A stretch of 64,000 bases of DNA from Candidatus Steffania adelgidicola (GTDB taxonomy: Bacteria > Pseudomonadota > Gammaproteobacteria > Enterobacterales > Enterobacteriaceae): positions 682,001-746,000 of the forward strand of contig NZ_CP045889.1 of NCBI RefSeq assembly GCF_020541225.1, read 5' to 3'. The translations under genes and the position numbers were made by a program. Every line of letters starts with the position of its first letter. The first letter of the stretch is position 1. This document shows positions 1-64,000 of the stretch, in pieces. The notes beneath the pieces were generated by a model. That model did not search any database, had not been told where the DNA came from, and saw nothing but the letters and a program-made list of their open reading frames with translations.

Positions 1-512
1 CCAATACTGAACATTATCAAAATTCAGCTTATATGGCTACATAACTTACTTTTTATATCATCTTGGCTAAGAGCAAGTTTATGTGTTGCGTACTACTTTT
101 CTGTTTTGTTTTCTCTGATACCAATTTATCTTTAATTGCGTGACATATCTAAAATACATAGGAAAATACTCCGATGAATACCACTAAACTATGATCGCTA
201 TGTAAAGTACAATTCTTATTAATTTAGCACATGCTTCTATTCTAGAAGTCTTCCTGTTTGTGTGAGTGATATGATCAAAAATGAATTTTTGATAAAAACA
301 AACCATCATCTCAGGATGCTATAACAAATTTCAGTAAGACTTTAAATAGGGGATGATCCATTATTATTCAATGCATGCTATTGTGTTTATGATAACCATT
401 ACGAAATCATCCCCCCATACCTTGAGTAATTAGCATTAATTTCGAAGATTATGCTTGACTATAAAAACTTAATTTTTTATAATTATTCTGTTTGAGTGAT
501 AAACTAGTTGAT
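1..512. other. Intergenic, no gene recognised
   Basis: AT-rich sequence with no open frame of useful length on either strand. The only structure I noticed is a short tight inverted repeat, ATCAAAAAT and ATTTTTGAT separated by two bases, near 273-292. It contains whatever drives the tRNA-Ser gene that follows, but I could not pick out a convincing promoter. Confidence 0.5.
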
Positions 513-602
513 GGTGAGGTGACCGAGTGGTTAAAGGAGCACGCTTGGAAAGCGTGTATACGCGTAAGTGTATCGAGGGTTCGAATCCCTCTCTCACCGC
601 CA
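513..602 (+). tRNA. tRNA-Ser (anticodon GGA)
   Basis: A complete class II tRNA with encoded CCA. The acceptor stem GGTGAGG pairs with TCTCACC, closing with a G-U pair, followed by discriminator G and CCA. The anticodon loop CTTGGAAAG gives GGA, reading UCC and UCU. The variable arm is long, as expected for serine (TATACGC, loop, then GTGTATC), and the T arm is GAGGG-TTCGAAT-CCCTC. The sequence closely follows enterobacterial tRNA-Ser(GGA). A run of eight T begins about ten bases after the CCA and may help end the transcript. This is the only tRNA I could find in the window. Confidence 0.97.
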
Positions 603-669
603 GGATGATGACCAGTTTTTTTTATTATCACTCCAATGAAGTTAATATTGTTTTTTTTAATATTTTGAG

Positions 670-706
670 ATGGATATAGTATCATATTAGACGATACTAT
701 ATCCAT
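670..706. repeat. 14-bp perfect inverted repeat
   Basis: ATGGATATAGTATC at 670-683 is the exact reverse complement of 693-706, with a 9-base loop. It lies between tRNA-Ser and the 3' end of zwf (convergent). There is no T tract directly after it on either strand, so it is not a classical Rho-independent terminator, though it could stabilise 3' ends of both transcripts. Confidence 0.7.
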
Positions 707-790
707 ATAAGCAGATCATAGAGAAATCGTACATATATTATTTTTTGAAAGTCCTGAAAAGGGATTTCTAGATCAGCGATAGAATATTTT

Positions 791-831
791 ATAGATTCAA
801 GCTTTCTTAGATGAAAGCAGTCTGAATCTAT
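791..831. terminator. Hairpin downstream of zwf
   Basis: Nested inverted repeat just past the zwf stop codon: outer arms ATAGATTCA and TGAATCTAT, inner arms GCTTTC and GAAAGC. The position suggests the 3' end of the zwf transcript. The zwf-strand RNA continues with AAAATATTCT, so the U tract of an intrinsic terminator is missing. Confidence 0.45.
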
Positions 832-842
832 TACGGTAGGAA

Positions 843-2318
843 TCATGCAAACTCATTCCATGAACGTCCATCACGAGTAATCATCGTGCCAGATGCTACT
901 GGTCCCCAGGTGCCCGATGGATAAGGTTTGGGAGCGGCATGGTCTGATGACCATGCTTCTATAATTGAATCGACCCATTTCCATGCCTCTTCTACTTCGT
1001 CACGGCGAACAAATAGCGCTTGAATGCCACGCATGGTTTCTAACAGCAACCGTTCATAAGCGTCGGAAAGATGCGCCTGATTAAAAGTTTCACTAAAGCT
1101 CAGATCTAATTTCGTAGTCTGTAGACGATGTTTATGATCCAAACCTGGTACCTTATTTAAAATTTGAATATCCATTCCTTCATCCGGCTGTAAACGTATA
1201 GTCAATTTATTCTGTGGTAATTCCTGATAGGAATTACGAAATAGATTCAGTGCCGGTTTTTTAAAAAAAACTACTACTTCAGAGCATTTAGTTGGTAAAC
1301 GCTTTCCAGTACGTAGATAAAACGGTACGCCTGCCCATCGCCAGTTATCAATATCAACGCGGAGGGATACGAAAGTTTCTGTTTGGCTATTCTTATTTGC
1401 GCCCTCTTCTTCTAAGTAACCAGGTACTTTTACCCCCTGAATAAATCCGCTCGTATATTGCCCACGAACAGTAGTATCATGCACGTTGTTACGATCTATA
1501 AGACGTAGTGAACGCAACACTTTTACTTTTTCATCACGGATACGATCAGTAGTGAGATCCGAGGGAGGGGACATGGCTATCATGGTTAGAATTTGTAAAA
1601 GATGGCTTTGAATCATGTCACGCATTTGGCCAGCTTTATCAAAATAACCCCACCGGTTTTCAATGCCGACCTCTTCGGCAACTGTAATTTGAACATGATC
1701 GATGGTGCGATTATCCCAATTTGAGACAAAAAGAGAATTAGCAAAACGTAATGCCAATAAATTTAACACGGTTTCTTTGCCTAAATAATGGTCAATACGA
1801 TAAACCTGGCTCTCGTTAAAGTATTCAGCGACCTGATCGTTGATTATCTTTGAAGAAGCTAGATTAGTTCCTAGCGGTTTTTCCATGACCACCCGGCTTG
1901 GTTCCCGATTTAAACCGGCTTCACCTAGACCCTTACAGATTGCTCCAAAAGTTGTAGGAGGCACGGCAAAGTAATTGACTGTTATCCTTGTCTGCTGATT
2001 TAATTTTTCACCTATTCGACTAAAATTCTTACTCTCGTTAACATCTAAATTAGAGAAATCTAGTCGGGCGCTTAAGGTGTTCCAGACTTTATCTTCAATA
2101 GGCTCATTCATGAAGGTTTCTAAAGCTTCATGCACAACTTTGGTATAAGTATGCATGTCCCAGGCTATACGACCCACGCCAATAATTCGGGTATCTGGGT
2201 GAAGTGAACCTGCCTTTTCTAGCTGATATAACGAGGGCAATAATTTTCGCCTCGCTAGATCGCCTTTCGCGCCAAAAATAACTAGATCACAGGGCGGGAG
2301 TATAGATGTTTTCGACAT
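843..2318 (-). CDS. zwf: Glucose-6-phosphate 1-dehydrogenase
   Basis: Catalyses the first step of the oxidative pentose phosphate pathway, glucose-6-phosphate to 6-phosphogluconolactone with NADPH formation, in the cytosol. The 491 residues equal the E. coli length. The N-terminal dinucleotide motif GAKGDLARRKL and the active-site motif RIDHYLGKE are intact, and the C terminus ends RDGRSWNEF as in E. coli. I start it at MSKTSILPPCD, because AGGAGAA sits a few bases upstream and homology begins there; the frame stays open 27 codons further up. In E. coli the divergent neighbour is hexR, which encodes its repressor. That gene is broken here, so zwf has probably lost HexR control (inference). 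Confidence 0.97.
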   Translation of the reverse strand: MSKTSILPPCDLVIFGAKGDLARRKLLPSLYQLEKAGSLHPDTRIIGVGRIAWDMHTYTKVVHEALETFMNEPIEDKVWNTLSARLDFSNLDVNESKNFSRIGEKLNQQTRITVNYFAVPPTTFGAICKGLGEAGLNREPSRVVMEKPLGTNLASSKIINDQVAEYFNESQVYRIDHYLGKETVLNLLALRFANSLFVSNWDNRTIDHVQITVAEEVGIENRWGYFDKAGQMRDMIQSHLLQILTMIAMSPPSDLTTDRIRDEKVKVLRSLRLIDRNNVHDTTVRGQYTSGFIQGVKVPGYLEEEGANKNSQTETFVSLRVDIDNWRWAGVPFYLRTGKRLPTKCSEVVVFFKKPALNLFRNSYQELPQNKLTIRLQPDEGMDIQILNKVPGLDHKHRLQTTKLDLSFSETFNQAHLSDAYERLLLETMRGIQALFVRRDEVEEAWKWVDSIIEAWSSDHAAPKPYPSGTWGPVASGTMITRDGRSWNEFA

Positions 2319-2589
2319 ATTCTTCTCCTGGTGTAGAGTTTGTATTTTTTTACATAGTGTGAGTGTTGTCGATTTAATTGTCACATATAATATGAGCATC
2401 TAATTCTCAAGAGGTATTATACTTAAATTTATTTGTAATCATGTAATTTATTAATAATATTGTGGTTGTTTTACTGCTTTAAAAGTTAGATACTGACTTG
2501 ACCTTGGGAAAAAGGTCAAGGGGCTTATTAGTTTTTCTGCCTTTTACTACCAACTCAGAGTATGATTTGATTATATCAGTGATATTTTT
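2319..2589. other. zwf-hexR intergenic region
   Basis: AT-rich divergent promoter region between zwf and the decayed hexR. I see no confident promoter. TGTATTTTTTTACA at 2341-2354 resembles a palindrome of the HexR type but has a 6-base rather than a 7-base centre. Confidence 0.4.
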
Positions 2590-3375
2590 TCTTTTTGTGA
2601 AATTGGCAAAATCCATACGTAACGTTGTGGAAATCATCCTGCTCTCTCTCCAAAGTGCTATACATGTCAGCATCACCATCCTTGCCCGAATAGCTAATGT
2701 TAGTGGATTAACCGTAAATAGTTTTTACTGGCATTTTGGATAAAAGGGATCTCCAGGTTTTAAATTATATTTGCGCAGAGTCTGATGAATAAACAACCGT
2801 ATATCAATTATAATATCAATGCAGATTAGCGTGTCGCTTCTAATACTTATAAACTCTTGTAGTTTGGTATTCCAAGTCTAAAAGACGTTAGAAAATTTGA
2901 GATGGCTTTACTAGCGTTCTTGATACAAAAATAGAGGATTGCCTTTTTGGGTTAGCGGCAGTGCGCATGATGCAATGAATAAGTTGTTTGTTTCAGGCGT
3001 TGCCTGGTTAAGTCAAAAAGATTGTATCGTAAAGGAAATCAGCTGTATAAATTTTACTGAAGATGATCCTATGGTATTAATTTCCATCCTGGAAATACAA
3101 AAACTTGATAGAACTATCAGTGGTAGCGTTCTGAAATAATAATGCTACGGTTATCGGCATGAATTCATCGTGCTTGGTGTACTACCATAAGGAGGCTTCA
3201 TTAAGCCTAGTGATAGACGTGAGAAAAATAAGGATGTGGTTATGCCGATAACATTAGGTCTCGCGAAGTTAATTTAAATCCATAGGTTGGAAATCAGCTT
3301 TAAGCGACACTGCCGGAATAAAGTAAAACAAACTAATAATTCCTTAAAGAATCGCGCTTAATTACACAGAACCAT
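2590..3375 (+). pseudogene. hexR: hexR (RpiR-family regulator) pseudogene
   Basis: Decayed copy of the HexR repressor of zwf and Entner-Doudoroff genes, in the E. coli position between zwf and pykA. Translated pieces in different frames follow the protein in order: LAKSIRNVVEIIL then ANVSGLTVNSF (helix-turn-helix domain, E. coli LSKSERKVAEVIL and ANVSEPTVNRF); SPGFKLYL; SAHDAMNKLF (E. coli AVAHDAMNKFF, sugar-phosphate-binding SIS domain); DDPMVLIS; LSLVIDV; and DVVMPITLGLAKLI (E. coli DIYMPMVSRLAQLT). Stops and frameshifts separate them, and no frame covers more than part of the protein. The order and spacing make the identification firm. Confidence 0.9.
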
Positions 3376-3552
3376 AATTTTAACGAAGACATCTAGGGAA
3401 ATCTTTTCCCCTTCTCCGGTGGCTTGGCTACTGCGAGAAGGCTTTTAGCAACAGGGATGACTCTCCGCGAGAACCGATTAAATGTTTATCAACTCACCGG
3501 AGCAGTCTTTTTTGTTGCAACAACACCATTGCCTACGCCAACGGAGTTATGC

Positions 3553-4995
3553 ATGTCTAGACGCCTAAGAAGAACTAAAATTGTCACCACGCTCGGCCCT
3601 GCTACCGATCGCGATAATAATCTCGAAAAAGTAATCGCTGCTGGCGCTAATGTTGTGCGCCTGAATTTTTCACATGGAAGCGCAAAGGAACATCTTCTAC
3701 GTGCACAAAAAGTGCGTGAAATCTCAGCCCGTCTCGGCCATCATGTAGCGATACTCGGCGATTTACAAGGACCTAAAATTCGCGTTTCGACGTTTCGAGA
3801 AGGAAAAATTTTTCTGAATGTTGGTGAAGAATTTTTACTGGATGGATGGTTAGGTTGTGGAGAAGGCGATCGTGAACGAGTAGGTATTGACTATAAAGGC
3901 TTACCAGATGACGTCATACCCAATGATATCCTTCTGCTAGACGATGGGCGCGTACAGCTTAAAGTTCTAAAAGTTCAGGGTATTAGGGTGTATACCCAAG
4001 TCATGGTAGGAGGCCCCCTGTCTAACAACAAAGGCATTAATAAGCGTGGAGGTGGTTTATCCGCTAAGGCTCTAACTGAAAAAGATAAAGCCGATATCAT
4101 TACCGCCGCAGCAATCGGTGTTGATTACCTTGCTGTTTCTTTTCCCCGTACTGGTGAGGATCTAAATTACGCGCGTCAACTGGCTCGTGACGCGGGTAGC
4201 CATGCCAAAATTGTTTCAAAAGTGGAGCGAGCCGAAGCTGTAGCTAGCGAGGAAGCCATGGACGATATTATTCTCGCCTCGGATGTCGTGATGGTGGCTC
4301 GAGGTGATTTAGGTGTAGAAATCGGAGATCCCGAACTGGTAGGGATACAAAAGAAACTGATCTGCCGTGCTCGTACACTTAACCGCGCCGTGATTACTGC
4401 AACACAGATGATGGAATCAATGATTACCAATCCAATGCCCACTCGAGCTGAAGTAATGGATGTGGCTAACGCGGTGCTGGACGGCACTGATGCAGTCATG
4501 CTTTCAGCTGAAACCGCAGCGGGGAAGTATCCTGCTGAAACTGTAGCCGCAATGGCTAGTGTCTGTCTGGGAGCGGAGAAAATTCCCAGTATTAACGTTT
4601 CAAAACATCGGCTTAACATTCAGTTCGATAATATTGAAGAAGCTATTTCTATGTCGGCAATGTATGCCGCTAATCATCTGAAAGGGATTAGCGCAATCAT
4701 CTCAATTACGGAATCAGGCCGCACTGCACTTATGATGTCCCGTATCAGCTCGAGTCTGCCAATCTTTGCTCTTTCTCGTCACGAGCATACCCTAAAGCTA
4801 ACTGCTCTCTATCGCGGTGTGACACCGGTATTTTTTGAGATCGCTGGTGAAGGAGTGACGGCAGCGATTCAAACTACCAGTTTACTACGCGATAAAGGTT
4901 TTTTAATGTCTGGAGATCTGGTAGTGATTACCCAAGGCGACGTCATGGATAGAGCAGGCACTACCAATATCAGTCGTATCTTGCGAGTAGAGTGA
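3553..4995 (+). CDS. pykA: Pyruvate kinase II
   Basis: Converts phosphoenolpyruvate and ADP to pyruvate and ATP in the last step of glycolysis. The 480 residues match E. coli PykA in length and nearly throughout in sequence; it begins [19 protein letters not shown], which marks PykA rather than PykF. The nucleotide and metal-binding region [10 protein letters not shown] and the signature [10 protein letters not shown] are intact. The frame is open 43 codons upstream, but homology starts at the ATG at 3553, preceded by GGAG. The convergent neighbour in E. coli is lpxM; only possible traces remain here. Confidence 0.97.
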
Positions 4996-5773
4996 CTGGA
5001 AAGAGCATGTAAATTATATAGCCTATACTGATGAATATATCCCCTCTTAAGGAAGATTGATTTGACAGAGTCTTATATAGGTGAGCGAGAGAGGACAACA
5101 CTGAGTATTGCGATTCAACTTCACATGCATATAAGACACCATGAAACCACAGTTGCGAGAATTGTCTACGCAGAGGGGGGGGTTAAGTAGAGTGGAAAGT
5201 TACTCTTCACCAATCGTTTTCTTGCTGGTGAGAGGGAGATATAGACAAGCAATTAACATTAATTTATTTTTTATCCGATACCCTATTTTAAACTTGGCGC
5301 TAAAATATTGCCGTTAGTAAATTATTTTCCTGCTTTCTTATTTTCAAGCACAGGCACTCGTATCTGTTTGGTATCAATAGCATTTTCCTTTATTTCAGGA
5401 CTCTCTAAAAACTGTTTTATTATAAGGAACAAGCTTATTTTTTTTAAAATAATAAAAACTATAATCAGGTATTATTCCTTCTGAGTATATAGAGACAAAC
5501 GCACATAAAAGGTATCCGTGTAATGGAAATCCGTGTTAGCAGCTTATAGCTAATCAAAAAATATAGGTTCTCATTTGGCCTGATCGTAGGGTATAATTTT
5601 TCACGATATTCGAGATATGAGGGGCTCGAACTAAAGAAGTTAATATACTATCTGTTATCTCTTAAAAAATTTTAGACAATTGAATTTCTGATTTTCCTAG
5701 AAAGATATGATGTAACTTAATGATGTTGGATAGCCACGCCTAGTGTCACTAGTAACACCTTAAGGTAAAAATT
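4996..5773. other. Noncoding; possible lpxM remnant near 5000-5160 (-)
   Basis: No intact gene. On the minus strand just after pykA, a stretch can be aligned weakly with the 3' end of E. coli lpxM, which sits there in the ancestral order (for example KRGYIHQY against KRKDLYPIK, preceded by a TYI/TWI match). This is a suggestion from synteny plus short matches, not proof. A 37-codon open stretch on the minus strand near 5310-5430, containing IDTKQIRVPVLENKK, was not recognised. Confidence 0.3.
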
Positions 5774-6601
5774 ATGAAACATTATGATCAACTAACACTC
5801 GGAAAATCGACTACCTATCCTCAGTACTATAATCCCTCACTACTGCAAACAGTACCGCGTACTATCAACCGAGATTTACTAGGATTAAAAGCATACTCCT
5901 TGCCTTTTCATGGAGAAGATATCTGGAATCTATATGAACTCTCTTGGCTTAACGATTCGGGTCTTCCTCAGGTAGCGATTGGTAAAGTTGTTTTACAGGC
6001 CACTAGCAAAAATTTGATTGAATCCAAAAGTTTTAAATTGTATTTAAATAGCTTTAACCAAACCCGAATTTCCTCTCATGAAGCAGTACGTGTACAACTA
6101 AATAAGGACCTGTCTCAGTGCACCGCTAGTGACGTAGAGGTCACGTTACACAGACTGACAGAGTTCTCGGATAGCGCAATCCTAGACTTAGAGGGTGAAT
6201 GTATCGACCATCAATCTATTCATATTGACAATTACAGGTTGACTAACAGTTGGTTAAAAGGAGCCGCCGTCGGTGCGGTGGTCAACGAAACCCTAGTTAG
6301 CCATTTGTTAAAGTCAAATTGTCTAATAACCAATCAGCCAGATTGGGGATCAGTGCAAATCTGTTATCAGGGTGCTCGCATCAACCGCGAGGCGCTATTA
6401 CGCTATTTGGTTTCTTTTCGTCAGCATAATGAGTTCCATGAACAATGCGTAGAGCGCATTTTCTGTGATCTGATGCAGTTTTGCCAACCTGAGTTCCTAT
6501 CAGTATATGCCCGCTATACACGCCGCGGTGGGCTAGATATTAATCCTTGGCGAAGTAATACATGCTTTTCACCGGTAATAGGGCGACTTGCGCGGCAATA
6601 G
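5774..6601 (+). CDS. queF: NADPH-dependent preQ0 reductase (7-cyano-7-deazaguanine reductase)
   Basis: Reduces the nitrile preQ0 to preQ1 on the path to queuosine, a modified base of tRNA anticodons. At 275 residues it is close to the 282 of E. coli QueF, and both T-fold halves of the long YqcD type are present. Visible landmarks are [19 protein letters not shown] (substrate-pocket region), [13 protein letters not shown] with the catalytic cysteine and the conserved aspartate, and [13 protein letters not shown]. The C terminus [14 protein letters not shown] is conserved. It stands alone, with decayed DNA before it and convergent aroH after it. Keeping a tRNA-modification enzyme implies that tgt and queA remain elsewhere (inference). 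Confidence 0.97.
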
Positions 6602-6689
6602 TGTATTTCTAAGCGAAAATTTTTTCGTATTTCTCCCATCACTGCTGATGATTAGCAATCATATAGTAACTAGACTTTCTAAACTCACC

Positions 6690-7736
6690 TTAGAAACGGG
6701 AATCTACTGTATCCTTTAAGATTGCTAGCAGAGTTTCACTCTCTTCCCAGCCAAGGCAAGGATCAGTAATAGATTGACCGTAGATAAGAGATTTATTCTG
6801 GCATAAATTCTGATTACCGGACAGGAGATTGCTCTCAATCATTACCCCTACTACCTGACGACTACCAGATTTTAATTGTTGGCAGAGCACACGTGCAACA
6901 TCTAGCTGTCGTAAATATTGTTTCTGGCTGTTGCCATGACTGAGGTCCACTATTAGATGAGCTGGCAACCCAAAACACGTCAGCTGTGTACAGGCATTAG
7001 TAATACTCTCTAGATGGTAATTGGGTATTTTTCCACCACGCATGATAATATGCCCATATGGGTTTCCATGAGTTTGAGAAATCGTCATTTGGCCGTATTT
7101 ATTTGGCGATAGAAGCAAATGAGAGGCACGGGCGGCTCGAATGGCGTCTATTGCTATTTGAATATTACCATCTGTACCGTTTTTAAAACCAATCGGACAG
7201 GGTAGCGCCGATGCCATTTCACGATGGATTTGACTTTCAGTTGTACGTGCGCCGATAGCCCCCCAGCTGATTAGCTCGGCTATATATTGCCCGGTAACCA
7301 TATCCAAAAATTCAGTAGCAGTTGGTAAGTTTAACTCGTTGACTGCGAGTAATAGTCGGCGGGCGAGCTCTAACCCATCATTTACCCGGAAACTACCGTC
7401 CAGCCCGGGATCAGTAATTAATCCCTTCCATCCCACTACAGTGCGTGGTTTTTCAAAATAGGTGCGCATTAAAATTTCTAATCGATCCTGGTATTTTTCT
7501 CGCAGCGGACTAAGTCGACGAGCGTACTCTATCGCTGCATCAGTATCGTGAATAGAACAAGGCCCTATAATAACTAGAAGGCGTCGATCTTCACCCTGAA
7601 GAATGCGTTTGATACGTTTTCGTACCCGTAAAATACTTTCAGTAATTTCCGCACTTATTGGCAAGGCGGCAGCTAGCGCAGCAGGAGTGATCAATGGTTC
7701 AATGTGCCGCATACGCAGTTCATCTGTCTTTTGCAT
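6690..7736 (-). CDS. aroH: 3-deoxy-D-arabino-heptulosonate 7-phosphate synthase, Trp-type
   Basis: Condenses phosphoenolpyruvate with erythrose-4-phosphate, the entry step to chorismate and aromatic amino acids. The 348 residues equal E. coli AroH. It matches AroH better than AroF or AroG, for example TDELR at the start, DMVTGQYIAELISWGAIGAR, and LTYGQSITDPCLGWE-like residues near the end. GPCSIHD, the PRTVVGWKGL loop and FKNGTDG are intact. I saw no clear TrpR operator upstream. A gene for the first shikimate step suggests that aromatic amino acids are made for the host or the cell (inference). Confidence 0.95.
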   Translation of the reverse strand: MQKTDELRMRHIEPLITPAALAAALPISAEITESILRVRKRIKRILQGEDRRLLVIIGPCSIHDTDAAIEYARRLSPLREKYQDRLEILMRTYFEKPRTVVGWKGLITDPGLDGSFRVNDGLELARRLLLAVNELNLPTATEFLDMVTGQYIAELISWGAIGARTTESQIHREMASALPCPIGFKNGTDGNIQIAIDAIRAARASHLLLSPNKYGQMTISQTHGNPYGHIIMRGGKIPNYHLESITNACTQLTCFGLPAHLIVDLSHGNSQKQYLRQLDVARVLCQQLKSGSRQVVGVMIESNLLSGNQNLCQNKSLIYGQSITDPCLGWEESETLLAILKDTVDSRF

Positions 7737-8399
7737 ATTTATCTCTAAAATAGGGACTCATTGCGGTGGAGTTACCAGGGAGTATAAAGGCTTACGATAC
7801 CCTAACCGCCGATGAATTCAACCTTACTTGGCAAATTTTTCTAATGTATTCGGGAGCTTGTTTCTAAATATAGCTATAATGTTTGAAATAATTCCTTATT
7901 TCATAATGAGTGCTTGTTAAAGCACTATTTTGGATATTGTTATCGCGAAAAGTGATGCACTCTTAATTAATTTTTAAATTTATCTGTTTTAAACAGAAAA
8001 TGATTTTTATCAAGCATATAACTTTAACTGTGTATTATGTTTTTATAGACTGTAATAAGGCACGATAAGTCCGTGACTTATTTGTGATTAAGTGATATAC
8101 GTTGAGAGCGTAGTATGTTTTCTAGTAATAGATATTTATCTTGTATTTTACGTATACCCCTATTGGGGTAAAACGAGACAATGTCTATTTCATTACTACA
8201 TAAAATGCTCGATGTCAATCGATTGTCGATTAAATCTCATAACGCTTACTTGGTGATTCAATACTCTCATTACCATTATATTACTGTGTATCTAAATCAA
8301 TCAAGTTAATTATATAAATATTCCCTTAAGATTGAGTTTTTACGCTATAGCAGCTATATACCGATTAATCTGGTTTAAATGGGAAGATAAATATATCGA

Positions 8400-8425
8400 T
8401 GTATTTTATTTCCTTATAAAATACA
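8400..8425. repeat. 10-bp perfect hairpin
   Basis: TGTATTTTAT and ATAAAATACA with a 6-base loop inside the 7.7-11.1 kb desert. It is followed at once by CCCTTAAAAAGGG, a second short hairpin. Confidence 0.5.
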
Positions 8426-8544
8426 CCCTTAAAAAGGGGATTCTATCATCCTCATTAGATTTCTTTTAGATGTTTTAATAAACGTGAAGAATTGAATATC
8501 ATTCCATACTATTGTTATAGACATGGGCTCATCACTTCTAAAAA

Positions 8545-8570
8545 TAAACATTTTTTCGTAAAAATGTTTA
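8545..8570. repeat. 11-bp perfect hairpin, TCGT loop
   Basis: TAAACATTTTT and AAAAATGTTTA enclose the tetraloop TCGT. Seen directly; function unknown. No gene is adjacent. Confidence 0.55.
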
Positions 8571-9005
8571 CTCAGAGAGGTAAATTAAAGTAATTTAATT
8601 CTGTTTTAGTGATATTTTCCAGGTATATCACTCAGTCCAGTCTCTTAAAATAGTCTAAAAGACTAGACATTAGTTGTCTAAGATATTAACTTGTTTTTAA
8701 TTAGAATTACATGTAATTACTATGGTTGATAACTGTATTGATTTTAAAATATAAGTGAAGGTTTTTCGTGTGTTCCAGTATAAATCCCAATAAAGGATGG
8801 TTTGTTAGAGATGATCTTTATTTTATATATATGACTATTTTAGTCTGCTTTACAGCAGGGGGCAATCTGCTAAGACTGTAGTATAACTACATTATAAATA
8901 AACTTGTAACATTTTTAAAACTCTCGTCTGAGAAAGCATGTTCTTTAGATGAAATCGTATTGGATTTAAGAAACTTCGAAGTCCGTAGTATTGCACGATA
9001 AAATC

Positions 9006-9030
9006 TTTTCTGTTTTTAAAAAACAGAAAA
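9006..9030. repeat. 12-bp near-continuous palindrome
   Basis: TTTTCTGTTTTT followed by A and its exact reverse complement AAAAACAGAAAA. As DNA it is a palindrome; as RNA the loop must open by a few base pairs. It could act as a bidirectional terminator of lost genes. Confidence 0.5.
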
Positions 9031-10886
9031 CACTCAATACACACAACCTTATTTTACTACTAAAATGCAATAAATGCATCTCCTAGATGCTATTTTTCTA
9101 CGCAAAATGGATAATCCATACATATCTTGTTATTTTCATTATAATTTGATGCTTTGGTGTGTAAGACGCTGTGTGATGTTTATTGTTATAGGAATATACA
9201 AGAACTTATTGAATCACGCGTTCTATCATAATAAGAAGAGGCCACCATAATCGTAATGATAGAAAATATTGCATACCCACAGTCACATTCATATGACTGG
9301 ATTCTTTATTTCAGATAATATATCATTATCTGTTTATATTTTCTATTTTGCAAATGGATTCGTTTGTTAAATTGAGAGAAAGAAAAAATTTGGAGCGTTC
9401 ATATACTCCCTAGCTATTAGTAATACAAAAAAATGCTTTTTCGAACAGGGGAGAATATCCTCTAAAAAAAGAAGAAATATAATTAAAATTTTCAATATGA
9501 TTATATTGTTGTTTGTGTATCAGAAATTTTGATAGTTTTTACCATTTCTAACATCCAAGGTGATAATAACGAGAGATGATGGCAAGATTTAATCTTGAAT
9601 TACATCTCTTAATAACGATCTAATTTTAATTAGTATCGCAGATCTATGTAGTTGTTTAGTATTCCAAGATACCTTTAAGTTCATTATTAAATACGTTAAT
9701 CAGTAATGTAATTTAATTAGTAAAGCAATTATTTTAATAAGCTTTATGTGATGAACTTAATAAGTTTTCCTTAAAATAAGGATCGCTATCTGTTTCAGCA
9801 CGATTTAATATTCATGAACTATTTTCATAGTTTTTATATTAAAATAAAATTTAATTATTATTAAGGGATAAAAAAAATAAGCTAATTCCGTGCACAACAA
9901 ATATTGTATCTACCTTTTTTTTAAAACTATAAGATTTCTATAAAACAGAAAGAGTACCAATTAGTTATTATTTAAACTAAAGTGATTTGACTATTTTTCT
10001 AGATTTCTTACCTATAACGTTTATTTTATGTTTATATAGAAAGCTAAACTCTATTTAGATTACCAAATCCGTTTAATCGCAATCATTCAACTATAATATT
10101 TGTTTTCGGATGTGTCTTGGGGTTACTCTTTCCTTCTATTAATATGAGTTTTTTATCAAATTATCTAACTAAGGGATCACTGCACTTATACAAACCACTT
10201 TAGTTAACCTAATAAAATCAGTCTCCATGATTAACCGTGTTTTTATTTGTATATTGTAGGTCTCTTTATTTTGATAATATCTTGTAGATCGATAATAACT
10301 TCCCCATATAGATTTTACTTTTCATTTGAATTCAATTAGATTTGGTTTTAATAAACATATGGACTAATACGCGTACCTAACATTCTTCAAAAGATTATTG
10401 GAAGAGAACGCGATGGGAATGGAGTTCTTGATGTGTTCTTATTTCAACCAGATCAGAAGAACTGGGTTGTGTTTATAGATACTTGCCTTTCAATTAAGAG
10501 AGAAATATTTCTTTTATTAAAAACTGTTCACTTGTCTGATTAAGATGATTTTACTTCATTTCTCATGAAACTTGGAGCATATCAATTATGTGCTAGACTT
10601 TTCTACCCTCCAATATTTATTAGATTACTTGCTGATATATTCATATTGAAGATGGTGAATTGTTTTTTTTGAGAAATACCTTATTATCTCCCGACTTCCG
10701 CAAGTCCTACCCCGGGCTGACTTCGGGAGCGCATTCGATTTTATAGCCGAAGTGGGCAGAATATCAACCAAATGTATTGAAAGATTATTTCTTTATTACT
10801 TTAAATTATATTAAGTTGATATGGTTATAATCAAAAAGCTAAAATTCTGTTATCCAAACTTAGTGGCTAAGCTATATCATTCACTG

Positions 10887-10907
10887 AATCAGCATATAAT
10901 GCTGATT
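10887..10907 (+). terminator. 9-bp hairpin followed by TTTTG
   Basis: AATCAGCAT, loop ATA, ATGCTGATT, then TTGAAC on the plus strand. It lies about 200 bases past the argS stop. It may be a relic terminator of a lost plus-strand gene or a distal one for argS. Confidence 0.4.
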
Positions 10908-11104
10908 TTGAACTAAACTATTTTAGTTTCCTAAAAAATCAAAGTTTTACGGTAGTGGCTCTATTTCTTTTAGGTTTTTTGAACAATCTTTATCAGCCTT
11001 GACTAGGTCAATATCAGTACACACTCAGATAGATAGTATTGTCTTAAGATATTTAAGAAATCATCAAATGATATCAGTTACATGGTGTATATATTAAATA
11101 TCAT

Positions 11105-12835
11105 CTACATTCTGTCGACCGTTTCGATACCTAATAAATTTAAACCTTGTTTCAGCGTACGCGCTGTAAGCAATGATAACTGAAGACGGCTTTGTCGTAA
11201 TGCTTTTTTTTCGGTATTCAAAATCGGACAGTTTTCGTAAAAAGCAGAAAACAACACAGCTAGATCATAAAGATAGGAACATAAGACATGCGGAGTACCG
11301 TATCGCGCGACTATAACAATAGCTTCTTCTAATTGTAGAAGCCGAACAGCTAACTTGATTTCTTGTTCCATCTCAAGATGCATATCGCCGATGAGGTGTC
11401 CTTCATCCTCACCGCTACGTTTAAATATTGAGGAAATTCGGGTATAGGCATATTGGATGTAGGGGGCAGTGTTACCTTCAAAACTCAACATATTATCCCA
11501 ATCAAAAATATAATCAGTGTTGCGATTTTTTGATAAGTCGGCATATTTTAGTGCTCCAACACCTACAACCTGCGCTAGATTTTCTAGCTCATCACTGTTC
11601 ATGGTGGGATTTTTTTTAGCAACTAAGCGGCGGGCTCGCCTCATTGCTTCATCGAGCAATGCCGTGAGCTTTACTGTATCACCCTCACGGGTTTTAAATG
11701 GCTTTCCATCTTTATCTAATATCATACCAAACATATGATGCTCAAGTTTGACAGATTCAGGTATATAGTGAATTTTTCTGACAATATTCAAGACCTGCAT
11801 TAAATGTTGATGTTGACGTGAATCGACATAGTAGATAATCCGATCAGCTTTCAGAGTCTCATAGCGGTATTTTACACAGGCGATATCGGTGGTGATATAT
11901 AGATAAGCCCCATCTTTTTTCTGGATGATAATCCCCAGGGGATCACCAGCTTTATTTTTAAATTCATCGAGAAAAATCACAATAGCTCCTTGGCTCTCGA
12001 TAGCTAGTCCTTTCGCCTTGAGATCTGCCACGATGCTAGGTAGCATTGAATTGTACAGACTTTCGCCCATCACATCTGAAAGTGTCAGTGTAACGTTAAG
12101 TCGATCATAGATTTTTTGATTGTGAACCATAGTGATATCTACTAGCTGGCGCCATATGCGTCTACAATACTCATCTCCGTTTTGCAATTGCACTACATAG
12201 TTGCGAGCGCGCTCGGCAAAAGCCGGATCCTCGTGATATTTCTGGTTAGCCAAAAGATAGAATCTTTCTAGACTAGAGAGCTGTATTTCGGATTCCTGGT
12301 GATTGTGTATTGTTTCTAAATAAGCAATTAATATGCCAAATTGTGTTCCCCAATCGCCAATGTGGTTAGCCCGAATGACGTTATGCCCTAAAAACGTCAA
12401 TATGCGTACCGAAGCGTCACCTATAATAGTAGAACGCACATGCCCGACATGCATTTCCTTGGCGACGTTTGGTGAGGAATAATCAACCACGATAGTTTGT
12501 GGCGAAGCGATAGAAACCCCCAGTCGCGGTGAGAACAAGATCTCAGTAAGGTGCTTTTCTAGCCAGCGTAGATCGAGGAAGATATTGATAAAACCTAAAC
12601 CAGCTATGTCAACTCTACGCACGATACCTTTTAAATCAACACGATCGACCACGTCTCTTGCTAGCGTGCGGGGCGGAAGATCGAGGCGCTTAGCAATTGC
12701 TATTAAACCATTGACTTGATAATCCCCGAATTGAGGTTTGACTGATTGTCTCACCTGTGCTTTACAATCAGCAGGAGTACCTAAGATTAACAGTGCATTC
12801 TGGATTTTATCTGAGAGAAGTCTTTGAATATTTAT
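11105..12835 (-). CDS. argS: Arginyl-tRNA synthetase (apparent AUA start)
   Basis: Class I synthetase charging tRNA-Arg. The catalytic motifs are MHVGHVRST (HIGH box) and [15 protein letters not shown] near the KMSKS position; the C terminus LGIETVDRM matches E. coli. The first in-frame standard start is a GTG at 12754, corresponding to V28 of the 577-residue E. coli enzyme. Upstream of it, 27 codons remain open and homologous ([13 protein letters not shown], then TPADC), and the codon aligned with Met1 is ATA at 12835-12833, preceded by AAAGG at 7 bases. From ATA the product is 576 residues. I infer initiation at AUA; a truncated GTG form lacking part of the tRNA-binding N-terminal domain is the alternative. 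Confidence 0.9.
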
Positions 12836-13404
12836 AGGAATACCTTTATCACATGGATGGAAAGTAAAGAAAAATCTCTACACTGCTTATCGATTGAACT
12901 ATTCCGTTTAAATTTGTTAACCGCGATGCTCAGCCAGAAAAATAAAGTATCTTTATATCATAACTCGCTATCAGGATCAGTAGAGTGACTGACAGAGTGT
13001 AACAGTTAACAGAAGAAAAGTGCAGATAATGCCTATAGTAAATAGAAAATGGATATAGAGAGATTATAACAGTTTCCACTACTCCATTTCGATGATTAAA
13101 TTCATCTTAGAGATTCGAATGATTTTTAAGAAAAAGTAGATGGATATGCAAACAGACAGGGTTGAGTTTTAAAATATATAGATTTTAGTATGGATTCTGT
13201 TCTTCTGTTAAAACAAATATCCATAATATCATCTAGCAAAGTTGAGTCCCGATGCTCAATATGGCAATATCCTGGAACTCGAAAGAATCTTCTGCAACAG
13301 CTTATTTGCATTATGATGATTTTTTTATACAAGTCGCTCAATTTTCCGTCATAACAGAATGAGAGCATATAAACTTCTTCAAATTACATACAAACTTGTT
13401 AATT
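12836..13404. other. argS-endA divergent intergenic region
   Basis: About 570 bases with the two divergent promoters. No recognisable gene remnant; the 80-codon open frame at 13126-13368 on the minus strand resembles nothing I know and is low in coding character. Confidence 0.4.
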
Positions 13405-14109
13405 ATGTTGAACAAAACTTTTACTCTCCTCACTACTGGTATTTTCTGCTTTCCCTTGTTTAGCGAGGCTAAATTACATGCGATTGCTGATTTCAATCAG
13501 GCAAAAAAGGAGGCGATAAAAATTAATCGCGATGCGCCTGGCACTTTTTATTATGGTTGCACTATTCGGTGGGAGGGTCGGAAAGGCATTCCTAATCTCG
13601 ATTCTTGTGGTTATCAGGTTAGAAAAAATGCAGTGCGAGCTAATCGTATCGAATGGGAACACGTTATGCCGGCATGGGAATTTGGTCACCAGCGACAATG
13701 CTGGAAAAATAAAGGACGAAAAAACTGCGCTAAAGATTCAATGTATCGGAAAATTGAAATGGATCTCCATAATCTTCAGCCTGTAATTGGAGAAGTAAAC
13801 GGCGATCGTGGTAATTATCAGTATAATCAGTGGCAGGATAAGGAAGGCCAATACAGCCGAGCTGAAATGAAAGTAGATTTTAAAAACAAGCAGGTGGAGC
13901 CACCGGTCCGGGCGCGCGGCGCTATTGCCCGGACTTACTTTTACATGAGAGACCGTTATCATTTGCGTCTTTCTCAAGCGCAAACACAATTATTTGAAAA
14001 ATGGGATCGTACTTATCCAGTTAGCGAATGGGAATGCAAGCGCAACCGGCGCATTGCTAAGATACAGGGAAACTATAATCCTTATGTTCAGAAATCTTGC
14101 AACTTGTAA
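13405..14109 (+). CDS. endA: Endonuclease I, periplasmic DNase
   Basis: Secreted beta-beta-alpha-metal nuclease. The 234 residues are close to the 235 of E. coli EndA. The N-terminal stretch [20 protein letters not shown] followed by EA looks like a cleavable signal peptide. The catalytic region [17 protein letters not shown], then DLHNLQP and [15 protein letters not shown], is intact. I start at the ATG; a TTG three codons earlier is possible, and no strong ribosome site is visible. Two of the eight cysteines of the E. coli protein are replaced (FYCGC to FYYGC; GQCAM to RAEM in the same place), leaving six. Retention of a periplasmic nuclease in such a reduced genome is slightly surprising. 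Confidence 0.93.
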
Positions 14110-14380
14110 AGATGTTTGTGTTTTTATGATTTTACTTCCTCCGCCTATATTATTTTCAATATAAGTAGACGACTAGGTTTTAGCTAGTCATTAGTTATGA
14201 GTATATTGCTTCTTATCTGTTAGTATGTTTTATGGCAAAAAAGTTATTTACGGATACTAGTTAAGAGTAAACCAGTATAATATTATTTCATGTATACTTC
14301 ATCAACGATAATACTTTACAATAAAATTGTACCTTCTGATATATTTTTATATGCTGCACGAATGGTATTCCGTCAGTGTT
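14110..14380. other. endA-proS convergent intergenic region
   Basis: No gene. GACTAG-GTTTTAG-CTAGTC near 14170-14190 is a weak hairpin that might end endA or proS transcripts. Confidence 0.3.
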
Positions 14381-16099
14381 TTATATCGCCTTGTTAATTT
14401 CACCTATTACAAAATTAACGATTGTATTAAGTTTTATTATTCTTTTTTTAGTGCATCGGCGATTTTTATACTCGATTTCCTCCGAATCTAGATTACGAGA
14501 ACCTATGATCAACTGGTGAGGTACACCAAGAAGATCCATATCGGAAAACATAACACCGAGTCTCTCTTGACGGTCATCAAGTAGAACTTCAATACCATGC
14601 GTCTTTAGCTGTTGATATATGTTTTCTGCTACAGCTTTAACCCGACAAGATTTATGCATATTGATCGGTAAAATTCCGACATTGAATGGCGCTAAAATCT
14701 CCGGCCACAAAATACCTTGTTCGTCGTGGTTTTGCTCAATAACAGCTGCCACTACGCGGGTGAGTCCGATACCGTAGCAACCCATACTCAGTCTTTGATT
14801 TTTTCCGTCTTTACCTTGTACGCTAGCTTTCATTAACTCTGAGTATTTCATGCCCAACTGAAAAATATGTCCCACTTCAATCCCGCGTTTGATGTAAAGT
14901 CTACCTTTTCCATCCGGACTACTATCGCCGCTGACGACTTTACGCAGGTCAGCCACTTCAGGTAGTGGAAAATCTCGCTCCCAGTTTATGCCGAAGAAAT
15001 ATTTACCATCAGCATTATCACTAGCAACGAAGTCGCTCATTACTGCCACACTACGATCAATAACCATCGGTAGGTTCATCAATTCAAGGAATCCACTCCT
15101 GGCGCTGACTACCAGACGCTTTTCCTCTTCGCTTGCCAAAGTTAGCGGGGCTGCGACTTGCGGTAATTTTTCGGCCTTAATATCACTAAGCTGATGATCC
15201 CCTTTCACCATCAGTGCTACGAACGGATAACCAGTATCGGCGCAAGCTCGAACCAATACTATCTTGACGGTTTTTTCCAGCGAAACTTCGGATTTCGCTA
15301 ACAGTTCAGAGATAGGGCTATCTTCAAGAGTATCAACCAACCGCATTTCTTCGCAGGGCGCAGCGCGTTTAATCTTCGGAGAGAGTGCTTCTGCTAGTGC
15401 AATGTTAGCGGCGTAATTTGATCCGTTTGAAAATACAATATCATCTTCACCAGTATCGGCTATAGCTTGAAACTCATGGGATATCTTTCCGCCAATAGTG
15501 CCAGTATCTGCCTGCACGATGCAGAATTCCAATCCAAGTCGAGTAAAAATGTTTCCATATGCCTGATACATGGCGCTATAGGTAGTTTCTAGCGATTGCT
15601 CGCTGGTGTGAAAAGAATAGGCGTCTTTCATCAAAAATTCTCGTGAACGCATAACACCAAAACGAGGTCGTACTTCATCACGGAATTTAGCTTGGATCTG
15701 ATAAAAAATCAGTGGCAGTTGCTTGTATGAACTAACCTCATTCCTAACAAGATCGGTGATGATTTCTTCATGTGTCGGACCGAGTACAAATGACCGAGCA
15801 TGACGGTCAGTAAATCGCAATAGCTCCTGACCGTACTGAGTCCATCGTCCGCTTTCCTGCCATAGGTTAGCTGGTTGCACAATAGGCATTGTAATTTCAA
15901 TTGCACCTGTATTATTCATTTCTTCACGAATTATTTTTTCTACTTTATGAAGAACACGAAAACCACTAGGTAGCCAGGTATAAATGCCAGATGCCTGTTT
16001 ACGAATCATCCCAGCTCTTAGCATGAGATGATGACTGACCATTTCCGCATCAGCAGGGGTTTCTTTAAGGGTGGAAAGTAGATATTGGCTAGTACGCAT
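14381..16099 (-). CDS. proS: Prolyl-tRNA synthetase
   Basis: Class II synthetase charging tRNA-Pro. Starting at [19 protein letters not shown] gives 572 residues, exactly the E. coli length; ten further codons upstream lack homology. Class II motifs are visible: [20 protein letters not shown] (motif 2), GPTHEE, and the C-terminal motif 3 segment [15 protein letters not shown]. The bacterial insertion (editing) domain lies between them, including [11 protein letters not shown]-terminal anticodon-binding domain begins at [12 protein letters not shown]. It stands alone, with noncoding DNA on both sides. Confidence 0.97.
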
Positions 16100-16722
16100 A
16101 TTAGTTGGATTCCAGAAAATCATCTGCATGAAATTAGGCTAGTAATGCACTAAAAATAATAAGATTAATATATATCATTTTGTAAGGTGATATAAGTCTC
16201 ATTTTTTTGGAAAATCGGGTTGTAATTCCATTAATTACAATTATCATGTAGAATCACTATTCTTGTTTAAAAGAATATTTTCAATATTACATTGCATACT
16301 ATTCTTCAAAATCTTCGAGCTTTCTCTTTATTTCTGAGAAAGCATACGTGTAAGATGTTTATTTCCAGTAATAGGGTGATTCTAGACATCAGAGTAACAT
16401 ATAAATAAGGCATGCAGTTGTGTTCCTAGTGAAAAGTCAGGAACACATATATTTTATTTGCACGATTTAAAACCAAGCAATATATAGAACATGTTTTTTA
16501 TAAAAAATCTACTGCCTTATACATGAAATAAGGAAAATACTGTGAGTGCATAATATATTGTTCCTGCTCCCCCACAGGAGCAAGGGGCGAAGATTACATA
16601 CTCCAATCACTACTCATCTCAGAACGACGTAGCTACGGATAAAAAAGATAGAGAAATCAAATTATTTTACTACGTTTTCTATTCATACCAACAATGTTTT
16701 ATATGTGTTATTATAAAAATAA
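16100..16722. other. Noncoding between pqiC and proS; hairpins
   Basis: No gene recognised. Contains GCTTTCTC/GAGAAAGC with a 9-base loop at 16319-16343, TGTGTTCCT/AGGAACACA with an 11-base loop at 16419-16447 followed on the plus strand by TATATTTTATTT, and TTGCTCC/GGAGCAG near 16563-16585. The second looks like a plus-strand terminator without a gene before it; the third could end the pqi transcript. Confidence 0.4.
16419..16459 (+). terminator. Orphan terminator-like hairpin
   Basis: Perfect 9-bp stem with 11-base loop followed by TATATTTTATTT. It points along the plus strand, where no intact gene precedes it between endA and here; it may be left from a lost gene. Confidence 0.35.
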
Positions 16723-17361
16723 TTAGTGAATGGTAGCTACGAAATCTTTTGCCATCTGCTGTCCGACTTTATTCCAAGCTAATGCCAACGTCCGAGTCAA
16801 GGCGTCATAGCCATCCTTTTCCTGCATGAGTGCTAGATTAAATGATTTTTGAATAACGCATCCGTCATGTGTTAACAGCCAGTCTCCCTGAACAACTGCA
16901 CGGCCATCATGCCGACCATGAAAACCAGTAATTGTTACTGATAACCGATCAGTATCGTTACCGGTTTGCTGCGTAGAAAAAAATATATTCGGCATCTCGG
17001 TGCTTAAATTCGCAACTAGTGTTCGCTGCAGTTGCTGCTCAAGTGGGCTTGCCCATAAATTGCTTCTGGCTGTAGCATACTGAACGTCACTGGTCTGATA
17101 AACCAGTCCATTACCAGCTAGAAAATCCGCCACTGACACACGCACTATCCAATGTTTCTTGCTATGGACAGTAGAACTGCTTCCATTTTCGTCCATTACC
17201 CCACCAAAATTGCAGGTGTTTACTTCTCTACTATCGCAGTATACCGTAGCCACAGTATTAACTGCCTTAAACGGCAATTCATAGTAAGTATTGTTGTCAC
17301 CAGTAGTACAGGCGCTAAGAAATAGTGCCGTGGTTAATGCCATTCTATTCCATTGTTGCAT
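16723..17361 (-). CDS. pqiC: PqiC (YmbA), outer-membrane lipoprotein of the Pqi transport system
   Basis: Partner of PqiA and PqiB in lipid traffic between inner and outer membrane. Starts at MQQWNRMALTTALFLSAC, a lipoprotein signal with lipobox LSAC; Thr after the cysteine fits outer-membrane sorting. The ATG comes one base after the pqiB stop, indicating translational coupling. Homology is clear from VSVADFLAGNGLVYQTSDV and NLWASPLEQQLQRTLVANLSTEMP. At 212 residues it is about 25 longer than E. coli PqiC; the excess lies between the signal and the DFLAGNG motif and contains two extra cysteines (VYCDSREVNTCNF). Confidence 0.92.
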   Translation of the reverse strand: MQQWNRMALTTALFLSACTTGDNNTYYELPFKAVNTVATVYCDSREVNTCNFGGVMDENGSSSTVHSKKHWIVRVSVADFLAGNGLVYQTSDVQYATARSNLWASPLEQQLQRTLVANLSTEMPNIFFSTQQTGNDTDRLSVTITGFHGRHDGRAVVQGDWLLTHDGCVIQKSFNLALMQEKDGYDALTRTLALAWNKVGQQMAKDFVATIH

Positions 17362-17362
17362 T

Positions 17363-18964
17363 TTATTTTGCTCGCTTCGGCTGTAGATCATGGCCGTTAT
17401 TTACTTCAAAAACTAGCGCGTTGCTCTTGGCATTGAGTGTCCGTAACACCTGATCAAGATGCTGCATATCCGTTACCATTTTATTGTAGGCGGGTTCACC
17501 AGGCTGAAATCCTGTTATAGTACGATTTAACTCTTTGAGGCTCTGTTGCAGAGCCTGGGGAAGTGTCTGCATTGATGAGCTTTCGATGATTTCATTGACA
17601 GCCTTTAACGTACTCTGTAGTTCGTGTAGTGTGATACTGATCTGATTAAGCATCGGGTCCAAGGGCAAATCATTAATTTTATCTAGTGCCTCGATGAACT
17701 TTTTTTCTATCTGAGCTAGACCAGCATTATTAGTCGTTGGAATTATCGGATAACCTTGAATGGTCGATGGGCGCGACCAGATTTTATCCTGTGACTGGAA
17801 ATCCAGATCGATATATAGTAACCCTGTCAGTAGATTGCTACTCTTCAGTGAAGCTTGAAAAGCTTGTCTGTCGCTTCCTGACAGGTGCTTCTGAAGATCA
17901 AATTTTTTAGCAATTTTCTTAATAAAACGATCTGGCTCAATACGTATTAGGATGGGGATACGATAATCGCTGTTTATTTCCTGGTTTGTACTGAGCATCG
18001 TAAATGGCACTTCCACGACAGTTCCGAGTCGAATACCTCGAAATTCTACTGGCGCACCGGGCTGAAGACCTCGAATCGAACTTTCAAAAAACAGTACATA
18101 ATCCTGATGTTGAGTATATAGAGAATCAGGAATATTGTTTTTATTATCAAATAACTGGTAATGCTGTTGTTCTTTAGCTAATGCTCCTTGTTCCCAACCA
18201 CTCGGTACATCAAAGCTAACGCCACCAGAAAATAGGGTGGTCAGCGCCCCCATTTCTAAACGCATGCCTGTAGTTGAAAGATTAAGCGCGATACCGCTAT
18301 TCTTCCAGAATCTTACGTTTTTTGTTATTAGACTATCGTACGGTGCGTTGATAAAAAGCTGGTAATTCATCATCCGATTTAGGGGATCGAAGTGGCTAGT
18401 TTCCACCGTACCTACTTGAAATCCGCGGAATAATACCGGGTCACCGCTGGTTAATTGCCCGGATTGATTGCTATCTAGCTGGATTCGGATACCATGTGTA
18501 TCAGAAAAGGCTAGTGGAACCGTATCTAAGAGTTTAAATTTAGATGATGTCTTCATGCTTGAACCAGGTTTCAATTGAATGTAAACGCCCGATAATAATG
18601 TGCCTAGCCCAGAGATTCCTTGCTTACCAATCTGTGGTTTCACAATCCAAAACATCGAATCCTTGTGGAGTATTTTTTCCATGCCATGATGGATGCGTGC
18701 TTGAATTTCTACATGATTAAGATCCTCACTTAGTTTGATACTCTCGACGATGCCGATATCCACACTACGGCTTTTGATGGCAGTTTTACCAGCCTCAAGA
18801 CCTTCGGCACTCGTCGTTGTCAAAATGATTACTTTTCCCTGATGGCTAAAGTGGTAAAATAAAATCCAAGCACCAATAAGTGCGGTAATGATCGGCATGA
18901 TCCAGACTGGAGACCACTGCTTGATCTTCTCTACCCGTGCTTCTTGATAAGTATTTTCTGTCAA
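17363..18964 (-). CDS. pqiB: PqiB, MCE-domain protein of envelope lipid transport
   Basis: Membrane-anchored periplasmic protein forming a tube of stacked MCE hexamers between the inner and outer membranes. 533 residues against 546 in E. coli. One transmembrane segment near the N terminus (WIMPIITALIGAWILFYHF), then three MCE domains whose starts can be seen around residues 45, 160 and 290 (for example GLEAGKTAIKSRSVDIGIV, LTSGDPVLFRGFQVGTV, LQPGAPVEFRGIRLGTV), and a C-terminal helical region with heptad-like repeats (LNQISITLHELQSTLKAVNE). It lies between pqiA and pqiC with tight spacing, so the three are one transcript. Confidence 0.95.
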   Translation of the reverse strand: MTENTYQEARVEKIKQWSPVWIMPIITALIGAWILFYHFSHQGKVIILTTTSAEGLEAGKTAIKSRSVDIGIVESIKLSEDLNHVEIQARIHHGMEKILHKDSMFWIVKPQIGKQGISGLGTLLSGVYIQLKPGSSMKTSSKFKLLDTVPLAFSDTHGIRIQLDSNQSGQLTSGDPVLFRGFQVGTVETSHFDPLNRMMNYQLFINAPYDSLITKNVRFWKNSGIALNLSTTGMRLEMGALTTLFSGGVSFDVPSGWEQGALAKEQQHYQLFDNKNNIPDSLYTQHQDYVLFFESSIRGLQPGAPVEFRGIRLGTVVEVPFTMLSTNQEINSDYRIPILIRIEPDRFIKKIAKKFDLQKHLSGSDRQAFQASLKSSNLLTGLLYIDLDFQSQDKIWSRPSTIQGYPIIPTTNNAGLAQIEKKFIEALDKINDLPLDPMLNQISITLHELQSTLKAVNEIIESSSMQTLPQALQQSLKELNRTITGFQPGEPAYNKMVTDMQHLDQVLRTLNAKSNALVFEVNNGHDLQPKRAK

Positions 18965-18987
18965 TAGTCAACTCCTGTGTATTTTTA

Positions 18988-20226
18988 TCAAATCTTATCC
19001 CACAATAGACGTGGATCAAATGTTTTAGCAGCCATCATTGTAAGAATCACTACCAGGGAAAATAGTACCACACCTATACCGGGGATAATTCTCATCAGGC
19101 TTCCCATCCGTACCAGTGTAGACAAGGCAGAAATAACAAATACATCGATCATCGACCAGCGACCGATGAATCCCACCACCTCATACAACCGATGCATCCG
19201 TTCACTATCACTCGCCTTTCGTTCTTTTCGGGTAGTAGCTTTCCAGCATAGCCATGCTAACGCAATCATTTTTACAATAGGAATTATAATGCTAGCGATA
19301 AAAATCATTATTGCGATTGGAATCGAGCCATCTGCCCATAAAAGCATAATGCCGGTTATAATCGTGGAGTTGAGGATGTTGCTAAAACCATCGGTAATCA
19401 TGATCGGTAGTAGATTAGCCGGAATATAGAGTATGAATGAAGTTAGTACGAGCGCCAAGGTCCACTGCAGGCTATGCATACGGCGCACACCTTCGTGCGT
19501 GCGACAGCGTGGACATCTATTCATATCCGCTGGCAGAAGTAGCGTACAACAGCTACAAGCGCGTATACCCTGTCCTAAACCACTCTCACCGGGATGAAAT
19601 TGGTTAACCTGCACTGTGCATGGCATGATGATATCCCATAACCCACGCGGATCAATATACTGTAGCGCTCTCAGCTGCAACAAACAAAAACAACAGAAAG
19701 GAATAAAACTGTTACCGATCCTGATCTGAGCGTAAGCCATCAATTTAATAAAGCTGACTAGCATCCCGCCAAGGAAAATTTCTGCCATACCCCAGCCACG
19801 AAGAGAAAATAATAACTTTGCCAAGAAAGTTTTTAGTCGAAACGGAAATGGTATGTTTAGGTACAATAAAATAATTATTATCATGCAAAGAGCTGGAATA
19901 GCCTGCACACATAGAAGAAACATAGTGGCTAGGCTAGAGAAATGATTACTAATCATTAACATTGGAATTTGTAGTAGTGTTATCTGGCGCTTTAAGTTAG
20001 AAACCTCTATATTGACGAATGGAAATAGATTTGCTAGCCCCTGCATCACTAGGGCGCTGAGAGCAAAACCTACTGAAGAGCGCTTCGGATCGTGCCAATA
20101 GTTTAGCAAAGTGTGACGGCATCGCGGACACATTGCCTTTTGACCACGTATTAGAGGTGGGAGTCCTACCAACAGATCACAGTCAGGACAAAGTAGATGA
20201 TGCTGATATTGAGGATTGTCACACAC
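18988..20226 (-). CDS. pqiA: PqiA, inner-membrane protein of the Pqi system
   Basis: Polytopic inner-membrane partner of PqiB. Two zinc-ribbon-like cysteine clusters are visible, CPDC with CPRC near the N terminus and CSCC with CPRC in the middle, each followed by several membrane segments. Pro- and Gly-rich conserved segments NLFPFVNIEV and YIPANLLPIM are present. I choose the GTG at 20226: it gives MCDNPQYQHHLLCPDC, which aligns with the E. coli start MCEHHHAAKHILC, and AAAGGAG lies 6 bases upstream, whereas the ATG two codons earlier would abut that site. Length 412 against 417 residues. Follows uup as in E. coli. Confidence 0.93.
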   Translation of the reverse strand: MCDNPQYQHHLLCPDCDLLVGLPPLIRGQKAMCPRCRHTLLNYWHDPKRSSVGFALSALVMQGLANLFPFVNIEVSNLKRQITLLQIPMLMISNHFSSLATMFLLCVQAIPALCMIIIILLYLNIPFPFRLKTFLAKLLFSLRGWGMAEIFLGGMLVSFIKLMAYAQIRIGNSFIPFCCFCLLQLRALQYIDPRGLWDIIMPCTVQVNQFHPGESGLGQGIRACSCCTLLLPADMNRCPRCRTHEGVRRMHSLQWTLALVLTSFILYIPANLLPIMITDGFSNILNSTIITGIMLLWADGSIPIAIMIFIASIIIPIVKMIALAWLCWKATTRKERKASDSERMHRLYEVVGFIGRWSMIDVFVISALSTLVRMGSLMRIIPGIGVVLFSLVVILTMMAAKTFDPRLLWDKI

Positions 20227-20292
20227 AATCATCTCCTTTTGTGCTCTCTGCTCTCTCGAGCAACTGGGGGTGATGAGGTTGTTTACCATGAT

Positions 20293-22218
20293 CTATTTCG
20301 GGATGTTGTTTTTTTGCATTTCTAGTATTTCCCAGCGGAGAAATAAGCAATTAAGGGATTTTTTTGTTTCTTTCATCAAGAGAAAGAGAGGTTGTATCAC
20401 CTCTTGTGGTTGACTAAAGAAGTGCGGTTTTTCTATTTGCAATTGCAGTTGGGTTATTGTCTCTTCCAGTTTCCCTATCTGCGCAGGAAGTTTTTCCAGC
20501 TCACGTTCCAATTTATAAGTGAGCTTTCCGCTTCCACATGGGCGTTTTAGATAAGAAGAGTTAGTGATCAACATCGATTCTGGGATTTTTTTCTCCGGTA
20601 TTTGCACTCTTTGTGCAAGCCGATTACAACGTTGACGTTGTGTATCGAAATAGCCGCCTACGTAACGCTCTATACGCCCTTCTCCTTCAAAAAACCAGCA
20701 TTCTGTCACTAAGTTATCTATAAATTGGCGATCATGACTCACCAAAAGCACAGTACCTTGATAAGTACTAAGTAATTCTTCTAGCAATTCTAAAGTTTCC
20801 ATATCTAGATCATTACTAGGTTCATCAAGAATTAAAAGATTGCTGGGTTTAAGAAATAGTCGAGCTAATAACAATCGGTTACGCTCTCCCCCTGAAAGCA
20901 CTTTCATGGGGGTCATAGCTCTTTTCGGATGAAATAAAAAATCTTGAAGATAACCTAATACGTGACGAATCCGACCATGAACCATGATTTCTTGCTGACC
21001 ACCAGCTAGATTCTCCATTACTGTCAGTTCCGGATTACACACCTTGCTATACTGTTCCAAATAAGCCACTTCCAGCTTGGTGCCGTAATTGAGATGACCG
21101 CTGTCAACAGTAAGTTGTCTAAGCATCAACTTCAGTAATGTGGTTTTACCACACCCGTTAGGGCCAATAAAAGCGATTTTGTCCCCGCGTTGAACCTGCG
21201 CGCTGAACTGGCTAATTAACCGTTTCCCTTCTATACTATAGCTAATATCTTTTAGTTGAAAGATGCTTTTACCTGACCTCCCCCCTTCTTCTACTTGCAT
21301 TTTCGCGATACCCAGGACTTCTCGCCGTTCAAAGCGTTTCTTCCGCAATACTTTCAGTTCGAGAACTCGTCTTTCATTACGCCTCCGTCTGGCTTTAATC
21401 CCATGACGTATCCATGCTTCTTCTTGAGCCAATTTGCAATCAAACTCACTGTTGCGTATCTTTTGAACCCGTAATTCGTCCTCTTTTCTTTCTAGGTATT
21501 TATCATAATTTCCCGGCCAGGAAATTAGCTTTCCTCGGTCCAAATCAACGATGCGGGTTGCTATTTCTCGGATAAATGACCTGTCATGAGAAATGAAAAC
21601 TATGCTACCAGTAAAAGCCTTTAGAAAGGCTTCCAGCCAGCCGATACTTTCAATATCTAGATGATTAGTTGGTTCATCTAGAAGCAATACTTGCGGCTCA
21701 CAGACCAATGAGCGACATAGCGCCGCCTTTCGCATCCATCCGCCGGATAGTGATGAGATCTTACTGTCAGCTCTTAGTCCTATTTGTGCTATTATCTCGT
21801 AGATTCTTTTTTCTAAATTCCATAAATTTTGATGGTCGATGACCTCAATTAGCTGAGCCATCTCTGCTAGATTTTTTTCGCTCGGATTTTTCTCTATCCG
21901 TTGAGAAATGCAGGAATAATCTTTCAATACATTTAGTTCAGATTTTACCCCTTCGGCTACAAAATCGAATACCCTGCCAACGGCATCCCGAGGTAGGTCT
22001 TGCTGAAGTCGAGAGATGATGAGGTCTTTTTCAAAAAACAATTCACCATCGTCAAGCGGCATCTCGCAGCTTAAAATTTTCATTAGGGTGGATTTTCCGG
22101 CACCGTTTCTCCCTACCAAGCACACGCGCTCTTTTCGATGAATGTGTAGCGCGGCGTCATGCAAGAGCGGCGCATCGCTAAAAGATAGCGAGGCGTGGGA
22201 AAGGCTAATTAATGACAT
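20293..22218 (-). CDS. uup: ABC-F ATPase Uup
   Basis: Soluble ABC-F protein, in E. coli associated with ribosomes and with suppression of transposon excision. 641 residues against 635. Two nucleotide-binding domains: [31 protein letters not shown] in the first, and [28 protein letters not shown] in the second, joined by a charged linker ([14 protein letters not shown]). The C-terminal helical domain with repeated Leu and Glu ([19 protein letters not shown]) resembles the Uup coiled-coil DNA-binding tail. The start codon lies inside the end of the rlmK frame (10-base overlap), so they are cotranscribed. Confidence 0.95.
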
Positions 22219-23279
22219 GGCTTTAAAACCTTGTTTTCATGGCTTATTAGCCAGCATTGATGAATATGGCGGATACGGGTACAATCCGGTGAGCGAGTAT
22301 GGTCAGTGATCGATTTCGCTAGTAAGCCTACTGCAATGAGACCTGCATAATCTAATTGGAATCCACGCTTGTTGCTAGAAAACATAATAACCCCCCCAGA
22401 GCGCAATATCCGCTTAAGATCCATCATTACCTGAAGATGGTCACGCTGAATATCAAAGGTTTTGATCATCCTCTTTGAATTAGAGAAGGTTGGTGGATCA
22501 ATAAATATTATATCGAAAGTTTCCTTAACTCGGGGTAACCAAGTAAGACAATCGGCTTGTATTAGTCGGTGTTGATGCCCGATCAAACTATTGCTCTGGA
22601 AGTTTTTTTTAGCCCACTTTAGATAAGTATACGACATATCTACAGAGGTAGTGCTATGGGCTCCACGAATCCCGACATGTACACTGGCGGTGCCCGTATA
22701 GGAAAATAAATTAAGGAAGTCTTTTCCTAGACTAATATCCCCCAGCATTCTTCGAGCGAGACGATGATCAAAAAACAATCCAGTATCTAGGTAATCGTTT
22801 AAATTGACCCAAAATTTAGCACCATACTCCTCTACTAGTATGAACTCGTCTTTTTGTGCGATTTTTTCATATTGACGCCTACCTTTCTGATGTTTCCGTG
22901 TTTTTAGCACAAGGTGGTTAGCTGGTAGAGATAGTATAGATAGAGTAGTGTTAATCACATGATATAATCGTTGTCGCGCTTTCGCGGGTTCCACGTTTTT
23001 GGGTGCAACATATTCTTGAATAACTACCCAGTCTCTGTAGCAATCGATGGTAACATTGTATTCGGGTAGATCAGCATCATATAATCGGTAGCAATCAATC
23101 TTCTCTTGCTCAATCCATTTTTTTAACCCCCGAATGTTTTTCCGTAAACGATTGGTAAAATCAGAGGCGCTTTGTTCCATACTTTGAGTGAATATCACTC
23201 TCGTATTTTCTAGCAGGGAATTCTTCGTGTAACCTAGTTGATCGTTTTTAGCTTTAAAACTACGTTGTTCACATGGCAT
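22209..23279 (-). CDS. rlmK: RlmK half of 23S rRNA methyltransferase RlmKL (stand-alone)
   Basis: Corresponds to the C-terminal part of E. coli RlmKL, the domain making m7G2069 in 23S rRNA. Homology begins in the linker ([15 protein letters not shown] against QYKAKNGPLDCVQKN) and covers [14 protein letters not shown]-like, [17 protein letters not shown] (SAM site), [13 protein letters not shown] and the terminal HIHQCWLI. The first 350 or so residues of the fusion protein, the THUMP and RlmL m2G2445 domains, are not in frame; traces of them lie upstream. I start at the ATG at 23279 (GGAG five bases before); a TTG at 23327 is the alternative. The retained half appears intact and probably active. 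Same order as E. coli rlmL-uup. Confidence 0.85.
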
Positions 23280-23329
23280 GAGCACTCCAAGATCGCTTGT
23301 ACGATACTGAATAATAATGGTCGTCAAGT

Positions 23330-24580
23330 GATAAACTATATATTAATAATTAATCTAAGCTAATTATCTATCATATTTATCACTCCGAGTCGCTTCAACA
23401 TTCTTTATAAATCGGTACAATCCAATATGGTTTCCTCAATGGGGAATGAAACAGCATCGCCACCTTATTAACTAATAATATTATTTATTCAGATCCGCCA
23501 GGTTATGGGGAATTATAGCGGGTATTTTAAAGCACTCTACTATCGGTATCGAAACTGTAAACATACACCGAGCTTATTACTAAAATTGTGAAACAAGATG
23601 AACACTTTAAGCATTATCTCTTGCCATAGGATTCGATCCTGGTTTACCTAGCGGACGTAATCGTCGCTTCTTTCATGAGGGATTTCCACAATTGCACATT
23701 TCAGATTATGGAAAGATGGAAATTTTCCGATAATGATTTGATAGAGCAGCATGATCAATGATACGGTATACCTACCTTGAACACACTATACACCCTCTAG
23801 CCAACTGAACAAAACAGATGGTAAGGGTTAGAGAGTCCTGAATCAAAAACATCTGGCTTCTCGCAGTTAGATGTAGGCACAGCAGTACTCTAAAACGGGT
23901 AAATATCTCCACGAGATATGTTTTTGAATGTTAGTGTATTTCATACGGGCTATATTCAATTATCCTATCGGCATCCTTAAGATGCACATAGAAACGTTTA
24001 TCAAACGTAAATTGGAATTTAGTGTCTTTACTATCCCCTTGGTGGAGTCAATAAGTATTTTATCGAATATATGTTACATGCCATGAAATTAGCACCTACG
24101 CTATAAGTATGAAACATCTTAATAAGAAAAAATTTAAATTTAATCTTGTAGTGATGTAAATCTAAATCGGAGAATACTGGTATTCTGAAGAACCCTAATT
24201 GTGATAAACAAACGTAGATTTAGATCTGATAGATATCTTTTTTTCTCTTATATGTAGCAAAACTAGGTTGTGCTACATATAAGATAACGTTACAGAAGAT
24301 ATTCAACTATTAATCATACTTCTTAAATATTATGTCTCTTCTAAAAAGTTTCATCGCATATCATGCTTTTCTTTAGAATTAAAACGCAATAATAGAAATA
24401 CCTTTCCATGATCTAACAGTTTTATTTTAAGATTCAGATGGTGACCCTCAATATCAATCCTTGGTTGGAAGAAAAGCTTGTTTTTTTAAAAAAATGCAGT
24501 CGACTCACCATGTAAGTATAGGGGTATGAGATTTGAAAAAATCGGAATATATAAATAGTGTAAATCGGGAGCATTTTGAT
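23330..24580 (-). pseudogene. rlmL: Decayed RlmL half of rlmKL
   Basis: The space between the rlmK reading frame and tpiA has about the size needed for the lost N-terminal half (around 360 codons). On the minus strand, DNA near 23780-23745 resembles the stretch encoding GTPLLDPMCGSG (GGTATACCGTATCATTGATC) and DNA near 23640-23610 resembles that for AIWQEVKAEA (a frame reads ILWQEIMLK). Both occur in the right order, direction and rough spacing. Frames are interrupted by several stops. I read this as erosion of one half of a bifunctional gene; single short matches alone would not prove it. Confidence 0.55.
24246..24284. repeat. 13-bp perfect inverted repeat
   Basis: TCTTATATGTAGC at 24246-24258 and its exact reverse complement at 24272-24284, 13-base loop. 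Located between tpiA and the decayed rlmL half. No T tract follows on the tpiA strand. Confidence 0.65.
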
Positions 24581-24628
24581 TAGGTTATAAAACATCATTA
24601 TAATTTAGCAACTTAACTACATTCCTTC

Positions 24629-25420
24629 TCAGAAGGAATAGCAGCCTGCTGGCCGTAATGTTTTTTCTTGCGCGGCAGCTTTTACAATGACTGAGAAAAC
24701 GTCCGCCTTTAGGGCTGCGCCACCGACGAGAGCCCCGTCAATATCGGGTTGGATAAATAATGCCGCAGCATTACTGGCGTTAACTGAACCGCCGTACTGG
24801 ATAATAATTTGTTCTGCGATTGCTATATCATACGCGGCGATATGATCGCGGATAAATTTATGCACTGCTTGTGCCTGGGTTGGAGTAGCGCTTTTTCCAG
24901 TACCGATAGCCCAGACAGGCTCATAGGCAATGACAGCATTCTCAAACGCTTTAGCACCTAACCGATTAAGTATCACATCAATCTGACGGGCACACACCGC
25001 TTCAGTTTGTTTAGCATTATTTTCTTCTTTGCTTTCCCCAACACACAATACCGGAATCAAGCCGGTTTTTTTTAGGATAGCGAATTTTTCAGCGATCAGT
25101 TCATCGCTTTCTTTATGATAAATTCGGCGTTCAGAATGCCCGATGATAATATATTTTGCGCCGATATCTTTTAACATTTCAGCAGAAATCTCTCCAGTGA
25201 ATGAGCCTGTAAGATGAATATCAACGTTCTGTGTCCCCAAAAGAATCTGGCTACCGTTTAAGTATTTTTTTGCCAAATGAAGATAGAGAATCGGAGGGGC
25301 GATGACGATATTGCAATTGATAACGTTGCTGAGCTTGTTTCGGAGTACTGTGATTAATTCAAGGACCATGAGTTTGCTGCCGTTCAGCTTCCAATTACCT
25401 ATTACTAACGGATGTCGCAT
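24629..25420 (-). CDS. tpiA: Triosephosphate isomerase
   Basis: Interconverts dihydroxyacetone phosphate and glyceraldehyde-3-phosphate. 263 residues, 8 more than E. coli, the extra lying at the C terminus ([12 protein letters not shown]). Substrate lysine in GNWKLNG, catalytic histidine in IIGHSERR and catalytic glutamate in [12 protein letters not shown] are all present, as is the phosphate loop [10 protein letters not shown] strong ribosome site GGAGGA precedes the ATG. Single gene between noncoding stretches. Confidence 0.97.
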
Positions 25421-26565
25421 TACTATTCCTCCATAAGGAAACGCAAGAGATGAAAATTCGTGTCACAGGGCCGAGTAAAAGCATCAAGATAAAAAGCGGA
25501 TCTCTATATTTTCGCCATGGTTTTTCTCATCATGATTGATTTTGATAGATTACGCACTACTTAGATATATACTGAAGAATACAATTAAAAGGAAAATATC
25601 ATAATAATGTATCTATATATTCAGACAAAAACAATTATGAAAATTAGAATCATACTTCAGGTTATTTCATGAAGTGCATCTACTGTGATTCAGAATCATA
25701 AATTCTGTTAATACATTATTTATTTATGGTAGACACGCAATGGTATCATCTCATTTTTGAGATGTGAGACCATTATTAGTTTGAGAACCCATTCTATATT
25801 CTACTGCGAATATACATTGTGTATTTTATAAAAATTGGTGATTGTCTTACATGTATTTCTTATTTTGAAGAAATATTGATTAGACGGAAGCTAGTATTGA
25901 TCTGCATGCTACTTTTTGTAAAATTAACTCATTGTTTTAAATGATTTATTTCTAACTATGTAGTCTAATCTTGTTAGATTTTTATGATATATAACTCCTC
26001 AAGATCAACTAAGAGATAATATTGATGTTATACCATCTCTACCAATTTACGTAGAACAGGAAAAGCAAAAAAACACTATATCTTATATATGATTATAAAA
26101 TCACTCGATGACTCTTTGTATAGACATAGGATTAAGCCAATACGGTATTCTCTCTCAAGCTTTTTACATAAGCGGTTTATTCATATTTTTATCGCGTCAT
26201 CCGTTTCATAATACCAAAAAGTCACAATTTAAGTAGGAGATGTTTCATCTATAATCATTAGGTTCACAGCACCCTACTCTTCATACTCTGATTATGGTAT
26301 GGGTTTTGCGGAGTTTATGGACAATCTAAATATTGTACTTATATAAACAACACGCAAACCTGATTCAGTTTTAGTCAAGTGCCAGAATTAACAGATGATG
26401 ACTTGCATAATAGTCTGGATTTATTACTACTAACTTGATGTCTTTTCTAGTCGCAAGAAAAGGTTTGTATCGACTATGAAAGTAAATTTTCATGTTTTTT
26501 TACAAAATTATTTCTCGGTCTTTAGATTTTTATACAGAAGGTAACATCATGAAAAATAAAATATT
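25421..26565. other. 1.1 kb noncoding region
   Basis: No gene or recognisable remnant. A bulged hairpin lies at about 25739-25774: outer AATGGT/ACCATT and inner CATCTCA/TGAGATG around a TTTT loop. The tpiA promoter must lie in the first part. Confidence 0.4.
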
Positions 26566-27696
26566 TCATATAAACAACTCCAATAAGGAATTAAGAAATA
26601 ACCTTCCTTTATCCGTGATCTGCCAGTGAGTGATATTTTCAGTAATATAATTTCCAGTAAGCGCTTGATCTAGTGCAGAGCGAACTGTAGTTTCTGAAAC
26701 TCCAGTAAATGTGGTAAATTCAATACGCGGACATGCTTCCATCAGCCTAAAACGATTCATGAAATATTCCAATGTTAAATCAGCTGGCAACACTTCATAG
26801 TGTTTGGCTAAATAATTTCCTTGCATGTAGCTGTATGGAGAGCGCGTTTTGATAGTCCGCATCACTCTACCATCGGGTAGACTCAGTTTTCCGTGAGCAG
26901 CGCAGCCGATCCCAAGATAATCGCCGAAACGCCAGTAGTTAAGATTATGGCGACATTGAAAGCCAGGCTGGGCATAGGCCGAGATTTCATACTGCTGGTA
27001 ACCTGCTGAGGTTAGCACCTGATTACAGTTCTGGTAAATATCCCATAGCGTATCACTATTAGGTAATATTGGTGGTTTTGAGGCAAATAATGTATTCGGT
27101 TCAATAGTTAATTGATACCAGGATACATGCGGAGGTTTCAGGGCTATAGCCTGAGCAATATCATTAAGAGCACCTGAGAGGGATTGCTCAGGAAGGCCGT
27201 GCATCAGATCAAGATTAAAGTTACGTAGACCAAGCGAAATCGCTAACCGTGCCGCATATCGAGCATCTTCAGGTCTATGTATGCGCCCAAGACGGAAGAG
27301 CTGCTCCTGATTGAAGCTTTGTACGCCAATGGAGATCCGGTTAATACCCGCCTTCTGATAACTCATAAAACGATCTGCTTCGACAGTGCCCGGATTTGCT
27401 TCCATGGTGATTTCAGCATTTGGTGCTAGCGATACCCGCTGGCGGATTCCATCAAGTAGAGACTTCATAACGCTAGCTGAAAGAAGGCTAGGGGTACCAC
27501 CGCCAATAAATAGGGTGTTAACAGTACGAGAGGCAATTAACTGAATATCATGCTCCAAATCCATCAGCAAATGTTTCACATATTCCTTAAGCGATACCTC
27601 GCGCTGAAGCGCGATAGCATGGAAATCACAATAAGGACATTTTTTCATACACCAGGGAATATGCAAATACAAACTTAACGGTGGCAAAAAAAGCAT
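26566..27696 (-). CDS. hemW: Heme chaperone HemW (radical SAM)
   Basis: HemN-like radical SAM protein now regarded as a heme chaperone rather than coproporphyrinogen oxidase. The cluster motif is CMKKCPYCDF (CX3CX2C); GGGTPSLL, MEANPGTVE, INRISIGVQSF and NLDLMHGLPEQS are conserved, as is the C-terminal domain with FFMNRFRL-like YFMNRFRLMEA. Starting at MLFLPPLSLYLHIPWC gives 376 residues against 378 in E. coli; 22 upstream codons are open but not homologous. In E. coli rdgB precedes and overlaps it; here rdgB is absent. Confidence 0.94.
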   Translation of the reverse strand: MLFLPPLSLYLHIPWCMKKCPYCDFHAIALQREVSLKEYVKHLLMDLEHDIQLIASRTVNTLFIGGGTPSLLSASVMKSLLDGIRQRVSLAPNAEITMEANPGTVEADRFMSYQKAGINRISIGVQSFNQEQLFRLGRIHRPEDARYAARLAISLGLRNFNLDLMHGLPEQSLSGALNDIAQAIALKPPHVSWYQLTIEPNTLFASKPPILPNSDTLWDIYQNCNQVLTSAGYQQYEISAYAQPGFQCRHNLNYWRFGDYLGIGCAAHGKLSLPDGRVMRTIKTRSPYSYMQGNYLAKHYEVLPADLTLEYFMNRFRLMEACPRIEFTTFTGVSETTVRSALDQALTGNYITENITHWQITDKGRLFLNSLLELFI

Positions 27697-27837
27697 AGAG
27701 AAAATCCTCACAACGTCATCGCCATTAGGAACTGAACTATATGATTTTTGATGACAAGACAATCCTTGTTAGCCTGCCTGGCAGGGAGCATCCTCCATGA
27801 AATAATGTTGAATTTTTAGATAATCACTGGCACAGCA

Positions 27838-27862
27838 CCGAACTGGGCCAGTCGGTTTTTTT
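27838..27862 (+). terminator. Orphan plus-strand intrinsic terminator
   Basis: CCGAACT-GGGCC-AGTCGG forms a stem with one bulged A, directly followed by seven T. It points along the plus strand, while both flanking genes, hemW and bioB, are on the minus strand. Either it ends a small RNA transcribed from about 27700-27837 or it survives from a deleted gene. Confidence 0.55.
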
Positions 27863-28032
27863 AATTGAGACTATGTCTAAAAAACAGTACATCTATTTGT
27901 TTTAGAAAAATATAATCCTGGCGTAGCATTTATTATGCTATCAGTGAAGATTAAAACATTAGCAGTATTAAAAATGTTTTTGCTGAACATTAGACGTTTT
28001 CTAATACCATATTCTCATCCAACCCTGAGATA

Positions 28033-29070
28033 TTAACGTGCCGCATTGTAGTATTGCGATGTATCCCCTGATAGTAATTGGCCAGTCAATTGCATCTGCT
28101 GCTCTACGTCGCTCTGAGCGATAGCATGAGGCTCGATTTTGAGCCCTAGTTTATGGAATAGAGCCTGGTCGCGATTTTCTTCCGGATTTGGCGTTGTAAG
28201 CAACTTACAGCCATAAAAAATAGAGTTAGCACCTGCCATAAAACATAACGCTTGAGTTTGTTCGTTCATCTGTTCTCGGCCTGCCGATAGGCGTACATGC
28301 GAGCATGGCATCATAATACGCGCGACAGCAATAGTACAGATGAAATCAAATGGATCTATATCGTCATTATCAGCCAGTGCTGTCCCTTTTACCTTTACCA
28401 GCATATTGATAGGTACGCTTTCTGGCGGTGTTGGCAAATTAGCTAGCTGCACCAATAACTCAGCACGATCAGTAATGTTCTCACCGAGCCCCATAATTCC
28501 TCCCGAGCATACCTTGATGCCCGCTTGACGAACCGTACTGAGAGTATCCAGTCGATCCTGGTAACTCCGGGTTGTTACGATGCTCCCATAAAAGTCCGGA
28601 GAGGTATCTAGGTTATGGTTATAGAAATCTAATCCTGCTTCTGCCAGTCTCTTAGCTTGATAATCGTTAAGCATGCCAAGCGTCATACATGTTTCCAGCC
28701 CCATCTCCTTTACGCCTTCAACCATTTTCTCCAGTAGCGGCATATCTCGGTCGTTTGGGTTTTTCCAGGCGGCTCCCATACAAAAACGTGTTGAACCAGA
28801 ATCGCGTGCTTTACGTGCGGCGTCCAGCACCTGCTGCAACTGCATTAGTCGTTCTGTCTCAAGCCCCGTGCTATAACGCGCACTTTGTGGACAATATTTA
28901 CAATCCTCGGGACAGGCCCCCGTTTTAATTGATAGTAGGGAACTAACCTGAACTTCACCTGCCCTGAAATTTTGTCGATGTACCTGTTGAGCTTCAAAAA
29001 GTAAATCAATAAATGGCTTATCAAACAGCGCCCTAGCCTGCGCTAGCGTCCAGCGTTGAGATGTTGACAT
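28033..29070 (-). CDS. bioB: Biotin synthase
   Basis: Radical SAM enzyme inserting sulfur into dethiobiotin. 345 residues against 346. The 4Fe-4S motif CPEDCKYC is present, and the ligands of the sacrificial 2Fe-2S cluster are all visible: Cys in [16 protein letters not shown] and IKVCSGG, and Arg in RLSAGREQM. The C terminus YYNAA matches. No ribosome site of strength precedes the ATG. bioF, bioC and bioD, which follow bioB in E. coli, are not here, and bioA is not divergent from it. Retention fits biotin supply to a host or self-supply, provided the other bio genes exist elsewhere (inference). Confidence 0.96.
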
Positions 29071-29110
29071 AACAATTATCCACGGTTTTTTGAAGAAAAT
29101 AGAAGGCGTC

Positions 29111-29138
29111 AGTGTAGAGTGTGTCGCTATACTGTCAA
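29111..29138 (-). promoter_or_regulatory. Candidate bioB promoter
   Basis: On the minus strand TTGACA (29138-29133), 16 bases, TACACT (29116-29111), about 40 bases before the bioB ATG. The -35 hexamer sits within GGTTGACAG, similar to a BirA half-site, and TTAAAACCC lies 8 bases upstream. The two half-sites are spaced more closely than in the E. coli operator (16 bases), so BirA control is probably lost. Confidence 0.4.
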
Positions 29139-29969
29139 CCAGATATTTGGGTTTTAATTCATCTATTAGATGAATATTGTAATATAGCCGATAACCTAGG
29201 CTTAGCTACTTACATCTTGAGTCTTACTAATATATCAAGAGCTCCGGTTTGTTACATGCCTTCCATTAGAGACAAGCCTCCACTTTTCTATCAAATCAAA
29301 TATTGTTATAAAAACTTGATTATCTCAATGAGGTAGTGATGAACACATCCTTAAAAGGGTGTGTTTTAATAAAATACAATGCAACACTGAATACCAATCT
29401 TTTATAAACCGCGATAGTTCTTGACTCCTTTAGATTAATCGAAACAATACCCGATTAAATTCCAGGCATGTCGGTAGATGATTACCGCTACCTATTTATT
29501 AAAATAGAATTTTTTTACTTTACGTATCTATACTGATATTCAGTTGAACTGTAATAGCTTTTAAAATACTATTTTTTAAGATGGTTTATTTACCAATTTG
29601 CAATGAATAGCCTGATGGTATGATCACCATCATACTAAGCTCTATTGATTATAGTAATAATGTTAAATATTATTATAATTTAATTTTTTAAAAAATAGAA
29701 CATACTTAATCAATAAATCCAAGTGAGAAGGGGAAAACGCCCATACTTTTTTGCTCTAAAAAGTATGTAGCTAGAAAATATAGATGTTATAGAAGCGGTT
29801 ATACTATGTATAAGTAAATACCAAAAAAGAGACATACATTATAACACTGATGTTCTTTTTTCAGTTTACATGATTCAATCATAGTTCCATTGTTTATCTG
29901 TTTCCTAAGAAGGGTGATGTTTATACACTCCATGTATGTAATAACGCAATATACATACAGGCTAACGAG

Positions 29970-30010
29970 CCATTAATGCTTCTTACTCTGCTAACAAGAA
30001 GCATTAATGG
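29970..30010. repeat. 15-bp perfect inverted repeat
   Basis: CCATTAATGCTTCTT at 29970-29984 pairs exactly with 29996-30010 across an 11-base loop. A run of six T begins at 30021 on the plus strand, ten bases later. It is the longest perfect stem I found in the window. Confidence 0.75.
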
Positions 30011-30023
30011 AGAAGGTGACTTT

Positions 30024-30057
30024 TTTCTTAATAATCAATCTGATAATTATTAAGAAA
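30024..30057. repeat. 12-bp perfect inverted repeat
   Basis: TTTCTTAATAAT at 30024-30035 pairs exactly with 30046-30057 around a 10-base loop. It starts 14 bases after the 15-bp repeat; together they could fold into two adjacent hairpins in one RNA. Confidence 0.65.
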
Positions 30058-30204
30058 GTTATATGGATGGATATCTATCGTGTCAGTGTAAGGATCCGGA
30101 GGATCCTACCAGTATATTTTAGCTTTTAGCAAGAAAAACTTGACATTCCATATTTATGCACCCCCGTAAAGGGGTCGTGGTGAGAATGCTTCGCTTAAAA
30201 AGTT

Positions 30205-30830
30205 TATGCTGGTATTAGGCGTTATTCGATACTTGAGAAAGCGTGTTTATCGCAATGATATTACTGTACCAACAAATCACTTAGCGTATGTTTTCCTTTT
30301 TCCCTAGTACTACTAGTAAAAGTAATATTTACACTTTTTAGTATTTTTCAGTTTTTTCTGATATTAGTGTTGTGCTTCTTATTTTGTTTTTTACTAATTT
30401 TATACCCACTATTTTCGATGGTGTTGACGTTGGATCCATTACTTACAGAGATCAGCTTAATGCTAAGCTCTTATCTATTTTCGCCAATCTGGCTACATGA
30501 GCATGCTACTCAAGGTCTACTGACGCTGCTATTGCGATTTTTTTCTCTTTTGCTTTCCTTATGCTTCATGCTGGTTACTATATACCTTGGTTCTACCATA
30601 AAAGTACCAGCATGTGATGCACTTTTAGTGCCCGCTACTATCGGGAATATTTTTGCACTTGGAGAACAAGTATTCGCTCTCTATATCACTCTGTTTCCGT
30701 CTTACTCGTTAATTTATGGGGTACTAGCAGTGATTCGTATTCTATTTCTCTAGGTATACTAGATCTGGTGCATTGAGTTAATAAGAGACGGAGATTACTC
30801 CGTTACTGCATGAACTGGTCAAGTCAATTA
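30205..30830 (+). pseudogene. yihY: yihY (UPF0761 / BrkB-type membrane protein) pseudogene
   Basis: Remnant of an inner-membrane protein of the YihY family. YLRKRVYRN with NHLAYVFLF matches the N-terminal region (E. coli LLWQRIDED, GNLAYVSLL). A segment of about 60 codons is missing. Then a long open piece at 30367-30753 follows the C-terminal half: LTLDPLLTEISLMLSSYLFS, and [20 protein letters not shown] (E. coli [20 protein letters not shown]). It stops at two TAG codons exactly where E. coli has Trp in FVWVYWTWCIVL (here FL-stop-VY-stop-IWCIEL). Deletion, frameshift and stops make it nonfunctional. Confidence 0.9.
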
Positions 30831-30839
30831 GATAAAAAA

Positions 30840-31085
30840 TACAATCGAGATAAGTGATCGTATTGATATAATAGTCAACCAGGTAGCTGTTCCTATAAAA
30901 TGGTAAACGGTAGAGAGTTACGACGTTAAAATTCTATCTCCGGATAGAGATAGAGCACTAAAAAAAAACATCCGCTACATGACTATATATTAATCGATGA
31001 ACACAAGAAGAGCACTCTTAATTGATATCTGTCAGGTAGAGCGGGAGAGGATAGTTCTAGTATTTAACTTTACAAAAAAATAGAT
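30840..31085 (+). pseudogene. dtd: dtd (D-aminoacyl-tRNA deacylase) remnant
   Basis: Between decayed yihY and decayed fabY, exactly where dtd lies in E. coli. The clearest trace is MNTRRALLIDICQV near 31000-31040, which can be aligned with MNTQTGRFAADMQV, followed by IVLVFNF against VTFWLQV at the C terminus. A possible NSQPGSCSY/NVQQAGGSV match lies upstream. The space is shorter than the intact gene (435 bases), so part is deleted. Identification rests on synteny plus short matches. Confidence 0.5.
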
Positions 31086-31139
31086 ACTGATCCGGGTTTT
31101 TATAGGACCCATAAGGCATGGATGCTTTCACCATTCACG

Positions 31140-32110
31140 GCGAGTCTATCGGACGGTATATTTAAGAAAGAGCACTACGAATGTATCACTTGTGCTTTCC
31201 TGAAACTGCTCGGGAGTTTCAACAATATTATTAGTTTTAGTGGGAAGTATTACGTAAATCGTTACATCAGTTCCTAGACTCCGAGAAGGATGCCTATGAC
31301 AGCATGTCGCATCACCAGATGGTATTAGATGAAAAAAAATCATCCAGTGGCGGTATGAAGTATTTATGTTAATGCCAATAATGAAGCCGCTATACGTTTT
31401 TTTTTGCGGTACGGCAGAAAGTACGGAACAAAGGTTTTGGCACACTAATCGTAATAACGCTAGAGTCTGTGTCTTGCCAGGAAGGAGTCCAATACATGCT
31501 ATGCAGGGCACATGAAGATACAGTGGTTTTTTCAGCGCACTCAGTTTTTTTTAAAAAAAGTGAGATGAATGGTTTGATATCACACTTCTTTAGCATGTTT
31601 TGATGGTCAAGCCTCATTGTCTACCCTAGACGATATTTTACATCACATCAATCGGTGTGCTCATTTACAGTAAATGTGGTATCATCCTCATCTCGCTTAG
31701 TAAGCAGATGAGGTACGGATCCGGTCAGTATACAACCGGGCAAAAGTTTATAATAATCATGACTAAAACTGGCAATCAAAATCTAAATTACACACTCTTC
31801 GGTGGCAATTTTTTTACCGATAACCCTGACTGTCTGGGGGGGTTGATTTGACTATTGCTACGTAAACGTTATCTCGAAAGCAACATTATTTTACCCGATA
31901 CCCATATTAGACATAGTAAACTGGTAATTGGTAGGCTCGCAGCAGTAGCGGATCTGGGATCCTTCTCCGAAGATTTAGAGTGATGGGACAGGGATAAACA
32001 TGAGTACACATTAAGGTCGAACTATATGAAAATAACATGAACAGGCTGTATTTCAAAGGATTTTTTATTGTGCTAACTACAGCACTACAATATCCGCTTA
32101 AAGAAAGATA
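31140..32110 (+). pseudogene. fabY: fabY (yiiD) pseudogene
   Basis: Remnant of the GNAT-thioesterase fusion protein FabY. Near 31181 the frame reads MYHLCFPET (E. coli MYHLRVPQT), then QQYY-stop-F-stop-WEVLRK (E. coli ERYYQFRWEMLRK), [15 protein letters not shown] (DAWDAMAHHQMVVDE). Further on: LMVKP, QYTTGQKFI, MTKTGNQNLNYTLFGG (MPETGNQNPHHTLFAG), LLRKRYLESNIILPDTHIRH (LRERHLGGTIILADAHIRY), AAVADLGSFSEDLE, and AVFQ near 32075. At least two in-frame TAG stops and several frameshifts interrupt it. Order and direction yihY-dtd-fabY match E. coli. Confidence 0.92.
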
Positions 32111-32918
32111 GATAGGACTCCACCAACTCTACCTCCAAGCTTATATACCTAGATTCGTAGACCTTACTCTATCTAAAAATCCAGCGTATTGCTGATTTTT
32201 CTTGCTCTGAACATTCCCTAGCCGTTTTAGGTCAACTGGGATTATAAGAGGATAAAGATCGATTCTGTCTATAGACAGCTTGCATCTCCGTTAATTTAGG
32301 CGCGGGGTAAAAAGACCATATGTATAAATTATAAAAGATATAAGGAAAAAGCAGAAAGCGTTAAAAAACTAATAAGTGCACCAAGATGGATAGGAAGTTT
32401 AAGTGTGTTCGCCTAATTTCATCAGCAAGCAATTGAACTAACAAATTGTTTGTTAATTCTTTTTATTGAAAAAATCAAGATCCTAGGTAATATAGGACTC
32501 TTTTGGTACGCTACTAATGAAATTAGTGCGTAGGCTACGGATAGCCGAGATGATAATGGAAAAAAAATACAGATCGTCTTTTTAAATCATATGCGTTGTA
32601 TAAAATTATTTTATACCGTATACTGGTGCAGTATACATCTTCTGATGTATTTATCGCTATCATCATAAATTATCACTCTGAACATGCTTCTTCAGAGCGG
32701 CTATTACCTTCTCTAATTTACCCCCATAGCGCTTAAAATGAATAAAATCAAGCTAAAGTGAATCCATGTCATACTCACAGTAGTATCAGAGGTTACAGTT
32801 AGAGAAGTCAATCGATTAATCAGAAGTTCATCACATAGAGTACCTCAGTCTTTTAAAAAATATGTCGTGTGGTGACTAATTGAATATCCCCTCCAAAGTA
32901 TCTATAGCTAGAAGCTAA
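32111..32918. other. Noncoding; possible glnD 5' remnant (-) near map
   Basis: No intact gene. In E. coli glnD follows map on the same strand. On the minus strand just beyond map, RYGGKLEKV near 32715-32740 and LLINRL near 32815 could be decayed forms of GGYGRGEL and LLQRLW of GlnD, but spacing is imperfect. An 8-bp hairpin GTATACTG/CAGTATAC with loop GTG lies at 32618-32636. Confidence 0.3.
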
Positions 32919-33719
32919 TTAATATGAATCCGGATGAATTATCACCGCCGGCAAAGTATCATCAGTGCGTAGCGTCATGATTTCGCAACCATCTTTGATC
33001 ACTACGATTGTATGTTCGTACTGGGCTGAGAGGCTATGATCTTTAGTTTTTACAGTCCAGCCATCTTTCATTGTTCGGATACTAGAATTGCCTGCATTAA
33101 CCATTGGTTCAATAGTAAAAGCCATACCTGGGCACAATATGATACCCTCATCCTCTGCTGCATAATGCAATACCTGTGGCTCTTCGTGAAAACCTGCCCC
33201 GATCCCGTGGCCGCAATACTCACGCACCACAGAGAAACCCTCTGCTTCAACAAATTGTTGCATCGCTTTACCGATGGTAGATAAACGGATACCAGGCCGA
33301 GTCATACCAATAGCCAAATCAAGAGTTTCTTTCGTTACCCGGCATAACCTTTCACCTAAAATACTTGGTTTTCCGACGATAAACATCTTTGATGTGTCGC
33401 CATGAAATCCATTTTTTACGATTGTGACGTCAATATTCAGAATATCACCATCCTTAAGTTTTTTTTTATTACTCGGAATCCCGTGGCACACCACTTCATT
33501 TACGGAAATGCAGACTGATTTTGGAAAACCATGATAACCGAGAGATGCGGAAGCGGCATGTTGTCTCTCAATAATGTGCTGGGAACATACACGATCTAAT
33601 TCGCCAGTGCTAACGCCTGGTTTGATATAAGATTCAATCATTTCTAGCACCTCGCTAGCAAGCCGGCCAACAACGCGCATTTGAGCAATATCGTCAAATG
33701 TTTTAATAGGAATAGACAT
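32919..33719 (-). CDS. map: Methionine aminopeptidase type I
   Basis: Removes the N-terminal methionine from nascent proteins. Start at MSIPIKTFDDIAQMR gives 266 residues (E. coli 264). The five metal ligands are in place: Asp in NIDVTIVKNG, Asp in GDTSKMF, His in GHGIGAGFHEEP, Glu in FTIEPMVN and Glu in SAQYEHTIVV. The pocket histidine region GIP and CHGIP is conserved. Divergent from rpsB, as in E. coli. Confidence 0.97.
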   Translation of the reverse strand: MSIPIKTFDDIAQMRVVGRLASEVLEMIESYIKPGVSTGELDRVCSQHIIERQHAASASLGYHGFPKSVCISVNEVVCHGIPSNKKKLKDGDILNIDVTIVKNGFHGDTSKMFIVGKPSILGERLCRVTKETLDLAIGMTRPGIRLSTIGKAMQQFVEAEGFSVVREYCGHGIGAGFHEEPQVLHYAAEDEGIILCPGMAFTIEPMVNAGNSSIRTMKDGWTVKTKDHSLSAQYEHTIVVIKDGCEIMTLRTDDTLPAVIIHPDSY

Positions 33720-33844
33720 AATAGAAATCCACAGTCGACGCAAGGGTCACGAATAACATAAGATACATTAGGGAATGATATATATCATATCAGTATCACT
33801 CAACACTGCCAATTCATCATTTCATTCCTGCTTTTAGGAAAAAC

Positions 33845-33884
33845 TTGTGGAGTCTATTTATACTTTATGGTATAAAGCGCGCCG
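33845..33884 (+). promoter_or_regulatory. Candidate rpsB promoter with GC-rich discriminator
   Basis: TGGTATAAA at 33868-33876 is an extended -10 element; TTGTGG at 33845-33850 is a possible -35. It is followed by GCGCGCCGCGCGC, an unusually GC-rich discriminator in an AT-rich background, as expected for stringently controlled ribosomal-protein promoters. The start of transcription would lie near 33883, leaving a leader of about 175 bases before rpsB. Confidence 0.6.
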
Positions 33885-34060
33885 CGCGCTCGACGATTAA
33901 AGTTGATTTTTATATCATAAGCGCTTTTTGCCGCAATGAAACTCAATTGCGTTATTACACACATATATCGACACATGTATCGGGGTGCTTAGATCGTAAG
34001 ATTGGAGTCGGTTGCATGGGATATGTGGAGGTATAACCCCACACTTACATAGAGGTTATT
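33885..34060 (+). promoter_or_regulatory. rpsB 5' leader, possible S2 autoregulatory region
   Basis: Long untranslated leader between the promoter and rpsB, free of hydrophobic or homologous frames. In gamma-proteobacteria S2 represses rpsB-tsf through such a leader (established knowledge). I did not verify the RNA fold. AGAGG precedes the rpsB ATG. Confidence 0.4.
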
Positions 34061-34786
34061 ATGGCAACTGTTTCTATGCGTGACATGCTCCAGGCTGGTG
34101 TCCATTTTGGTCACCAAACTCGTTATTGGAATCCGAAAATGAAACCTTTTATCTTCGGAGCTCGTAATAAAGTTCACATTATTAATCTAGAACACACTGT
34201 CCCAATGTTTAATATTGCTCTAGCTGAGTTAAATAAAATTGCTTCACGAAAAGGAAAAATTTTATTTGTTGGTACTAAGCGGGCAGCAAGCTCTGCACTA
34301 AAAGAAGCGAGCAATAGCTGCAATCAATTCTTTGTAAACCACCGTTGGTTAGGTGGGATGTTAACGAATTGGAAAACTGTTCGTCAGTCTATTAAGCGTT
34401 TAAAAGATCTAGAAACCCAATCGCAGGACGGTACTTTTGAGAAATTAACTAAGAAAGAAGCCTTGATACGTACTCGTGAGCTAGATAAGTTAGAAAACAG
34501 CCTCGGCGGCATTAAGGATATGGGTGGTCTGCCGGATGCACTGTTTGTTATCGATGCGGAGCATGAGCATATCGCTATCAAGGAAGCCAATAACCTTGGC
34601 ATTCCAATTTTTGCCATTGTTGATACCAACTCTAATCCAGATGGAATCGACTTTATTATTCCGGGGAATGACGACGCCATCCGTGCGATCAACCTATATC
34701 TGACTGCCGTAGCGACTAGCGTGCAGGAAGGTCGTTGTCAAGGTCTGATAGAAGAGCCTGAAATCAGCTTCTTAGAAAGAAAATAA
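34061..34786 (+). CDS. rpsB: 30S ribosomal protein S2
   Basis: Essential small-subunit protein. 241 residues, the E. coli length. The S2 signature segments [34 protein letters not shown] and [14 protein letters not shown] are intact, as is the acidic C terminus. First gene of rpsB-tsf, divergent from map; a terminator-like hairpin separates it from tsf, as in E. coli. Confidence 0.98.
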
Positions 34787-34840
34787 GTACAGAATATATC
34801 TCTCAGGTTTCCTTATGAAGCAAATTTGATTATATCACTT

Positions 34841-34867
34841 AAAAGGCCTGTCTTCAGGCCTTTTTTA
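34841..34867 (+). terminator. rpsB-tsf intercistronic terminator
   Basis: AAAAGGCCTG, loop TCTT, CAGGCCTTTTTT. A 10-bp stem followed by T6. E. coli has an analogous leaky terminator here that lowers tsf expression relative to rpsB; partial read-through is assumed because tsf has no obvious promoter of its own. Confidence 0.75.
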
Positions 34868-34903
34868 TACCTACCTCAAGTATGTAAATAAAAAGGGAAA
34901 ATC

Positions 34904-35761
34904 ATGGTTGATGTTACCGCCACTCTAATTAAAGAACTGCGAGAACGTACTGGCTCGGGAATTATGGAATGTAAAATGGCCCTACTTGAAGCTGAGGGAG
35001 ATATTAAACGGGCTATTGATAATATGCGTAAATCCGGCCAGGCGAAAGCCGCTAAGAAAGCCAGGCGCATCGCCGCTGAAGGAATCATCCTGATAAAAAT
35101 TGCGCAGGATAGTAAATATGGCGTCATTCTTGAGCTGAACTGTGAAACTGATTTTGTTGCTAAAGATAGGGATTTTAAAACATTTGGAGACGCGATTATC
35201 ACATCGGCTCTGAACGAACGTATTACTGATATTCAGGTACTGAAGAGTAAATTTGAAGATCAGCGAATCCAACTGGTGACTAAGATTGGGGAAAATATCA
35301 ATATTCGTCACTTTGGTGTGGTAGAAGGTGACGTACTCGGTTCCTATCTACATGGCACACGTATTGGCGTTATAGTCTCCGCAATTAATGCAGATCAGGA
35401 ACTTCTAAAACACATTGCAATGCATATTGCAGCCAGCAAACCGGAATATATTAATACGACTGATGTCCCGCCCGATGTCGTTTCTCATGAGTATCAAATT
35501 CAGCTTAATATAGCGATGCAGTCCGGTAAACCAAGGACGATTGCAGAGAAAATAGTTGAAGGGCGTATACGCAAGTTTATTAATGAGATTTCTTTAATAG
35601 GCCAGCACTTTGTGATGGATCCAAGCAAGACTGTTGGGCAACTATTAAGTGAACATGATTCTCAAGTTAAAAACTTTGTTTATTTTGCAGTAGGCCAAGG
35701 TATTGAGAAAGCCAAAGTGAATTTCGTTGATGAAGTAGCCGCGATCGGTAAGCAGTTTTAA
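34904..35761 (+). CDS. tsf: Elongation factor Ts
   Basis: Nucleotide exchange factor for EF-Tu. 285 residues against 283. N-terminal domain [18 protein letters not shown] is conserved, as is the TDFVAKD motif that contacts EF-Tu ([12 protein letters not shown]). The core, dimerisation-like and C-terminal modules are all in frame. AAGGGA precedes the ATG. Confidence 0.97.
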
Positions 35762-35890
35762 TCAAGGTGTTTATCAGTATCTACAGGAGGCTCTCTCCTT
35801 AAATTAGTTGGTATAAGACGACAGGTATCATCATATATAAGCCGAGCTTAAGCACTATGGGATAGAATCCCCCCTGAAGGAATAAATTCA

Positions 35891-36616
35891 ATGGCAACTA
35901 ATGCAAAACCCATCTACCGGCGTATCCTTCTCAAATTAAGTGGCGAAGCTTTACAAGGTGCGGAAGATTTCGGTATCGATGCCAGTATACTGGATCGCCT
36001 GGCTCAGGAAATAAAAGAACTAGTCGATCTGGGTATTCAGATTGGGGTGGTGATAGGTGGCGGAAACTTATTTCGCGGGGCTGGGTTAGCAATGGCTGGA
36101 ATGAACCGTGTTATGGGTGATCATATGGGGATGTTGGCCACAGTAATGAATGGTCTAGCAATGCTCGATGCATTGCACCGTTCTTACGTTAATGCTAGGC
36201 TAATGTCAGCAATCCCTCTGAATGGAGTCTGCGATAATTATAGCTGGGCTCAGGCTATTCGCCTCCTACGAAAGCATTGTGTAGTCATTTTCGCCTCTGG
36301 TACTGGTAATCCTTTTTTTACTACCGATTCTGCCGCTTGTCTAAGGGGTATTGAAATCGAAGCAGAGGCTGTTCTAAAAGCGACAAAAGTCGCTGGCGTT
36401 TTTTCCGCTGATCCGGTAAAGCATCCAGAAGCTAGACTCTACGATCAATTAAGCTACCAGGATGTACTGGAAAAAGAACTAAAAGTAATGGATTTGGCTG
36501 CTTTTACTCTAGCGCGAGATTATAATCTACCAATACGCGTATTTAACATGAACACACCCGGCGCATTGCGCCGGGTGGTCATGGGTGATAAAGAAGGTAC
36601 CTTGATTACCAAATAA
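35891..36616 (+). CDS. pyrH: Uridylate kinase
   Basis: Phosphorylates UMP to UDP; hexameric bacterial type unrelated to eukaryotic UMP kinases. 241 residues, as in E. coli. Visible motifs are LKLSGEAL (phosphate-binding lysine), [33 protein letters not shown] and the C-terminal [14 protein letters not shown]. Preceded by GAAGGA. In the conserved order rpsB-tsf-pyrH-frr. Confidence 0.98.
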
Positions 36617-36625
36617 TTTATAACG

Positions 36626-36653
36626 GGACCATAGCAACTAATCGCTATGGTCC
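36626..36653 (+). terminator. pyrH-frr intercistronic hairpin
   Basis: GGACCATAGC and GCTATGGTCC form a perfect 10-bp stem with an 8-base loop, ten bases after the pyrH stop. No T run follows, so it may act as an RNA-stability or processing element more than as a terminator. Confidence 0.55.
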
Positions 36654-36685
36654 GCATAATTCACTAAGTCTAAAGGGTTCGTAAG

Positions 36686-37243
36686 GTGATTAATAAAATC
36701 CATAAAGATGCTGATATTCGCATGGAGAAATGCGTTGAGAGCTTTAAAAATCATATTAGAAAAATTCGAACAGGACGTGCTTCTCCTAGTTTTCTTGATG
36801 GTATTCAAATCAAATATTACGGTGCGCTGACGCCGATACGTCAGATCGCTAACGTTATCGCTGAAGATTCTCGCACTCTAACTGTCACTGTTTTTGACCG
36901 TACCCTGACGTCAGCAGTAGAAAAAGCTATTATGACTTCCGATTTGGGATTAAATCCTTCTTCCATCGGAACTGTTATTCATGTTCCTCTACCTCCACTA
37001 ACTGAAGAGCGCCGCCGTGATTTAATCAAGATAGTGCGTAGCGAGGCAGAACAGGGCAGAGTGTCGGTGCGAAATGTCCGTCGTGATACGAATGAAAAAG
37101 CAAAATCACTATTGAAAGATAAAGCTATAAGTGAAGATGAAGAACGCCGTTTACAAGACAAGATTCAAAATCTAACAGATGGGTGGATTAAAACTCTTGA
37201 TCGTATCTTGCTGGAGAAAGAAAAAGAATTAATCGTTATCTAA
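36686..37243 (+). CDS. frr: Ribosome recycling factor (GTG start)
   Basis: Splits post-termination ribosomes with EF-G. 185 residues, the E. coli length. Begins GTG-ATT-AAT ([13 protein letters not shown] against MISDIRKDAEVRM), so the initiation codon is GTG, with TAAGG close by. Conserved segments: [23 protein letters not shown]-like [21 protein letters not shown] and SEDEERR. Confidence 0.97.
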
Positions 37244-37277
37244 TGCTTTCGCATTACTGATTTGACCATATTAAGAT

Positions 37278-37305
37278 AGGATATCTCTATCCTGAGAGAG
37301 TTTTT
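37278..37305 (+). terminator. Possible frr terminator
   Basis: AGGATA-TCTC-TATCCT followed seven bases later by TTTTT. Weak stem, but positioned 35 bases after the frr stop. Confidence 0.35.
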
Positions 37306-37402
37306 AGAAAGAGTTCAAATAAGACTTAAGATGAGACTAGTCGTCTTGAAAGTAAGTTGTGAGGCTACATCAGAGATAAGTATCATCTGATGAGCGTAAC
37401 AA

Positions 37403-37433
37403 ACTAAAAAGAGCATCAGAAATCTGTGCTCTT
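37403..37433 (-). terminator. glyA intrinsic terminator
   Basis: On the minus strand AAGAGCA...TGCTCTT with inner CAG/CTG pairing, followed by TTTTTAG. It lies about 95 bases past the glyA stop and has both a stable stem and a U tract. Confidence 0.65.
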
Positions 37434-37527
37434 CTGGACTAATACAACCGCAAGAGTAAGATACTAGTACAGATTCTCATTCCACTTTCGTGTTTTTAAC
37501 AATACACTAAATAAATGTCTAATGTCT

Positions 37528-38781
37528 TTAGCGATAAACCGGATGGAGAGCGCAGATATCCAAAACTTTATTTTTAACATATTCAATAACCTTATCATCA
37601 TGTATATTTTCTAGCACATCGCATACCCAACCCGCTAAGCGCCTCACGTCAGGTTCGGTAAAACCGCGTCGGGTAATCGCGGGCGTTCCGATACGTATGC
37701 CGGAAGTAATGAACGGGCTTTTCGGATCGTTAGGCACACCATTTTTATTGACAGTGATATTAGCACGACCCAGAGCTTCATCTGCTTCTTTCCCGGTCAA
37801 ATTTTTATCTACTAAATCCACAAGAAACAGGTGGTTATCAGTACCTCCTGAGACAATTTTGAAGCCACGTGATAAGAAGATCTGCACCATAGCCTTCGCA
37901 TTCTTAGCTACGTTCTGCTGATAGATTTTAAATGTAGGCTCCATCGCTTCTTTTAGCGCCACTGCCTTAGCAGCAATAACATGCATTAATGGCCCCCCTT
38001 GTACGCCTGGGAAAACGGCGGAATTCAGTTTTTTATATAACCCTTCGCTTCCGCCTTTTGCAAGAATCATACCCCCACGTGGGCCAGCCAGAGTCTTGTG
38101 GGTAGTTGTTGTTACAACATGCGCATGAGGCAACGGATTTGGATAAATACCGGCGGCGACAAGACCTGCCACATGTGCCATATCGACAAATAGATATGCA
38201 TCAATGCTATTAACAATTTGTCGCATTTTAGCCCAGTCGATAATACCGGAATAAGCAGAAAAACCGCCGATGATCATTTTGGGCTGATGGGTTTTCGCTA
38301 ACCTTTCCAATTGCAAATAATCAATATGTCCTTTATTATCAACACCATAACATACTACGTTATATAGTTTTCCAGAAAAATTAACTGGGGAACCATGGGT
38401 TAAATGGCCGCCATGTGCTAAATCCATACCCAATACGGTATCACCTGGTTGAAGTAAAGTGCTATAAACAGCAAAATTAGCTTGTGATCCAGAATGAGGC
38501 TGCACATTGACATAATCTGCGCCAAAAAGAGATTTCGCACGATCGATAGCTAGCTGCTCTACTTGGTCGACATATTGACATCCACCATAATAACGTCTTC
38601 CGGGATAGCCCTCGGCATATTTATTAGTTAATAGTGAGCCTTGCGCCTCCATTACACGTAAGCTGGTGTAATTTTCAGATGCGATTAGTTCAATATGGTC
38701 TTCCTGTCGTAAGACTTCTTTTTCCATAGCCTGCCACAATTCTATATCATAATCAGCAATCTTCATATTGTTCTTAAACAT
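37528..38781 (-). CDS. glyA: Serine hydroxymethyltransferase
   Basis: PLP enzyme converting serine and tetrahydrofolate to glycine and methylene-THF, the main source of one-carbon units. 417 residues, identical in length to E. coli. PLP lysine in [27 protein letters not shown] and [14 protein letters not shown] are intact. AAGGGG precedes the ATG. The leader carries two hairpins, described separately. It feeds the methyl groups that metE, two genes away, uses. Confidence 0.98.
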
Positions 38782-38848
38782 CTATTTCCCCTTAAGCCCC
38801 CCCTCCTGAGTACTGGGGGAATAAAAGAGAGGAGATAATAACCTCTCT
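38782..38848 (-). promoter_or_regulatory. Structured glyA leader (terminator-like plus G/C-run hairpin)
   Basis: Read along the glyA strand: AGAGAGG (38848-38842), loop, CCTCTCT (38832-38826) then TTTTATT, which is a terminator-like hairpin; next CCCCC (38819-38815) and GGGGGGG (38803-38797), able to pair; then AAGGGG, the ribosome site, and ATG. The C run could pair either with the G run or with the ribosome site. It could be a relic terminator from an upstream gene or a switch; the sequence cannot decide. Confidence 0.4.
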
Positions 38849-39402
38849 GTCTAATATTTGTCTAAACTTTCGATAAGGTTCTTCAGTGTGGCTGGTGTGC
38901 AAACAATACGGTCTTAATATGACCGATATTAACTGTAGCTCTGCTATAAGACTCTCTCAAAAAATATGGATGCAGACGTATAGAGACATTTTTATTGGAC
39001 ATATTTACGTTTTATAGAGTTTTCCGCCGAAAACAAATCTTAACAAAAGCAAAACATCTCAATAACTTATTTCCAATAAGAATAGAACATAACTACTCAT
39101 AACAGTCATGTGTAATTGAGGACCACGCAATTTCAGTCTATACACATAGCATACCGTTTAGCAGAAATGCATGGCTTGTCTCATCATTCACATATCGGTA
39201 TAGTAGACTGCCGTCTTGACTTACACGCTATCCCATCGCTCGTGAAATAGCGAAAGTCTCATAATAGAGTCGATTTTAGATACTAGTAGTTATTACTTGG
39301 AGTCATTCTTCATTTCTTTGGTTTCCAACTGTACGAATAAATACTGGGTATTTCACTTAATAACAGTACCTATCGTATCATAACTTATCTTCTAATAGTT
39401 AT
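38849..39402. other. Noncoding between glyA and metE
   Basis: No gene or remnant recognised. Must contain the glyA promoter. I saw no clear PurR or MetR site. Confidence 0.4.
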
Positions 39403-39434
39403 TGCGCCCTCTGTCGAGATCGCCAGAGGGCGCA
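39403..39434 (-). terminator. Hairpin after metE
   Basis: TGCGCCCTCTG and CAGAGGGCGCA form an 11-bp GC-rich stem with a 10-base loop, 16 bases past the metE stop. The following bases on that strand are ATAACTATT, so the U tract is poor. Confidence 0.6.
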
Positions 39435-39449
39435 CCGGTGCTCTTTTCT

Positions 39450-41729
39450 TTATTGTTGTTGTTTAGTTCGCAATTTTTTGGCGGCACTTACCATATTAGC
39501 CAAAGCCTGTCGGGTTTCTAGCCAGCCTCGGGTTTTTAATCCGCAATCTGGATTTACCCATAGACGTTCCGGCGGAATTCTCTGAGCTGCTTTGGAGAGT
39601 AAATCAAGCATCCAGTCTTCTTTTGGAACATTGGGCGAGTGAATATCATATACGCCAGGCCCAATTTCATTGGGATAATCAAATTCCTTAAAGGTTTTCA
39701 ACAGCTCCATATCTGATCGTGATGTTTCAATTGTAATAACATCCGCATCAAGCGCTGCAATGGCATTCATTATATCGTTGAATTCACAATAACACATATG
39801 AGTATGAATTTGGGTGTTATCCTTTGCTACCGCGGCATGTAAGCGGAATGCCTCTACTGCCCACTCTAGGTAATTATTCCATTCCGAGTTTTTTAGAGGG
39901 AGCCCCTCGCGCAATGCTGGTTCGTCGATCTGAATGATACCAATACCCGCCTGTTCTAAATCTGTTACTTCATCACGCAATGCGAGCGCGATTTGACGGG
40001 CAATGGTTTTACGACTCACATCTTCACGGGGAAATGACCAGCATAAAATTGTAACGGGACCAGTCAGCATTCCTTTTACAGGTTTCTTAGTCAAAGATTG
40101 GGCATAACATGCCCAGTCAAGTGTAATCGGCGCTGGACGACTAATATCGCCGATGATGATGGGCGGTTTTACGCAGCGGGAACCATAGCTCTGCACCCAC
40201 CCGTTCTGAGTGAAGACAAAACCGTTAAGATGTTCACCAAAATATTCTACCATGTCATTGCGCTCTGCTTCCCCGTGCACTAATACATCTATCCCTAGCT
40301 CTTCCTGTGCTAAAATAGCTTGTTTAATATGTTCGCGAATACCTTGATGATAGCGACTGCTGTCTAGCAGTCCCTTTTTAAACTTGAGACGTAGGCTGCG
40401 GATTTCACTAGTTTGCGGAAAAGAGCCTATCGTAGTGGTTGGAAAAACGGGCAAATTAAAGCGTGCTCTCTGTAATGGAGCGCGCTTAGCATATGGTTGA
40501 TTCCGTTGACTATCGGCCTCCGTGATCTTTTCCAGACGTATTTTAACCTCTGGATTATGTACCCGGATGGAGTGCTGGCGGGCATAGATCGGTAAACTAT
40601 ACTGGATTAGCTCTGATTTATTCTGATCATTTGGCATATTTAAGGCAGTACACAACAAACCCAATTCCGTGCACTTTTGTTGTGCAAAAGCCAACCAGCT
40701 TTTCACCTCGTTGTCTAGATGGGTTTCGACACTTAAATCAATTGGGCTATGCAGTAGCGAGCAGGACGATCCGATCCACAATTCACGATTCTTAACAATA
40801 GGGTGTAATTGTTTAAACCACTTATGTAAATCGGCACGCCAGACGTTACGTCCATTAATGACACCAGCAGATAACAACCAGTGTGACGGCAGTTTTTGAT
40901 CCAGTTTGTCTAGATCGTCGTTCCCCGCGACTAAATCTACATGCAATCCCTGAATTGGCAGCGTTGTAATAATATTTAAGTGGTGACCTATACTATCAAA
41001 ATAGGTGGTTAGAAGAAGTTTAACCTTTCCTTGAAGAGATTCATAGGCATCGCGATAGGCATCACACCATGTTTTCGGTAGTTCTAATACTAATGCTGGC
41101 TCGTCTATTTGCACCCAGATGATACCACGTTTAGCTAGTTCACCTAGTACATATGAATACACTGGTAGCATTGATTGCAATAGAGATAGACGATCAAAGT
41201 TCTTGCCCTTTACCTTACCTAACCAGAGGTAACTGATTGGCCCAAGCAGCACCGGCTTTACGCGGTAGCCCAGCGTCAATGCTTCGTCTACTTCATCTAG
41301 TAACTGACTCCAGCCAAAACAAAACTGCTGTTCTATGGAAAATTCAGGGACTATATAATGGTAATTAGTATTAAACCATTTCGTCATTTCAGAGGCAGAG
41401 GTAGACTCACCAGTCGGTGCAATCCCTCTTCCAATACGAAATAGAGTATCGATGTTACTGGAATGCGTACTATGGCGATGTCGTGTTGGGATATTATCTA
41501 ACATTAGACTAGTGGTGAGGACATGATCGTACCAAGCAAAATCACCCACGGGCAGAAGGTCAACCCCAGCGTCTTTCTGCTGTTGCCAATGACGCACGCG
41601 CAGTTTACGGCCAGTCTCTAGTAACTGTTTCTGGCTAATATTGCCGGCCCAATAACTTTCTTGCGCTTTCTTTAATTCCCGGTGCAGACCTACACGGGGA
41701 AACCCCAGTGTATGACTCAGAATTACCAT
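39450..41729 (-). CDS. metE: Cobalamin-independent methionine synthase
   Basis: Transfers the methyl group of methyl-THF polyglutamate to homocysteine; needs no vitamin B12. 759 residues against 753. N-terminal domain [20 protein letters not shown] and catalytic half with the zinc ligands: HTHMCYCEF (His and Cys), IETSRSD (Glu) and [13 protein letters not shown] (Cys) are intact. Strong ribosome site GGAGAGGG. Divergent from its activator metR as in E. coli. Retention fits methionine synthesis without cobalamin (inference). Confidence 0.98.
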
Positions 41730-41746
41730 TTACCCTCTCCTATTAT

Positions 41747-41762
41747 AGGCGCCTAGATGTTT
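41747..41762. promoter_or_regulatory. Candidate tandem MetJ boxes upstream of metE
   Basis: AGGCGCCT followed directly by AGATGTTT; each matches the met box AGACGTCT at six of eight positions, and two adjacent boxes are the minimum for MetJ. It lies 18-33 bases before the metE ATG. Whether metJ still exists cannot be seen here. Confidence 0.4.
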
Positions 41763-41809
41763 ACACATTAATAATCACCATGTAATGTACTGTTCACAAG
41801 CGCAAATTA

Positions 41810-41825
41810 TTCACTTCTAGGTGAA
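41810..41825. promoter_or_regulatory. Dyad before metR
   Basis: TTCAC-TTCTAG-GTGAA, a perfect dyad in the metE-metR intergenic region immediately upstream of metR. MetR sites are TGAA/TTCA-based dyads, but with the arms in the opposite order, so this is only a candidate for autoregulation. Confidence 0.3.
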
Positions 41826-41833
41826 ATATTCTC

Positions 41834-42751
41834 ATGATCGAACTCAAACATCTACGAACGCTACAAGCGTTGCGTAATAGCGGTTCGCTGGCGACTGCTG
41901 CAATGCAGTTACACCAGACTCAATCGGCGCTGTCACATCAGTTCATTAATTTAGAGCAACGGCTGGGATTTCGTTTGTTTGTGCGTAAAAGCCAACCGTT
42001 ACGTTTTTCACCGCAGGGTGAGATTCTACTTCAACTAGCCGAACAGATCCTGCCTCAAGTGCAGCAGGCAGTACAAACCTGCAAAGAACCCCATCAGCAG
42101 GCTACCTTACGTTTAGCCATTGAATGTCATAGCTGCATTCAGTGGCTAACACCAGCGTTAGCTGAATTTCACCAGCAGTGCCCGCATGTCTTGATAGATT
42201 TCCGTTCTGGCATGACCTTCGATCCGAAACCGGCGCTACTACAGGGGGAGCTAGACCTGGTACTGACTTCGGATATTTTAGTTCGTAGTACACTCTACTA
42301 TGCTCCGATGTTCGATTTCGAGATTAGACTGGTGCTGTCCCCGGATCATGCCCTTGCGACCCAGGCTGTCATTGCTCCAAAACATTTAGATCAGCAGACA
42401 TTATTAATCTATCCAGTACAGCCTAATCGAATAGATATTTGGCGCCATTTTCTGCAACCAGCGGGAATTAGCCCAGTATTAAAAACCGTCGATAATACGC
42501 TATTGTTAATTCAAATGGTATCAGCACGCATGGGTATCGCTGCGTTACCTCATTGGGTTGTAGAAAGTTTTGAACGCCAGGGACTGATCTCTACTCGAAA
42601 GCTTGGGGGAGGATTATGGAGACGACTGTACGCCGTTGTTCGTGACGGAGAACAACGCCAGCCGGCAATTGATGCATTTATCCGTTCAGCTCAACAGCAC
42701 GCCTGTAATTATTTACCTTACGTTCAATCTGCTAAAGAAGCGGGTTGTTAA
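41834..42751 (+). CDS. metR: LysR-type activator of methionine genes
   Basis: Homocysteine-responsive activator of metE and glyA in E. coli. 305 residues against 317. N-terminal winged helix [20 protein letters not shown] followed by a recognition helix region [22 protein letters not shown]; effector domain to the end. Frame is intact. Dedicated transcription factors are usually lost early in reduced genomes, so its retention beside metE suggests that methionine supply is still regulated (inference). Confidence 0.95.
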
Positions 42752-44689
42752 TCTTTTGTCCTGAGTCTTGAAAGATAATGACCCGGAGATAAATATAATT
42801 CCTATCCACTCCCAATCTATTCATAGAATAGATACCCAATGATATATATCATTTGTTGAGGGTAAAATACCATACATACTGATCATCTATGATCCGGAAA
42901 CAACTACTCTCGAGGTCAGCACTGATTGTAAGGAAAGAAAAGTCTATTCACTTTAATGAAACATTAAATTTTAAATTGATATTTAACGTTTCTCTATATC
43001 AAGAGCTTCACACGAACAGTCGTTTTTTTTCTCTGTATACGTAGGTTTGTTAGCAGCATAAAAAGTCTTTAAATCTGTCTGGAAACTAGAAATCCATGAT
43101 TAAAAATAAATTGTGACGTATTAAATGAGTGCTGCTTTTAAAATCATTACTTCTTTATATGAAAATATTGAAAGAAATATTTCATGCGGCATATCTATTA
43201 CATACATTTTCGATATACGAGGTTAGTTGTAATTTACTACTGAGTAGTAATAAAATTAGCGAAAATCAAGATTAACAAACCCTTTATGTTTGCATGACGC
43301 AAAAACAATATTTATTACGGTGCGTACTATAACAAACAAACTAGATGTTATTTTCTTACTAGGGGGATAAATGAGAAACAGCTAGTAATATTTTCATATC
43401 TTCTCAAAATCTAGACGATTACGTTAACAAAAAGAGAGATCTAATTAACTTCATTGTAAGGATATGTTTTAACCTAAAATAAAAAGATATGTATCGCAAT
43501 ACATATCTTTTATCTGGTTCTGATAGCCTTTTCTGTGCTTCAGATCTAAAAAAATACAGAATCAAGCATTCCATTGAATATCTAGCACACCAATATTAAA
43601 ACAATCAGGTTAATAACCCTATCCATCTCTTTCGTATTAACTGAGGTTGAAAAGTGATTTTTTTCGTAGACGTTGATTGCCTATATTTTCAATATGTTAG
43701 ATACTATCCTTGTTTCTAATCTAGAATGGTTTTTTTGTGCCAACAGAGCACTTATGATTAATATCAAATTACTACGTTTCTAGTAATTAGACTTGGCTTT
43801 TCTTATCCACTCCAAAAGGTTTTGACGGATATAAATGTAAAAAACCATTATCTAAAAACTGTTTCAGGTTAAAGAAGTGTCATGTTGAAAAATCGTCCAC
43901 CCCTCTGTGTTTTAAAGTTACTTATTTTTTATATTTTCTAAAGTCGGAATTTTAATTCTATTAAGACAGACGAAATAACAAATTGGAAAACATATTTATT
44001 ATAATACGCAATATTTTATTGTTAATCCAGATTGAGTAACAAAAATATTATCTTGATTTTAGTTTGTTTTTTCTAAAATAGAATACAGTAATATGATATT
44101 AAATTATTTAATTAAGATTCCTAATCTGGATTAAATAATTGTGGACAGAGAATATTAAAATAGATATCGTAAATTTAGTGATATTGTGATATCTGCTAGG
44201 AATAATTATGATTAGGCGATGCAATTGTCGAAACTCAACAAGCTATTAAAAATAAATACCGTAAATTACTCGTATAGAAAATCATCTTTTATCGCCCTTA
44301 TTCTTTTAGTAATTACTGTAGTAATCTACTAAATTTAAATCAACGATTTAAATACAAGACTCCATGACATATATAATCATATCTATGAAATAGATAATGT
44401 AGTTTGTCTTTTGACAAACATAAGATGATATATATTGATAATATATACTAAACTTTAGCTAGTATCAATAGCTTGTTTATTAAACAACATTTTTTCTCCC
44501 TTGTCTGAAAAATCGAAATTGTATTCAAGTTAATATCTAAACTATATTGATAATAATCTTATCTCCTCTCCTGGAGAGGGTGTAAATAGGAAAACAAAAC
44601 CGGATTTTTTTAGAATAAAGATTTCTGATGGATGAAATAAGCATAACCCCTTAATATTATATGTTCATTATATCTAACTTCCTCAACGT
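42752..44689. other. 1.9 kb noncoding region upstream of mltG block
   Basis: No intact gene. ATCTATTC-ATA-GAATAGAT at 42815-42833 just after metR may be its terminator. In E. coli acpP-fabF-pabC precede mltG, and fabF plus pabC would fit the length, but I could not recognise fabF. IKNKYRKLL near 44245 looks a little like a J-domain motif (possibly DjlA) and was not followed by more. Confidence 0.35.
43482..43511. repeat. 13-bp perfect hairpin with CGCA loop
   Basis: AAAAGATATGTAT and ATACATATCTTTT around the tetraloop CGCA. Because both ends are A/T runs it could terminate transcription in either direction, but the nearest gene end (metR) is 730 bases away. Confidence 0.65.
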
Positions 44690-44890
44690 CACTATTACGA
44701 AGTAGATAAAGCAATTGTTTCTATAATTCATCGTAACACTAGAGGTTGTATTTTATCAATACACATGAGTCTTGATTATAATTTAGTTGCTTAGCTATAT
44801 CGAAAATATTTATGCGTAATTGTAGAAGGTTGCGATGAAAATTTGTTATGTTTTTTAGCCGATATCTGATTAATCTGCCAGATTAGAAGA
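44690..44890 (+). pseudogene. pabC: pabC remnant
   Basis: Directly before mltG, where pabC (aminodeoxychorismate lyase) lies in E. coli. KAIVS then RGCILSIHMSLDYN can be set against KVVIS and RILSVTAYPAHYD, and close to the end VAMKICYVF-stop-P against DEMVICNALMPV. Pieces are in order but with large deletions. Supported by synteny; single matches are short. Confidence 0.4.
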
Positions 44891-44894
44891 AAAT

Positions 44895-45929
44895 ATGAAT
44901 GTATCGATAAATATAAAATGGCCTCTGATCATTCTTTTAATGCTGCCATTTACGCTAGCGATAGGGTGCTTGATTCAGATTAAACACTTTGCCCCCGAGC
45001 CATTAATTCTCAAGAAGGATGAGATTTTTACTCTTCCGTCTGGAACGAATTACGCGGGTTTAGAAAAACTACTTCGTCGACAGCATTTAGCAAAGAAAAC
45101 ATGCTGGCTGCCGTGGCTTATCAAATTAGAACCAAAACTGGCAGAAGTTAAGGCTGGTACGTATCGCCTACAGCCAGGCATGACGGTCAGAGACCTATTA
45201 AATCTGCTGGTTAGTGGTAAAGAAGCGCAGTTTTCCATCCAATTTATCGAAGGAGAAAGGCTTAAAGAATGGTTGACTGTTCTTTCTCGAGCACCATATA
45301 TGAAACATGATTTGCACGACGTTACACCGCAAACACTAGGTGTGAAACTAGGGGATCCGGCTGATAGTATCTTGGAAGGGGAATTTTATCCTGACACTTA
45401 TCTTTATACTGCAACTACTTCCGACAGTGCGATTCTTAAACGTGCACGTCAGCGTATGAAACTCATGCTACTGAAAATCTGGGAGGGACGAGCCGAAGGG
45501 CTACCCTATGAGACACCTCAAGAACTGTTAATTATGGCTTCAATTGTTGAGAAAGAAACAGCAATAAAAGAAGAGAGGGCAAGGGTAGCCTCGGTATTTA
45601 TAAATCGCCTGCGTGCTGGGATGAAACTACAGACTGACCCCACAGTTATCTATGGTATAAGCGAAGATTATCATAACAGTATCACAAGGCGGGATTTAAT
45701 GACTCCGACACCGTATAATACTTATATTATTAACGGGTTGCCTCCTACACCGATCGCTATGCCTGGCCAGGCTTCCCTTAAAGCCGCCGCGCATCCAGAA
45801 GAGAGCGAGTATCTTTATTTTGTCGCCGATGGGCGAGGTGGGCACGTGTTTAGCACTAACTTGGCGAGTCATAACCAGGCAGTACGGAAATATCGACAAG
45901 GCCACGATATAAGGGGAAATAATGAATAG
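44895..45929 (+). CDS. mltG: Endolytic murein transglycosylase MltG (YceG)
   Basis: Inner-membrane lytic transglycosylase that terminates nascent glycan strands. 344 residues against 340. N-terminal membrane anchor [18 protein letters not shown], LysM-like region [15 protein letters not shown], then the YceG domain with the catalytic glutamate in ASIVEKET and the conserved [10 protein letters not shown] and [18 protein letters not shown]. Its last 8 bases overlap the tmk start. Implies that a peptidoglycan wall is still made. Confidence 0.96.
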
Positions 45930-46563
45930 TAAATTTATAGTTATTGAAGGTCTGGAAGGCGCCGGAAAAACCAGTTCGATCGAGCAGGTAGCAGATGTTC
46001 TTCATCAGCAGGGTATTCGAGATATGGTTTTTACACGAGAGCCAGGAGGTACACCGATGGCGGAGGTGTTACGCACTCTAATTCAGGATAAGCGAGGCGA
46101 AGAACCTATTACAGACCTCGCCGAATTATTGATGCTCTACGCCGCGCGAGTACAGTTGGTCGAAACGGTGATCAAACCATCGTTACTTCGTGGCGCGTGG
46201 GTGATAGGCGATCGCCACGATCTTTCCTCTCAAGCGTATCAGGGGGGTGGGCGTGGAATAGATATGCGCTTCTTACAAACTCTTCGGGATGCCGTGTTAG
46301 GGGAACTGCATCCCGACTTAACATTATACCTGGATGTTCCACCTTTACTCGGTCTAGCTCGTATTCGCACAAAAGGAGAACTGGATCGTATCGAGCGGGA
46401 GTCTTTAACATTTTTCAATCGAACCCGTACGCGTTATCAGGAATTAGCAGCGGAAGACGACCGTATCATGACGATTGATGCTAGCCAGCCATTAGCAATA
46501 GTGAATGCAACTATTCGTCACCGGTTAAGGAAATGGCTGTCCTTACAGGACTCAACATGGTGA
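45922..46563 (+). CDS. tmk: Thymidylate kinase
   Basis: Phosphorylates dTMP to dTDP. 213 residues as in E. coli. P-loop [10 protein letters not shown], substrate motif FTREPGGTP, the DRH motif in [17 protein letters not shown] and LID region [17 protein letters not shown] are conserved. Start overlaps mltG and its end overlaps holB by 7 bases, so translation is coupled along the operon. Confidence 0.97.
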
Positions 46564-47558
46564 AATGGTATCCATGGCTTAATTCTCCTTATCGACAAAT
46601 CCTAACTAGCTATCAGCAGAAACGTGGACATCATGCTCTATTACTGCACAGCCAGTCTGGTAATGGTGAAGCGTCTTTATGCTATGCTCTTAGCCGATGG
46701 CTAATCTGTCGACAACCAGACGGTATAAAAAGCTGTGGAAATTGCCACAGTTGTCAACTGATGAAGATTAATAATCATCCTGATGTGTATCAACTACAGC
46801 CAGAACAAGGGCGAAAAAGTCTGGGCATAGATAGTGTCCGTAGCATAATTGACAGTTTATATGCTCGGGCGAGTCAGGGCGGGGCAAAAGTAATACATCT
46901 GTCCCAGTCTGAGCTGCTCACAGAGCAAGCGGCTAATGCGCTCTTGAAAACTTTAGAGGAGCCGCCGGACAACACCTATTTTATACTAATCTGCCAAACA
47001 CCCGCTTCCCTGTTGCCAACCCTGAGAAGTAGATGTCTTTATTGGCCGCTGCCAGCGCCTGAGGAAGAACTTAGTTTCCGCTGGTTGCGGAAAGCGGGTT
47101 ACCAACATCCACCACTATCGACTCGCACTGCACTTCGCCTCTGTGGGGGCGCCCCACTAGCAGCAGAAGCCTTGCTGAAACCAGTACGTTGGCAGGATCG
47201 CCTAACATTTTGTAGGCGTTTGCAAGAAGCGCACGAAACCGGTAATTTTTTAGAACTTTTGCCAATATTAAACCGAGAGCAGGATAACGGGCCGTTGCAT
47301 TGGATGCTCAGTCTGATAAGTGATGCGCTGAAATACCAGCATGGGGCAAAAGAATTCCTACTGAATGCTGATAGATCTCAGCTAGTAGCCTTGATAGCAG
47401 CACGCTGGGCAACTAGCATCCTTCATGTACAGTGGCAGCAGTGGTTATATTATATATATCAGTGCCAGGAGATCAGCGGTATTAATCGTGAGTTATTACT
47501 CACTAAGTACTTGCTTAATTGGGAGCAAGCAGTTAAAGATGTTCGTATTTCTCTATGA
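46557..47558 (+). CDS. holB: DNA polymerase III subunit delta prime
   Basis: Clamp-loader subunit. Start at MVKWYPWL (E. coli MRWYPWL), inside the end of tmk, with AGGA seven bases upstream; 333 residues against 334. The zinc-binding cysteines [16 protein letters not shown] and the SRC-type motif RSRC ([11 protein letters not shown]) are intact, as is [11 protein letters not shown]. The degenerate P-loop SQSGNGEAS is expected, since delta prime does not hydrolyse ATP. Confidence 0.95.
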
Positions 47559-47577
47559 GATATAATAAGAGTAAACT

Positions 47578-48363
47578 ATGTTTTTAGTCGATTCCCATTG
47601 CCATCTTGATGCCCTAAATTACAAAACATTGCACCACGATATAACGGATATGATAGATAAAGCGAGTGCGCGTAGCGTAAAACTAATGTTAGCAGTATCT
47701 ACTACTTTACCCGGTTTTCATGCTATGACCTCAATGATAGGACGTCGTGAGAATGTGTTGTTTTCCTGTGGAATCCATCCTCTAAATCTTGAAGAACCTT
47801 TTGAGTTTTCTGAATTGCACCAACTAGCCTCGAGTGAGGATGTAGTAGCACTCGGGGAGACCGGTCTTGATTACTACTATCAGGAAAATAATAAAGTCTT
47901 GCAAAAGGCGGTATTCCGAGAACATATTCGGCTCGGACGAGAACTAAAGAAACCGGTGATCGTGCATACCCGAAGCGCCTGTGAGGATACGCTGGCTATT
48001 CTGCGGGAGGGGGAACATGGCAAAGACGGCAGTGGCGTACTGCACTGTTTTACCGAGGACCTCTTAACCGCCAAAATACTGCTGGATATTGGGTTTTACA
48101 TCTCATTTTCGGGTATTGTCACCTTCCCCAATACAGATGTACTGCGAGCAGTAGTACGCTATGTTCCTCTGGATCGGATTTTAGTGGAGACCGATGCTCC
48201 TTATTTAACCCCAGTACCTTATCGCGGCAAAGAAAATCAGCCAGCTTATGTACGTGATGTAGCAGAATTTATAGCGGTACTAAAAGGTGTTCCACTCCCA
48301 CAGCTAGCTGCTGCCACTACAGCTAATTTCGGTCGTTTGTTTCAAGTAAAGATTAAACCATAG
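47578..48363 (+). CDS. ycfH: TatD-family metal-dependent hydrolase (YcfH)
   Basis: Metal-dependent nuclease or deacylase family, TIM barrel. 261 residues against 265. Metal ligands visible: DSHCHLD, GETGLDYYY, VIVHTRSA, VLHCFT and ETDAPYLTP. Last gene of the mltG-tmk-holB block, as in E. coli, where ptsG follows. The exact substrate of YcfH is not settled; DNA 3' processing is known for the paralogue TatD. Confidence 0.94.
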   Translation: MFLVDSHCHLDALNYKTLHHDITDMIDKASARSVKLMLAVSTTLPGFHAMTSMIGRRENVLFSCGIHPLNLEEPFEFSELHQLASSEDVVALGETGLDYYYQENNKVLQKAVFREHIRLGRELKKPVIVHTRSACEDTLAILREGEHGKDGSGVLHCFTEDLLTAKILLDIGFYISFSGIVTFPNTDVLRAVVRYVPLDRILVETDAPYLTPVPYRGKENQPAYVRDVAEFIAVLKGVPLPQLAAATTANFGRLFQVKIKP

Positions 48364-48807
48364 AGCATCAGTGATGCGTGTTTAGTGACAGTTATGCTGA
48401 GATGAACAGCTCTTGCTTTCTTTACTTGCATATATGATGTTGTTTCTTTAATAACTAGAGGTAATCAATACTTAAGAAGTATTTTTTCTATATAGAAGAA
48501 GCCGTTATCACACACTTTTTAAATTAATTGCCTGAAAGATTGCTGTGAAAAACAGGCTAAAATTACCTGGTATTCCGCATAAAGCAAACTCTCGTTTATA
48601 TTTTTAAACGCAATATCTACCAATGTATCATCGGTTGATATTTTTTTTAGAGTCACTAACGTGACTGAACTAGAATAGACCTAGCGGGTCAATGACTATT
48701 TACTATTTCTCGTGAAATATCTGTGTCAACATCAGAAATCATTGACATGATTTCTGATGAGAATCTAACTATTTACGATTTTAATATATTTTGCTTATTA
48801 TGATGCT
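48364..48807. other. Convergent intergenic region ycfH-gshA
   Basis: No gene. AGTCAC-TAAC-GTGACT lies near 48651-48666 and the 12-bp repeat at 48730-48759; both could end the two converging transcripts. Confidence 0.45.
48730..48759. repeat. 12-bp perfect hairpin downstream of gshA
   Basis: CATCAGAAATCA, loop TTGACA, TGATTTCTGATG. Located 49 bases past the gshA stop on that strand. No T tract on either side. Confidence 0.65.
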
Positions 48808-50370
48808 TTATCGCCTGTTCTGGGTTTCTAAAAACTCATCGAAACTCATCTGATCTTCTGCTTCTAGAATACTCTGTCGTTTCCAAGATTGGATACGCTC
48901 ATCTTCAAGCCGAGAATCGCTTAACACCTGGAGCGGCTCATCTCGCAACATCTGGCGATAATTATTAGCCAAGATTATCCCTATCCCAGAAATACCGTGC
49001 TCTATTAACTGATCTAGAAAACGAGCAGAAAGTGTATGTTCTGGCTCATCAAAGCCTGAGACTAATTTATCGCAAACTTCCTGATAGTGTGTATTGGTAT
49101 TGTTTCTATCGAGGATTACACCTAAATGCCGAAGATCTTTAAACAGTGATTTTCCGAGAGTGCTTAATAGCTCCTCCTTACTGCCTAAGTTAACACCTAA
49201 CATTAAACCAGGTTTACGTCCTTCTAGAATGACCCGATTCCAATTAATACGGGTAAAGTGCAACTCTTTCGCGTTCATCTCAGGTGCTTCAGCTAGCACA
49301 CACCAAATCAGGAAAAGATCCAGAAATCGAGCTTGTTCTTCGTCAATCCCCACCGGAGAAAATGGATTTATATCCAAAGAGCGCACTTCCACGTATTCAA
49401 TCCCTCCTCGCATTAACGCGTCAGATGGAGATTCGTCGAGATGCAGTACCCGCTTTGGACGTATTGGAGTATAGAGTTCATTTTCAATTTGTAGCACGTT
49501 AGTATTCATCTGAAGATAACGACCGTTCTGTTTTAGTCCTATACGCTGATAATCAGCGCATGGCATTTTAATCGCTTTTTTCAGATTGAAAACATATTCC
49601 TCTAAATGATTAAAGGTAAGGCCCAATTGCCTTTGAGACTGATTCGTATATCCTAACTCACTCAACCGTAATGAAGTGGCATAAGGTAAGTACACTAATC
49701 CAGATGGTGCTTTTTTAAATGGTAATGCAGTAGTACGAGCTTTTAGGAAAGATGGACAGATTCCGGGCGAGGCCCCAAATAGATAAGGAATGATCCAACC
49801 GAATCTATAATAATTGCGAATAAGCCTCAGATAACCGGCGGAAATTTCTTCTTTACCACTCACCTCATCTGTGATACCGACGTAAGCTTGCCAAAATGCT
49901 AAAGGTAAAGAAAAATTATAGTGCACTCCTGCTATTAGTTGCATTAATCCGCTATAGCGATTTTTCAATCCTTTTCGGTATAGGGTTTTCATACGTCCTA
50001 AATTAGAAATACCATATTGAGCTACTTTAATAGGCTGAGCGTCGTCAATGAAATATGGCATGCTCATCGGTTGTAGGCGTTCATCCCCTAAATTCCGCAA
50101 TACGTAACGATGGATATCTCGTAACAGCTCCAGCATATGCGCAATATCGTCATCAACTGGTGTAATAAGCTCTAGTTGAGCTTCGGCAAAATCAGTAGTG
50201 ATCCACTGATGAGTCAGCGCAGAACCAAGTGATTCGGGATGAAGGGTTTTCGCTAGGCTACCGTTTTCATTGATGCGAAGCGCTTCACGCTCTACACCTC
50301 GGCGAATCCCTGTCAGTGATTGAGAATTGGCTTCTATCCAGGATAAAGCTGTTGATACATCCGGAATCAA
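48808..50370 (-). CDS. gshA: Glutamate-cysteine ligase (TTG start)
   Basis: First step of glutathione synthesis. 520 residues from the TTG at 50370, against 518 in E. coli, whose gshA also starts with TTG (LIPDVS in both). GAGGGAGG lies 5 bases upstream of this TTG, settling the start; a further upstream in-frame ATG-like start would include non-homologous residues. Conserved blocks: [60 protein letters not shown] and [11 protein letters not shown]. Confidence 0.96.
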
Positions 50371-51042
50371 ATTAACCTCCCTCAGGTTAACAACCTTTCG
50401 CTTTAGCATAAGGGATTCATTTTACTTAATACTACCTTTCGTTAAAGCAATACCATGACGCGCATAACTTTAGAGGTATTTTGAGTAAGGTTTCTTCATC
50501 AGGGTAAATAATTCATATTTAATTGCATGGACGTGCATAGATCCTTAATCTACCCGGTGTTTAATGTAAATAAAAAGAATCCAAATTCTCTTCATTTATC
50601 CGATGAGTATCTTATTAACTAACCATATAACTAGCAGAGTCTAAGAAAATCTCATAGAAAACTCTAATATCTGTTATTTAAAAACCCATTTTGAATCTTT
50701 AAGAGCAATAACAATTATCATGTATATGATATGTGATACTTCGCCCAACATCTACTCTTAATGATAATGTGCTTGTTAGATATAACAATAAAACATTATT
50801 ATTCTTATCTATATCAATTAGTTAATTCTTGAAACTGTTTTTTATAAAATCAGAAACTATATAGGAAAACATTATAATGTATCTACATGCGATGTAGATG
50901 CTCAAAAAATTCTCTTCGTACTAATCATGACTACTAAAAAACCTAATAACTAACTTCTAGTTATAAAATGTTTAAGCGGCATGAATAGGATTCAACTTTG
51001 TTTGATAGGGGTTGTGAATTAATATGTTGTTGATGATATAGC
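50371..51042. other. Noncoding between recD and gshA
   Basis: No gene or recognisable remnant in about 670 AT-rich bases. It must hold the gshA promoter. Confidence 0.4.
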
Positions 51043-52899
51043 CTAACGGGACGTTAGGCGCTCTATAAGGCCGCTTCGTCGATTAGTTTTGCTTATAATC
51101 GCATACTGCAATACTTCATCAGTTGCGTACAGGGATAAGCGAGTACGCGCACGCGTCACCGCAGTATATAGTAATTCTCGAGTCAATACGGGCACTGTCT
51201 GATTAGGCAATACCAGTACCGTATGCTGAAATTCAGACCCTTGGGACTTATGCACAGTCATAGCAAATGCTGTTTCATGTTCTGGTAGACGATTTACTGG
51301 CACTATCCTAATATCACCATTAGGCAGGGTAAAATACCCTCGCAGAATCCGGTTATCATCGCAAAGCAGGATTCCAATATCGCCGTTGTACAAGCCTATC
51401 GATGGCGCATTACGTATAATCATCACCGGTCGGCCAGTATAGGCGCATCCCAATCTGTCTAGGGTCAGCAATCCAGCACGTTGTAAGGCTAATGAAATGC
51501 AGTCATTGAGACCAACAACCCCAAACTCCCCCTCTCGTAATGCGCATAATACTCTGAATCGATTAAAAAAGTTTAAAATTTCAGCAGGATTGTCAGAGTT
51601 CTTAACTCGCTGTAAGTATTCACGATAGCCTTCAATACACTCATTTAGCATACATTGATATGCTATTGTTTTATATAGTGGAATATATCTAACATCTACT
51701 TCTGTGCCGGTATGTAGCTGAACCAAAACACCATTAGCATCACCAGTATTAATCGCATGAGCTAACCGACCAATACCAGATCCGTCATTAAAACGATAGT
51801 TTTTACGGAGCAAACATAGACTATCGGCGATGCTATGTTCCCTGCTGGAGACTCTGTTTGACGCCGGTATAGTAAAACCTGTCAGCCTAGCTAGTTCTGC
51901 ACAGCGTACAGGGATGTAACCGATCTCCGCTAACTGGCAGATATCTCCAAATACTGATCCCGCCTCCACCGATGACAACTGACAACGATCTCCTAAGAAG
52001 ATAACTCGTGCTTGCAATGGTAATGCGGCAATCAAATTGGCCATCATCGATAAACTGATCATTGATGCTTCATCAATAATCAGAATATCCACATTTAGTG
52101 TATTGCCGCGATGATAATGCATCTTCTGGCTATTTGGCAAACCCCCGAGTAAACGGTGCAGTGTTATTGCTTCCTTGGGTAACTGCTTCTGCAGGTTTTT
52201 ATGTAATCCAAGACGTTGCAACCCTAATCCTATGGTTTCATGTAGGCGTGCCGCCGCTTTTCCGGTAGGTGCTGCCATGATTATCCGAGGACGACTGCCG
52301 TTACTTAACTGAAGAAAAACTGCCAGTAATTTAGTTACTGTAAAAGTTTTACCTGTTCCTGGTCCACCCGATATTAGTGATACCCGGCGTGTTATTGCAA
52401 CGCCCGCGGCTAGTTTTTGCCAGTCGATTTTAGCACTAACGGGAGGAAAATAATGCGTCAATACAGCAGCGATTTTCTCTTCATCCCCCCCAACTATTGC
52501 CGGCCGATTGAAGAACTTTGCCACCTCGCATTCATACCGCCACATTCGCTGTAAGTAAAGGCGCTGGTTATCCAGTACCAATGGTGTCGGGCGAGAACCA
52601 TCACTAACCGCAGTCGAGGCCATTAACTGTTGCTGCCATTCATGAATTGAGAGACTCCCCGCCATCATCCAAGCCTGATGTGCTAACAAAGGTAAGCGAC
52701 CATTAAAAATCCGCTTTGGCTTTAATAGTGTTAGCGGCAAGCAAACATGACCAGTACCGACATCGGTGCTTAACGAGGCGCTCGCGAGCATTAACGCAGG
52801 TTGATTAGCAGTTGCTATCATACATGCAAACTGGATGTCCAGCGGACGACAAAGATGTAACCGTTGTGCCTCAGCGAGAATGTTTTGCATCTCTACCAT
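51043..52899 (-). CDS. recD: Exodeoxyribonuclease V subunit alpha
   Basis: 5'-3' helicase subunit of RecBCD, superfamily 1B. 618 residues against 608. Walker A ISGGPGTGKTFTVTK, Walker B LIIDEASMI, FLGDRCQLSSVEAG and the C-terminal motif AFAMTVHKSQGSEF with YTAVTRAR are intact. ATG preceded by GAGGAG. Lies 42 bases after recB, so the two are cotranscribed; in E. coli they overlap. Confidence 0.96.
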   Translation of the reverse strand: MVEMQNILAEAQRLHLCRPLDIQFACMIATANQPALMLASASLSTDVGTGHVCLPLTLLKPKRIFNGRLPLLAHQAWMMAGSLSIHEWQQQLMASTAVSDGSRPTPLVLDNQRLYLQRMWRYECEVAKFFNRPAIVGGDEEKIAAVLTHYFPPVSAKIDWQKLAAGVAITRRVSLISGGPGTGKTFTVTKLLAVFLQLSNGSRPRIIMAAPTGKAAARLHETIGLGLQRLGLHKNLQKQLPKEAITLHRLLGGLPNSQKMHYHRGNTLNVDILIIDEASMISLSMMANLIAALPLQARVIFLGDRCQLSSVEAGSVFGDICQLAEIGYIPVRCAELARLTGFTIPASNRVSSREHSIADSLCLLRKNYRFNDGSGIGRLAHAINTGDANGVLVQLHTGTEVDVRYIPLYKTIAYQCMLNECIEGYREYLQRVKNSDNPAEILNFFNRFRVLCALREGEFGVVGLNDCISLALQRAGLLTLDRLGCAYTGRPVMIIRNAPSIGLYNGDIGILLCDDNRILRGYFTLPNGDIRIVPVNRLPEHETAFAMTVHKSQGSEFQHTVLVLPNQTVPVLTRELLYTAVTRARTRLSLYATDEVLQYAIISKTNRRSGLIERLTSR

Positions 52900-52941
52900 T
52901 TTCTCCTCTGCTATCAGCTTTCTGATATCAGTTTTCCACTA

Positions 52942-55900
52942 TCAGCGGCTGTGTTTACCGCTGAGTAAAGTGTCAAATTTCTCTATAAATTCCGTATCTG
53001 GACAACAGTAAAAAACACCTTTTCCAGGCTGAGTAAGATTGATACCGCGTAGAAATAGGTAATATACCCCACCAAAATCACGTTGGTAATTATAATCCAC
53101 CAGGCGATGACGTAAAAATCTATGCACTGCTAGTGCATAAATCTGATACTGTAGCATATAGCAGTTGGCGATAATTGCCCGATCCATCGCTGACTTAGTA
53201 TAGTCTGCGCTCTCCTTTCCTAGCCAGTTTGATTTATAATCCAGAAGATAATAACGACCTTGCCAACGAAAAACAAGATCAATAAATCCTTTCAACATCC
53301 CCTTGACTCTCGAGAACTCTAGTGGCGGACAGAGGCGGGAAAGTGGATCATACTTCTTGCAGAGTAAGTCCAGATCGCGAGCTTCCAGCGAGACACTAAT
53401 AGGCAGGTAAAACTGAAGTTCAGCATGTCGAGAATTTCGAGAGATGTCCGCAAGAGTAAGGAAGCCGCCGTCCAGCGGACTCGTAATGATGTTTTCTATC
53501 CACTGCGTTATCATCACTAACCAAATGTCGTCAATACCATGTTTTGCCAGTTGTTCACCTAACCACGATAAGTTTATCGGTTGAGTAAAATCTAGAGTTG
53601 CAAACAGGCTATGTAAAAATATCCCTGCAGCGGGGCCACGTGGAAACGTATGGGGCGTTAACTCTACAATTTCTTCTTTCGGGTTACCTTGCCAAGGACT
53701 TTTCATCTCCAACAACGCAGAGCAGTCCAGCAGTAGCGAATTTTTATTGTTCTGCAAACCCGAATAACTTGTTACCCGCCATGGGACATTCTGGAAAATA
53801 GGCCACTTACGTGCATTCAATGGGATCCTTTTAGAAGCTAAAGGAAGAAATGGCTTCAGTAGCGGCCTAGGACCTGTCTCGTTTAGGGTAATATCACCGT
53901 TAGCTCTAGCTAATAATGTCACTAGGCATTCTCGCAAGTAATCAGCATCGCCGGCCTTTCCATGCTGAATCAGGTAGCCAACTGCGCTCAAATGGAGATC
54001 ACTGGCACCATTTTTTTTACGGTTGTTTCGATATAGAGAAGCAATACCAAAACTACAGTGATAGATAGAACGCGTTAGCGCTACATATAGCAAGCGTATA
54101 TCTTCTGCTAACCGCTCCTCCTCTGCTAGCTGAACACTCTCTTGTGACGCACCGAGATCCAGGCAGGCTGTATAAGTCTCGCGATCGTGAAAAAACGCCT
54201 GCTTTTGCACGCGGAAATCGGCTGCGAATGGGAAAAACACTACTGGGAACTCTTGCCCTTTCGATTTATGTAGGGTGATAATATTCACTAAATCATAAAT
54301 GCTTTCTAGACGTAATTTCTGGCTCTCTTCTTCTTGATTGGGGTCTGCCAGCTGATTTTCAAACCATCGGAGTAGCGCATGTTGTGTCTCAAACTGCGTT
54401 GAAGCTTCCTGTAGTAGTTCTTTCAGATGGAGGAAATTAGTTAGCTGGTGTTCACCATTCTGGCTTGCTAACAAGTTCTCTGGAATACTATAGTCTATCA
54501 TCATCTGCCGCAGCATCGATCCTACACCATTTTCTTGCCAGTAATGTCGATAGCTTGAGAACTCTTGTACCCGCTCTTCCCATCGTTGTTCATCGTTATT
54601 TAGCGCATAGATAGCAGCAGAATCCACGTTCAATAATCGGGTAGCCAATGCACTACGCAACCCGCTGTCTTTTTCCGGCATCAATACTGCTTGCAAGATC
54701 CAGTGAAGTTCATGCGCCTCTGGCATCTCGAAGACACTATTCCAGTTAGAGAGATATACCGTTGGAATCATCAACTCTGCCAATGCCAAACGGATTAGTG
54801 TGGCTTCATCCCGGTTTCGTACTAGTACTGTAATATCCGATGCCCGTAGCATCTGACAATACCGGAGTCCTTCCAGCCACGCTTCGCCTTCATGGGCAGC
54901 ATTCAGCCAGTCTCGAATCGTCATAGCACACTGGCGAGCCATGTATTGTTGATATTCTCTTAGACTGACGCCGAGGCCAGGTTGTACCCAGATATGTAAC
55001 GCAGACTGCGGTTTTCTCCACAGTATCAGTTGTAGGTTTGTGTGTTCCAAGGCAGCCGTTGCTGGCAGAAAAGGGATGTCCCTGAAAATAAACGGCATCG
55101 TTGAGTTTTTAAATAATTGATTTACCGCATTAATCATCCCCGGTGAAGAACGCCAATTAGTTGTCAGGGTATAGCAAGCATTGACTTCCTTACGGGCGCG
55201 GATATAAGTAAAAATATCCGCGCCACGAAAGGCGTAAATGGCTTGTTTTGGGTCGCCTATCAGCAAAAGCCCACACTTAGGTTGGTCACCGTAAATCTGG
55301 TGAAAGATACGATACTGCTGCGGGTCAGTATCCTGAAACTCATCAATCATAACCATTGGATAGCGCACACGTAACAACTTAGCCAGTGCCTCACCACCAG
55401 TGCTTCTTAGAGTACTATCTAAACACCTCAGCAAATCATCAAACCCAAGCTCCCCCCGATTTTGTTTTTCCTTCACTAGTGCCTGACGTATATGTATCAG
55501 TGCCTTCATAAAAATCAGTGAGCGCAGTGAACACTTCTGCTGATATAAGGCTTCTACTGACATGAATAGGTCATGTCGAGGTGGTACACCAGCAGTTATT
55601 TTATCTGCCAGCACCGAGATTTTAAAGCGCTCAAGTTCATCTGGTATCTGATAGTTAATAGTCGGTTTCTCTGTCCAGGAGTTAATAGTTGCAAACCAGC
55701 TTGAAAGATTTTTTTTACTATAGATTCGTCGCTTGAGTGTATGGTTACCGAGTATTTCACTAAGCATTCCTGCCGCAGAACGCCATTGCCGCTTGAAGTC
55801 TTCAATTTTAGTAATAATACGTGCATGACACGCCAAGATAGACTCATTTATATCCGGTGGATTGCGAATTATCGGGATATCACCCTGTAGATAAGGCAGC

Positions 55901-56472
55901 AGTTCCAACAATAGATGCTCGGGTCCCTCCCAATACTCCTGTACCATACGTGCAACGTCTAGCGGCAACGGATTACAGTGACGGCGCCAGAAATCAGCAC
56001 TCACCTGCTTACGTAAGTAAGCTTCATTCGGTAAAAGCGTTTGCTGCAATATTATTCCAGATTCAATAGCATTATGATTTAACATGCGTTGGCAAAAACC
56101 ATGAATAGTATAAATTGATGCCCCATCCATCCGTCGTTCCGCATCTAAAAGATGCAGGGCGGCCATTTGCAAATCCCTGCATTGCATCAACAGCGGATGC
56201 TCACGTTTTCCACGCAAACAAGCCAGCCTTATATGGTGAATTGTTTCGTAAATACGGCTACGAAGCTCCTTGGTAGCTGCGTCAGTAAAAGTCACTACAA
56301 GTATTTCTTCTATGGTCAAGGGGCTCCGATATTGAATCTCACCGCCAAGCCCGAGTAGCAGACGCAAATAAAGCATTACTAAGGTATAGGTTTTCCCTGT
56401 CCCTGCCGACGCCTCGATAAGACAGGTGCCCTCAAGAGGAAAAATTAGAGGATTAAAGGTGTTATCAGTCAT
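52942..56472 (-). CDS. recB: Exodeoxyribonuclease V subunit beta
   Basis: 3'-5' helicase and nuclease subunit of RecBCD, acting in double-strand break repair. 1176 residues against 1180. Helicase motifs: LIEASAGTGKTYTLVMLYL, MVIDEFQDTDPQQYRIF, LIGDPKQAIYAFRGADIFTY, TLHKSKGQEFPVVFFPF and LLYVALTRS. C-terminal nuclease motif YYLLDYKSNWLG with the catalytic Asp and Lys is intact, as is GFIDLVFRW. I start at ATG 56472, one codon after a TTG. recC, required for a working RecBCD, is not in this window; in E. coli it lies just beyond ptrA upstream. Confidence 0.97.
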   Translation of the reverse strand: MTDNTFNPLIFPLEGTCLIEASAGTGKTYTLVMLYLRLLLGLGGEIQYRSPLTIEEILVVTFTDAATKELRSRIYETIHHIRLACLRGKREHPLLMQCRDLQMAALHLLDAERRMDGASIYTIHGFCQRMLNHNAIESGIILQQTLLPNEAYLRKQVSADFWRRHCNPLPLDVARMVQEYWEGPEHLLLELLPYLQGDIPIIRNPPDINESILACHARIITKIEDFKRQWRSAAGMLSEILGNHTLKRRIYSKKNLSSWFATINSWTEKPTINYQIPDELERFKISVLADKITAGVPPRHDLFMSVEALYQQKCSLRSLIFMKALIHIRQALVKEKQNRGELGFDDLLRCLDSTLRSTGGEALAKLLRVRYPMVMIDEFQDTDPQQYRIFHQIYGDQPKCGLLLIGDPKQAIYAFRGADIFTYIRARKEVNACYTLTTNWRSSPGMINAVNQLFKNSTMPFIFRDIPFLPATAALEHTNLQLILWRKPQSALHIWVQPGLGVSLREYQQYMARQCAMTIRDWLNAAHEGEAWLEGLRYCQMLRASDITVLVRNRDEATLIRLALAELMIPTVYLSNWNSVFEMPEAHELHWILQAVLMPEKDSGLRSALATRLLNVDSAAIYALNNDEQRWEERVQEFSSYRHYWQENGVGSMLRQMMIDYSIPENLLASQNGEHQLTNFLHLKELLQEASTQFETQHALLRWFENQLADPNQEEESQKLRLESIYDLVNIITLHKSKGQEFPVVFFPFAADFRVQKQAFFHDRETYTACLDLGASQESVQLAEEERLAEDIRLLYVALTRSIYHCSFGIASLYRNNRKKNGASDLHLSAVGYLIQHGKAGDADYLRECLVTLLARANGDITLNETGPRPLLKPFLPLASKRIPLNARKWPIFQNVPWRVTSYSGLQNNKNSLLLDCSALLEMKSPWQGNPKEEIVELTPHTFPRGPAAGIFLHSLFATLDFTQPINLSWLGEQLAKHGIDDIWLVMITQWIENIITSPLDGGFLTLADISRNSRHAELQFYLPISVSLEARDLDLLCKKYDPLSRLCPPLEFSRVKGMLKGFIDLVFRWQGRYYLLDYKSNWLGKESADYTKSAMDRAIIANCYMLQYQIYALAVHRFLRHRLVDYNYQRDFGGVYYLFLRGINLTQPGKGVFYCCPDTEFIEKFDTLLSGKHSR

Positions 56473-59400
56473 CAATGCAAATATTTCTTTTGTTTTTAGG
56501 AAGGATTTTTATCCATAAAAATTGAATTCAACAAGCAAGTCTACCTCTTAAGGTTCAAGCATAATCAATTGAATCCCTTCTGGTGCCGTTACCGAAAATT
56601 TCCACCCTCTAGGTTTATTTTTCCTTATGCTTCATTATCACACGTCAAAAGTAAGATAGTGGTTTTTAAATTCATTAATATTTCTCTCTTTTTATTTTCA
56701 TAGACAATAATAACCTGTTAATTCTTAATAATGATAAGGTCAATGCCTGATTGCAGAAGGTATCATATCTAGATAGATTCTAACTGTTTATACTTTAATG
56801 AAATATTAATAATGATTTTCAAGACTTTTATACTTATTCTCTCTTAGAGTTGATGGTATGCTCAACAGTTCTGAATATATCACTAGAAGAATATAAACAG
56901 CTGTAATGTATTTTGAATATTTTATACTGAAAACTTACTGTTTTCTGCTCTATTTTACGTAAATTCCGAAATTCAGTTGAGATGCTCTTAGATTCAAAAC
57001 GCATATAAGATCATCAAGATATTGTTTTGAATAGAAAAAAGTCTTTTTATAGCAACAATTGAGTTTTATGCATAGGCTAAAACCTCGTTTATAAACGACA
57101 AGAAATCGATCCCGTATTATCAATACTATTCTGTTTGTGATTTTGATGAACTATTCGTTCAAAACACATATAACACTCAGCTCACTGACGAGCTACTTCT
57201 TGATAAATATCAATTGCTTCTTCTTAAACCCTGTTTATTACAAATATAGTATGAATCAGAAAGATAGAATTACTCGTTCTATGCGACAACTCCTGTTAAG
57301 GACTTGAATGAACTCTATAGTCCAGGTTATTTTCATTGATGCATCTAGAAACTTATAATGGATTTTTACCTTATTTCCTTACAGATACTAAATTTATCGA
57401 GTTGCATCTCAGATTTGAGATTCAGATAACGACGGATTTGTTGAAAACATTTTTATCCACGATAGAGAAAAGTCGATGCTATTTAGAATGGGCTTTTAGG
57501 TGCTGGAGAATATTATAGAGGATAAAATCAAGGGTTCCGATCCTTGTGAAATTTTAGCTGATATTTTAGAAGACAATCAAAACAAGAGTTATGAAATACT
57601 TATCGCCACCGCTCCGGAAGACTCTAAATATATTGAATAGACTATATCCTGTATTATCTGTGTTCTAGGATCGTATCAATACATTAAATTTAAAAATCAC
57701 TATCCAATGTAGGCATCTGAGAACACTAGAATTTCCAATTACCAGAAGTAATTAGTGCTATCAGAATTTTGCCTTGAAACTCTAGCCTAACAATTTGAAA
57801 TACGATTTCATATCTAATATTTTTTCCTGGCTTCAATTAAGTTTAAGAAACTACTTACGCATATTGTAAACCTAGTCATATTGATTAATCCTGATGCTTG
57901 CTAGTTTATCACAGACGCTTTAAAAGAGTTAGTCGGCGGTTTATTTTAAATAACCTTAATAACTTTTTTTGATTTAGAGAAACTTGATAAATTCAAAACC
58001 TTCTGTATATAATGTGCGCCCTATGTTATATTATGGGTTACACTGATAGTCTAATTCATCGGTATTTTAACTATATTTTAGATACGGCATGACTAATTGT
58101 CCTACTCTGAAGAAAATATACCTATTCTTCCTTGTCAATAAAGAAGTGTACTTTTTCTTTACTCTAGCACTAGATCTAAATCTATATAGATTAATGTATA
58201 ATAAAATCGCTTTATTATATTCATTTACTTCTCAAGTAATGAAGCCATATTTTTATACAGTATTCTGGTAATGCATGCTTTATTTATATACACTTTATTT
58301 TAAGAAGAAACATAAGCTTTTTGATAAATGAATTCAGAATTGACACTAGATTATAATTAAGCCAGTCAAATTTAAAAACATATTGCGCTTTCCTGACACA
58401 GCAGTAAGACGTTTTATTATCTAGTGAATAATAAGTGTATTTACAGCTAAATCACTTGATTTTGATCACACTATCTAACCTACGAATCATTCAAATTAAT
58501 TATTATTAACAATAATTAATATATGGATACCATCCAATTAAAGGATTTATCATCGTTTCTAACTTTATAACACAGATTAGCTCAGTATATTCATGTTATC
58601 TCTATATGTTCTGGATTCAAAAACATGAAAGAAGTGAGGATACAGTGCTATGAATATTAGTGTAAAACAGTTAGCGAGAATTGATTTTTATATATCTCTA
58701 AGCTATTGAATCTTAATTCAATATCAGATTGTGAATATAGATAGATGTCTTGTTTACTTATTTTAAATCGGATTGAAATTTTAAAAATAGACAGGAACAC
58801 ATGCTCTCTCATACCCAGCTCAGAAACATTAAAACCCACAGCCACCCGCTTATTAAATATATCCATCTTCTTTCGACCAGATTACACAGCAGTATAAATG
58901 CAATGGGCTATCGATCTTTCCATCACTTGATAATAAGTTAATTGTTTCCATGTTATATTTTGACATTATCAAACAGTATTCTCTCAACATTAATGTAATA
59001 GTTATGCGCATACTTCGCATTAATTAACCATATGATTCTATAAATAACAAGATCCAGATTTAGTTTAGATCTGAAATAAGTCGTATTAAAGATCAATGAA
59101 GATGCCTTTTGTTAAAAAGGAATCTTTGTCGTGAATTTTTTCTAATCGATTCTATCCCTATAAAGTCGTACTCGCTATTTTTCAGGTGACCAATAGACAA
59201 TTTTGGCGAAATGAAAACAGCAAAGACAAAGAAATAGTGATATAGCACTTAGTTTTCTACCTATCAATAGATAGGATCTTATAAATATACCAAGTAAAAC
59301 CGCAAACTGCATTCATAATTCATGGTTTTTGTCAAATGATTTAAGCGACGTGCAGAAAATTTCTGCAAAATGCCTTTTTAGTGAAATGCTTGAGATTGCA

Positions 59401-59533
59401 TCTATCTAGATATAGGACTTCTAGTATAAGAGATGCAGTTTTATCATAATCTATAAAAGATTGATAAAGAGTGGGGGCGTAATACAGTGATTTTACACTA
59501 GTGATCATGCAATCATTTATTAAATTCGCTCGT
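56473..59533. other. 3.1 kb gene desert (ptrA position)
   Basis: No intact gene. E. coli has ptrA (2.9 kb) immediately upstream of recB, so its loss would leave about this space. Possible traces on the minus strand: PRGWKFSVTAPEG ending at a stop near 56556 (PtrA C terminus HPEGWKVWENVSA) and MRFESK near 56990 (MRFDSRDK), though their spacing is about 200 bases too wide. On the plus strand, 57100-57650 carries open stretches described separately. A 69-codon frame at 58657-58866 (-) was not recognised. Confidence 0.35.
57095..57640 (+). pseudogene. Unrecognised broken open stretches
   Basis: Consecutive plus-strand open pieces in shifting frames: one containing DELFVQNTYNTQLTDELLL, then TPVKDLNELYSPGYF, then one with TTDLLKTFLSTIEKSR, then VLENIIEDKIKGSDPCEILA running to a stop at 57640. 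Composition is more protein-like than its surroundings, but I could not match it to a family. It conflicts with the idea that ptrA filled this space. May be chance frames. Confidence 0.25.
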
Positions 59534-59803
59534 TTATTTTTTACTCTCTTCCATTTCTGGAAGTGTTACATTTAATTCCAGGATAGAGATATCCCCATCT
59601 TTTTTCTCTAATTGCAGGGAGAGCATTGCAGGATCGATTTGCACATATTTACTGATGACCGCGAGTAGGTCGCGTTTTAGTTGTGGCAGATAATGCGGTT
59701 CTTTATAACCTCTGCGTCGTTCAGCTACAATAATCTGTAGTCGTTCTTTGGCTATATTGGCTGTTGTTTTTTTACAGGGGAGAGAGAAGTCAAGTAATGC
59801 CAT
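59534..59803 (-). CDS. minE: Cell division topological specificity factor MinE
   Basis: Stimulates MinD ATPase and drives the pole-to-pole Min oscillation. 89 residues against 88. The N-terminal membrane-targeting segment MALLDFSL, the MinD-binding helix [16 protein letters not shown] and the C-terminal dimer domain [28 protein letters not shown] (seen in parts) are intact. Starts 3 bases after the minD stop. Confidence 0.97.
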
Positions 59804-59806
59804 AGT

Positions 59807-60619
59807 TTATCCCCTAAACAGACGTTTCAGGAAGCCCTTCTTCTCTTCTTCAATAAATCGGAAGGGACGTTCATCTCCTAACAGGCGCTCTACCATGTCA
59901 GAATAAGCCTGGCCAGCATCAGACTCCTCATCAAGAATTACCGGCTCACCTTGGTTAGAAGCCCTTAATACCGATTGATCTTCTGGGATTAAACCTAGCA
60001 AAGGAATCCTTAGAATCTCAATTACATCTTTCATACTCAACATGTCCCCACGATTGACACTACCTGGGTTGTAACGCGTTAGCAGTAGGTGCTCTTTTAT
60101 TGACTCTAGCCCATTCTCAGCACGGCGCGATTTAGATGATAGGATACCAAGAATACGATCAGAGTCACGCACAGATGAGACTTCTGGGTTTGTCGCAATG
60201 ATGGCTTCATCGGCAAAATACAGCGCCAGCAAGGCACCTGTTTCAATACCCGCTGGTGAATCGCAAACGATAAAATCAAATGCCATTGTACTTAAATCAT
60301 TCAATACTCTTTCTACGCCTTCGCGAGTTAGAGCATCTTTATCTCTTGTTTGAGACGCAGGAAGAATATAAAGATTTGCGGTCCGTTTATCTTTAATGAG
60401 CGCCTGATGTAACGTCGCATCGCCCTGGATGACATTGACGAAGTCATAGACCACTCTGCGTTCGCAACCCATGATCAAATCAAGATTGCGCAGCCCGATA
60501 TCAAAATCGATCACTACGGTTTTCTTTCCTTTTCGGGCTAAACCAGTCGCAATAGCCGCACTTGATGTGGTCTTGCCAACACCCCCTTTACCTGAAGTAA
60601 CAACTATAATACGTGCCAT
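59807..60619 (-). CDS. minD: Septum-site determining ATPase MinD
   Basis: Membrane-associating ParA-type ATPase recruiting MinC and MinE. Start at MARIIVVTSGKGGVGKTT (deviant Walker A) gives 270 residues as in E. coli, with AAGGA 8 bases upstream. VIDFDIGLRNLDLIMGCE, CDSPAGIE and TNPEVSSVRDSDRILG are conserved; the C-terminal amphipathic membrane helix EEKKGFLKRLF is present. An intact minC, which precedes it in E. coli, is missing. Confidence 0.97.
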   Translation of the reverse strand: MARIIVVTSGKGGVGKTTSSAAIATGLARKGKKTVVIDFDIGLRNLDLIMGCERRVVYDFVNVIQGDATLHQALIKDKRTANLYILPASQTRDKDALTREGVERVLNDLSTMAFDFIVCDSPAGIETGALLALYFADEAIIATNPEVSSVRDSDRILGILSSKSRRAENGLESIKEHLLLTRYNPGSVNRGDMLSMKDVIEILRIPLLGLIPEDQSVLRASNQGEPVILDEESDAGQAYSDMVERLLGDERPFRFIEEEKKGFLKRLFRG

Positions 60620-60639
60620 AAATGGATTCCTTGTCAAGG

Positions 60640-61330
60640 GCTAAATGTCACATCCTGGAAGGTAATATTATTTCTTATGCAATGGCATTTTACTACTCAA
60701 TACTTCTTTGAAGTAACACCTACTTATAGAGGAAAAATACAGGCATAGTGTACTCTTATACTCTTTTATAAGAGTAGAAAGGTACTTTTTAGGCATATCT
60801 GCTATACATGGATTCAATCTATCAATTATATCCTGAATGTTTAGAACTATTAGTAGGATAAAATGAAGTCACAATTAAGATTTACGAAAAAATGGCAGAT
60901 AGTCATATATTATCCAAGGCCCTTATCTCACATTGTTTCTGGTTATGAACGAAGATAGTTATTAAAAATAAGATATTTGAATGTGAGTAAGCACATTCAA
61001 GTTATATCGATCTTCTTTGTTTTGCTACTGAATCAAAGATACACATTAATCATATAGCATGCTATTAAAAAATTATCTAATGATATTTATAAGTAATCTA
61101 GGATCTGGATTAAATTCTAAATTTTTAGCTCAGTCTCTATATCTAATCAACAAATCTAAATGTCCATAGAATACTATTCTTGTTTATTTTGAGAGGTTGT
61201 ACCACAACGCTCGATTAATAATGAGACTGCCAATACAGTCCTTATCTATTCTAAAGCAACAAACAATAGTCTTATACTTAGAATGAAGAGAATATTTTCC
61301 AACTCTTTAGAACCATTGATTTCATCAGTA
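60640..61330 (-). pseudogene. minC: minC remnant
   Basis: Upstream of minD at the ancestral minC position and of fitting size (minC is 696 bases). Traces on the minus strand: NITFQDVTFSP-stop directly before minD (E. coli LQLVENALTVQPLN), a TATTGA triplet pair where E. coli has YW of GEYWLSD, and DNA near 60910-60880 resembling the codons for SAGAELIAD. Distances between these traces match E. coli within about 30 bases. Every frame is interrupted by stops. Identification is moderate; loss of an intact minC here is certain. Confidence 0.55.
60751..60776. repeat. 10-bp perfect hairpin within minC remnant
   Basis: TACTCTTATA, loop CTCTTT, TATAAGAGTA. About 130 bases upstream of minD; could lie in the minD leader if transcription starts further up. 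Confidence 0.45.
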
Positions 61331-61935
61331 TAGGAGTCTTTTATCTTAGTTGAGGACTAAGAAACAAATAGATATCATGTTAATTTAAATAGTGTTATTG
61401 GTAATTTCTATAGCTCTTGACTAACCAGAAACTTCATGTAAATAGCATCCAATAGACCAAGAAGTAAATGTTTATATCATATATAAACATCTTTCAATAC
61501 CCATTATAAAAATGATAGATTTTTTGCATTACATATTGATTGTAGACCATCTACCGATCGCTCATTATCAAATCACCGATTTTAAATCTTATAGAATAAT
61601 TTGTTTTATTCAGATCGCTAAAATGAAATCCCTATGGCTATTAGGCGTCCTAATATGTTAGACATAAAGGACCTTTTCTCGGTTAGTATTACTAGAAATA
61701 ATCCCCGCCTGCAAGAAGGTTCTATTTACTAATACAGAGCGGGGCCGTCCTTTATATCTGCCGCGATACAGAAACATACACATCAATCGTACCGGAATAC
61801 TCTCTTTTCAGATTAATAATATGATTCAAATGAAATCGCTTTATATAGAGACAATCTTCGATGAAAACAGGAAAAACTCGAGCTCGAATACAGTTTCGAC
61901 TTGGCTGAGATAGCCATACCACAGCATGTCATTCA
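61331..61935. other. Noncoding downstream of mqo
   Basis: No gene. A GC-richer patch at 61705-61770 includes CCCCGC and GCGGGG 34 bases apart. A 50-codon open frame on the minus strand at 61658-61811 (containing YRGRYKGRPRSVLVNRTF) was not recognised. Confidence 0.35.
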
Positions 61936-63537
61936 TCAGCGTATAGCACTTTTTTCTTCCACTATCTTTTTGATGGCTTTGATAGGCGTTGCCTTGGCTT
62001 CAATAAAATTCAATTCCAATATCTCTGCGACATATTGGCGGATCTCATTAGTCAGGGCGAGGTTTCCGTTGATTTTCTGGCCGTAGGAGGGTACCATCTT
62101 TTTCAGTGTATACTGCCAAGTAGTAGTTTCTAAATGTTTTTTAAACATGGATGCCAGAATCTCTAGCATGATAGAAGCCGCAGTGGATGCACCCGGCGAT
62201 GCGCCAAGCAATGCTGACAGCGAACCATCAGCTGCACTGACCACTTCGGTGCCGAACTGTAAAATTCCACCTTTTCTATCATCTTTTTTTATTACCTGTA
62301 CACGCTGGCCAGCCTCGATCAGCGACCAATCAGTCACGTTAGCCTGAGGATAATATTCACGCAGGCTATTCAGGTGATCTTCATTCGACATCTTAAGTTG
62401 GCTGATAAGATATCGGATTAGCATTAAGTTATCAAGCCCAACTCTCAGTATGGGTAGTAAATTTTTTAGTGTAAGCGAATGAAACAGATCTAGATATGAG
62501 CTTTGTTTAAGAAATTTACTACTAAAAGTTGCGAAAGGGCCAAATAACAGTATCTGTTGACCATTAAGAATACGAGTATCAATATGTGGAACTGACATAG
62601 GCGGCGTATTAACCGCTGATTTACCATATACTTTAGCGTAATGGTTCCTAACTATCTCGGGGTTTTTCGCTACTAGAAATTTCCCCCCTACCGGGAAGCC
62701 TGCATATCCATGTCCCTCAGGGATGCCGGATTTTTGCAGAAGCCTTAACGATAAACCGCCTGCGCCAATAAAAACATAATGAGCACGCACTGTGGACTGC
62801 CGGCACCCATTGCTGTTGTCAACAACCCGTACGCTCCAAGTAAGATCGTCATTTCTTTTAATATCAACCACATCATGCTGTAAATGCAAATGAAACCGAG
62901 AGTGTTTTTGCAGTGCTTTTAGAAGCTGTTGCGTTACTTCACCAAAATTAACGTCAGTACCCATTTCCATGCGGGTGGCAGCTATGTTTTGGACAGTATC
63001 TCGTCCATCAATAATAAGTGGTGCCCATTCTCGAATCTGCTGGGGATCTTCGGAGTAAGTCATACCGCGAAATAAGGTGCTTTTTTGCAGCGCATTGAAG
63101 CGATGACGTAGATAATTGATATTATCCTCTCCCCATACAAAGCTCATATGGGGCACATTATTAATAAAGGTTTTCGGTCTTATGAGAACCTCTTGTTTAA
63201 CTAAATAAGCCCAGAACTGGCGCGAGATTTCAAAAGATTCATTCACTGCTACTGCTTTAGAAATATCTACTACGCCTGTTTCAGTCATAGTGGTATAGTT
63301 CAGCTCACAAAATGCGGCATGACCAGTGCCAGCATTGTTCCAAGCGTTAGAACTTTCTTCCGCCGGTTTTGCCAGGCGTTCGTACATATAAACCGTCCAA
63401 CTCGGTTCAAGTGCTTGTAGATAAGTGCCTAGCGTAGCGCTCATTATTCCGCCGCCAATCAGTACGATATCCACAGGAACTGGATGCGTAACCCGAGATT
63501 GTTTGGCTGATGCAGAGAGAGTCATACCAAGTGTCAT
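61936..63537 (-). CDS. mqo: Malate:quinone oxidoreductase
   Basis: Peripheral membrane FAD enzyme passing electrons from malate to the quinone pool. 533 residues against 548. FAD-binding GGGIMSATLG, SSNAWNNAGTGHAA, TVPHMSFVWGE-like NVPHMSFVWGED, GAGGLSLRLLQKSGIPE, GFPVGGKFLV and LLGASPGASTAA are conserved. The N terminus is short and has lost the hydrophobic leader seen in E. coli. No strong ribosome site; an alternative ATG lies 4 codons in. Together with zwf, tpiA and pykA it shows that aerobic carbon metabolism is kept. Confidence 0.95.
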   Translation of the reverse strand: MTLGMTLSASAKQSRVTHPVPVDIVLIGGGIMSATLGTYLQALEPSWTVYMYERLAKPAEESSNAWNNAGTGHAAFCELNYTTMTETGVVDISKAVAVNESFEISRQFWAYLVKQEVLIRPKTFINNVPHMSFVWGEDNINYLRHRFNALQKSTLFRGMTYSEDPQQIREWAPLIIDGRDTVQNIAATRMEMGTDVNFGEVTQQLLKALQKHSRFHLHLQHDVVDIKRNDDLTWSVRVVDNSNGCRQSTVRAHYVFIGAGGLSLRLLQKSGIPEGHGYAGFPVGGKFLVAKNPEIVRNHYAKVYGKSAVNTPPMSVPHIDTRILNGQQILLFGPFATFSSKFLKQSSYLDLFHSLTLKNLLPILRVGLDNLMLIRYLISQLKMSNEDHLNSLREYYPQANVTDWSLIEAGQRVQVIKKDDRKGGILQFGTEVVSAADGSLSALLGASPGASTAASIMLEILASMFKKHLETTTWQYTLKKMVPSYGQKINGNLALTNEIRQYVAEILELNFIEAKATPIKAIKKIVEEKSAIR

Positions 63538-64000
63538 GATAAATGCTCTTGCAATTTCGCATGTCTATATGATACATGAAATATATCCATGAATCAAAAT
63601 TCACTATTAGTAGTGTAGTGGATATTATCCCTAGCATACAACACAGTGACGAACTAAAATATTAAAAATATTTTTTTATATTTTACAAGATAGTGGATAA
63701 AATCGCTCGTTTTCCATATCCTAATAGGAAGGTATGTTTTAAAATTCTTCAGATGTAATGGTGAGGCAATCTTTCGCCTCAATTCTAGAGCGTTGGATGA
63801 AGATAGTAGCTATATATCATCACTTGAGTTTATTTAAATAATGTGATCTTAATGAGTTACTAAACTAAATGTATACATAACTGAAAATCTTAAATCAGTG
63901 GGGGTGTAAGGTACAAGTAAAACAGATACCTCCCATTAGAGAGGTATCTCTATGAATATTTTAAGAGTGCAATTAAAATTAACTAATTTACCATATTTAA
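63538..64000. other. Noncoding upstream of mqo
   Basis: No gene. Contains the mqo promoter region and the hairpin at 63925-63948. Confidence 0.4.
63925..63948 (-). terminator. Terminator-like hairpin at window end
   Basis: GATACCTC and GAGGTATC form a perfect 8-bp stem with an 8-base loop. On the minus strand it is followed by TGTTTTACTTG, so it may end a minus-strand gene lying beyond 64000. Confidence 0.4.

Follow-up and report, generated by a model that had tools for sequence, protein, structure and literature searches.

An apparent AUA start codon in argS of a Sodalis-like symbiont genome

The argS gene of a Sodalis-like genome, probably that of an insect symbiont, has ATA at the place where its relatives have a start codon, and the question raised is where translation of its arginyl-tRNA synthetase (ArgRS) begins. 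The gene lies in the window, the whole stretch of 64,000 nucleotides analysed, which covers positions 682001–746000 of the genome (a single contig of 1,369,541 bases, rated 99.98% complete). The symbiont's own genome is labeled G000, and L and G numbers designate the loci and genomes compared. On the minus strand, the argS frame is open from 12877 to 11105 (590 codons, stop to stop). It is bounded upstream by an in-frame TAG (12878–12880, minus strand), which is followed by 14 open codons and then the ATA. The frame matches the argS profile TIGR00456 over its full length (positions 1–569 of 569) with 622.1 bits against a cut-off of 261.65 and has no internal stop. Profile position 1 falls on residue 17 of the stop-to-stop frame, in which ATA is residue 15. 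Translation of the coding sequence from ATA (11105–12835, minus strand) gives 576 amino acids plus the stop, the length reported in an earlier note on this DNA. A single argS match was found in the symbiont genome. Its nearest relatives are the argS genes of G004 and G026 (77% and 76% identical), and those of the Sodalis-like endosymbiont of Proechinophthirus fluctus and of G153 are 75% identical to it. A pseudogene was considered and ruled out by the intact frame, the single copy and the low pN given below.

The minus strand at 12860–12824 reads CCATCCATGTGATAAAGGTATTCCT-ATA-AATATTCAA. In an alignment with 140 relatives (109 loci, 30 small genomes and L133), the ATA at 12833–12835 (minus strand) takes the conserved argS start-codon position, where 107 relatives have GTG, 17 have ATG and 13 have TTG. 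In the other three (L192, L196 and L197, kept within the 140) the aligned codon is not a start and an ATG is found 1, 3 or 5 codons upstream. None of the 140 has ATA, which bears out the rarity that the earlier note had expected. The 109-locus set comprises 105 GTG, three TTG and one ATG, the 30 small genomes comprise one GTG, 16 ATG, 10 TTG and the three shifted starts, and L133 has GTG. Four weakly matching rows of the tally, among them an incomplete argS of L152, were dropped as not being argS starts. Some loci may be one species present in two collections; 143 of the 144 tallied rows are distinct in the start region. A strict pattern search for a NUG start in its common sequence form was positive for 257 of 392 family genomes and negative for the symbiont, the 135 misses not being equivalent to missing starts, as G002 was missed and has GTG when aligned. 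Downstream of the TAG, the frame contains no ATG, GTG or TTG until residue 28, which is GTG. As would be expected of a gene started at an AU-N codon, the homologous start is AUA and no nearby in-frame NUG can substitute for it.

The codon had been matched to Met1 of E. coli ArgS. The residue is right; the codon in E. coli K-12 is GTG, after GTAAGGTATTCCG, and not ATG. The symbiont ATA is preceded by the leader AAAGGTATTCC. Four Sodalis-like relatives share this leader, L003, L032 and L133 without any change and L004 with a single differing base. Over the 22 bases before the start, the symbiont is identical to L003 at 18 and to L004 and L032 at 17. Because GTG stands behind the identical leader in three Sodalis-like relatives and is also the start in E. 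coli K-12, the ancestral argS start is, on this comparison, GTG and not ATG. Judged by the same alignment, ATA occupies the exact place of that GTG behind the same leader. Small relatives with this kind of leader, L174–L177, have ATG at the aligned codon. The symbiont gene thus resembles argS of E. coli K-12 and other Enterobacterales in identity, leader and N-terminus. In that order argS mostly has a non-AUG start, GTG in 107 of the 140 relatives, and the symbiont differs from the GTG, TTG or ATG of the others in having ATA.

It is probable, given these alignments, that symbiont argS is translated from the AUA at 12835–12833 and that the ancestral GTG became ATA. In such a scheme, fMet-tRNA would initiate at this AUA to give a 576-residue ArgRS. 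The simplest path would be from GTG to ATG, the codon found there in L174–L177, and onward to ATA, under mutation pressure from G to A. The 30S subunit would still be positioned by the inherited ribosome-binding leader together with a start region unusually poor in structure, and the yield would be lower. Use of AUA in the cell, this mutational path and the lower yield are what we infer; provided the base is correct, initiation at AUA would be by far the best reading. A consideration on the other side is that ArgRS is essential, and a weak start should be selected against.

The base itself is the first point to be weighed. As the main rival reading, the deposited ATA could stem from faulty sequencing or assembly, or represent a minority variant, with ATG (or GTG) as the true codon; we regard this as rather unlikely. 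One wrong base would suffice, as L174–L177 carry ATG here, and the oddity was selected out of a long window. However, two bases separate ATA from the GTG of the nearest relatives, and no similar loss was seen in the sampled ortholog pairs described below. Moreover, mutation does yield changes from ATG to ATA in this gene: ATA replaces the conserved Met at five of the 19 argS columns where GC-rich relatives have Met, one of these columns being Met in 138 of the 140 relatives. Because of these five columns, the ATG-to-ATA change is, as far as the alignment goes, common in argS. The conserved Met positions that have ATA are residues 45, 168, 184, 227 and 372 of argS (within 12832–11105, minus strand).

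Initiation at the AUA would also depend on the leader. The Shine-Dalgarno (SD)-like AAAGG (12843–12847, minus strand) is found within the conserved leader 7 bases before ATA, as previously described, a working distance of the kind expected of an AU-N-started gene. The anti-SD duplex at ATA was calculated at −5.1 kcal/mol, compared with a mean of −4.1 in 137 relatives and −4.0 in L003, L004 and L032. This value is much weaker than those at infC (−9.3 kcal/mol) and pcnB (−9.5 kcal/mol) of the same genome, and the modest SD is a point against initiation at AUA. An extended SD that compensates for AUA was not found; the duplex is slightly better than in the nearest relatives and far below infC and pcnB. 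For the 71 bases around ATA, the predicted minimum free energy is only −2.6 kcal/mol. The start region is less folded than that of each of 18 GC-matched relatives, and of 200 shuffled versions 192 are folded as stably as the native sequence or more so. A weak codon would require such openness of its start region, although one gene cannot establish compensation.

The same leader could in principle serve another near-cognate codon, chiefly the ATT at 12841, two codons upstream, or the ATT at 12829, which is codon 3. Both infC and pcnB keep AUU starts in the symbiont genome, and the AAAGG duplex is alike for these two codons and ATA, the three values being −5.1, −5.1 and −5.2 kcal/mol. However, AAAGG would lie 1 and 13 bases from these ATT codons instead of 7, and of the three only ATA stands at the position used for starting by 137 of the 140 relatives. 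Initiation at either ATT is therefore considered improbable.

The nearest in-frame standard codon is the GTG at 12752–12754 (minus strand), residue 28. It is the first standard start in the argS frame, and the codons above it are open and homologous, both as had been observed before. Were it used, ArgRS would lack its first 27 residues, and codons 2–27 (12755–12832, minus strand) would be expected to show release from selection, of which there was no sign. Compared with L003, these codons have a pN of 0.24 and a pS of 0.58; for L032, codons 2–27 alone were usable for pN/pS, as an indel spoils the ungapped comparison beyond them. Divergence at the argS N-terminus outpaces that of the remaining protein, and it does so in the relatives as well. 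For G000, the ratio of N-terminal to remaining divergence had a median of 1.62 over 15 pairs; among those 15 relatives themselves the median was 1.70, calculated from the 101 pairs that differ by more than 10%. Evolution of codons 2–27 at the usual rate argues that they are translated. The GTG is also a poor start by both SD and fold: its anti-SD duplex is −3.2 kcal/mol, and it sits in a local fold of −17.6 kcal/mol that only 10 of 200 shuffles match. Finally, the family profile begins beside ATA, and an N-terminus of about the same length is present in the 140 relatives, although in four small genomes (L188, L191, L192 and L202) its divergence keeps the first BLAST segment from extending into it. 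Initiation at GTG 12754 is thus unlikely from these sequence properties, and we give it very little weight.

Reinitiation deserves even less. The leader is overlapped by an out-of-frame ATG followed directly by TGA (12849–12854, minus strand), and ribosomes terminating at 12854–12849 could conceivably open the argS frame. The ATG is found at the same distance in L003, L004, L032, L133 and L174. However, the codons after it vary between relatives, and pyrimidines predominate in the leader ahead of it, where no SD is evident by eye. A promoter scan upstream of argS was uninformative (two found, 3.6 expected).

Last, AUA might have been reassigned to Met across the genome, which would make ATA an ordinary start. 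Inside genes, ATA codons align with Met in the relatives in 48 of 380 cases, compared with 19 of 895 for ATT, and five of the 12 internal argS ATA codons fall in Met columns. This code change was rejected, as virtually excluded, because ATA aligns mostly with Ile (151) or Val (83 of the 380) while ATG aligns with Met in 449 of 610 cases, because other AT-rich symbionts drift from Met to ATA in a similar manner (L177 likewise at five of the 19 argS columns), and because the pair that reads AUA is present. This pair consists of a tRNA with anticodon CAU at L118:4783-4856, which resembles Ile2 of E. coli, and an open tilS frame. Since both are found, AUA should still mean Ile inside genes.

The preferred reading, initiation at AUA, had been coupled in the earlier note with a possible relaxation of initiation, and the apparatus was inspected. 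The infC gene has an intact IF3 frame with an ATT start behind GGAGG (L112 2029-2031, minus strand), and pcnB has an ATT start behind GAGGTG (L116 16671-16673, minus strand). One initiator tRNA gene was found at L122:8721-8797 (plus strand), identified by its likeness to E. coli metY, with the three anticodon-stem G-C pairs and an unpaired first position. In this tRNA A1 stands opposite A72, so that the 1–72 mismatch is retained; the E. coli initiator tRNA has C1 in the place of A1. The main 16S rRNA ends in GGATCACCTCCTTA, and its anti-SD looks intact. A second 16S rRNA, full-length and decayed, was observed at L204 1501-3027 (minus strand; G000:C1:1310572-1312098). It scores 428 bits compared with 1561.6 for the main copy, to which it is 71.6% identical, its substitutions are mostly G>A and C>T, its GC content is 0.41 compared with 0.52, and its anti-SD is lost. 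Three tRNA matches lie just downstream of it.

Other lost starts were sought in the open frames of the window and 20 further stretches, 464 kb or 34% of G000. A first screen by the distance from the stop to the first NUG listed 27 frames that have 130 codons or more, and a further 90 in which the gap is shorter. The frames were judged by eye against E. coli N-termini, and this screen is soft evidence. Twenty of the 27 frames were scanned with NCBIfam and seven with Pfam, the latter together with two repeats and one of the 90. Besides argS, infC and pcnB, homology above the first NUG was found in one frame, L115:18597-19082. From its second residue onward this frame (plus strand) matches a glutamate synthase domain, of which it covers the end alone, and it is probably a gene fragment. 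Starts were also compared between orthologs, the references being the argS-flanking loci L003–L111 and stretches of G172 (380 kb) and G060 (420 kb), with which many genes remained unpaired. A hit was obtained for 116 symbiont frames, of which 113 passed the filters and 73 formed the non-overlapping longest-frame set; the other 40 were dropped, mostly as antisense or overlapping by eye. A NUG codon lies within 12 codons of the alignment start in 69 of the 73 pairs, not all of which are sure genes. The count of 69 includes pcnB by virtue of a TTG just upstream of its ATT, a kind of case that can escape this test, and infC was unpaired. The remaining four are argS, prfC and pnp, the last two with standard starts further in, and L125:18644-19108, a frame without a Pfam match that is probably antisense. 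Consequently, argS is the sole new loss of a standard start among the 73 sampled ortholog pairs. Because the IF3, initiator tRNA gene and anti-SD look intact, infC and pcnB keep the AUU starts that they have in E. coli, and argS is the only new loss, relaxed initiation is unsupported within the sampled third of the genome.

IF3 disfavours AU-N starts, and infC and pcnB of E. coli start at AUU, the latter start reportedly being described by Binns and Masters in 2002. Symbiont argS is like these genes in having an AU-N start in the same bacterial order. A tentative suggestion, which we hold to be doubtful, is that the move from GTG to AUA has placed argS beside infC and pcnB among the genes in which discrimination by IF3 sets translation, with arginyl-tRNA supply following the level of the initiation factor up and down. 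The sequence anatomy allows argS to be an IF3-sensitive gene. However, unlike infC and pcnB, which have strong SDs in the symbiont, argS has an AUA that is derived and found in this genome alone among those compared. Nor is the kind of start codon conserved across relatives, as would be expected of an IF3-controlled gene of the infC and pcnB type: none of the 140 shares the argS ATA. If true, an IF3-set argS would connect an aminoacyl-tRNA synthetase with the fidelity of initiation in a way that is new, and drift or selection would have fixed this connection in a host-bound cell.

AUA starts are already known in bacteria, and the case of argS is rare and notable for the gene being essential. 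According to a report on S. aureus, AUA starts real genes there, infC and ccpN as marked by ribosome profiling and also citZ, which is a metabolic gene and retains its AUA across strains of the NCTC 8325 lineage (PMC13009471). The same source states that the infC and ccpN starts carry extended SDs, and that in poor medium about 10% of the AUG level was reached by reporters of ccpN, of citZ and of a gene with an AUU start, with up to 30% for the ccpN AUA reporter in rich medium (PMC13009471). By analogy with these reporters, reduced expression of argS from AUA is plausible. Unlike S. aureus infC and ccpN, symbiont argS is known from its sequence alone and has a modest SD; it also differs from the S. 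aureus cases in being an essential synthetase gene of a reduced enterobacterium. Belinky et al. (2017) reconstruct one switch to AUU for 61,358 ancestral AUG starts and one for 5,080 ancestral GUG starts, and the term AUA is absent from their text (PMC5622118). No AUA-started argS was indicated by the titles and abstract openings among the literature matches listed.

Symbiont argS, a housekeeping gene that is essential and present in one copy, appears to have a natural AUA start in a genome where the sampled parts of the initiation apparatus look intact. An annotation restricted to ATG, GTG and TTG would remove 27 residues from this ArgRS. The gene may serve as a test case for how weak a start the essential genes of symbionts tolerate, and for whether a leader with little structure makes up for a weak codon. 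A different condition of argS was observed in G028, a relative with a 5.1 Mb genome rated 49% complete, where the gene appears in four matching segments that include TGA and TAA stop codons (G028:C1:2101068-2102793, minus strand).
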